Source: Vulcanimicrobiota bacterium (GTDB taxonomy: Bacteria > Vulcanimicrobiota > Vulcanimicrobiia > Vulcanimicrobiales > Vulcanimicrobiaceae). From it: 38,434 nucleotides of DNA. Position 1 is the first letter of the stretch; the number at the start of each line of letters is the position of its first letter. A model generated the notes under the pieces. That model had not been told where the DNA came from. It saw nothing but the letters and a program-made list of their open reading frames with translations, and did no database searches. Where the stretch lies: contig JAFAHZ010000234.1 of NCBI GenBank assembly GCA_019236975.1, positions 1 through 38,434 on the forward strand. The letters are read 5' to 3'. The position numbers were made by a program, and so were the translations under genes. Below, in pieces: positions 1 to 38,434 of the stretch.

Positions 1-42
1 TACGAAATCGATCCCAACAAACCGAATCCGATAACGGTGTAG
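1..42 (+). CDS. aceE: pyruvate dehydrogenase E1, C-terminal end (partial)
   Basis: The frame is open from base 1 and ends at TAG 40-42, giving 13 residues, YEIDPNKPNPITV. This resembles the extreme C-terminus of homodimeric AceE-type pyruvate dehydrogenase E1, which typically ends with an xxIDxxKxNP motif. E1 decarboxylates pyruvate with thiamine diphosphate and passes the acetyl group to the lipoyl arms of E2. The E2 gene follows at once, its GTG start touching this stop, so the two are surely co-transcribed. The match is short, so identity rests mainly on the neighbour. Confidence 0.7.
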   Translation, partial: YEIDPNKPNPITV

Positions 43-1812
43 GTGGCAGCCGTGAGTACGATCGACGTTCGCGTTCCCGACATCGGCGACTTCAAAGAGG
101 TGCCGGTCGTCGAGGTGCTGGTCAAGGCGGGCGATACGATCGCCAAAGAAACGCCGCTCGTCGTGCTCGAAAGCGAAAAAGCGTCGATGGAAGTCCCGTC
201 GAGTGCCGAAGGCACCGTCGCCGAAGTCAAAGTCAAACCGGGCGACAAAGTTTCTGAAGGCTCGGTGCTGCTCACTTTGCAAGGCGGCGCGACAGAAAGC
301 GCACCAGCGGCTCCCGCGCAAAGCGCACCAGCAGCTCCCGCGCAAAGCGCACCGGTAGCCCCTGTCATCCCGAGCGCAGCGGAGCGCGAAGCGCGGAGCG
401 AAGTCGAGGGACAACCACAACCGTCTGCTTCGCAAACGATCGAACTCAAGGTTCCCGATATCGGCGATTTCACCGACGTGCCGGTCGTTGACGTGCTCGT
501 CAAACCGGGCGACAACGTCGCAAAGGAAGCACCGCTCGTCGTGCTCGAGAGCGAGAAGGCATCGATGGAAGTACCGGCATCGGCAGCCGGCACGATTGTC
601 GACGTAAAAGTGAAACCGGGCGACAAAGTATCGCAAGGCAGCGTCATTGCGACGATTTCGAGCACCGTCGCGCCGAGCGCAGCGTCGGCAACGACAGATT
701 CGAGTGGTCCTTCGACTGCGGCGCTGCGCGCCTCCGCTCAGGATGACAAGCTGCGCGCCTCCGCTCAGGATGACACGCCGCGCGCCTCCGCTCAGGATGA
801 CACGCCGCGCGCCTCCGCTCAGGATGACAAGCCGCGCGCCTCCGCTCAGGCTGACAAGCTGCGCGCCTCCGCTCAGGGTGACACAGTGGCGCACGATGAT
901 ACGGGCGTCGTTCACGCGAGCCCAGCGATTCGGCGGTTCGCGCGCGAGCTCGGCGTCGATTTGCACGGCGTGCGCGGTTCGGGTCCGCACGAGCGCGTTA
1001 CGCGCGAAGACGTGCAGCGCTTCGTTAAGGACGCGCTCAAAGGTGGCGGAGCCGCGCCGGCCGCAGGCACGACGTTTGCAGGGTTGCCGCCGTGGCCGAG
1101 AGTCGATTTCGCACAGTACGGCGAGATCGAACGGAAGCCGCTGGGACGCATCAAGAAGCTGTCCGGGCCGAACCTGCACCGCAACTGGCTGCAGATTCCG
1201 CACATCACGAATCAAGACGAAGCCGACATCACCGAGCTCGAAGCGTTTCGCAACGAAGTCAATGCCGAACAGGCCAAAACCAAAGGACCGAAACTCACGA
1301 TGCTCGCGTTTCTCGTGAAAGCCTGCGTCGCGGCACTGCAGCGATTTCCCGAGTTCAACGCCTCGCTCGACGGCGAAGAGCTGGTGATCAAACGCTACTA
1401 CAATATCGGTTTCGCAGCCGACACGCCCAACGGCCTCGTCGTACCGGTGCTCAAGAATGCCGATCGCAAGGGACTGCTGGAAATCGCGGCTGAGAGTGCG
1501 GCGCTTGCGGGAAAGGCGCGTGAGGGAAAGCTCGGCCTCGGCGACATGCAGGGCGGAACGTTTACGATTTCCTCGATCGGCGGGATCGGCGGCACCGCTT
1601 TCACCCAAATCGTCAACGCGCCCGAGGTCGCAATTCTCGGCGCGGTGCGTTCGGCAACGAAACCCGTTTGGGACGGAAAGGCGTTCGTTCCGCGCCTGAT
1701 GCTGCCGATCAGCGTGAGCTACGATCATCGGGTGATCGACGGCGCCGGCGCGGCGCGCTTCCTCACCTACGTTGCGTCACTGTTAGCGGATTTTCGGCGA
1801 GTCGCGCTGTAG
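43..1812 (+). CDS. aceF: dihydrolipoamide acetyltransferase (pyruvate dehydrogenase E2)
   Basis: E2 core of the pyruvate dehydrogenase complex; it moves acetyl groups from E1 to CoA. Domains: lipoyl domain 1 at about residues 6-80 with ESEKASME (lipoyl Lys46), lipoyl domain 2 at about 133-206 (Lys172), peripheral subunit-binding domain at about 289-330, and the catalytic acyltransferase domain at about 360-589 with DHRVIDG (His562) near the C-terminus. Start is GTG 43, directly after the E1 stop; GTG 52 is an alternative. The linkers are odd: residues 83-106 repeat SAPAAPAQ, 107-124 are encoded by a dispersed-type DNA repeat, and 228-281 are six copies of a nine-residue LRASAQDDK-like unit. 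Normal linkers are Ala/Pro-rich and flexible; this one is strongly charged. Confidence 0.96.
   Translation: MAAVSTIDVRVPDIGDFKEVPVVEVLVKAGDTIAKETPLVVLESEKASMEVPSSAEGTVAEVKVKPGDKVSEGSVLLTLQGGATESAPAAPAQSAPAAPAQSAPVAPVIPSAAEREARSEVEGQPQPSASQTIELKVPDIGDFTDVPVVDVLVKPGDNVAKEAPLVVLESEKASMEVPASAAGTIVDVKVKPGDKVSQGSVIATISSTVAPSAASATTDSSGPSTAALRASAQDDKLRASAQDDTPRASAQDDTPRASAQDDKPRASAQADKLRASAQGDTVAHDDTGVVHASPAIRRFARELGVDLHGVRGSGPHERVTREDVQRFVKDALKGGGAAPAAGTTFAGLPPWPRVDFAQYGEIERKPLGRIKKLSGPNLHRNWLQIPHITNQDEADITELEAFRNEVNAEQAKTKGPKLTMLAFLVKACVAALQRFPEFNASLDGEELVIKRYYNIGFAADTPNGLVVPVLKNADRKGLLEIAAESAALAGKAREGKLGLGDMQGGTFTISSIGGIGGTAFTQIVNAPEVAILGAVRSATKPVWDGKAFVPRLMLPISVSYDHRVIDGAGAARFLTYVASLLADFRRVAL
298..361 (+). 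repeat. 24-bp tandem repeat encoding SAPAAPAQ
   Basis: Two near-identical 24-base units (298-321, 322-345) and a degenerate third (from 346) encode SAPAAPAQ in the first AceF interdomain linker. This is an ordinary Ala/Pro-rich swinging-arm linker repeat. Confidence 0.85.
363..413 (+). repeat. dispersed-type repeat element A inside the first aceF linker
   Basis: The 51 bases begin TGTCATCCCGAGCG and end GTCGAGGGACA, with a GC-rich arm of imperfect GCG/AGCG repeats between. Such TGTCATCC...GTCGAGG elements are commonly seen dispersed between genes in environmental bacterial genomes (recollection of the pattern, not a search). Here the element is read in frame as roughly VIPSAAEREARSEVEG. A related element lies inverted at 708-748. 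Confidence 0.7.
708..748 (-). repeat. dispersed-type repeat element B, inverted relative to A, in the second aceF linker
   Basis: On the plus strand it starts TCCTTCGACTGCG and ends CTCAGGATGACA. Its reverse complement begins TGTCATCCTGAGCG and ends GTCGAAGGA, matching both ends of element A. The two linkers of one protein therefore carry the same kind of element in opposite orientations. The right half of element B is the unit amplified in the following tandem array. Confidence 0.65.
724..885 (+). repeat. six 27-bp tandem units in the aceF linker
   Basis: Units at 724-750, 751-777, 778-804, 805-831, 832-858 and 859-885 abut without spacers. Each encodes [LP]RASAQ[DAG]D[KT]. Variation between units is only a few bases, indicating recent expansion by slippage or unequal recombination. 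The 27-base period preserves frame. The array lies just before the subunit-binding domain. Confidence 0.97.
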
Positions 1813-1855
1813 GTAGGTACAGGCTATACCTGACCGGCATTCGGCAGGAGGTTGT

Positions 1856-3025
1856 ATGTGTTCGAAGTTTTCGGCGCTGTCGCTAACGCTCGCCGCACTT
1901 TCGCTTTCGGCGTGCGCATCTTCCCCCGATTCGGCGATCTCCGCGCGGGCCGTACTGCCGGCTTTTGGGCCCACGGCCAGCGTGCACGGCGTGATCAAAG
2001 ACAAGGCGTTGAGGGCGCGGTCGTCAACGCAGTATCTCTACGTCGGAAGCGAGACGTCGGGAGAACGCGCGACGCTGATGCAATACGGCCTCGGCGGCGC
2101 ACGCATTCGCTCCGTGGCGGGCGGGATCGACGGCAAAGGAGAGGGGGCCTTTGCCTTCGACGAAGCCGGAAATCTGTACGACGTCGGCGTGAGCTGCGAC
2201 GGCAGCAAATACCAAGGCTGCGTGGACGTCTTCGCGCCAGGCCGCGTACGACCGTTGCGATCGATTCTGCTTCCCGTGGGTTACGATGCGGATTGCCTGG
2301 GGTTCGATAAGCAGGGCGAGCTCTACGTCGCCAACGATGGGCCCGGCGCGGGGTCTATCGGCGTTTTTTCGACCGCCGGAAAACTTCTACGGACGATTTC
2401 CGCCGGCATTCGTTCGCCGCTGACGTTCGTCTTCGACCGGCGCGGCAATCTGTACGTGGCCGACGGCGATCAATACTTCCACAATCGCTCCCCGAACGCC
2501 GTGACCGTCTACGGCCCCGGAGCGGCCAAGCCGGCGCGCAGCATCTCGATACCGTACGCGCGCGGCATACCGGTGTTCTTGGCCGTTTCCCCTCGCGACG
2601 ATCTCTACGTCGCCGAAAATCCGCTGCCGGACTCGCGCGCGAGCCGCATCGATGCGTTCGCGCCCGGTGCATCGCTACCGAAACTTTCCATCGCAGCGCC
2701 CGCGGCGCTTCTCAAAATCGCCGGCATGGCTTTCGACCGCGCCGGACGGCTCGTCGTTGCCTACGACGCTCCCGGCGATAACGGCGGCGAAGTCGTCACG
2801 TACGCGCCCGGTACCAGACGAATCCTCGAACAGCTGACATGCTGCGGCACGAGCGGCTCCGACGCACCGGCCGGGGTCGCCATCGATTCCGAGAACCGCG
2901 TCTATGTTGGATGGCTCAAAGCCGATGCCGTTCTCGTCTACCGAGCGCTGGAAACGTCGCCGTTCGAAACGATCCGCAAGGGCCTCGCTCCGCTCGTGTA
3001 TGCGGTGGCAATCGGTCCGCGCTAG
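1856..3025 (+). CDS. lipoprotein with NHL/SMP-30-like beta-propeller repeats
   Basis: A 389-residue protein. The start ATG follows a perfect AGGAGG (1846-1851) at 4 bases. The N-terminus is a lipoprotein signal with lipobox LSAC (Cys19 or so), so the mature protein should be membrane-anchored, probably in the periplasm or on the surface. The rest repeats blades of the form GxLYVAxx (LYVANDG, LYVADGD, LYVAENP, VYVGWLK), typical of NHL or gluconolactonase-like propellers. No catalytic residues can be assigned; a binding or scaffold role is possible. It sits between aceF and a second copy of the aceF 3' end, so it may have arrived by recombination. Confidence 0.85.
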   Translation: MCSKFSALSLTLAALSLSACASSPDSAISARAVLPAFGPTASVHGVIKDKALRARSSTQYLYVGSETSGERATLMQYGLGGARIRSVAGGIDGKGEGAFAFDEAGNLYDVGVSCDGSKYQGCVDVFAPGRVRPLRSILLPVGYDADCLGFDKQGELYVANDGPGAGSIGVFSTAGKLLRTISAGIRSPLTFVFDRRGNLYVADGDQYFHNRSPNAVTVYGPGAAKPARSISIPYARGIPVFLAVSPRDDLYVAENPLPDSRASRIDAFAPGASLPKLSIAAPAALLKIAGMAFDRAGRLVVAYDAPGDNGGEVVTYAPGTRRILEQLTCCGTSGSDAPAGVAIDSENRVYVGWLKADAVLVYRALETSPFETIRKGLAPLVYAVAIGPR

Positions 3026-3038
3026 ACGGGCCGGACGC

Positions 3039-3080
3039 GTTGCGGGTCTGCTGGCCGACTTTCGAAGGGTCGCGCTCTAG
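3039..3080 (+). pseudogene. remnant of a second aceF 3' end
   Basis: The bases encode VAGLLADFRRVAL followed by TAG. The genuine aceF end at 1771-1812 encodes VASLLADFRRVAL and TAG. Twelve of 13 residues agree, yet 11 of 42 bases differ, mostly synonymously, so the two came from diverged coding copies rather than a fresh duplication. The match may extend weakly left to a GACGG at about 3025, which would correspond to the DGAG motif of aceF. No start or upstream domain remains. Confidence 0.75.
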
Positions 3081-3099
3081 CGTTCCGAACCGCGCTGCC

Positions 3100-4698
3100 A
3101 TGAAGCGCGCGGTCGTTTTCGCTTTGCTCCTCGCCGCCGTGGGGTGCACGCGTACGAACGGGACGGGCGGCTGGGGCACGCCGCACGAGCTCACGATCGT
3201 TCGCGCCAACGACACGCCCTCGCTCAATCCGCTTTTTGCGTTCGATCAGCCGGATATCGATATCACGCAGCTCTACGCCGAGCCGCTCGTCGGGTTGAGC
3301 GCGAACAACCAGCTCGTTCCGCTCGTCGCCGCGCGCGTACCGACCGTCGCGAACGGCGACGTGGCGCGCGACGGACGAACGGTTACGTATCACCTTCGGC
3401 ACGGCGTTCGCTTCGCCGACGGCGTCGCGCTCACGTCGAAGGACGTCGCGTTTACGTACCGCGCGATTCTCGATCCGCGCAATCCGGTCACCGAAGCGCA
3501 GCCGTACCGCATCATCGACCGGCTCCGGACTCCGGATCCGTATACCGTAGTGCTGCATTTCCGGCGGCCGTGGGGAGCCGCTACCGCGGCGCTCTTTGCG
3601 GTGTCCGATTTTATCTACGGCATCTTGCCGGCGCACGCGTTTGCGAGCACCGATCTTTCGCACGCCGCCTGGAACGACCGTCCGTTCGGGAGCGGACCGT
3701 TCCGCGTCGTGCGGTGGGAACACGGCGACCGCATCGTGCTCGAACCGAATCCTTATGCCTGGCGCAAACCGCATCTCACCCGGCTCGTACTCAAGATCGT
3801 CCCCGATCGCAACACCGAGCTGCTGCTTTTTCAGACGCATGCCGTCGACGTCGTCGACTATCTGACCGACGATCAAGCCGCGCAACGCCGCGACGTTCTC
3901 GGCACATCGTTAATCCGCACGGAAAAGAATCATCTCGCCTACGCTTCGTTTCAACTGCGCCGGGCTCCGACCGACGATCCGCGCGTGCGTCGCGCAATCG
4001 CCGAGTCCATCCAACGAAACGAAATCGCGCGCAAAGTGTATCACGGCCTGTGGCCGCTGGCGACCACGGAGATCGCGCCCGTATTGTGGGGACACGATCG
4101 GGGCGTTCGCGCCCCCGCTTTCGATCTTGCCGCCGCAGCACGCGACTTCGATGCAGCCGGCTGGCATCTCGTTCGCGGCATCCGCACAAAGAACGGGCGG
4201 CCGCTCACGATCGACGTCGCGTACGAAGCGTCGAATCAAGGAGAACGCAGCGTCGCTATAGTGATTCAGGAGAATCTGGAGCGAGTGGGCGTGACGGCCG
4301 ACGTCCGCGGCTACCCGACCAACGTCTTCTACGCCGTTCCGGACGGCACGTATTACGGCGGCCGGTTCAACCTCGCGATCAGCGGATTCTACGGCGGGGC
4401 CGATCCGGAACAGAGCGAGTTTTGGACGTGCGATCGCGTCGCGCCCAACGGCCCGAACGTCGCGCGCTATTGCACGCCCGCTTACGACGCGCTTTTTAAC
4501 GCGCAATCGCAGCTCGTTGACCGCAGCGCTCGCTCCGCCGAGTTCGCTCGGATGCAACGCGAGCTCGCCGGCGCGGCCGTCTTCCTACCGCTGGTGTATC
4601 GCGGCGATTACTCAGCCGCCAATCCGGCCGTCCGCGGCTGGGCGCCCAACATGCTCTTCGAGTTTTCCAACGCCGACGAATGGGACCTAACGCGTTAA
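3100..4698 (+). CDS. ABC transporter substrate-binding lipoprotein, peptide/nickel family (SBP_bac_5)
   Basis: A 532-residue family 5 extracellular solute-binding protein, the class that delivers peptides, nickel or other solutes to ABC permeases. The start ATG 3100 gives a short lipoprotein signal with a VGC lipobox (residues 15-17). Family hallmarks include TPSLNPLF near the mature N-terminus, YHLRHGVRFADG, the VAFTYRAILDP segment, and FGSGPFRVVRWEHGDRI. Length is typical (500-600). No permease or ATPase genes are adjacent, so it is an orphan that must use components encoded elsewhere. A hairpin overlaps its stop codon. Confidence 0.93.
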   Translation: MKRAVVFALLLAAVGCTRTNGTGGWGTPHELTIVRANDTPSLNPLFAFDQPDIDITQLYAEPLVGLSANNQLVPLVAARVPTVANGDVARDGRTVTYHLRHGVRFADGVALTSKDVAFTYRAILDPRNPVTEAQPYRIIDRLRTPDPYTVVLHFRRPWGAATAALFAVSDFIYGILPAHAFASTDLSHAAWNDRPFGSGPFRVVRWEHGDRIVLEPNPYAWRKPHLTRLVLKIVPDRNTELLLFQTHAVDVVDYLTDDQAAQRRDVLGTSLIRTEKNHLAYASFQLRRAPTDDPRVRRAIAESIQRNEIARKVYHGLWPLATTEIAPVLWGHDRGVRAPAFDLAAAARDFDAAGWHLVRGIRTKNGRPLTIDVAYEASNQGERSVAIVIQENLERVGVTADVRGYPTNVFYAVPDGTYYGGRFNLAISGFYGGADPEQSEFWTCDRVAPNGPNVARYCTPAYDALFNAQSQLVDRSARSAEFARMQRELAGAAVFLPLVYRGDYSAANPAVRGWAPNMLFEFSNADEWDLTR

Positions 4699-4720
4699 AC
4701 CTGACGGCGGTTGTCAGGTT
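4698..4720 (+). terminator. hairpin after the substrate-binding protein gene
   Basis: An 8-bp perfect stem (AACCTGAC at 4698-4705, GTCAGGTT at 4713-4720) with a 7-base loop begins at the last base of the stop codon and is followed by TGTCTTGCT. The T run is weak, so it could be a poor terminator or an mRNA-stabilising hairpin. Confidence 0.5.
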
Positions 4721-4769
4721 TGTCTTGCTACCCTAGGCGTAACAACGATGCTTATGTGAGGAGACAGAC

Positions 4770-5153
4770 ATGGCCACCGACACAGCCACCACCCTCCGGA
4801 AGACGGTTACGGGGATCGACATCGCAGGGTACCTCGTGCGCGATCCGCAGGCCGCCATCGCGTTCTACCGCGACAAGCTCGGCATCGAGCCGACCGAAAT
4901 CGACGACCAGGGACGGGGCGCCGAGTTTACGCTCTCCGACGGAACGACGTTCGGCGTCTGGAATCCGCCCGACGACAACGCCGGCGGCTTCGTGATGTTT
5001 GCCGTGAGCAATCTCCAGGAAGCGGTGCAGACGTATCGCTCGCGCGGCGTCGGCGTCAGCGACATCACCGAAACGCCGGTATGTTATATGGCGTTCGCGC
5101 AGGATCCGGAAGGCAACGGTATCATCCTGCACCAGCGCAAGCTCAACGGTTAG
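4770..5153 (+). CDS. VOC-family (glyoxalase/bleomycin-resistance fold) protein
   Basis: A 127-residue single-domain vicinal-oxygen-chelate protein. The start ATG follows GAGGAG with 6-7 bases spacing. The paired beta-alpha-beta-beta-beta modules are visible: AGYLVRDPQAAIAFYRDKLG at residues 18-37, GAEFTLSDGTTFGVW, then GFVMFAVSNLQEAVQTYRSR and AFAQDPEGNGIILHQ at the end. VOC proteins bind or transform small molecules, often with a metal; substrate cannot be read from sequence. Its stop overlaps the convergent WYL regulator stop by four bases (TTAG). Confidence 0.9.
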   Translation: MATDTATTLRKTVTGIDIAGYLVRDPQAAIAFYRDKLGIEPTEIDDQGRGAEFTLSDGTTFGVWNPPDDNAGGFVMFAVSNLQEAVQTYRSRGVGVSDITETPVCYMAFAQDPEGNGIILHQRKLNG

Positions 5154-6094
5154 GCGTTCCGCTCGACGAACTGCCGCGCGCGTGCGATCGCACGGTCGCG
5201 CAGCGCGGCAGGCTCGAGCACGCGTGCGACGTCGGCCCACGCAATGGCTTGGTAGACCGCCATCTCATCGCCAGGCAGCGTGACGCGCACGATCGCTTCG
5301 CCGTCGCGGCGCTCGATCAGTTCGACGGGCCAATAGGCCGAGAGACGTTCGATCGCCGAAGGCTCGACGGCAAACGTCACCACGAGATTTTCACTTCGCG
5401 ACGTCTCCGCAAAGCGCGCCGACGATTCGGCCCAATACCGCTCGAGATCGAAGTCGCTGGGTCGCGAAAAGTGCTCCTCGAGCTCGCTCGCGCCGGCGAT
5501 GCGCTCGACCCGAAAGCTGCGCAGCTCGTTCTCGGAACGCGCAACCAAATACCAAATTCCCGCTTTCGCCACCAGCCCCAACGGTTCGACGACGCGCGTC
5601 GAGGCGTTGCGATTGCGGTCTTCGTATCGCATCTCGACGCGCCGGTCGTCCCATACGGCGCGCCGCAGCAGCGTCAGCAATGCGCGCGGCGGCTCGGCTT
5701 GATTCCAGCGCCGGCCGTCGAGATGGATGCGAGAACGCGATTTTTCCGCCGCGCGCCGGTGCACGTCGGCGAGGCCGCCGTGCAGCTTCTCGAGCGCGCG
5801 ATCGAGCCCGCCGTCGAATCCTAAGTCGGCGAGCGGACTCGCTCCGGATGCAAAGAGCGCGCGAATCTCGTCTTCACTGAAGTGCGTGAGGGTCTGACGA
5901 TACCCGTCGGAAAGCAGAATACCGCCCGTCGAACCGCGCTCGCAATAGACCGGTACGCCGGCGGCGCTCAGGGCGTCGACGTCGCGGTAAATCGTCCGTT
6001 CGGAAACCTCCAACAGTTCCGCCAGCACGGGCGCGGTGCATTGACCGCGCGATTGCAGCAGCAGGAGCAGCGAGATGAGGCGATCGGCCTTCAC
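5150..6094 (-). CDS. YafY-like HTH/WYL-domain transcriptional regulator
   Basis: A 314-residue regulator. The N-terminal winged helix (about residues 1-60) contains VSERTIYRDVDALSAAGVPV, the recognition region of DeoR/YafY-type proteins; the middle and C-terminal part is the WYL ligand-sensing region with GIWYLVARSEN and FRVERI. I chose GTG 6094 because it begins the conserved [13 protein letters not shown] helix and overlaps the upstream TMEM175-like stop as GTGA; a longer open frame upstream lies inside that gene. It is the last gene of the run beginning at 11276. WYL proteins often sense ligands or nucleic acid damage signals; the target is unknown. Confidence 0.9.
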   Translation of the reverse strand: MKADRLISLLLLLQSRGQCTAPVLAELLEVSERTIYRDVDALSAAGVPVYCERGSTGGILLSDGYRQTLTHFSEDEIRALFASGASPLADLGFDGGLDRALEKLHGGLADVHRRAAEKSRSRIHLDGRRWNQAEPPRALLTLLRRAVWDDRRVEMRYEDRNRNASTRVVEPLGLVAKAGIWYLVARSENELRSFRVERIAGASELEEHFSRPSDFDLERYWAESSARFAETSRSENLVVTFAVEPSAIERLSAYWPVELIERRDGEAIVRVTLPGDEMAVYQAIAWADVARVLEPAALRDRAIARARQFVERNA

Positions 6095-6722
6095 GAAGCA
6101 CCGCGGGTGTGGAGTGCTACGCGAGCGTACAGGCGCCACAAGAGCGGCGCAATTGGAATCAACAAGAACGCGTACTCCACTTGAATGCGAACCGCCATCG
6201 TGACGAATACCGCGAGGGCCGTTCCCACGCCCACGGCAATCAGCCGCCCAGCCGCAAATACGCCCGAACTGCGAGCGGCGGCGTCGAGGCGATTCCAGCT
6301 GAGGCGCAGACACAACGCCCAATTGACACCCAGCACGACGTACATCACTCCAAACGTGATGATGTAGGAAAGCGCCGCGAACCGGTGGTCGGAGTCCTCA
6401 TGTTGAAAGTGCACGAACAACTGCAGCTGGTACACCAGCCAAACGATGAGTGCGAGCGTAATGAAGTTCAATACCATCGGCAGCGGACGAGGCACGAACG
6501 AATATTCGAACAACCGGTGATGCGTGTACCAGGCCGACGCCACGATTGCAAACGTCGACATGAACGCTAGCAGCGGCGTTGGATGCGTGTAAATCTCCGA
6601 AGCGTGAGCGGGGATGACGAAACTCAGGCTGAGCTGCGCCAAGCTGAACCCCATGACGATATCGGAGAACGCCTCGAGGCGGTGGGTGAGCCGCTCCTCG
6701 TGCGCGTCCTCGAAGCGCTGCG

Positions 6723-6729
<7 letters not shown>
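6091..6729 (-). CDS. TMEM175-like (DUF1211) membrane protein, start uncertain
   Basis: An integral membrane protein of about 200 residues with about five to six hydrophobic segments, resembling bacterial TMEM175/DUF1211 proteins, which can form potassium channels. The family signature RxxxFSD is present as RLEAFSD, but it is encoded upstream of the first ATG (6654). Between the aconitase stop and that ATG the frame is open and conserved in character, yet it holds no ATG, GTG or TTG; the coordinates given assume initiation near ATC 6729, overlapping the aconitase stop (ATT 6738 is another option). Starting at ATG 6654 would remove the signature. The gene is translationally embedded between acnA and the WYL regulator. 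Confidence 0.8.
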
Positions 6730-9444
<2,715 letters not shown>

Positions 9445-9464
<20 letters not shown>

Positions 9465-10635
9465 GGGAAACGGTTATTTTGGGATCGCCGTGCGCGTAGC
9501 CTTCGATGCGCACGACCGCCTCGCCGGACAAAAGTCGCCACAGCGGCTCCGCCACGAGCTCGAGCCGCCACGGCGCGAGGTCGAGCGCCGCGTCGAAAGC
9601 CGCCCGCTCGCGAGGCGCGTCGCGGGCGAGCCGCTCGAGGGCCGCGCGCGGTACGAGCAGGCTCGCGGGCAACTCGGACTCTCGCGCGATCTCGCCGGCG
9701 ACGACCCCGAGCAGCGACACGAGGGTATCGCGCGACGGCCCCAGCGGACGCTGCGGCTTCTCGGGAAGCTCGGCTTCGGGAATAGCTTGCCCGCGCGCGA
9801 CGGCTTGAAGGATCGCGCTCCCGAGCTGCCGCCGCGCACCCGTATCCAGACGGCGCAGCTGCGCGAGATCTTCGGGCTCTTTGGGCCGCAGCGTGACCAG
9901 GCCGGCGACGACGTCGTCGGGCACGACGTATTTTACCGGTACGTCGCGCTCGCGAGCGATGCGTTCGCGCAGCTTGACGATCTCGCTCAAAATGCCGAGT
10001 TCGCGCCGCGACATGCGCGTCGCGCCCGGAATTCGCAAGTACGCGCGCCGCTCGTCGACGCGGTAACGATCGAGCTCGCCGAGCTGCGCGCACTCCTCGG
10101 TCGCCCACTCCAACCGGCCTTTTGCGTGCAGCCGCTCGCGCAACGCGTCGTACATGGGCAAGAGGTGCGCGACATCGTCGACGAGATAGTCGATTTGCCG
10201 CTCGGAAAAGGGGCGCGCCGACCAGTCGCTGACGGTTTGCGACTTCGCCAAGCGCACTTGGCGGAGGTCGCGCACCAAATCCGCCAGCGATATCTGCATG
10301 CCGTAGCCGAGAAACGCCGCCATCACTTGCGTGTCGTACACGCTGAGCGGAATGCGATCGAAACGGTCGGCAAAAATTTTTAGATCCGAGGAGAGCGCGT
10401 GCCCCACCACCGTCGCCTCGGCGAGCGCTTCGGCGAGCGGACGCAAGTCGTGGATCGCCAGGGGATCGACGATTGCCGCGCCGTCGTCGAAAGCGAGCTG
10501 CACGACCATCAAACGCGGCGAATACGTACGTTCGGCGTGAAATTCGGTGTCGATCGCGACGCGGGGCGCCGATCGCACGCGCGCGCAGAGCGCTTTCAAG
10601 TCGCCGGCGGTGGAAACGATTTCAGGAACGATCAC
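9445..10635 (-). CDS. rnd: ribonuclease D
   Basis: A 396-residue 3'-5' exoribonuclease that trims tRNA and other small RNAs. The DEDD exonuclease domain (about residues 1-175) shows Exo[18 protein letters not shown], Exo[15 protein letters not shown] and Exo[14 protein letters not shown] with Tyr and Asp in the Y-x3-D spacing. An HRDC domain follows at about 205-285 ([17 protein letters not shown]). Start GTG 10635 overlaps the upstream TGA as GTGA; longer versions reading into the VTT gene lack family similarity. Length suits E. coli RNase D (375) plus a short tail. Confidence 0.93.
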
Positions 10636-11276
10636 GGCGACGGCGTCGGCGTTTCGCGACGGAAGCGGCGAAAATGAAACTGCGGACAGTGGTGCGTCTC
10701 GCAATAGTGTTGCGCGCGCCACTCGGTGCTGTGAATGAAGACCGTCAGGCGGTCGCCGAAGACGGCCAGCAGCGTGCAGATCGGCACCGCGATCGCACAC
10801 ATCGTCCACACGTGCACCCAAACCGGAACGCGAAAAGCGGCCGCCGTCGCGGTTGCGACCGTTCCGCCGAACCCAGGGATGACGCGCACCGCGAGTAAGA
10901 ATGCCGGCGAACCGACCGGAAACCGTTTCACCCAGGGCGGCAGACGAGCCAGGTACTCGTGAAGATCGAGGAGGTGCGACGCTCGCACGTTGATCCAGTA
11001 ACCGAGCATCGCCGCGAACACGAGCCCGATCGCGTTCACGATCGACCCTTCGACCGGCCCGAAGATGGCGCCGTCCATGATTGCCAGGGCGTCGGTCACC
11101 GAAAACGGCGCCGAGGCGACCAGGGCGAAGACCGCGATTGCCAGAGGAATCGCCATGAACCCGATCGTGCGAATTTCGTGCTCGACCCTCGGCTGGTACC
11201 GGATCACCAGGAAGGCCAACAGAAAGGATACGGCCAGCAGCCCCAAGGCGGCCGAACGCCGAACGACCCGGCTCAA
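10632..11276 (-). CDS. VTT-domain (TVP38/TMEM64/DedA-like) membrane protein
   Basis: A 214-residue integral membrane protein of the VTT superfamily, related to DedA and TVP38, proteins linked to lipid transport and membrane homeostasis. Visible parts: N-terminal helix (residues 9-26), a hydrophobic segment near 38-60, the re-entrant region GAIFGPVEGSIVNAIG, and the VRVIPGFGGTVATATAAAF segment in which the Arg-x-x-Pro-G motif is typical. Start is TTG 11276, only 6 bases from the divergent VKOR start; a later ATG would lose the first helix. First gene of the five-gene minus-strand run. Confidence 0.85.
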   Translation of the reverse strand: MSRVVRRSAALGLLAVSFLLAFLVIRYQPRVEHEIRTIGFMAIPLAIAVFALVASAPFSVTDALAIMDGAIFGPVEGSIVNAIGLVFAAMLGYWINVRASHLLDLHEYLARLPPWVKRFPVGSPAFLLAVRVIPGFGGTVATATAAAFRVPVWVHVWTMCAIAVPICTLLAVFGDRLTVFIHSTEWRAQHYCETHHCPQFHFRRFRRETPTPSP

Positions 11277-11282
11277 CCCGAG

Positions 11283-11702
11283 ATGGTCACGATACTGAGA
11301 ACGGCTATCACGTTGCTGTGCGGAGTTGGGCTCTACGCCTCGCTTTTCATGCTAAGGAAGTCCGTGCTGGCGGCGGCGGGCCGCCTCGAGGAGCCCAGCG
11401 TCGTCCAGTCACCGCGGGCGCGGCTGTACGGCGGCGTTCCGAACTCGGCGTGGGGCCTGGCGTACTATGCGGCACTGGCTGCGAGCGTCTGGTTTGCCTC
11501 GTCCAGAGCGGTCGAAATCGCCGTCTTGTGCGCCGTGGCGCTCGCCGCCGTCACGTCGGTCGTGCTCGCTTACTCGCTGCTCTTCGTCACCCGGCGTCCC
11601 TGTCCGTACTGCTGGACGGCACATGCGGTCAACTGGTCGCTCGCAGTCCTCACGCCCTGGTTATTCAAAACGAACATATTGAGTAACGTACGGTTCTTTT
11701 GA
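11283..11702 (+). CDS. VKOR-family membrane protein lacking the loop cysteines
   Basis: A 139-residue four-helix membrane protein like vitamin K epoxide reductase homologues, which in bacteria reoxidise DsbA-type oxidases using quinone. The active-site pair is present as RPCPYCW (Cys107, Cys110), and the GVPNSAWGLAYYAAL helix is typical. The periplasmic loop that normally carries a second cysteine pair reads EEPSVVQSPRARLYGG with none; the only other cysteines (13 and 83) lie in membrane helices. Shuttle activity toward a DsbA partner is therefore doubtful. ATG 11283 is needed to include the first helix. No fused thioredoxin domain and no DsbA gene nearby. Confidence 0.85.
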   Translation: MVTILRTAITLLCGVGLYASLFMLRKSVLAAAGRLEEPSVVQSPRARLYGGVPNSAWGLAYYAALAASVWFASSRAVEIAVLCAVALAAVTSVVLAYSLLFVTRRPCPYCWTAHAVNWSLAVLTPWLFKTNILSNVRFF

Positions 11703-11810
11703 TAAAATCGGCGTCTCCGTTGCGGCACGGCCAGGGTGGCCGAGACCGCCGGAGGCAGTAGCCGGGCCGTAGCGCCAGATTCTGCGTACCGGCGAAGAGC
11801 AGTAAAAACC
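11703..11810. other. hairpin-rich convergent intergenic stretch
   Basis: Between the VKOR stop and the minus-strand terminator lie several nested inverted repeats: ACGGCC (11727-11732) with GGCCGT (11765-11770) enclosing GGTGG (11735-11739)/CCGCC (11746-11750), then CGCC (11773-11776) with GGCG (11791-11794), then AGAGCAG (11796-11802) pairing with CTGCTCT (11839-11845) around the terminator hairpin. I could not match it to a tRNA, SRP RNA or a riboswitch I know. It may be a small structured RNA or only the 3' UTR of VKOR. Confidence 0.35.
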
Positions 11811-11838
11811 GAGAGGTAGTGCGAGTGCACTACCTCTC
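11806..11838 (-). terminator. intrinsic terminator of the secreted-protein gene
   Basis: A perfect 12-bp stem (11811-11822 with 11827-11838, 4-base loop) followed on the minus strand by GGTTTTTACT (T run about 11804-11808). It sits 10 bases past the stop of the minus-strand gene 11849-12430. On the plus strand there is no T run, so it probably acts in one direction only. Confidence 0.85.
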
Positions 11839-11848
11839 CTGCTCTCAA

Positions 11849-12430
11849 CTACATAGAGCTGCCGGTGTTGAAGCCGTAGACGGTCGCGAGATCGTGCATC
11901 GCTTGATTGAGGACGGCGTGATAGTCGGCGTCTTTTGCGACGCCGTATTTGGCATCGATGTCGGTCATCACCTGATCGTGAATACCGTGCGAGACGGCGC
12001 GGTCGAGCATCACTTCAACGCTGAAACCGTGACCGGTTTGTCCGGCGTCCCACAGCGCCTTGGAAAGCGCCTTGCCGTCTTTCGGATCGGGATTCGGCGT
12101 CGACGGCAAAGCGACGCCTTTGGCCTTGGCAATTTTGAGCGAATCGGATACCACGAACGGGAAAATCGTCACGAAGTTGGTGACTTTGTCGGCGCCGAAT
12201 TTCGCTTTCAGCGACGCGACTTCGGCGTCGGCTTTGTCGCCCGCCAGCGCTTTGACTAAGGTGACGGTTTGAAAATCGGACGGTCCGCCGCCGGCGATAA
12301 CCATCGATAACGTCACCGGCAGCGCCGGCGTTCCGGTATACACGCCCGGTCCCGAAAAGCGCGACGGTTGATCGACGACGTTGGGCAGCCACATGGCTGC
12401 GGCAATAAGTGCGGCAATAAATAATTTCAT
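11849..12430 (-). CDS. secreted protein of unknown function
   Basis: I do not recognise this 193-residue protein. A signal peptide is clear (KLFIAALIAAAMWLP, residues 2-16), with cleavage expected around residue 20. The mature part is soluble-looking with alternating Lys/Asp-rich helices and a central hydrophobic strand region (TNFVTIFPFVV). It has no cysteine, so no disulphides or lipid anchor. ATG 12430 was chosen because it starts the signal peptide. It lies 56 bases after the RpiB-like gene on the same strand and ends at a strong terminator, so the two may form a short transcript. Probably periplasmic or exported. Confidence 0.7.
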   Translation of the reverse strand: MKLFIAALIAAAMWLPNVVDQPSRFSGPGVYTGTPALPVTLSMVIAGGGPSDFQTVTLVKALAGDKADAEVASLKAKFGADKVTNFVTIFPFVVSDSLKIAKAKGVALPSTPNPDPKDGKALSKALWDAGQTGHGFSVEVMLDRAVSHGIHDQVMTDIDAKYGVAKDADYHAVLNQAMHDLATVYGFNTGSSM

Positions 12431-12486
12431 GCTCCAAGCCCTTTCTGCGAGGTCTTCCTCACAACGCGCGACCCCGGGGCTTGGAT

Positions 12487-12921
12487 TTAGGCGTTGCGAA
12501 TTGCGTCGATCATCGCCCGATATTCCGGATCGTGCGTCGGCCCGGTTGCAAACCACGCGCCAAGCATCTCCTCGGCGAGGGCGGGTGCGGTCGCCCGCAG
12601 CGACAGGCAGAGAACGTTCGCGTCGTTCCACTGACGCGCTCCGGCGGCGGTGGCGGCGTCGCCGCAAAGAGCCGCTCGCACGCCGGCAACTTTATTGGCG
12701 GCGATACTAACGCCGGTGCCGGTCCAGCAGCAGAGCACCCCGGAATCGGCCGATCCGCCGGCCACGAGGGCGCCCAACTCGCGCGCCACGTCCGTCCACG
12801 GCACGTCGCCGCCGGAATGAAGCGCGCCGAGTCGCGTTACCTCGTGCCCGTGGCGTCGCAGCCAGGCGTCCACCGCTTCGGGCAGCGCCCCCGGCATGTC
12901 GCTTCCTAGTGCCACGCGCAT
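12487..12921 (-). CDS. RpiB/LacA-LacB-like sugar-phosphate isomerase homologue, altered active site
   Basis: A 144-residue protein with the RpiB Rossmann-like fold. Family motifs: the N-terminal VALGSD strand-turn, the catalytic-cysteine loop LCCWTGTGVSIAANK (Cys65 in the position of the RpiB base), and NDANVLCLSLR. RpiB converts ribose 5-phosphate and ribulose 5-phosphate. Here the histidine that normally follows the first aspartate is Met9, the loop glycine after the cysteine is Trp66, and the histidine before NDAN is Trp98. A different sugar substrate, or loss of activity, is likely. ATG 12921 begins the first beta strand. Confidence 0.85.
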   Translation of the reverse strand: MRVALGSDMPGALPEAVDAWLRRHGHEVTRLGALHSGGDVPWTDVARELGALVAGGSADSGVLCCWTGTGVSIAANKVAGVRAALCGDAATAAGARQWNDANVLCLSLRATAPALAEEMLGAWFATGPTHDPEYRAMIDAIRNA

Positions 12922-12961
12922 GGGAAGGAGATTCGCGCCGCCGCGGGCGCATCCATCGGGC

Positions 12962-13528
12962 GTGAGCGCTCCTCGTTTGGCAGCGACCGTTATGCTCGCG
13001 CGTCCGGCGGTCGACGGAATAGAGGTATACATGGCGCGCCGCAGCGCGCGCAGCGGCTTCGCACCCGACGCGTACGCCTTTCCCGGCGGCGCGCTGGAAC
13101 CGCAGGACGGAGCGCCTCCCGCCGGTCTGCGCCATGCAGCCGTCCGCGAACTCTTCGAAGAAGCCGGCGTGCGGCTGGACGCCGAGGAGCTGTTCGCGTT
13201 TTCTCACTGGATTACGCCGCCGAGCGAACCGCGGCGTTACGACACGCACTTCTTCTTCGCGCCGGCACCGCTCGATCAAATCGCGCGCGCGGATGCATTC
13301 GAGATGCACGACGGCCTGTGGATCGCGCCGCGCGACGCGTTGCAACGGTATCGCGAGCGGCGGCTGCATCTCGTTTACCCGACGATCAAGCACCTCGAGC
13401 GCTTGTCCGCGTTTGCGAGCGTCGACGAAATCGTGGCGTTCGTCCGCGAAAAAACGATCCATACGATTTGCCCGGCGCCGGCAGGCGACACGTTCGAGAT
13501 CCCGGCCGGGCTGGAGGATGCGTGGTAA
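12962..13528 (+). CDS. Nudix hydrolase
   Basis: About 188 residues. Nudix enzymes hydrolyse nucleoside-diphosphate-linked compounds, including CoA esters, with Mg2+. The Nudix box is GGALEPQD... to AVRELFEEAGV, with the REXXEE core intact and a short insertion (GAPPAGLRH) after the first glycine motif, as in CoA-type or NUDT19-like members. AYAFPGGAL precedes it. The start is uncertain: GTG 12962 is favoured because the open frame further left (ATG 12896) overlaps the divergent RpiB-like gene. It overlaps the next gene by 7 bases; the SD of that gene (GGAGG 13513-13517) is inside this one. Confidence 0.9.
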   Translation: MSAPRLAATVMLARPAVDGIEVYMARRSARSGFAPDAYAFPGGALEPQDGAPPAGLRHAAVRELFEEAGVRLDAEELFAFSHWITPPSEPRRYDTHFFFAPAPLDQIARADAFEMHDGLWIAPRDALQRYRERRLHLVYPTIKHLERLSAFASVDEIVAFVREKTIHTICPAPAGDTFEIPAGLEDAW

Positions 13529-14439
13529 CGCTCGTCCGCGCACCCAACCCGTCCGCGATGACGCTGACCGGAACGAACTCCTACGTCGTGGATTGCGGTG
13601 CCGGACAAGCCCTCGTCATCGATCCCGGACCTCCCATCGACGCGCACGTGAACGCGTTGATCGAAACTGCGAAAGCGAAAGATCTGCACGTCGCCGCAAT
13701 CGCGCTGACGCACGGACATCCCGATCACGCGCCCGCCGCGCGCCCGCTCGCCAACGCGACCGGCGCACCCGTTTACGCGCACCCCGGCAGCTCCGTCAAG
13801 CACGACCGCGATCTGGCGCTCGAAGGCCATCTGCGCGTCGGCGATCTTGCGTTTGGCGTCATCGACGCTCCCGGCCACACCTTCGATCACGTCGTCTTTT
13901 ACTTGCCGCCCGAACGCGCGCTCTTCACCGGCGACGTCATCCTCGGTGAAGGAACCGTCGTCATCGCTCCGCCGGGCGGAGCCATGCGCCCCTACCAGCA
14001 CACACTGCAACGGCTCGAAGACGAGTTCGGCGAGGCGCGGACGATCTACGGCGGGCACGGGCCGGTCGTCGAGGACGCGCAAGCGAAGATCCGCGAATAC
14101 ATCGAGCATCGCCGCGCGCGCGAGCGCGAACTGCTCGCAGCGCTCGCCGAAGGCGAGCAGACGATACCCGAGCTCGTGCTGCGTATCTACGGCGAGAATC
14201 GACCGGTACTCTGGCCTGCGATGGCGCGGCAGATGCTCGCCTATCTCATCGCGCTGGAAGGCGAGCATCGCGTCGCGTCGCGACGCCTGGATCGCGCGAT
14301 GACCGACCGCGAACGCTGGATTCTCAACCCGCCGCTCGAGCAAATCGTCGGCCCGGAGCAAGCCGAGGTCATCGCCGCCGAACTCGGCTCGATGCTGTAT
14401 CTGGACGCGCTCATCGCTTACCGTGCGATCGATTTGTAG
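13522..14439 (+). CDS. metallo-beta-lactamase fold hydrolase (LACTB2-like)
   Basis: A 305-residue MBL-fold protein. Zn-binding motif ALTHGHPDHA (His64, His66, Asp68, His69), then DAPGHTFDHV, LFTGDVILGEG and IYGGHGPVVED complete the active site. A winged-helix segment (about residues 195-255) matches the C-terminal domain of LACTB2-type proteins, followed by about 40 extra residues of unknown role. Members include RNases, glyoxalase II-like and thioesterase-like enzymes; pairing with a CoA-type Nudix hydrolase suggests acyl-CoA or nucleotide chemistry, by inference only. Start GTG 13522 has a GGAGG 4 bases upstream. Its tail overlaps the convergent permease stop by 22 bases. Confidence 0.92.
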   Translation: MVTLVRAPNPSAMTLTGTNSYVVDCGAGQALVIDPGPPIDAHVNALIETAKAKDLHVAAIALTHGHPDHAPAARPLANATGAPVYAHPGSSVKHDRDLALEGHLRVGDLAFGVIDAPGHTFDHVVFYLPPERALFTGDVILGEGTVVIAPPGGAMRPYQHTLQRLEDEFGEARTIYGGHGPVVEDAQAKIREYIEHRRARERELLAALAEGEQTIPELVLRIYGENRPVLWPAMARQMLAYLIALEGEHRVASRRLDRAMTDRERWILNPPLEQIVGPEQAEVIAAELGSMLYLDALIAYRAIDL

Positions 14440-15932
14440 AGCGCTCCGCCGCCTGCGATGACGGCCATCACGAGCAGCGTGATCCAACCGTAGTTGAAAA
14501 CCGCGCGTCCGCTCGTCAGCGCGCTCGGCCAGACGATGTCGAGCAGCATGAGCAGCAAATAGATCGCACCGGCGACGGTCACCGGAACGCCCCAGCGGCC
14601 CAGCGTAAAGACGCCGCTCGGTTTCCAGCCGCGGCGGCGCGCGACGAGCGCGCCCAACACCGTCAGAAAAAACGCCAAGTAGATACCGGACGTCGCAAAC
14701 GATACGAGCGCATAGAGGGCGTTGACGTTGGCGGGATAGTCGAACCAGAGCACGTGCACGGGTTTGCTGGGATTGATCAGCACGAGCAGCAGAAAGAGAA
14801 ACGGAACGACCGTACCGACCAAGATCGCGTTAACGGGTGTGTGATGGCGAGGCGAAATGCTCGCGATGGCGGCGCTAGCCGGAAGCGTTCCGTCGCGCGC
14901 CAGCGCAAACGCAACCCGCGCTCCCGCGCCTTGAACGGCCGTTCCGCAGCTGAAGAACGCGACGACGACCATGACTAAGAACGTATCCTGCAGCCACGCC
15001 GGCAGCGTCCCCAACACCGTATTGATGCCGCCGTTGACGACACCGGCGATGCCGGCAGGCGGCGTCGCCAGCAGCAGACCGAGTACGAGCACGAACGAAG
15101 CGATTCCGCCATAAAGCAGCGCGTTGCGCATCGCTTTGGGCACCTGCCGCTGGGCGTCGATCGTCTCTTCCGAAATGTCGCCAGCCGACTCGAAGCCGTA
15201 AAAGATGTAGACGTTGGCGAGGATCGCAACCAGTCCGGCGGCCGCCCAGCTTCCGCCGAAGTCCAGTCCCATCGGATTGCTTTTCGCGATTTCGACGCCT
15301 TGGGTACTCAGCAGAAAGCCGAATCCTCGGTGGAAACCGGCGAATGCGAGCGCCGCAAACACGCCGAACGTCCCGATCGTTTCGACGTAGACGCCGTAGC
15401 GCGCGACGCGGCCCATGATCTTCGCGCCGACTGAGTTGAGGATCCCCGATAAGACGATCGTTGCGCCGGCGATGACGAAGATCGTCGCGTGGTCGTCGGG
15501 TTTGAGATGCGTACGGAAGAGCGTGTTCGAGAGCGCGCAGACGTACGTCACGACCCCGGAATCGACCGATGCAACCGTCGCCAGCAGCGCGAATCCGTAA
15601 ATCCAGCCGATGAACCAGCCGAAGGTCGGCCCGACGTTGTACTTCCCGTATTGGTAGAGCGCGCCGGAAAGCGGATACTCGCTGGCCAGCTCGCCGAAGA
15701 CGAGCGCGACGAGCGTCATGCACCCGACGACGACCGGAATCGTCCAGATATAGCGTGGACCGCCCGTTCCAAGTCCGAGCGTGTAGAGCGAGTAGATGCC
15801 GACCATCGGGCTGAGATAACTGAACGCGACGGCAAAGTTGTCGAAGAGCGACAGCACTCTCGACAGCTGCTGCTTGTAGCCCAGTGCGGCGAGGCGATCG
15901 TCCTCCGGCGATCCGTTCGCGATGATGCTAAT
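14418..15932 (-). CDS. APC-superfamily amino acid permease, start uncertain
   Basis: About 500 residues and about 12 membrane helices. The start region LAALGYKQQLSRVLSLFDNF followed by FAVAFSYLSPMVGIYSL is typical of amino acid/polyamine/organocation permeases, as are EYPLSGALYQYGKY, FYGFESAGDISEET and the GAGARVAFALARDG loop. Substrate cannot be read off. The conserved N-terminus reaches back to the stop of the upstream gene, but the frame has no ATG, GTG or TTG there; the coordinates assume ATT 15932, which shares one base with the upstream TAG. TTG 15989, 62 bases inside the upstream gene, is the nearest conventional alternative. Confidence 0.9.
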   Translation of the reverse strand: MSIIANGSPEDDRLAALGYKQQLSRVLSLFDNFAVAFSYLSPMVGIYSLYTLGLGTGGPRYIWTIPVVVGCMTLVALVFGELASEYPLSGALYQYGKYNVGPTFGWFIGWIYGFALLATVASVDSGVVTYVCALSNTLFRTHLKPDDHATIFVIAGATIVLSGILNSVGAKIMGRVARYGVYVETIGTFGVFAALAFAGFHRGFGFLLSTQGVEIAKSNPMGLDFGGSWAAAGLVAILANVYIFYGFESAGDISEETIDAQRQVPKAMRNALLYGGIASFVLVLGLLLATPPAGIAGVVNGGINTVLGTLPAWLQDTFLVMVVVAFFSCGTAVQGAGARVAFALARDGTLPASAAIASISPRHHTPVNAILVGTVVPFLFLLLVLINPSKPVHVLWFDYPANVNALYALVSFATSGIYLAFFLTVLGALVARRRGWKPSGVFTLGRWGVPVTVAGAIYLLLMLLDIVWPSALTSGRAVFNYGWITLLVMAVIAGGGALYKSIAR

Positions 15933-16377
15933 GTAAGGCCCAAGCCCAGGCGACGATTCGCCAACCCGGCGCCGACCGTTTGAGGACAAACGTCCAGACG
16001 TTGTCCTTCTGCACCATCGGCTTACCGTGCTCTTTATAAGCAAAGTCGGCGGGCACGACGACGTACGCCACGTTTCCGGTAACGTTGTCTTGCCAAGGCT
16101 TGCCCAGCGTCAGCGCCGGCGACGTATCGTCGCTGTGCTTCATATCCGCCGCAAACGCTTTCGCCCAATCGGCGCACGACGTCCACGTGTGCGGCGCAAA
16201 GTCGTCGACGATGGCCGTTTGTGGCGCGCACGCGGCAATCGAGCTCGCCATATTGCCGGTGTTAAGGCCGTCGACGAACTGACGGACCGCTGCGAGCGGA
16301 TCGGAGGCGGCCGGTGCCCGGCTTCCGGCAGCAATCGCTAAACCGACCGCGAACAGGCACGAAACCATGCGTTTCAT
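15928..16377 (-). CDS. secreted SnoaL/NTF2-like protein
   Basis: A 149-residue exported protein. Signal peptide about residues 1-24 (VSCLFAVGLAIAAGSRAPAA). The mature region looks like a SnoaL/DUF4440 cone fold: AAVRQFVDGLNTGN helix, SSIAACAPQTAIVDDFAPH, then strands ending VWTFVLKRSAPGWRIVAWAWA, which is the characteristic C-terminal strand. Cys49 and Cys67 (approximate) may pair. These folds bind small ligands or act as isomerases; no catalytic assignment. The permease follows without a gap, implying coupled translation. Confidence 0.75.
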   Translation of the reverse strand: MKRMVSCLFAVGLAIAAGSRAPAASDPLAAVRQFVDGLNTGNMASSIAACAPQTAIVDDFAPHTWTSCADWAKAFAADMKHSDDTSPALTLGKPWQDNVTGNVAYVVVPADFAYKEHGKPMVQKDNVWTFVLKRSAPGWRIVAWAWALH

Positions 16378-16402
16378 ACCGTCGAGCTACGCGAAGCGGC
16401 CG

Positions 16403-17011
16403 ATGCGTCCCTGGATTGCGGCCGCTTTGGTTTGCCTAGCGCTCACCGCGTGCGGAGGGCGTCTTCTCCCCAGTGCTCCGACCGGCGCTGCGTGGGACGC
16501 GCTTCCCAACGCGTGCTACGTCACGACCATCGCGCCGAAAACCGTGAAAGCGCGGATCACGTTTTACGGCTGGCCCGACAACACGCCGCCCGGTAACGCC
16601 ATTGCGCATCCGGTCATCCATCAAGTCGCCGGCGGTGACGGGACGTATTGCAATCCGACGACCTTTGCAACCGAGAACGCGAACAACAAACGCATCCCGT
16701 ATGGAACGAAGATCTACGTTTCGTATATGAAGCAGTACTTCATCCGGGAAGATCAGTGCGCGCCGTCGGGACCGTCGAGCGGCAGCGGCAGCAACGGATG
16801 TACCAAGCTCTGGTTCGATCTGTGGATCGGCGGGAACGCGCATTCCAACTTCGACGACGTCATCGATTGCGAGATCGCGCTCACGAAGAGTACCGACGTT
16901 TCGGTCGTCCTCGATCCCGGCCCCGACTTGCCGGTGGCTAATTCCGGGCCGATCTATCGCAACTCGCCCACACCAAAGGGCACCTGCGACGGAAAGCCAT
17001 CGCCGGTCTAG
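16403..17011 (+). CDS. cysteine-rich lipoprotein, possible double-psi beta-barrel (barwin/RlpA-like)
   Basis: About 202 residues. ATG 16403 begins a lipoprotein signal with lipobox LTAC (PWIAAALVCLALTACGG); an earlier in-frame ATG at 16367 overlaps the divergent gene. The mature domain has ITFYGWPDN, GGDGTYCNPTTFATE, RIPYGTKIYV, QYFIREDQC, KLWFDLWIGG and VIDCEIAL. This pattern (small strand, GTxxxP.TFA, PxGTxIYV, EDxC, DLWxG) resembles secreted barwin-like proteins I associate with fungi and actinomycetes. Six mature cysteines suggest three disulphides. The function may be cell-wall or glycan binding; that is inference. Convergent with the MDR gene, overlapping it by 4 bases. Confidence 0.7.
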   Translation: MRPWIAAALVCLALTACGGRLLPSAPTGAAWDALPNACYVTTIAPKTVKARITFYGWPDNTPPGNAIAHPVIHQVAGGDGTYCNPTTFATENANNKRIPYGTKIYVSYMKQYFIREDQCAPSGPSSGSGSNGCTKLWFDLWIGGNAHSNFDDVIDCEIALTKSTDVSVVLDPGPDLPVANSGPIYRNSPTPKGTCDGKPSPV

Positions 17012-18012
17012 TCGATTTTGAGGACGATTTTGCCGAACTGAGCGGCTTCGTCCATGCGGGTTGCGGCGGCAACCGCGTCGGATAGCGGAAACACCTTGTC
17101 GATGGCCGGTCGTAGCTTGCCGTCGTCAAACAATGCGAGCATCGCTTCGAAATCTTGCGGACTGCCCATCGACGTCCCCACGATCGTGAGGTGCTTCCAA
17201 AAGACGTCGAACGGGCGAATCGTCGCGTCGCCCGTCGTGGCGCCGTAGATTGCGACGCGTCCCCCCGGCCGTACGGCACCGATTGCTTTTACCAGCGTAT
17301 CGCCTCCCGTCGAATCGATGACGAGATCGACGGGACCTTCCGAGCGCACCTGCTTGTGCCAATCCGGCGTCGTTTTGTAGTTGTACGCGGCGTCCGCACC
17401 GAGTTCGCGCGCGCGCGCGAGTTTCTCGTCGCTGCCGGACGTGACGATCGCGCGCGCACCGGCGTGCTTTGCGAAGAGCAACACGAACGTTTGCACGCCG
17501 CCGCCGACGCCGGTAATCAGCACGGTTTCGCCGGCCTTGAGCGCGCCGCGAGTAAACGTGGCGCGATAGGCCGTCAAACCGGCTAGGGGAATCGCCGCCG
17601 CCTCTTCCCACGACAAGGCTTTGGGTTTCGGATAGACGTTTTTCGCGGGGACGGCGACGTACTGCGCAAACGTGCCGTCGCGCGGCATTCCGAGGAGGCT
17701 GCTGTTCTTGGCGTCCCACACGTGCGGGTCGTCGCCCCAATCGAGCATCGGATCGATGACGACGTCGTCGCCGAGCGCAACCGACGTCACGCTATCGCCA
17801 AGTGCGGTGATATCTCCGGCGCCGTCGGATCCCAGAATGCGCGGCAGCGCGATTCCCGGATACTTCCCTTGCGTGATAAAGACGTCGCGATGGTTGAAAG
17901 CCGCGGCGCGCACGCGTACCAGCACCTCACCGGCTGCGGGCTGGGGGACGGGCACCTCGTCGATCCGGAGATTTTGCGGTCCGCCGATTTCGTGCAGGCG
18001 AACCGCGCGCAT
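17008..18012 (-). CDS. MDR-family zinc-type alcohol dehydrogenase/quinone oxidoreductase
   Basis: A 334-residue medium-chain dehydrogenase/reductase. Start motif MRAVRLHEIGGPQNLRI, GroES-like domain with AAAFNHRDVFITQGKYPG and PRILGSDGAGDI, then the NAD(P)-binding Rossmann domain with VLITGVGGGVQTFVLLFAK and GADAAYNYKT. The cysteines of the structural zinc lobe are missing in the segment after VIDPMLDWG, as in YogA/quinone-oxidoreductase-like members. Substrate unknown. ATG 18012 or GTG 18024 (overlapping the receptor stop as GTGA) are possible starts. It follows the TonB receptor gene directly and so is likely in its operon. Confidence 0.92.
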   Translation of the reverse strand: MRAVRLHEIGGPQNLRIDEVPVPQPAAGEVLVRVRAAAFNHRDVFITQGKYPGIALPRILGSDGAGDITALGDSVTSVALGDDVVIDPMLDWGDDPHVWDAKNSSLLGMPRDGTFAQYVAVPAKNVYPKPKALSWEEAAAIPLAGLTAYRATFTRGALKAGETVLITGVGGGVQTFVLLFAKHAGARAIVTSGSDEKLARARELGADAAYNYKTTPDWHKQVRSEGPVDLVIDSTGGDTLVKAIGAVRPGGRVAIYGATTGDATIRPFDVFWKHLTIVGTSMGSPQDFEAMLALFDDGKLRPAIDKVFPLSDAVAAATRMDEAAQFGKIVLKID

Positions 18013-18020
18013 CGTCGTCG

Positions 18021-20450
18021 TCACGTCTTGACGGTCAACACGAACCGTATCGCCGCCGGTTGCACGAAAAGCCGGTTGGTTGGGAGGCCCGTGTCGACCT
18101 GATGGGCGGGCGCTAACCCCGGATACGGAACGCCCGAAGCGATGTACGTAAACGGCCCCGAGACGGCGTTGAACACGTTGGTAGCGGCGATCGTAAAATC
18201 GGCCGGTCCCCACGTTTTTCCGACTGCCGCATCGACCGTCGTGTACGCACTCTGATTGAGCGTGTTGTTCTTGCCCGCAAACGTGAAGGCCGTCGCGGCA
18301 TGCCATCCGCCGTCGCCCCACGACAGCGCCGCCGACCCTTGCTGCTGCGGAACTTGCAAGAACTGCTCGTAATCGACTAACGTTCCGCCCGACGTCGGAT
18401 TGGAGACGAACGGACCCAGGGCGTACGGAAACGCAACGTTGAGACCGTACGAGAGTACCGCGGCGAGGTGCTGGCGTGGGAAGATCTGCTTGAAGCGCAC
18501 TTCGGTTCCTTCGTAGACGGCGTTGCCGATGTTGATCGGAATCTCGTACACGAAGCCGTTGGGACTGTTCTTACCGCAAAAACTCTCCGCACCGCCGCCC
18601 GGATAGTAGTTCTCGATCGTATCGCGCAGATTCGACCGGTACAGCGAGACGTCGAGGTCGGAGTAGGTCGAAAAGAGATGCGAGATGCCGAGCTCGTACT
18701 CGGTGGCGTGCTCGGGTTGTTCGGCGGGGTTTCCCTGACCGGGAACGACGCAATTGGAATCCATCGGCGGCAGCCCCGGATTTGGCTGCAATTTCCCATC
18801 GACGATGACGGGCGGATAGTAATAGCGTTCGATGAGCAGCGGCGCGCGAAAGCCCGTTCCCGCCGACGCGTGCACGTCGGTCGATCGGCCGATGTCGTAG
18901 CTGGCTCCGAGTCGCCAGTCGACGTTGTTCCCGAACGTCGAGTAGTGCGCGTCGTACAAGCCGGCGGAAAGCCGCAGGTTGCCGAACTGCTGCGCTCCGC
19001 GCGCGAAGTAGGAATTGATGCTCTGCGAAACCGAGCCGGCAATGCCGACGCCGGTCAGCGACTCTTGCCGGGCGTACCCGCCGAACGAAAACTCGCCGCC
19101 GTCGAAGGCGCGTCCCCACGACAGGCCTTCGTTGTAGCGCTTGTCGGCGTGGACGACGTCGTACGGTGAGATCGCGCCGCCTTGGAAATCGACGTTGTCG
19201 TCGCCGGCATACAGACTTGCAACCAGCGTGCCCGCGCCCAACACCGAGCGTGAGTAGCCCTCGTACGCGCGCACGCTCTGGGCAAAGGTCGCGTCGCCGG
19301 TACCGATATGCTGACCGTAGACGGGGTTCGGCGCCGCGGTCGCTCCCGGCGACGGCGCGGGAAAGGTGCACGCGGGCAAATCGGACGGGCCGCCCGGGAA
19401 CGAGCAATACGCGTTGCCGGCAATACCGTTGAGAGCCGACGATTCGTCGCGAACGTTTCCGAGCGTGAAGACCCGAAAGCCGGCGTCGGCACGCTGCGAG
19501 AAATTGTAATCGAGATTGACCAGTCCCAAGCGCGCGGAGATCGTCGAGCCCAAGTGCGCGAGAAACGGACAGTTCGCCGCCGAGCCGGACGTGCAGTTTC
19601 TCGGTGCGTCGCTGAACGGATAGACCAGCGCTTCCTGGTTGACTTGACCGCCGGACTGAAACGAATCGCCTGCCAGTGCGTATCCCAGTTTTCCGAGCGT
19701 TCCGGTTGCGTTCAGCCAGCTCTGCGACGTGTCGTACGAACCGAGCGAACCGGAAAGGCTGGCGTGCTGCTCTTGCGTCGGCCGCAGCGATACGAAGTTC
19801 ACCGCACCGCCGAACGTGTTGCTGCCTTCCAAATCGGTCGGGCCGAGACCCTCACTGACGTTGACGCTTGAAAACGCGGGCACCAAGAACTGCGAGATGT
19901 CTAAGTCACCGGTGTTGCCATCGTTGAGCTGCTGGCCGTCCAGCGTGACCATCGCTTCCGATGGATCGGGCCCGCGCAGCGAGACCACCGCCGGCGTGGA
20001 CGGCGCGCCCGAATCGGTGCGATGGATCACGACCGACGGCACCTCTTGCAGCGCGTCGAGAACGCCGGTATAGCCGAGCGCGTCCATCTGCGTGCGCGAA
20101 ACCGAAACTTCCGGAATCACGTTGCGATCGAGGACGATCGAGCCGTTGACCGTCACCTGACCGATCGTGCGCAGCTTGGGCGAGTTGGCCGGCTCCAGCA
20201 CGACGTCGATGTGCGAGTCGCGGACGATGTCGCCCGTATTGACGGTTACCGAAGCGTAACCGCGCGCGCTCGCGCTTAGATCGTAGCGCCCGGGCGGCAC
20301 GCTAAGAGAGAACCCCCCTTTTGCGTCGCTTTGCGTTCGCCGCGACGTTGGCCCGGAGATGAGTACCGATGCTTGGGCGATCGGCGCGCCGGATGGCGTG
20401 TGGACGCCGCCTACGATAAGGCAGCACACGCCGAGAAGCGTGTGGAACAT
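18021..20450 (-). CDS. TonB-dependent receptor with N-terminal carboxypeptidase-like domain
   Basis: An 809-residue outer-membrane receptor for energy-dependent uptake. ATG 20450 has AGGAGG seven bases upstream. After a short signal, a carboxypeptidase-regulatory-like beta sandwich spans about residues 15-95 (GGVHTPSGAPIAQASVLI, GRYDLSASARGYASVTV). The plug follows (VLDALQEVPSVVI, SLRGPDPSEAMVTLDGQQL, GSNTFGGAVNF), then the barrel, with periplasmic turns and long loops to residue 809. The C-terminus ends AAIRFVLTVKT, a beta-strand end lacking the usual terminal Phe. The ligand is unknown; no iron or B12 genes neighbour it. Confidence 0.95.
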   Translation of the reverse strand: MFHTLLGVCCLIVGGVHTPSGAPIAQASVLISGPTSRRTQSDAKGGFSLSVPPGRYDLSASARGYASVTVNTGDIVRDSHIDVVLEPANSPKLRTIGQVTVNGSIVLDRNVIPEVSVSRTQMDALGYTGVLDALQEVPSVVIHRTDSGAPSTPAVVSLRGPDPSEAMVTLDGQQLNDGNTGDLDISQFLVPAFSSVNVSEGLGPTDLEGSNTFGGAVNFVSLRPTQEQHASLSGSLGSYDTSQSWLNATGTLGKLGYALAGDSFQSGGQVNQEALVYPFSDAPRNCTSGSAANCPFLAHLGSTISARLGLVNLDYNFSQRADAGFRVFTLGNVRDESSALNGIAGNAYCSFPGGPSDLPACTFPAPSPGATAAPNPVYGQHIGTGDATFAQSVRAYEGYSRSVLGAGTLVASLYAGDDNVDFQGGAISPYDVVHADKRYNEGLSWGRAFDGGEFSFGGYARQESLTGVGIAGSVSQSINSYFARGAQQFGNLRLSAGLYDAHYSTFGNNVDWRLGASYDIGRSTDVHASAGTGFRAPLLIERYYYPPVIVDGKLQPNPGLPPMDSNCVVPGQGNPAEQPEHATEYELGISHLFSTYSDLDVSLYRSNLRDTIENYYPGGGAESFCGKNSPNGFVYEIPINIGNAVYEGTEVRFKQIFPRQHLAAVLSYGLNVAFPYALGPFVSNPTSGGTLVDYEQFLQVPQQQGSAALSWGDGGWHAATAFTFAGKNNTLNQSAYTTVDAAVGKTWGPADFTIAATNVFNAVSGPFTYIASGVPYPGLAPAHQVDTGLPTNRLFVQPAAIRFVLTVKT

Positions 20451-21160
20451 GGATATCCTCCTACGGTCGTTCGTGCAAGAGTCGTTGACGAAACGACGCG
20501 ACGAGGAGGTGCGCGCTTCCCGCGGCGCAGTGACGAGACGTTGCGCCGCCGCACCACGTAGGGCAGCGCGAAGCTCTGTGAAGAGGCGCCGCCATGTGTG
20601 CCTTGGAGCTCGCCGATAACGGCAACGACGGCGGCAAGAATCCGATCGCGATGCGATAGGAGCCAGCGCACGAGCGCGAACGCCGCACTCGCTACCAGGA
20701 GCGCGCAAGCAACGGTGAGGCCGATGCCGAGCGGCACGGAGCCGCCGAAAGCGTCGCTAAGATCGCCGAGCGGGCGTCCGGCCAGCAGCGTGTCGGTCCA
20801 CTCCATCGCGGGAACGGCCGCGCAGGCAAGCGCTGCGGTCGCCGCCGCGAACGGCAGCGCGATCCACCAGCTCGGCGGTTTCGCGGCGCGGAATCTGGCG
20901 CGCGCGGCGACGTCGCAGCATCGCTGCAGCGCCCGCCATGCGATAGATGCGGCGAGCGCGACGGCAATCGCGACGACGAGCTCGCGCGAACCGTGGCTGG
21001 CGACGTCGTCGTACGACGCATGCGCGACGGCGTAATCGGCGACGATATCGATCGCGACGTGCGCCAATGCAGCGGCTGCGGCAGCGGCGGCAACCAGCAA
21101 GAGCAGCAACAAACGCGGAACGGCGCGCACGACGGCCGTTATTCTGCCCGGCGCTCGCAC
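20411..21160 (-). CDS. hypothetical membrane protein
   Basis: I do not recognise it. It has about four hydrophobic segments: LLLLLLVAAAAAAAALAHVA, ELVVAIAVALAASIAWRAL, WIALPFAAATAALACAAV and LTVACALLVASAAFALVRWL, with DYAVAHASYDD between the first two and a hydrophobic DRILAAVVAVIGELQG after the last. GTG 21160 is favoured; ATG 21205 would leave only 9 bases to the divergent gene. The last 50 residues are Arg/Ser-rich, unlike the rest, and run 40 bases into the TonB receptor gene across its ribosome-binding site, so the true end may be nearer 20600 if a frameshift exists. Confidence 0.55.
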   Translation of the reverse strand: MRAPGRITAVVRAVPRLLLLLLVAAAAAAAALAHVAIDIVADYAVAHASYDDVASHGSRELVVAIAVALAASIAWRALQRCCDVAARARFRAAKPPSWWIALPFAAATAALACAAVPAMEWTDTLLAGRPLGDLSDAFGGSVPLGIGLTVACALLVASAAFALVRWLLSHRDRILAAVVAVIGELQGTHGGASSQSFALPYVVRRRNVSSLRRGKRAPPRRVVSSTTLARTTVGGYPCSTRFSACAALS

Positions 21161-21214
21161 CGCCCCGTCGCGCCGCCAGGCCTTCTCCGCTCGCACGCCG
21201 TACATCGACGGCCC

Positions 21215-21469
21215 ATGAATAAGAGAGCGGCCTTCGCGCGCGCAGTCTTTCGCGGCTTGGCGCGCTGGCAAAAGACGTTTTCCCTCGAGGTCGGCCCGTT
21301 GCGAGCGACCGGTATCCCGGCCGTACTGCTGGGCGTTTCGGGCATCGTTTTGGCGTCGGGCGTGACGGCCGCTCTGGCCAAGGGAGCCACGCGCCTGCCC
21401 GAAACCCTCAGCGAAGCTCGCGGGTTGGCAGAGGCGCTCAACGCCCGCTCGCCCCGGCTGAAAGCATGA
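21215..21469 (+). CDS. small membrane protein of unknown function
   Basis: 84 residues. A basic amphipathic N-terminus (NKRAAFARAVFRGLARWQK) is followed by one probable membrane helix (IPAVLLGVSGIVLASGVTAAL, about residues 34-54) and a helical tail. No family recognised. Its TGA overlaps the bolA start as ATGA, so it heads the BolA-glutaredoxin-rhodanese operon and may be translationally coupled with it. Confidence 0.65.
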   Translation: MNKRAAFARAVFRGLARWQKTFSLEVGPLRATGIPAVLLGVSGIVLASGVTAALAKGATRLPETLSEARGLAEALNARSPRLKA

Positions 21470-21705
21470 TCGACGATAGCGCTCTAACCGATCTCATTCG
21501 CGCGAAGCTTCCCGACGCCGACGTCGCCATCGTCGATCGCACGGGAACGATGGATCATTTCAACGTGACCGTCCGCTCGCGCGAGTTCCAAGGAAAGACG
21601 TTGATCGAGCAGCACCAGCTCGTGTACGGTGCGCTCAAAGCCGCCCTCAAGGACGGCCGCGTGCACGCGGTCGAGTTGAAGACCTTCGTTACCGACACCG
21701 AATAA
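21466..21705 (+). CDS. bolA: BolA-family protein
   Basis: A 79-residue BolA-like protein. It carries the class II KH-like fold: an N-terminal helix (LTDLIRAKLPDADVAI), DHFNVTVRS strand, a KTLIEQHQLVYGALKAALKDG helix, and HAVELKT final strand. The H in EQHQLVY corresponds to the conserved histidine that can coordinate an Fe-S cluster jointly with a monothiol glutaredoxin. Such a glutaredoxin is the next gene, 13 bases away, supporting a BolA-Grx Fe-S transfer or sensing pair. Confidence 0.93.
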   Translation: MIDDSALTDLIRAKLPDADVAIVDRTGTMDHFNVTVRSREFQGKTLIEQHQLVYGALKAALKDGRVHAVELKTFVTDTE

Positions 21706-21718
21706 GGATCAGGGTATT

Positions 21719-22078
21719 ATGTCCGAACAGCTCAAAGAAGAGATCGCGCGAGAGATCGAAGCCAATACGATTCTCGTCTACGGAAAAGGCACCAAGACGA
21801 TGCCGCGCTGCGGCTTCACGCTCGAGACGATCGAATTCTTCAACGGATTCGGTTACCCGTTCGAAGTCGTCGACGTTCTCGAAAATATGCCCAAACGCGA
21901 AGCGCTGTCGGAGATGACCGATTGGCCGACCCTGCCGAAGGTCTTCATCAACGGCAAGTTTTACGGGGACACCGATATTCTCGGGCCGATGGCGCAAAGC
22001 GGCGAGCTCGCCGGCGTGCTCAAAGACGCCTTCGGCGGCCAAGAACCGGCACCGAAGCAGACGATTAACCTGCGCTAG
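21719..22078 (+). CDS. grxD: monothiol glutaredoxin, Grx4 family, CGFT variant
   Basis: A 119-residue monothiol glutaredoxin, which holds a [2Fe-2S] cluster with glutathione and a partner. Motifs: YGKGTKTMPRCGFT with Cys31 as the single active thiol, EVVDVLENMPKREALSEM, WPTLPKVFINGKFYGDTDIL and SGELAGVLKDAF. The usual CGFS is CGFT, and the GGxD loop near the glutathione site is GDTD. A 17-residue tail beyond the fold is unusual. Located between bolA and a rhodanese. Confidence 0.95.
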   Translation: MSEQLKEEIAREIEANTILVYGKGTKTMPRCGFTLETIEFFNGFGYPFEVVDVLENMPKREALSEMTDWPTLPKVFINGKFYGDTDILGPMAQSGELAGVLKDAFGGQEPAPKQTINLR

Positions 22079-22080
22079 CG

Positions 22081-22917
22081 ATGCGCACGATCGTCGCGCC
22101 GCGCGAGCTTCACGATAGGCTCGGCGATCCCAAACTCGTCGTGCTGGACTGCCGCCACTCGCTGCAAGATTTTGGGCTCGGCCGTCGCCTCTACGACGAA
22201 GGACACGTGCCCGGTGCATTCTTTGCGTCGGTCGAAGACGATCTTGCCGGGCCGAAAACCGGCAGGAACGGCCGCCATCCGTTGCCCGATCCGGAAACGC
22301 TCGCACGGTTTCTGCGCGGATTAGGCGTCGACGACGATACGCTCGTGGTCGCGTACGACGCCGGCGCCGATATGTTCGCGGCGCGCTGCTGGTCCCTGCT
22401 GCGCTGGATCGGCCACGACGACGTTGCCATTCTCGACGGCGGGTACGCGGCGTGGCAGGCATGCGGCTATCCCGTTTCGGCGGCGCCGTCCGAACCCGAA
22501 CGAGAAGGTACGCTAAAGGCGCGCGTGCGCCCGCAGCTCATCGTCAACGCGGAGTTCGTGCACGGGCGGCTCGGCTCGGAAGAGATGCATCTCATCGACG
22601 CGCGCGCGAGCGACCGCTTCGCGGGTCAAAACGAAACGATCGATCCGGTCGCGGGGCACATCCCCGGTGCGCGCAACCGCTGGTTCAAAAACAACTTCAA
22701 CGACGACGGCACGTTGAAATCGCCGGAGCGCTTGCGCGAAGAGTACGCGCAGCACGATCCAGGGCGCGTCGTCCATCAATGCGGTTCCGGGGTGTCGTCG
22801 GCCGTCAATCAGCTCGCGATGCTTCACGCGGGACTCGGCGAGACGCCGATCTATGCCGGATCGTGGAGCGAGTGGATCGCCGATCCGTCGCGTCCGGTCG
22901 CGACCGGCGCAGACTAA
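22081..22917 (+). CDS. sulfurtransferase (tandem rhodanese; SseA/3-mercaptopyruvate type)
   Basis: A 278-residue protein with two rhodanese domains. The N-terminal inactive domain starts VVLDCRHSLQDFGLGR and contains DEGHVPGAFFASVEDD; the C-terminal active one holds HLIDARASDRF, GHIPGARNRW and the loop VVHQCGSGVSSAVNQ with Cys234. CGSGV is closer to 3-mercaptopyruvate sulfurtransferase than thiosulfate rhodanese (CRxG). It would move sulfane sulfur to cyanide or thiols, and possibly supply sulfur for the Fe-S pair encoded upstream. It begins 2 bases after the glutaredoxin stop. Confidence 0.95.
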   Translation: MRTIVAPRELHDRLGDPKLVVLDCRHSLQDFGLGRRLYDEGHVPGAFFASVEDDLAGPKTGRNGRHPLPDPETLARFLRGLGVDDDTLVVAYDAGADMFAARCWSLLRWIGHDDVAILDGGYAAWQACGYPVSAAPSEPEREGTLKARVRPQLIVNAEFVHGRLGSEEMHLIDARASDRFAGQNETIDPVAGHIPGARNRWFKNNFNDDGTLKSPERLREEYAQHDPGRVVHQCGSGVSSAVNQLAMLHAGLGETPIYAGSWSEWIADPSRPVATGAD

Positions 22918-22921
22918 CGAT

Positions 22922-23458
22922 CTAGACGCCTTTAAAGAGCGCGCGGATATCGATTGCGAGGTCGGGATAAGCGCCGCAATTCGCAGTTTCCGATTCGCAA
23001 AAAACCTTCGTTCCGCCGGCTTCGTGCATCTCGACCACGCGCTTCTGCGGATCGACGATGACGACGAGTCGCGTTCCGAATCCAAGGTACATGGCGATCT
23101 TGACGTCGAGAATCTTGCGCCGTTCGCGCGGCGACACGACTTCGACGGCAATATCTGGCGCGATCGTCGGTTTCTCGCGCAGCTCGCCCTCGGGCGGCAT
23201 GCGGTCGTACGCCAAGTAGGCGACGTCCGGCACCAGCGAGCTGGGCTTTTCGCCGTCGGGCACAAAGTAATACCGCCACTCGGTCCCGACTGCGCCGCGT
23301 TCGCCGGCCCACTGCGCGAAAATTCCCCAAAGGCGCCCTTGCAGCAAGCTGTGCCGCGTTTTCGGACTCATCTTTTGCAGCCACCGGCCGCGAATCGATT
23401 CGATCGCCGGCTTGACCTCAGGGATGCCCAGGTCGGGCGCTTCTTGGACCCTAAGCAT
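22922..23458 (-). CDS. Uma2-family putative restriction endonuclease-like protein
   Basis: 178 residues of the Uma2/DUF820 family, which has a PD-(D/E)XK nuclease fold. LVPDVAYLAYDRM supplies the catalytic Asp, IAVEVVSPRERRKILDVKIAMYL supplies Glu and the D...K pair, and RLVVIVDPQKRVVEM ends the core. Many copies occur in cyanobacteria and allied environmental bacteria; the biological role is unclear. It is convergent with the rhodanese (4 bases apart), and divergent from the EVE gene by 49 bases. Confidence 0.9.
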   Translation of the reverse strand: MLRVQEAPDLGIPEVKPAIESIRGRWLQKMSPKTRHSLLQGRLWGIFAQWAGERGAVGTEWRYYFVPDGEKPSSLVPDVAYLAYDRMPPEGELREKPTIAPDIAVEVVSPRERRKILDVKIAMYLGFGTRLVVIVDPQKRVVEMHEAGGTKVFCESETANCGAYPDLAIDIRALFKGV

Positions 23459-23507
23459 TTCACCGGAATCCTATCACGCGGAAGACCCGAACCGAAAGGG
23501 GTGTGCG

Positions 23508-23972
23508 GTGCGCTACTGGTTGTTCAAAACCGAACCGAGCGCGTTCTCGTTCGAGCAGCTCGAAAAGGATCGCACGACGCCGTGGACCGGCGTGCGCAAC
23601 TTCCAGGCGCGCAACAACATGATGGAGATGAAGCTCGGAGATTTAGGATTGTTTTATCATTCGAGTATCGCCGAGCCGGCGGCGATTGGGATTTGCCGCG
23701 TCGTGCGCGAGGCCTATGCCGACTTCAGTCAGTTCGAGCGGGGCGGCGACTACTTCGACGGACGCGCGAAGCCCGACAAGCCGATTTGGATGATGGTCGA
23801 CGTCGAGTTCGTCGAGCGCTTCGCGCGTCCCGTGACGCTGTCACAGATGCGCGGCGATCCGCGTCTCGTCGGTATGGCGCTGCTCAAACGCGGTCAGCGC
23901 TTATCGGTGCAGCCGGTGATGCCGCACGAATGGAAGATCGTACTACAACTAGCCGAGGGAACCGCATCGTGA
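23508..23972 (+). CDS. EVE-domain protein
   Basis: A 154-residue single EVE domain. The EVE fold resembles PUA/YTH and often reads modified bases in RNA or DNA. The standard start is VRYWLFKTEPSAFSFEQL, followed by WTGVRNFQARNNMMEMKLGD, GLFYHSS, IGICRVVREAY, PIWMMVDVEF and a tail typical of the family. GTG 23508 starts this motif; the reading frame further left lies in the intergenic space. Its TGA overlaps the lyase GTG as GTGA. Confidence 0.95.
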   Translation: MRYWLFKTEPSAFSFEQLEKDRTTPWTGVRNFQARNNMMEMKLGDLGLFYHSSIAEPAAIGICRVVREAYADFSQFERGGDYFDGRAKPDKPIWMMVDVEFVERFARPVTLSQMRGDPRLVGMALLKRGQRLSVQPVMPHEWKIVLQLAEGTAS

Positions 23973-25117
23973 AGAAAACGTGGCAGACCAAGCTGATTCA
24001 TTCCGACGCAGCCGCTCCGGAAGGATACCGCTCGCTGGTAACGCCGGTTTACCGCGGCTCGACGACGATTTTTCCCTCGGTCGAAGCGGTAAGTGACGAA
24101 TGGGACCAATATCGCGTCGGCTACACCTACGGCCTGTACGGAACGCCGACGACGCTCGAGCTGGCGGCGCGCATCTGCGAACTGGAAAACGGCAAACGCA
24201 CCATCGTCGTTCCGGGCGGCCAGGCCGCGATCGCACTCATCTCACTCGCACTGCTGAACGCCGGCAACCACATGCTCATGCCGACGAGCGCATATTCGCC
24301 CAATCGCAAGCTTGCCAAAGTGCTGCTGTCGCGGTTCGGCGTGGAGACGACGTACTATACGCCCGACACCGGCGCGGCGATCGGCGAGCTGATGCGGCCG
24401 AACACGCGGCTGGTGTGGGTGGAAAGTCCGGGCTCCATCACGATGGAGGTGCAAGACGTGCCGGCGATTGCGGAAGCCGCGCACGCGCGCGGCGCGCTGG
24501 TGGCGCTCGACAACACGTGGGCGGCGGGCGTGCTCTTCGACGCCTTCGCGCACGGCGTCGACGTTACGATGCAGGCGCTCACCAAATACGCCGGCGGCCA
24601 CAGCGATCTGCTGTTGGGAACGGTAACCGTCCGCGACGAATCACTTTACGAAAAGCTCGGCCTCGCGCATCAAGTGCTGGGGTACAACGCGTCTCCGGAC
24701 GACTGCAGCCTCGCCCTGCGCGGGTTGCAAACGATGGGCGTGCGTCTCGAGGCGATCGAGCGTTCCGCACTCGAGATCGCGCGCTGGCTGGCGGATCGCC
24801 CCGAAGTGGAGCGCGTGCTGCATCCCGCGTTGCCCTCGTGCCCCGGGCACGAACTGTGGAAGCGCGACTTCACCGGCGCTTCCGGCGTGTTTTCGATCGT
24901 CTTCAAACCCGGCCCGACGCAGCGACAGGTGTTCGCGTTCGTCGACGCGCTCGAGTTGTTCGAGGTCGGTTATAGCTGGGCGGGCGTTACGAGCCTAGCC
25001 GTCGCATACACGATCCGCGGCTACGAGCATCGTATCGTCCGCCTCAGCATCGGACTGGAATCGACCGCAGACCTCATCGCCGACTTGGATCGAGCGCTGC
25101 GGTCGTTGTCGTCTTGA
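23969..25117 (+). CDS. metC: cystathionine beta-lyase, PLP-dependent (MetC type)
   Basis: A 382-residue Cys/Met-metabolism PLP enzyme. It would cleave cystathionine to homocysteine in methionine synthesis. Seen: NPVYRGSTTIF-like N-terminal segment, YTYGLYGTPTTLEL, GGQAAIALISLAL, the PLP-binding Asp181 (LVALDNTWAAG), and Lys206 in MQALTKYAGGHSDLLLG as the Schiff-base lysine, with SAGGASLV-type end YSWAGVTSLAV. DNTWAAG and SPGS favour beta-lyase over gamma-synthase. GTG start overlaps the EVE stop; the pairing is probably only operonic. Confidence 0.93.
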   Translation: MKKTWQTKLIHSDAAAPEGYRSLVTPVYRGSTTIFPSVEAVSDEWDQYRVGYTYGLYGTPTTLELAARICELENGKRTIVVPGGQAAIALISLALLNAGNHMLMPTSAYSPNRKLAKVLLSRFGVETTYYTPDTGAAIGELMRPNTRLVWVESPGSITMEVQDVPAIAEAAHARGALVALDNTWAAGVLFDAFAHGVDVTMQALTKYAGGHSDLLLGTVTVRDESLYEKLGLAHQVLGYNASPDDCSLALRGLQTMGVRLEAIERSALEIARWLADRPEVERVLHPALPSCPGHELWKRDFTGASGVFSIVFKPGPTQRQVFAFVDALELFEVGYSWAGVTSLAVAYTIRGYEHRIVRLSIGLESTADLIADLDRALRSLSS

Positions 25118-25121
25118 AGCG

Positions 25122-25727
25122 TTACTGTAAGGAAATGTCCGAGACGTACCAGTAGTCGTCGGTGCTCTTGTAACCGTTGTCGTAGACGCCGAACTCGAGC
25201 GTGACGGTCTTGTTCGCGTATTTCTTGAGGTTGCAGGTGCCCAGTTTCCAATCCGTTTTGGGATTGGTCACGAGCGCCTTGTAGCAGCGATCGACGGTTT
25301 TGCCGCCCATGACGACGTCGACTTCTTGATCGCCGTATTTGATCTGATCCGTCGATCCGCCCCAGTACCACCAGCTCAGCTTACCGGCTTTCGTCACTTT
25401 GACGGTTTGCGCGACGCCCCAGAAGCCGTTGGGGGCCGGCGCCTTCGTCGTCCCGGCGAACGCCGAGCCCTTACAGCTCTGATAGCCGCCTTTTACGGCG
25501 GAGACGCTGCCGCTGGGCGGATTGGATTTGTCCATACCCGCGCCTTTGACTTCTTTCCAGCCGGTCAAGCCCGAGAAACATCCGTTCTTGATGGCGTTGG
25601 TCGCGGCCGACGGAGCCACGAAGTTGGCCGCCGGTGGAAGCGGCATCGTCGGGGACGATCCGGCGCAGCCTGCAATAACGAGCGACGCGGCGCTAAGCGC
25701 GGCGCGCGCGATCCAAGTATTTTTCAT
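25122..25727 (-). CDS. lipoprotein with jelly-roll carbohydrate-binding-like domain
   Basis: 201 residues. Lipoprotein signal with lipobox IAGC (Cys21). The mature protein is one beta-sandwich module beginning NGCFSGLTGWKEV and ending NGYKSTDDYWYVSDISL. The same layout (N-G/P-x-F...W, a VxV-LSxW-TDxIxY core, NGY and a D-x-S-L end) is seen in the N-terminal domain of the divergent phosphoesterase at 25847, so the two are paralogous. Ligand unknown. Convergent with metC, 4 bases apart. Confidence 0.75.
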   Translation of the reverse strand: MKNTWIARAALSAASLVIAGCAGSSPTMPLPPAANFVAPSAATNAIKNGCFSGLTGWKEVKGAGMDKSNPPSGSVSAVKGGYQSCKGSAFAGTTKAPAPNGFWGVAQTVKVTKAGKLSWWYWGGSTDQIKYGDQEVDVVMGGKTVDRCYKALVTNPKTDWKLGTCNLKKYANKTVTLEFGVYDNGYKSTDDYWYVSDISLQ

Positions 25728-25846
25728 GTGCCGAGTATCGCACGCCCTTGCTAACGCACCCTTATGACGGATTTAAGCATTGATTGTGTTGAAGGCGTTC
25801 GTGTCACTCGTGAGAATGTCGAGGCGGTCGCGCGGAGGGAATCGTT

Positions 25847-27718
25847 ATGATGCGATTAGGGGTCTTGGTGGAAATCGTTACGGTCGTAGCGGCATTGCCG
25901 TTTTTTGCCGGTTGCGGCGGCCCGCATCCGATCGGTTCGGTGAGCGCGCCGGCATACGCATCGGCGCTGGCGGTCTCGCCGTCAAACGGAAACGTGCTCT
26001 CCGATCCGGGATTCGAGTCGGGCGGATTCACGTATTGGAAACCGTGCGGAAGCGTCGCACCGCAGATCACCCAGCGCGAAGCGCACTCGGGATCGTACTC
26101 GGAGTTCGGTGGTACGCTCGGCACGCCGGAACTCAACGGCGACGCGGCCGTCTGTCAGCGCGTCACCGTTCCGCCCTATGCGCGGCTCTCGTTTTGGACG
26201 AACGCGACCACCACCGACACGATTCAATACGCCTGGGAGTCCGCGTCGCTCGTACTGCCGTCGGGGAAGCCGCTGGTGACGCTCTATCAGGCGGCTGCTA
26301 ACACGCACGGCTGGCAACAGCAAAGCGCCGACGTCAGCGCGTATTCGGGGCGCAACGTCGAGGTGCGCTTCGACGTACACGGCAACGGGTATCCGCACGC
26401 CTACATCAACGCGTACGTCGACGACGTTTCGCTGGCTTCGGGTACGCCGACACCGTCGCCCATGCCCTCGCCGACTCCGGTCGCACCCAGTAAAATCCGC
26501 CACATCATCATCGTGCTTCAGGAAAACCGGACACTCGATAACCTCTTCCACGGCTATCCCGGCGCCGACACGGCGACGACGGGCCTGACCAGCAGCGGCA
26601 AAGCGATTCCGCTGCAAGAGGTACGGCTGATGACACCGTGGGATCCGTCGCACAACTATTCGACCTGGTTGACCGAGTACGCCGGCGGCGCGATGGACGG
26701 CTTCGACAAGATCGCAATCGATTACGGCGGCAACGCTCCGGAAGATTTCGCGTATTCGTACGCGCGGCAATCCGACGTGCAGCCGTATTGGGATCTTGCC
26801 AAGGAAGGCGTGCTGGCCGACCGGATGTTCGCCGATCATCGCTCGCAGAGTTTCGCCGGGCATCTCTTCCCGATCGCCGGCGCGTCGGGACCGATCGATG
26901 CCGACGATCCCGAATACTACGCCGCCGACAATCCTCAAGGGGGTCAGAGCTGCGCCGGTCCGGGTACCGGGCCCGCCGTCAATCTCGACACCGGCCGCGA
27001 GGACAAACGCTACCATTCGTGCTTCAATTTCCAGACGATCGCCGATCTGATGGACCGCAAAGGCGTTTCGTGGAAGCTCTACATCGATGCGTCCTCGCGC
27101 TATAGCTACGTGTCGAGCTTCTCGGTCATCAAGCACATCTACGACAGCAGTGAGTTCGCAACCAAAGTCGTCAGCCCGGAGACGACGATCCTCGCCGACA
27201 TTCAGAACGGTACGCTGCCGGCGGTATCGTACGTCATCGGCACGTTCGCCAACTCCGACCATGCCGGTCAGACGGTTCCCAGCAGCAACGGTCCGCGCTG
27301 GGTCAGCAGCATCTTCAACGCGGTCGGCAAGAGCGCGTATTGGAAAGATTCCGCGGTCATTCTGACCTACGACGACTGGGGCGGCTGGTACGACCACGTC
27401 AAGCCGCGCACGTTCAACGCGTTCGAAGCCGGGTTCCGCATCCCGCTGGTGATCGACTCGGCGTACGTCAAGCGCGGCTACATATCGCACCGCGATCACT
27501 ACATCGGCAGCATCCTGCACTTCATCGAGGCGAACTGGGGTCTCGGCTCCCTGCACACCAGCGACGCGCACTCTGACGCGCTCGACGACTGCTTCGACTT
27601 CGCTCAAAGCCCGCTGCGGTATATCCCGGTGAACGCGGGCGATCCGCTCGCGGTGCTGGTCGACGCCGATTTACCGTGGTACGGAACGCACCCGACCGAC
27701 CCGCAATTACGCGATTAA
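25847..27718 (+). CDS. secreted phosphoesterase (phospholipase C/acid phosphatase family) with N-terminal jelly-roll domain
   Basis: 623 residues. Lipoprotein signal with FAGC lipobox, then a jelly-roll domain (residues about 45-200) and a Ser/Thr/Pro linker (GTPTPSPMPSPTPVAP). The phosphoesterase domain (about 215-600) starts IRHIIIVLQENRTLDNLF and has PGADTATTG, DHRSQSFAGH, LTYDDWGGWYDHV, and FRIPLVID motifs of the PF04185 PLC/AcpA family; ENRT would carry the nucleophilic Thr. It probably cleaves phosphate esters outside the inner membrane to obtain phosphate. The stop overlaps the convergent receptor stop as TTAA. Confidence 0.93.
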   Translation: MMRLGVLVEIVTVVAALPFFAGCGGPHPIGSVSAPAYASALAVSPSNGNVLSDPGFESGGFTYWKPCGSVAPQITQREAHSGSYSEFGGTLGTPELNGDAAVCQRVTVPPYARLSFWTNATTTDTIQYAWESASLVLPSGKPLVTLYQAAANTHGWQQQSADVSAYSGRNVEVRFDVHGNGYPHAYINAYVDDVSLASGTPTPSPMPSPTPVAPSKIRHIIIVLQENRTLDNLFHGYPGADTATTGLTSSGKAIPLQEVRLMTPWDPSHNYSTWLTEYAGGAMDGFDKIAIDYGGNAPEDFAYSYARQSDVQPYWDLAKEGVLADRMFADHRSQSFAGHLFPIAGASGPIDADDPEYYAADNPQGGQSCAGPGTGPAVNLDTGREDKRYHSCFNFQTIADLMDRKGVSWKLYIDASSRYSYVSSFSVIKHIYDSSEFATKVVSPETTILADIQNGTLPAVSYVIGTFANSDHAGQTVPSSNGPRWVSSIFNAVGKSAYWKDSAVILTYDDWGGWYDHVKPRTFNAFEAGFRIPLVIDSAYVKRGYISHRDHYIGSILHFIEANWGLGSLHTSDAHSDALDDCFDFAQSPLRYIPVNAGDPLAVLVDADLPWYGTHPTDPQLRD

Positions 27719-30573
27719 GGTGCGATGCTTCGCGTGAGCACGAACGACCAGTTGGCCGGCCCGAGCACGTTGCCTAGCGTCGCTGCCGTGCCGCTGTTGG
27801 CTAACGGAATCGAAACGCCGCCGCCGTAGACCGGCACCACGCCCGGCCAGGCGTTAAAGATGTTGTTGCCGGAGATTTGGAACGACGTCGACGGCGCGAC
27901 CGGATAGCGCAGACTCACGTAGCCGATGCCGAACGGCGGCTCCCCGAGCGAGTTGTTGTTTCCGTAATACGTCATCCCGAGCATCGCGAACGCGCCGTTG
28001 CGGAATGTGTACGAGACCGACGCGTTGCCCTGAGCGTACGGAATGCGGGTGTTCAGCGACCCGATGGTGCTCCCGAATCCGAAGTACGGCGAGTACGAGA
28101 CGCTGCCGATGCCTTCGCCGTTGAGGTTTTGATTGGCGATGATGTTCAGATTCTGGTTGTATTGGCACTTCGGCCCGGGATTGGAGCAATAGAAGTAGGC
28201 GGGCAGATTGAAGACGTAGCCGCGCTGCAGCGCGCCGGCGAGATCGAAGCCCCAGCCCACGCGCGGCGATCGCTTGAGCTGCGCCTCAATGCCTTGGAAC
28301 CGGAAGTTGCTGATGTTCGTGTTGAGCATGTAGTAGATCGGCGTCTTTCCGGGCGCCTTCTTGCCGCTCTGATCGAGGCACGGATACGAAACCTGATTGC
28401 ACAGCAGCCCGCTATACGTCGTCTCGCCGAAATAGTGGTTGTAGAGGTTGTTATCGTACGCATCGACCGATGCCACGGTCCACGCGTCGTGAAAGCGATA
28501 GTCCGCGCCGAGGTCGTAGCCGAACGCGGTTTCCGGTCGCAGCTGTCCGCTATTCTTGGTCAGCGTCGCCAAGCCGGTCTGCTGGTTCCACGTCGCCGTC
28601 GGCGCGGTAATTTGGCTGAGCAGATAGAGATACGGCGGAGCGATCGCGCTTCCGGCGGCAAAGCGCACCGAGACGTTCGGGTGCGGCTGCCACACGAATC
28701 CGAAGCGCGGATCGTTGTGCCCGGTCGTCGTCGTCGCGAAGTTGACGTTACTTCCGTCGATCGCACAGTTCGAGTAGGCACCCGAGAAGGGACACGACGT
28801 CGCGTACGTGCTGCGGTAGACGTTGGCATAGTCGGCCAGCGACGCGGTGACCTGCGGAGCGAGCTGCACGTTCCCTTGCAGGCGGATCGTCGAATAGAGC
28901 TGCGACGAGCCTTGCGGGATCGAGACGCTGGTAAACGTCGATTGCGAGTAATCCTGCGATTGCGTACCGTTTTGATCGATGCTGAAGATCAGCTCGTTTC
29001 CGGAAAACGGATGATCGTATTCGAACGACCAGCCGTTGAGCTTATCCGACTCGGTCTCGTTGTAGTAGTCCTGGAAGTACACCGGCAGGGTCGTGCCGTT
29101 ATACATGATCGACGAGCTGCGCCCGGCAGACGAGCCGTAAAGCGTCAACGTATAAGGATCGTAGGTGCTCGCGTTGCTGCCCTGCTGCGTCTCGCGATAG
29201 ATCGAGCCGTGATAGTACCGCGCGAGAATGGTGTCGTTGTCGCCGATTGCGGAGCTCACTTCGGCTTGAAAGATCGGCTCGACGTTGTAGCCGACGTTCG
29301 GCGCACCCGGAAAGAGGTAGTCGACGAGCTGCGGACCGGCCGGCAGCGATCCCTTGTAGCCTTTTCCCGGCGTAAACGTCGCCGCCGTGAAATTGCCGGT
29401 GTTCCCGTTCTGGTCGGTGGTCGTCTGCCCGTCGAGATAGCTTACCGTCGCCACGGTCGAAGGCGACAGGCGATAGCGCATTTTGAGCAGCTCCGACGTA
29501 TTATTGAAGTTCGACGTCAGCGTATAGCAGCACGCCACCAGTGAGTAGCCCGTTTGGATATTGCTAAGCGTTCCGCCGACGTTCGAGTACGTTTTGTTGC
29601 CGGCGAGCTGCGTTCCGGTCGGCGACCCGGCGTAGCCGCTACTCGGATCGATCAGCACTCTGGTTCCGTTGAGCGCCGACGGCTCGTCGACGTTGGCGAG
29701 TGCGACGACGAACCCCAGACGTCCGTCGAGCACCGAATCGGAGATGGCGACGTTCCCGTACGCGCCGCCGTGGCTGGTGGCTCCCAGTTCGAAATCCGGC
29801 ACGGGCGTCGCCGTCGGATTACGGGTCTTGAAGTTAATCGCACCGTTGATGGCGCTGTTGACCTCGACGCCGAAGGCGCCGGGCCCCTTGACGACTTCGA
29901 CGTCGCCGAAGAGGAACGGGTTCAAATACGTCGTCACGTAGTCGCCGTAGCTCGAGGTCGCCACCGCGTGCCCGTCGATAAACGATGCGGTTTCGTATGA
30001 GGCGGCACCGCGGACGGTGGGAACCGTGACCGATCCCGGCGCGGCGCCGTTGGTCGATCCGCTCGGCAGCGAGATCTGCACGCCCGGAATCTGATTGAGG
30101 ATTTGGAAGACTTGGTTTTGCGCCTGGTTCTTGAAGTCTTGCGCGGTCGCGACGCCGACCGAAGCGGACGTCGTGTTGAAACGGACCTGCGTGCCGGTCT
30201 TGACCGCGGCGATGGTCTGCAGCGTGGCGTTGGTCAGGGCAACGTCGTTTTTCGTTTTCCCATTGGCGACCACGGGCACGCTCGTACGCACGGTGGTTTC
30301 GAAGCCGGCTTTGACCACGGTGACCGTATACGTGCCGGCCGGAACCGCGGACAACGTGTAGACGCCCGCTCCGTTGGTCGTCGTTTCGAAGGACTTCGGC
30401 CCCGACACGACCACGTGCGCTTGCGCGACCGGGCTGCCCGACGCATCGGTCACGGTTCCCTCGATGGCTCCCGTTTGCGCGCTTTGGGCGAGAGCCGGGA
30501 GCGGCAGTGCCATGCCGGCCCACGGGCTCGCTAGCACGCAAAGCAGAACGACGATACGGCCGAGCGTCTTCAA
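27715..30573 (-). CDS. TonB-dependent receptor with N-terminal carboxypeptidase-like domain
   Basis: A 952-residue outer-membrane receptor. Start TTG 30573 with GGTGAGG about 9 bases upstream gives a clear signal peptide (LGRIVVLLCVLASPWAGMAL...LAQ). The carboxypeptidase-like sandwich spans about residues 35-120 (GAIEGTVTDASGSPVAQAHV, GTYTVTVVKAGFETTV). The plug includes ILNQIPGVQISLP, TVPTVRGAASYETASFIDG and VEVVKGPGAFGVEVNSAING. The barrel ends FVLTRSIAP. A 13-base palindrome lies upstream. The phosphoesterase next door suggests but does not show uptake of phospho-products. Confidence 0.95.
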   Translation of the reverse strand: MKTLGRIVVLLCVLASPWAGMALPLPALAQSAQTGAIEGTVTDASGSPVAQAHVVVSGPKSFETTTNGAGVYTLSAVPAGTYTVTVVKAGFETTVRTSVPVVANGKTKNDVALTNATLQTIAAVKTGTQVRFNTTSASVGVATAQDFKNQAQNQVFQILNQIPGVQISLPSGSTNGAAPGSVTVPTVRGAASYETASFIDGHAVATSSYGDYVTTYLNPFLFGDVEVVKGPGAFGVEVNSAINGAINFKTRNPTATPVPDFELGATSHGGAYGNVAISDSVLDGRLGFVVALANVDEPSALNGTRVLIDPSSGYAGSPTGTQLAGNKTYSNVGGTLSNIQTGYSLVACCYTLTSNFNNTSELLKMRYRLSPSTVATVSYLDGQTTTDQNGNTGNFTAATFTPGKGYKGSLPAGPQLVDYLFPGAPNVGYNVEPIFQAEVSSAIGDNDTILARYYHGSIYRETQQGSNASTYDPYTLTLYGSSAGRSSSIMYNGTTLPVYFQDYYNETESDKLNGWSFEYDHPFSGNELIFSIDQNGTQSQDYSQSTFTSVSIPQGSSQLYSTIRLQGNVQLAPQVTASLADYANVYRSTYATSCPFSGAYSNCAIDGSNVNFATTTTGHNDPRFGFVWQPHPNVSVRFAAGSAIAPPYLYLLSQITAPTATWNQQTGLATLTKNSGQLRPETAFGYDLGADYRFHDAWTVASVDAYDNNLYNHYFGETTYSGLLCNQVSYPCLDQSGKKAPGKTPIYYMLNTNISNFRFQGIEAQLKRSPRVGWGFDLAGALQRGYVFNLPAYFYCSNPGPKCQYNQNLNIIANQNLNGEGIGSVSYSPYFGFGSTIGSLNTRIPYAQGNASVSYTFRNGAFAMLGMTYYGNNNSLGEPPFGIGYVSLRYPVAPSTSFQISGNNIFNAWPGVVPVYGGGVSIPLANSGTAATLGNVLGPANWSFVLTRSIAP

Positions 30574-30658
30574 AGCGAATCCTCACCTTTCTCCAGTCAC
30601 AATGAAACCGAGCGTCGGGCGATGCACCGACACTCCCTTAGCGTAGAAACTCGAAAGT

Positions 30659-30671
30659 TAAGGAGTCCTTA
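30659..30671. promoter_or_regulatory. 13-bp palindrome upstream of the TonB receptor
   Basis: TAAGGAGTCCTTA reads as a perfect palindrome around a central base. It lies 86-98 bases before the receptor start and 18 bases from the ppk stop. A half-similar TAAGGGAGTG follows about 30 bases downstream on the receptor strand. A regulator site is plausible; none is known to me with this sequence. Confidence 0.4.
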
Positions 30672-30689
30672 CCATCCGATGAAGGCGGA

Positions 30690-32798
30690 TTACAAGGCTT
30701 GAGCTTGCGTGAGGAAGACGCGCTGTGCGTCGATCGGCATCTCGCCCGATCCAGCCGCGAGGCGCCTGTAACTGCCGTTTTCCATCAGCTCGCGGCTCTT
30801 CACGTTGTCGGCGAGCAGCACCGACAGAATCTGCGCGCTGATGGACTCGGCAATAACCGGATCGAGCACCGGCGTAGCGATCTCGACGCGGCCGTCGAGG
30901 TTACGGCCCATCCAGTCGGCGCTGGCGATGTAGACCTCCCGGTCGCCGCCGTTTTCGAAGCTGTAGACGCGCGAGTGTTCAAGAAAGCGGCCGACGATGC
31001 TGCGCACGCGAATGCGCTCGCTCACGCCCGGCACGCCCGGACGCACCACGCACATACCGCGCACCAGCATGTCGATTTGTACGCCGGCCTGTGAGGCGCG
31101 ATAGAGCGCGCGAATAACTTCGGCGTCGCTGATGTGGTTGAGCTTCACGCGAATTCCGCACGGGCGCCCGGCGCGCGCGTGCTCGGTCTCGCGATCGATC
31201 AGCGACAGCAGCTCGCGGCGCAGCGTCACCGGTGCGACCCACAGATCCTCGTAGTCGGTGACCTTCGAAAAACCCGTCAGCGCGTTGAAGAGCTGGGTAA
31301 CGTCGGTGCCGAGGTCGGGGCGGCAGGTGAGCAAGCTGAGATCGGTATAGAGACGGGCGGATTTCTCGTTGTAGTTGCCGGTGCCGAAGTGCATGTAGCG
31401 GCGTAAGCCGTCGTCGTCTTCGCGAACGACGAGCAGCGACTTTGCGTGAACCTTCCGATTGGCGAAGCCGTAGACGACGTGCGCGCCCGCGCGCTCCAGA
31501 CGCTTGGCCCACTCGATGTTGTTCTCTTCGTCGAAGCGCGCTTTCAGCTCGATGACGACGGCCACTTGCTTTTCGTTCTCGGCGGCGGTGAGCAACGCGC
31601 GAACGATCGGCGATTTCTTTCCCGACGTCCGGTAGAGCGTCGCTTTGATCGCGAGCACCTTCTCGTCGACGGCCGCTTGTTGAAGAAACTGCACGACGGG
31701 GTCGAACGACTCGTACGGGTGGTGCAGCAGGATGTCGCCTTCGCGAATCGCCGCAAACATGTCGGTCGCGCCGATGAGGCGTTTGGGAATCGCCGCCAAG
31801 AACGGCTTGTCGCGCAGTTGGTCGTAGTCGGGCAGGTTGACGATCTGCCAGAGATCGTTGACCGCCATCAATCCGTCGACTTCGTAACTATCGAGCTGCG
31901 AAAGGCCCAGCGCATCGCAGAGAATGTCGCGCATATATTCGGGCATGCCGCGCTCGATCTCCAAACGCACTGGCTCGCCGAAGCGGCGGCGGCGCAGCTC
32001 GGATTCGATCGCGCGCAGCAGATCGTCGGCTTCGTCTTCTTGCAGGTCGAGGTCGGCGTCGCGCGTCACGCGGAAGAGATACGCATCGCGCACGTGCATA
32101 CCCGGAAACAGACCGTCGAGATGGTGTGCGATCAAATCTTCCAGCAGCACGAAATGGCGCTCGCCGGGCGGTGCCGACTCCACCGCAATAAACCGCGGCA
32201 GGGTCGGCGGGATCTTCACGCGCGCGAAATGCAGCTCCACGCCGTCGCGCGTGGTTTCTTCGAGCTCGACCGCCAGCGACAGCGATAGATTCGATATGTA
32301 GGGGAACGGATGGCCGCTGTCGACCGCGAGCGGCGTGAGTACCGGAAAGACTTTCTCGTCGAAGGTGCGCTCTAACGCCGACTGCGTCTCGTCGTCCAGC
32401 TCGGTGAGGCGACGGATGCGAATGCCTTGCGCCTCCAGTGCCGGCAGCAGGTCGTCGTTGAGCAACCTCATCTGGGTCAGCAACGACGCGTGCAGGCGTT
32501 CGGAGATCGCGGCGAGGTGTTCGGCAGGCATGCGGCCGTCGTCGGAGCGGCGTACGACCTGTGCCTCGATTTGCTGCTTGATCGCCGCAACGCGAATCAT
32601 GAAGAACTCGTCGAGATTCGTCCCGTAGATCGCGACGAATTTCAATCGCTCGAACAGCGGGTTGCGAACGTCGAGGGCTTCCTCGAGCACGCGGTGGTTG
32701 AACTCGAGCCACGAGAGCTCGCGGCTGATATACAGCGAAGGATCGTCGAGGGCGATGGCCGGTACGGCCGATTCTTGTCGATCGGATTTGGCGATCAT
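30690..32798 (-). CDS. ppk: polyphosphate kinase 1
   Basis: A 702-residue PPK1, which makes polyphosphate from ATP. The N-terminal domain opens YISRELSWLEFNHRVLEEA; the catalytic half carries IKATLYRTSGKKSPI, the phosphohistidine region VHAKSLLVV, FGTGNYNEKSA, and VRSIVGRFLEHSRVYSF with the second active-site His. ADWMGRNLDGRVE ends the core. Length matches the family (about 690-720). ATG 32798 precedes the conserved domain; extension to the left reads through the divergent ABC operon. Only 24 bases separate it from that operon. Confidence 0.98.
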   Translation of the reverse strand: MIAKSDRQESAVPAIALDDPSLYISRELSWLEFNHRVLEEALDVRNPLFERLKFVAIYGTNLDEFFMIRVAAIKQQIEAQVVRRSDDGRMPAEHLAAISERLHASLLTQMRLLNDDLLPALEAQGIRIRRLTELDDETQSALERTFDEKVFPVLTPLAVDSGHPFPYISNLSLSLAVELEETTRDGVELHFARVKIPPTLPRFIAVESAPPGERHFVLLEDLIAHHLDGLFPGMHVRDAYLFRVTRDADLDLQEDEADDLLRAIESELRRRRFGEPVRLEIERGMPEYMRDILCDALGLSQLDSYEVDGLMAVNDLWQIVNLPDYDQLRDKPFLAAIPKRLIGATDMFAAIREGDILLHHPYESFDPVVQFLQQAAVDEKVLAIKATLYRTSGKKSPIVRALLTAAENEKQVAVVIELKARFDEENNIEWAKRLERAGAHVVYGFANRKVHAKSLLVVREDDDGLRRYMHFGTGNYNEKSARLYTDLSLLTCRPDLGTDVTQLFNALTGFSKVTDYEDLWVAPVTLRRELLSLIDRETEHARAGRPCGIRVKLNHISDAEVIRALYRASQAGVQIDMLVRGMCVVRPGVPGVSERIRVRSIVGRFLEHSRVYSFENGGDREVYIASADWMGRNLDGRVEIATPVLDPVIAESISAQILSVLLADNVKSRELMENGSYRRLAAGSGEMPIDAQRVFLTQAQAL

Positions 32799-32822
32799 GC
32801 GTTTCGTAGGGTTCGCTCCCGG

Positions 32823-33443
32823 ATGGCAAAACACTACGAGCCTATGTGGCAAGACGTCGGCACGCACGCCGCCGGTCACCTCGGCTTGGCGGGGACGGCC
32901 CTGGCGATCGCGCTTGCGGCCGGCCTTCCGCTGGGGATTCTGGCGGGTCAAGTGGGCGCCGCACGTACCGTCGTGCTGGCACTGGCGAGCATCGGGCGGA
33001 CGCTGCCCAGCTTGGCCGTGCTGATGCTGCTCCTTCCACTGCTCGGGGTGGGCACGGTGCCGGCCGTCGTCGCACTCGCACTGCTGGCCGTACCGCCGAT
33101 CGTCATCGCCGTCGATCTCGGCATTCGCGGCGTTCCCTCGAGCGCGCTCGATGCGGCCGCCGGCATTGGGATGACGGGCGCGCAGCGATTCGCGCGGGTC
33201 GTCGCGCCGCTCGCGCTGCCCGTGTCCTTTTCCGGCGTACGCACTGCCGCCACCGAAACGATCGCAAGCGCCACGCTGGCAACGTTCATCGGTGCGGGCG
33301 GCTTGGGCGACGACATCGTGCGCGGGCTGCAAACCAACGATTCGGCGTTTCTGTTCGCCGGCGCCGGCGCGGTGGCGCTGCTGGCATTGGGCGTCGAGGC
33401 CGCCCTGGGCCGCGTCGCGCGCGCGATCGAGGCGCGCGTATGA
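32823..33443 (+). CDS. osmoprotectant-type ABC transporter permease
   Basis: A 206-residue permease of the OpuC/ProW family (glycine betaine, choline or related solutes). About five to six membrane helices, GRTLPSLAVLMLLLPLLGVG and the EAA-like loop SALDAAAGIGMTGAQRFARVV characteristic of permeases that contact the ATPase. TIASATLATFIGAGGLGDDI is a family signature. First gene of a four-gene importer; ATGA overlap with the binding-protein gene. No ribosome-binding site of note. Confidence 0.93.
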   Translation: MAKHYEPMWQDVGTHAAGHLGLAGTALAIALAAGLPLGILAGQVGAARTVVLALASIGRTLPSLAVLMLLLPLLGVGTVPAVVALALLAVPPIVIAVDLGIRGVPSSALDAAAGIGMTGAQRFARVVAPLALPVSFSGVRTAATETIASATLATFIGAGGLGDDIVRGLQTNDSAFLFAGAGAVALLALGVEAALGRVARAIEARV

Positions 33444-34321
33444 GCCTCGCGCGCTCGCGTGCCATCGCGTTGATTGCGGCATCGCCGCTGCTGGCGCGAT
33501 GCGGTTCGAAAAACGGCAGCGTTCGCGTCGGCTCGAAAAATTTCACCGAGTCGTTCGTGCTCGCGGAGATCTACGCACAGGCGCTCGAGGCGGCGGGACT
33601 ACGCGTCGATCGCCGCTTCAACCTCGGCTCGACGCAGATTGCGTTAGCCGCCATGGCGCGCGGCGACATCGATCTCTATCCGGAATATACCGGAACGGCG
33701 CTGATCGACGTGCTGCATCTGCCACCCGAGCAAGATCCGAAGGCGGTCTACGCGACCGTCGCGCGCGAGTTCGGCCGGCAGTACGATCTGACGTGGCTGC
33801 GTCCGTCGCCGATGAACGATTCGCAAGCGCTCGCAACGACCAAAGCGATCGCCGCGCGCGAACGTATCGCGACGCTATCGGATCTAGCTCCGAAGGCCGG
33901 CGCGTTAAGGTTGGCAACGATTCAGGAGTTCTTGAGCCGTCCCGACGGTCTTTCGGTGCTCCAGCGCGTGTACGGCGGCTTTCGATTTGCCGACGTGAAG
34001 ACGTATGACATCGCATTGAAGTATCAAGCGCTGACGTCCGGCAAAGCCGACGTCGCTTCCGCCTTCACGACCGACGGCGCGATCGCGACCGACGAGCTGG
34101 TGGTGCTGCGCGACGACAAGCGCGCGTGGGCTCCGTATAACGTCGCCCCGGTCGTTCGCACCGCAACCCTCAAAACCTACCCGAGCGTCGCGCGGTTGCT
34201 CGACGCCGTTTCACCGCGCATAACCGATGCAGCCGCGCAACGCATGAATGCGGCCGTCGAAAGCGGCCACCGCGATCCGGCCGACGTCGCTGCGGAGTTT
34301 CTCGCAGGGAAAACCGGTTGA
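33440..34321 (+). CDS. glycine betaine/choline-type substrate-binding protein (OpuAC family)
   Basis: 293 residues. A signal with LLARC at the cleavage point suggests lipidation at Cys22, although Arg before the cysteine departs from the usual Ala/Gly/Ser lipobox. The mature domain starts VRVGSKNFTESFVLAEIYAQ and continues FNLGSTQIALAAMARGDIDLYPEYTGTA, the signature of OpuAC/OsmX quaternary-amine binding proteins. YDIALKYQALTSGKADVASAF is also typical. Substrate likely betaine, choline or a related compound, by family only. Confidence 0.93.
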   Translation: MSLARSRAIALIAASPLLARCGSKNGSVRVGSKNFTESFVLAEIYAQALEAAGLRVDRRFNLGSTQIALAAMARGDIDLYPEYTGTALIDVLHLPPEQDPKAVYATVAREFGRQYDLTWLRPSPMNDSQALATTKAIAARERIATLSDLAPKAGALRLATIQEFLSRPDGLSVLQRVYGGFRFADVKTYDIALKYQALTSGKADVASAFTTDGAIATDELVVLRDDKRAWAPYNVAPVVRTATLKTYPSVARLLDAVSPRITDAAAQRMNAAVESGHRDPADVAAEFLAGKTG

Positions 34322-35073
34322 GCGAAACGGCGATCCGGTTCGCCGGCGCGACGGTGCGCTATGCCGGAGCGGACCGCGCGGCCATCGACGGCGTTACGTT
34401 CGACGTTGCCGCCGGAGAAACGGTCGTGCTGCTCGGCCCGTCGGGATGCGGCAAGTCGACGCTGCTGCGGACGGTGAATCGTCTCGTCGCGCTCGACGCC
34501 GGACGCGTCGAGTTTTACGGCAGCGACGTCGCGACGCTCGACGCGGTCGAGCTGCGGCGTCACATCGGGTATGCGATACAAGCCGTTGGCTTGTTCGCGC
34601 ACATGACGGTCGCGCAGAACGTCGCCGTCGTCCCGGAACTCTTGGGCTGGGAACGCGACGCCGTGCGAACGCGCGTCGACGAGCTGCTCGAGCTCGTGCG
34701 CCTCGATCCGGTGCGCTATCGCAATCGCCGGCCGCGCGCGCTTTCGGGCGGGGAAGCCCAGCGTGTCGGCGTGGCGCGCGCGCTGGCCGCCAAACCGCGC
34801 GCGCTCTTGATGGACGAACCGTTTGGGGCGGTCGACGCACTCGTGCGCGCGGAGCTGCAGCGCGAGCTGCTGCGGATCGTCCGCGAGCTGAAAACGACGA
34901 CGCTCTTCGTGACGCACGACGTCGCCGAAGGGCTGCGGCTCGCGGACCGGATCGTGGTCATGCGCGACGGCGGCATCGAGCAAATTGCCGCGCCGGACGA
35001 CCTGCTCGAACGCCCCGCGACCGCCTACGTCCACGATCTGCTGCACGCGGGCGATCTGCCGAGGCGCGCGTGA
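34318..35073 (+). CDS. osmoprotectant-type ABC transporter ATP-binding protein
   Basis: A 251-residue ATPase. Walker A GPSGCGKSTLL, Q-loop YAIQAVGLFAHMTV, signature LSGGEAQRVGVARAL, Walker B RALLMDEPFGAVD, switch His in FVTHDVAEG. No C-terminal CBS domains, unlike OpuCA or ProV proteins that sense ionic strength. Start is TTG 34318, overlapping the binding protein stop as TTGA; no other start fits. Confidence 0.96.
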   Translation: MSETAIRFAGATVRYAGADRAAIDGVTFDVAAGETVVLLGPSGCGKSTLLRTVNRLVALDAGRVEFYGSDVATLDAVELRRHIGYAIQAVGLFAHMTVAQNVAVVPELLGWERDAVRTRVDELLELVRLDPVRYRNRRPRALSGGEAQRVGVARALAAKPRALLMDEPFGAVDALVRAELQRELLRIVRELKTTTLFVTHDVAEGLRLADRIVVMRDGGIEQIAAPDDLLERPATAYVHDLLHAGDLPRRA

Positions 35074-35690
35074 GTTACTTTCTCGATCACCCGGCGCGCG
35101 TCGGCTCGCTGACGCTGGCACACGTCGAGCTGGTGGCGGTCGCGCTGATCGCTGCATGCGCGATCGCTTTGCCGCTCGGGTTGCTCGCGGCACGCCGCCC
35201 GGCGCTTTCGGGATGGCTGCTCGGCGCGCTCGGAGCGCTGTACACCATTCCGAGTCTCGCGCTGTTGGCGCTGCTCGTCGAAGCCGCGGGGCTCGGACCG
35301 GCACCGATCGTCGTGGCGTTGGTTCTCTACGCGCAGTTCATGCTCGCGCGTAACGTCGTCGCCGGCATTACCGGCGTGGATCGCGCGCAAGTCGATGCGG
35401 CGCGGGGACTCGGCATGTCGCCGCCGCAAATTCTCGTCCGCGTCGAAATACCCCAAGCGCTGCCGGTGATGATCGGCGGCGTCCGGGTCGCAGCGATCGC
35501 CTCGATCGCGATCGCGACGCTGGGCGGCTACGTCGGCGCCGGCGGATTAGGCGTGCTGATTTTCAACGGGCTGACGCTGCATCAGCCGTCGATGATCGTC
35601 GCCGGCAGCCTCGCCGCGTCGATACTCGCGATCGTTGCCGACGGGCTCTTGCGATTGGCGGAGCGTTCTGCGCGCGCAGCCTTGGCCTGA
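35070..35690 (+). CDS. second osmoprotectant-type ABC transporter permease
   Basis: A 206-residue homologue of the first permease in the operon, with similar helix layout: VELVAVALIAACAIALPLGLL, GALGALYTIPSLALLALLVE, the loop AQVDAARGLGMSPPQIL and ASIAIATLGGYVGAGGLGVLI. Two distinct permeases, as in OpuC or YehW/YehY systems, probably form a heterodimer. Start GTG 35070 overlaps the ATPase stop as GTGA. Its 3' end overlaps 109 bases of the convergent gene on the other strand. Confidence 0.92.
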   Translation: MSYFLDHPARVGSLTLAHVELVAVALIAACAIALPLGLLAARRPALSGWLLGALGALYTIPSLALLALLVEAAGLGPAPIVVALVLYAQFMLARNVVAGITGVDRAQVDAARGLGMSPPQILVRVEIPQALPVMIGGVRVAAIASIAIATLGGYVGAGGLGVLIFNGLTLHQPSMIVAGSLAASILAIVADGLLRLAERSARAALA

Positions 35691-36808
35691 TCGGCCGGAA
35701 TCAGAAAGAGCGCGGCCTGCAAATACGCGAGCGTGCTTTCGGCACCCATGTTTTGATTGAGGCCGGCGGGCGTGATACCGTCGCAACACGACCCGGTATC
35801 CTCGTCCGCGAGCGCAACGTCCGCGACGTTGTTGCCGGTAAACCATTCGAACGCAACGTGAGCGTCGTCGAGGTAGCGCGCGTCGCGCGTCCAGCGCAAC
35901 GCGGCCAAGAACGCGTCGACCATGGCGGCGGCTTCCAGCGGCTGCTGGTCGTACACTGGCCGCTCTTCGCCGCGCCGATACCAACCGGGAGCGCCGATCG
36001 GAACGAAGCGGTCGCCCGGCTGCGTGATGCCGCGAAGAAATCGTAACGCGGCCAAACCCGTTTCCGCAAAGACCGGCTCGCGCAGCGCCGACGCCGCGCG
36101 CAGCATCGCTTCCGGCAAACGCGCGTTGTCGTACGCCATCACCGGTTCCCACCAGAGCCAGTCCGGCGCGGCGTTGCGAAGGAACTCAAATCGCATCGAT
36201 GCCGCCATGGCGTACAGCGTTTCGCGCGCCCAGCGCAGCACGTGTTGGTCGACGGTGCGCGACGGCGACGGCCGCACCGGCGATGCCTCGGCGGGATCCA
36301 CCAGCGCGGCCAAACCTAACATCGCATACGAGCGCGCGTGAGGTGTCGTCAGCGCTCCCACCGCGTGCGAAATCGTTGCGAGCTGCTCCCACGCCGCCGC
36401 ACGCCACGCATCGTGCGGCGCGCACGCCGCAGTAACGCCGAGCGCCCAGATCAACCGTCCGACCGACTCGGGCGACGCGCACTCGTCGGTAAATGTGCCG
36501 GATCGGTCCATAACGTTGTGGTAGCACGGTGCGTCGGCAGAGGCGTCGCTAAAAAACTCCAGCGCGAGTTCGCCCAAGCGCTCGGCGACCGGATCGGCCT
36601 CGCCTTCGCGCAGGTACGCGACCGCGACCAATAGCGCGCGCGCGTTGTCGTCCAAACAGAAACCGGACTCGAGATCGGGCTTCCGGCCGTTGGTGAACTG
36701 AATGATTCCGTGATCGCCGGTGAGCTTGTGCGCGTGAACCAACGACGGAAGAAGCGGCTGCTTGGTACGGAACGGCAGCGACCCAGAGATGACGCTCTGC
36801 TCTTGCAT
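35582..36808 (-). CDS. (alpha/alpha)6-barrel protein, probable glycan-related
   Basis: 408 residues, mostly helical. The segment HKLTGDHGIIQFTNGRKPDLESGFCLDDNARALLVA matches a family often seen beside, or fused to, GT4 glycosyltransferases (for example variants reading LTDDTGIIQH...GYCLDDNARAL). It also has SPESVGRLIWALG, WLWWEPVMAYDNARLPEAML and YDQQPLEAAAMVDAFLAALR, resembling glycosidase-type alpha/alpha barrels. No reaction can be assigned. The last 36 residues lie antisense to the ABC permease 3' end, an overlap of 109 bases. Confidence 0.75.
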   Translation of the reverse strand: MQEQSVISGSLPFRTKQPLLPSLVHAHKLTGDHGIIQFTNGRKPDLESGFCLDDNARALLVAVAYLREGEADPVAERLGELALEFFSDASADAPCYHNVMDRSGTFTDECASPESVGRLIWALGVTAACAPHDAWRAAAWEQLATISHAVGALTTPHARSYAMLGLAALVDPAEASPVRPSPSRTVDQHVLRWARETLYAMAASMRFEFLRNAAPDWLWWEPVMAYDNARLPEAMLRAASALREPVFAETGLAALRFLRGITQPGDRFVPIGAPGWYRRGEERPVYDQQPLEAAAMVDAFLAALRWTRDARYLDDAHVAFEWFTGNNVADVALADEDTGSCCDGITPAGLNQNMGAESTLAYLQAALFLIPADQAKAARAERSANRKSPSATIASIDAARLPATIIDG

Positions 36809-36853
36809 GAGCGCTGCGTACCCGTTCGCGGGATATTCATAACGAACGAGGTT

Positions 36854-37156
36854 TTAGATGGAACGGGCTATCGCTTGCTTGACGGCACGGATCGCCTTTT
36901 CGTCGCGCTTGTAAAACGTCCACTGCTTGATGCGCTTGCCGACGATCAGGCCCGCCAGCGTCAACACCTTGAGGTGCTCGCTCGCGGTCGGCTGGCTCAC
37001 GCCGAGCTTCTCCGCAATGAAACCGCCGCAGACGCCGTCCTTGACGAGGTCGCCGTCGACCTGCGGGGGGAAATGAGCGCGCGGATCTTTCAGCCACTCC
37101 AAAATCGCCAAACGGCGCTCGTTGGCCAGCGCGCGCAAAGCGCGCTCCATAGACAT
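36854..37156 (-). CDS. ArsR-family winged-helix regulator
   Basis: A 100-residue one-domain regulator. RALANERRLAILEWLKDP, GFIAEKLGVSQPTASEHLKVL (recognition helix) and AGLIVGKRIKQWTFYKRDE (wing) are clear. It lacks the metal-binding CVCx/CxC motif of ArsR/SmtB, although Cys43 (approximate) precedes the helix-turn-helix. Divergent from the dehydratase-RidA genes by 28 bases, so they are the probable targets. A TTGACA/CAAAAT promoter is placed for leaderless transcription of this gene. ATG 37150 is an alternative start. Confidence 0.92.
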   Translation of the reverse strand: MSMERALRALANERRLAILEWLKDPRAHFPPQVDGDLVKDGVCGGFIAEKLGVSQPTASEHLKVLTLAGLIVGKRIKQWTFYKRDEKAIRAVKQAIARSI

Positions 37157-37162
37157 ATTGCC

Positions 37163-37191
37163 ATTTTGCTAAATACCGAATAGAATGTCAA
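37163..37191 (-). promoter_or_regulatory. promoter of the ArsR-type gene, leaderless layout
   Basis: On the minus strand TTGACA (37191-37186), 17-base spacer, CAAAAT (37168-37163). A start point 7 bases further on is the A of ATG 37156. The -35 box lies across the divergent dehydratase start codon (ATG 37185-37187). Binding of either regulator or polymerase here could affect both genes. Confidence 0.55.
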
Positions 37192-38129
37192 GCACGATGC
37201 TTTACCAATCGACCATCGACCGCGCCGGAATCGTCGAAACGGCGTACCGGATCGAGCCCTACGTCCGCCGGACGCCCGTCGTCGCCGCCTCGGCGGTTCC
37301 CGCCGACGCCGTCCTGAAGCTCGAGCTGCTGCAGCACGCCGGCTCGTTCAAGGCGCGCGGCGCCTTCTCCAATCTTCTCTCGCGTGCGATCCCGCCGGCC
37401 GGCGTCGCAGCGGCTTCGGGCGGCAACCACGGTGCGGCCGTCGCCTATGCGGCGATGCGCCTGGGCGTGCGCGCTCGCATATTCGTTCCCGCGTCCTCGT
37501 CGGCTCCGAAGGTTGCACGAATCCGCGCGTACGGCGCGGAGCTGGTGCAGACCGGCGATCGCTACTCCGATACGATCGAAGCGCACGACGCTTACGTAGC
37601 CGAAAGCGGCGCGCTCGTGGTGCACGCGTTCGATCAAGTCGAGACGATCCTCGGCACCGGTACGCTCGGCATGGAGATCGAGCAGCAGGTACCGGACGCG
37701 ACCACCGTGCTCGTTCCGGTCGGCGGCGGCGGATTGATTTCCGGCATCGCCGCGTGGTTCGCCGGAACGAACGTTCGGATCGTCGGCGTCGAGCCCGAAG
37801 GGGCACCGACGCTCGCCTACGCACTCGAAGCGGGACGCCCCGTCGACGCTCCTACCGGTAGCATCGCTTACGACTCACTGGCGCCGGCCCGCATCGGCGA
37901 TCTCAACTTTCCGATCCTGGCGCGCAACGTCGAGCGCGTGGTTTTGGTCAGCGACGATCAGATCGTTGCGGCACAGCGCCACCTCTGGCACCACCACACG
38001 ATCGTCGCTGACCCCGGCGGGGCGGCTACGTTGGCCGCGCTGCTCTCGGGGCGTTACGTTGCACCGGAAGGCGAGCGAGTCTGCGCGATCGTCAGCGGCG
38101 GCAATAGCGTTGCGGTGAACTTCGCATGA
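37185..38129 (+). CDS. PLP-dependent serine/threonine dehydratase
   Basis: A 314-residue fold-type II PLP enzyme without an ACT regulatory domain, so of the catabolic or serine-racemase-like type. Lys56 in HAGSFKARGAF carries PLP; ASGGNHGAAVAYAA and VPVGGGGLISGIAAW are the phosphate-binding and glycine loops; CAIVSGGNSVAVNF is the C-terminal element. It would deaminate threonine or serine, releasing 2-aminocrotonate or 2-aminoacrylate. RidA, which clears these, is the next gene, overlapping by ATGA. ATG 37197 is a possible alternative start. Confidence 0.92.
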   Translation: MSSTMLYQSTIDRAGIVETAYRIEPYVRRTPVVAASAVPADAVLKLELLQHAGSFKARGAFSNLLSRAIPPAGVAAASGGNHGAAVAYAAMRLGVRARIFVPASSSAPKVARIRAYGAELVQTGDRYSDTIEAHDAYVAESGALVVHAFDQVETILGTGTLGMEIEQQVPDATTVLVPVGGGGLISGIAAWFAGTNVRIVGVEPEGAPTLAYALEAGRPVDAPTGSIAYDSLAPARIGDLNFPILARNVERVVLVSDDQIVAAQRHLWHHHTIVADPGGAATLAALLSGRYVAPEGERVCAIVSGGNSVAVNFA

Positions 38130-38434
38130 TCGAACGCATCCAGCCGGGCACGCGCATGAGCAAAGCCGTGATTCACAACGGAACGGTCTACGTCGCCGGG
38201 CAGGTTTCCGGCGACGCAGCAGACGTCGCGGGGCAGACGCAACAGGTGCTTGCGAAAATCGACGCGATACTCGCCGCGGCCAAGACCGACAAGTCGAAGG
38301 TGCTCTTTGCCAACGTCTGGCTCGCCGACATCGCATCGTTCGACGAGATGAATGCAGTTTGGGATGCTTGGATTTTGCCCGGCAGTCCTCCGGCGCGCGC
38401 TACCGTCGAAGCGCACCTGGCCTCGCCTTCCTAC
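38126..38434 (+). CDS. ridA: RidA-family enamine/imine deaminase (partial at window end)
   Basis: The first 103 residues of a YjgF/YER057c/UK114 protein, open at the window edge. RidA hydrolyses reactive enamines/imines from PLP enzymes, protecting other PLP enzymes. VIHNGTVYVAGQV, DAADVAGQTQQVLAKIDAIL, FANVWLADIASFDEMNAVWDAW and PPARATVEAHLASP (with the substrate Arg) are all present. ATGA overlap with the dehydratase makes a source-and-clearance pair. Confidence 0.97.
   Translation, partial: MIERIQPGTRMSKAVIHNGTVYVAGQVSGDAADVAGQTQQVLAKIDAILAAAKTDKSKVLFANVWLADIASFDEMNAVWDAWILPGSPPARATVEAHLASPSY

Follow-up and report, generated by a model that had tools for sequence, protein, structure and literature searches.

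The start region of a permease gene

Where does translation begin in a gene whose conserved N-terminus is preceded by no ATG, GTG or TTG? The question is raised by an APC amino-acid permease (PF13520, E 6.1e-44, together with orthologues) encoded in the window, by which we mean the whole 38,434-nt stretch of Vulcanimicrobiota DNA analysed here; the sequence comes from one draft assembly of 336 contigs. Read from ATT 15932, the gene covers 14418..15932 on the minus strand, the strand of all features given below. It follows a small gene (15928..16377) that is weakly SnoaL_3-like (PF13474, E 0.0064, below the cut-off), has homologues in 40 of 99 genomes, and ends in the TAG at 15928..15930. Across this junction the permease frame reads TAC ATT(15932) AGC ATC(15926) ATC(15923) GCG AAC GGA TCG CCG GAG GAC GAT, and then CGC(15896) CTC GCC GCA CTG GGC TAC, the conserved RLAALGY. 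The conserved N-terminal segment RLAALGYKQQLS (15861..15896) is present in 54 distinct loci.

Between the upstream TAG (15930-15928) and RLAALGY (15896 downwards) there is no ATG, GTG or TTG in the permease frame, which confirms the absence of a normal start reported in a preliminary description of this DNA. Coordinates also bear out its two further statements, that ATT 15932 overlaps the upstream TAG by one base and that TTG 15989 lies 62 bases inside the upstream gene. The latter codon (15987..15989, codon -31) is the nearest in-frame standard codon upstream, followed by TTG 16043 at codon -49, and GTG 15857 is the first one downstream; a start there would remove RLAALGYKQQLSR. In the sister genome G001, the permease has two standard codons ahead of the motif, GTG at -13 and TTG at -11.

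Our best explanation is a permease start on a non-AUG codon that overlaps the upstream stop or comes shortly after it, most likely AUU 15932 (15930..15932), which shares one base with the TAG and would serve as the restart codon, or one of the two AUC codons just past it (15926 and 15923; 15921..15926). Ribosomes that have just finished the upstream gene would restart on the permease by termination-reinitiation, and the ordinary initiator tRNA would read the non-AUG codon. The start codon itself may have drifted from AUG to AUU, AUC or CUG at the overlapping stop and start. We consider a non-AUG start probable for the window permease; initiation at those particular codons, reinitiation and any effect on the level of expression are what we infer from the sequence. 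The region before ATT 15932 offers no good Shine-Dalgarno (SD) sequence (-3.5 kcal/mol).

Permease orthologues and the upstream gene

Orthologues were sought among 60 relatives, in the class (30 of 117 genomes at E 1e-150) and in the contigs of named genomes (55 loci). The N-terminal pattern, which the search itself required, was found in 88 permease loci, 54 of them distinct. By their kinship labels these belong to Vulcanimicrobiota (Eremiobacterota) and, besides, mostly to Acidimicrobiia or other Actinomycetota; no permease relative was confirmed in viral contigs. An N-terminal extension through the TTG 15989 region, which the preliminary description had singled out as the evidence that would speak against an unusual start, is absent from all 54 distinct loci.

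The same gene pair, located by the C-terminal pattern of the upstream gene, occurs in the window and in 12 relatives. Relative to the upstream gene, the window permease is in frame +2, whereas all 12 relatives have theirs in frame +1. The stop-to-motif distance is 2 modulo 3 throughout the relatives (11 to 38 nt), against 34 nt, or 1 modulo 3, in the window. Towards the end of the upstream gene, two Trp codons are read as NTG in the relatives' frame, so that in 10 of the 12 a standard start is available within 20 codons, inside the upstream gene. At the site of the second Trp codon this is GTG in six loci (L003, L010, L015, L031, L042, L096), ATG in L039 and TTG in L002; the window has TTG there too (15941..15943), out of frame. 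Over the upstream stop, five relatives have CTG, six CTA and one GTA. ATT or ATC at the junction codon, as in the window, occurs in none of these relatives, and we found no relative with a standard start at the codon matching ATT 15932.

The two relatives with no standard start within 20 codons are L009 and L080. In L009 no standard codon exists back to the in-frame stop, and the CTG (in CTGA) at codon -5 matches the ATG of L051, L067 and L081 and the TTG of L084, followed by Asn-Glu-Ser (NES-type N-termini). In L080 an in-frame stop follows the Trp codons, and after it there are CTG codons only. A standard start is also lacking from the permeases of both L034 and L040, two sister species sequenced in different projects; here the upstream neighbour lies on the other strand, so that coupling cannot explain the start. 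A weak comparison with other lineages can be made within the permease set: 6 of 31 Vulcanimicrobiota rows and 1 of 23 other rows lack a standard start within 20 codons. Among the six, L011 has GTG at the motif itself, leaving 5 of 31, and in the single outside row, L056, an ATG comes one codon later. The start-less rows are scattered over several places on a tree of 53 permeases, require six changes and cluster no more than shuffled labels do.

Some of these loci have further peculiarities. In L080, at about 2976-3000, the permease N-terminus is formed by a sequence that appears to resemble a widespread short repeat and to have inserted between the permease and the stop upstream of it. In L034 and L040 an almost perfect inverted repeat (GGCGACGA...TCGTCGCC in L040) runs up to a point just upstream of the permease motif, and a leaderless message is a possible form of expression at these loci.

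Alternative starts for the window permease

The main rival to a non-AUG start is a small indel that hid or removed the standard one: an assembly slip or a recent mutation would have put TTG 15943 out of frame, and the gene would then be an ordinary TTG gene carrying an error, or a young pseudogene. Its best argument is the change of frame against the relatives, all 12 of which keep the stop-to-motif length at 2 modulo 3, and the TTG in question stands at the second Trp codon, where relatives have GTG, ATG or TTG. However, the permease frame is unbroken for 492 residues, at 87% identity to its G001 counterpart; L009 and L080 lost their standard start by other routes; and the shared lack in L034 and L040 adds to a pattern that recurs in 5 of the 31 Vulcanimicrobiota rows. 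We therefore hold an indel to be a serious possibility, with perhaps one chance in a few of being correct.

The remaining accounts all appear improbable. Translation from TTG 15989 or TTG 16043, with a long overlap of the upstream gene, would make use of the only in-frame standard codons upstream, but the resulting extension is kept by no orthologue read, in-frame stops intervene in many of them, and the SD-like stretch before TTG 15989 (-5.4 kcal/mol) sits, as we read it, too far upstream; we disfavour this start as unlikely. Slightly less credible still is an internal start at GTG 15857, in which case the RLAALGYKQQLSR segment would not be made. Here a standard codon stands a short way ahead of the first membrane segment, but the RLAALGYKQQLSR segment is conserved in the distinct loci (the search having required it) and the codon is GTA in G001, L009 and L040, so this candidate too is disfavoured. 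Least credible is a programmed frameshift or stop readthrough joining the two genes. The downstream frame is indeed open across the upstream stop in many loci, yet the relative frame is not conserved (+2 here, +1 in the 12 relatives), the stop upstream of the glycosyltransferase gene described below also varies among relatives (at -2, at -3 in the same frame, at -4 or at +1), and an ordinary start can be present in permeases that lack the upstream gene (L012, L051). With the frame between the genes varying in this way, we consider a fused product unlikely. A non-AUG start at or just after the upstream stop remains our preferred reading of the window permease.

Other genes without a standard start

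The preliminary description had proposed counting such genes across the genome, and this was done on samples by comparing orthologues between 435,553 nt from the window's genome and 796,031 nt from the sister G001. From 196 gene-like pairs we dropped 41 whose frame was not coding-like, 5 that were small or weak and 2 at edges, leaving 148. Three of the 148 lack a standard start at the conserved N-terminus in the window's genome, namely the permease, an MGDG-synthase-like glycosyltransferase (PF06925, E 3.8e-31) and RecO, a rough figure because these were picked by eye among flagged rows. A TMEM175-like gene outside the 148 pairs is a fourth. For the glycosyltransferase, RecO and TMEM175 genes the standard start is missing from G001 as well as from the window's genome, so that an assembly error is an unlikely cause in these three. 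A replicate comparing G074 with G066 and with G001 gave 6 pairs each, none start-less in G074, a sample too small to weigh.

The TMEM175-like gene (6091..6729; PF06736 match 6681-6439) had been named in the preliminary description as a companion case, and it proved real. At its junction, ATC 6729 is followed by CTA 6726 over the upstream stop TAA 6725-6723, and its first standard codon, ATG 6654, lies inside the motif FSDIVM; in G001 likewise no standard start exists upstream of the matching point. A standard start lies no more than 22 codons from the motif in 14 of the 16 TMEM175 loci read, the exceptions being the window's genome and G001, so the loss is confined to the window's genus.

The glycosyltransferase provides the most extensive material. 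At the start column, which heads the motif.RVLFLSA..G.GH, 76 distinct loci have ATT in 27, ATC in 13, ATG in 5, GTT in 3, CTG in 2, GTG in 2, ATA in 1 and other codons in 23. ATG, GTG and TTG are absent back to the in-frame stop in 49 of the 76; a standard codon occurs only beyond 20 codons in a further 4, and within 20 codons in 23. The gene of G009 likewise has no standard start back to its in-frame stop. In four loci (L263, L264, L265 and L278) an in-frame stop stands directly before the candidate start codon, ATC, ATT, CTG and ATT respectively, so that no codon further upstream can serve. In 46 of the 76 loci the upstream gene stops at -2, and in 4 its stop stands directly before the candidate start.

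Upstream sequence and codon choice were then considered in 37 of the 40 ATT/ATC loci, leaving out three with ATG or GTG one codon earlier. The duplex with the anti-SD has a median of -8.6 kcal/mol, against -2.8 kcal/mol in random upstream windows. ATT and ATC stand at 26:11 at the start column, against 107:274 for internal Ile codons (binomial 1.2e-7, a value that ignores kinship). Taken together, the duplex energy and the codon bias fit a start codon better than an Ile codon. Another set of 37 loci, those with no nearby standard start and the upstream stop at -2, comprises 32 with two adjacent candidate codons, NTA or CTG over the stop and then ATT or ATC; in the other five, GTA is followed by GTT, GCC or GGC.

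RecO shows a similar lack. Among 85 distinct loci, ATG, GTG or TTG occurs within 14 codons before the motif in 52 and is missing there from 33, and 13 of the 85 have no standard codon at all back to the in-frame stop. Codon -6 in the 33 start-less loci is CTG in 15, ATT in 4, ATC in 2 and CGG, ACG, GCG or others in 12, and in the other RecO loci it is ATG in 9, GTG in 6 and TTG in 1. Among the 12, L386 and L398-L401 have CTG one or two codons later, and L404 and L405 have CTA ATC. The last five, from the window's genus (L287, at G000:C150:22171; L288, at G001:C2:101153; L289, L293 and L307), offer no good candidate: ATG, GTG, TTG, CTG, ATT and ATC are all absent from the six codons before the motif, and ACG at -5 is the only near-cognate codon there. 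The RecO_N alignment begins at profile position 4 on the first motif residue, so little is missing at the N-terminus.

On these sequence comparisons it is very likely that this bacterial family uses non-AUG starts at all. We further think that the permease is probably one case of a family habit, in which AUU, AUC or CUG would serve as start at tightly coupled junctions, with a strong SD in the glycosyltransferase and none here. The suggestion in the preliminary description that this lineage may use ATT/ATC starts at coupled junctions draws good support from genes that lie outside the window: the glycosyltransferase (49 of 76 loci without a standard codon back to the in-frame stop; ATT in 27 and ATC in 13 of the 76 at the start column; four stop-locked candidate starts) and RecO (33 of 85). 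For the permease that prompted it the case is weaker: no ATT overlies the stop in any of the 12 relatives, 10 have a standard start in the other relative frame and the SD reaches only -3.5 kcal/mol.

A more far-reaching possibility, which we advance only as a speculation that is rather unlikely to hold, is that, for some downstream genes of this family, what fixes the start is its position at the upstream stop and not the identity of the codon. A ribosome that has just terminated would set the initiator on any codon that overlaps the stop or comes next. If true, this would also cover the GUA/GUU, GUA/GCC and GUA/GGC codons of the five glycosyltransferase loci, the CUA/GUA over the TMEM175 stop and the ACG/GCG of RecO in the window's genus.

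Initiation machinery and known systems

A special initiator tRNA was considered and rejected, the initiator tRNA stem being canonical in 8 of 8 genomes. The canonical 16S tail carrying the anti-SD was matched in 3 of the 8, with no match in the other five, G000 included. The infC gene, matched in 101 genomes, also starts at a non-AUG codon in the 30 loci read: 27 have ATA and 3 have ATC. In Acidimicrobiia the matching codon is ATC in 7 of 7 loci. As a known system, infC (AUU/AUC/AUA) combines a non-AUG start with the ordinary initiator tRNA, as proposed here. Its weak start serves the autoregulation of IF3, and we know of no reason for such a start in the glycosyltransferase, RecO or the permease. 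Non-canonical initiation codons were reportedly described by Baudet et al. in 2010 for Deinococcus deserti, which would be a lineage with more non-standard starts than expected, as here.

Published work supplies further parallels. ATT is given as the infC start in E. coli and ATC in Streptomyces, and Streptomyces sigR is described as having a GTC start repressed by IF3 (PMC5472188). The sigR gene resembles the present genes in a non-standard start overlooked by annotation; it differs in being the upstream member of a coupled pair with a start proven by experiment, whereas here the gene is downstream and its start predicted. Termination-reinitiation is described for overlapping pairs of the ATGA and TGATG type, with a variable need for SD (PMC6728339); the geometry here is the same, with TAATT/TGATT or CTGA, but the start is not ATG, GTG or TTG. 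In E. coli, mutant initiator tRNAs are reported to reinitiate at non-AUG codons, and reinitiation falls when IF3 is in excess, though less if an SD is present (PMC2268962).

Among the matches listed in a literature search on start codons in Eremiobacterota and Vulcanimicrobium nothing concerned the subject, and the term "start codon" is absent from the main text of the Vulcanimicrobium alpinum isolate paper (PMC9758169). Non-AUG starts are already known; their recurrent, conserved use across one family, at the upstream stop, appears to be new. Gene finders limited to ATG, GTG and TTG would shorten such genes or assign them false starts. The 49 loci of one gene, the glycosyltransferase, offer replicated natural material for asking how far initiation may stray from AUG where the preceding gene hands over the ribosome, and whether weak starts are kept to limit expression.

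Other features of the permease loci

Three further observations concern the permease loci themselves. In L015 (G003:C165) the permease is split into two overlapping open pieces, which suggests a frameshift or an assembly error in G003. L041 (JAGWHY010000001.1) is labelled Acidobacteriota, yet its permease groups with Acidimicrobiales (Actinomycetota) on the tree; the bin may be mislabelled or the permease gene transferred. Lastly, within genus g36 (L034, L035, L044, L051, L080, L084, L092 and L102) the permease has many different upstream neighbours, as if it had moved often and gained a new start each time.
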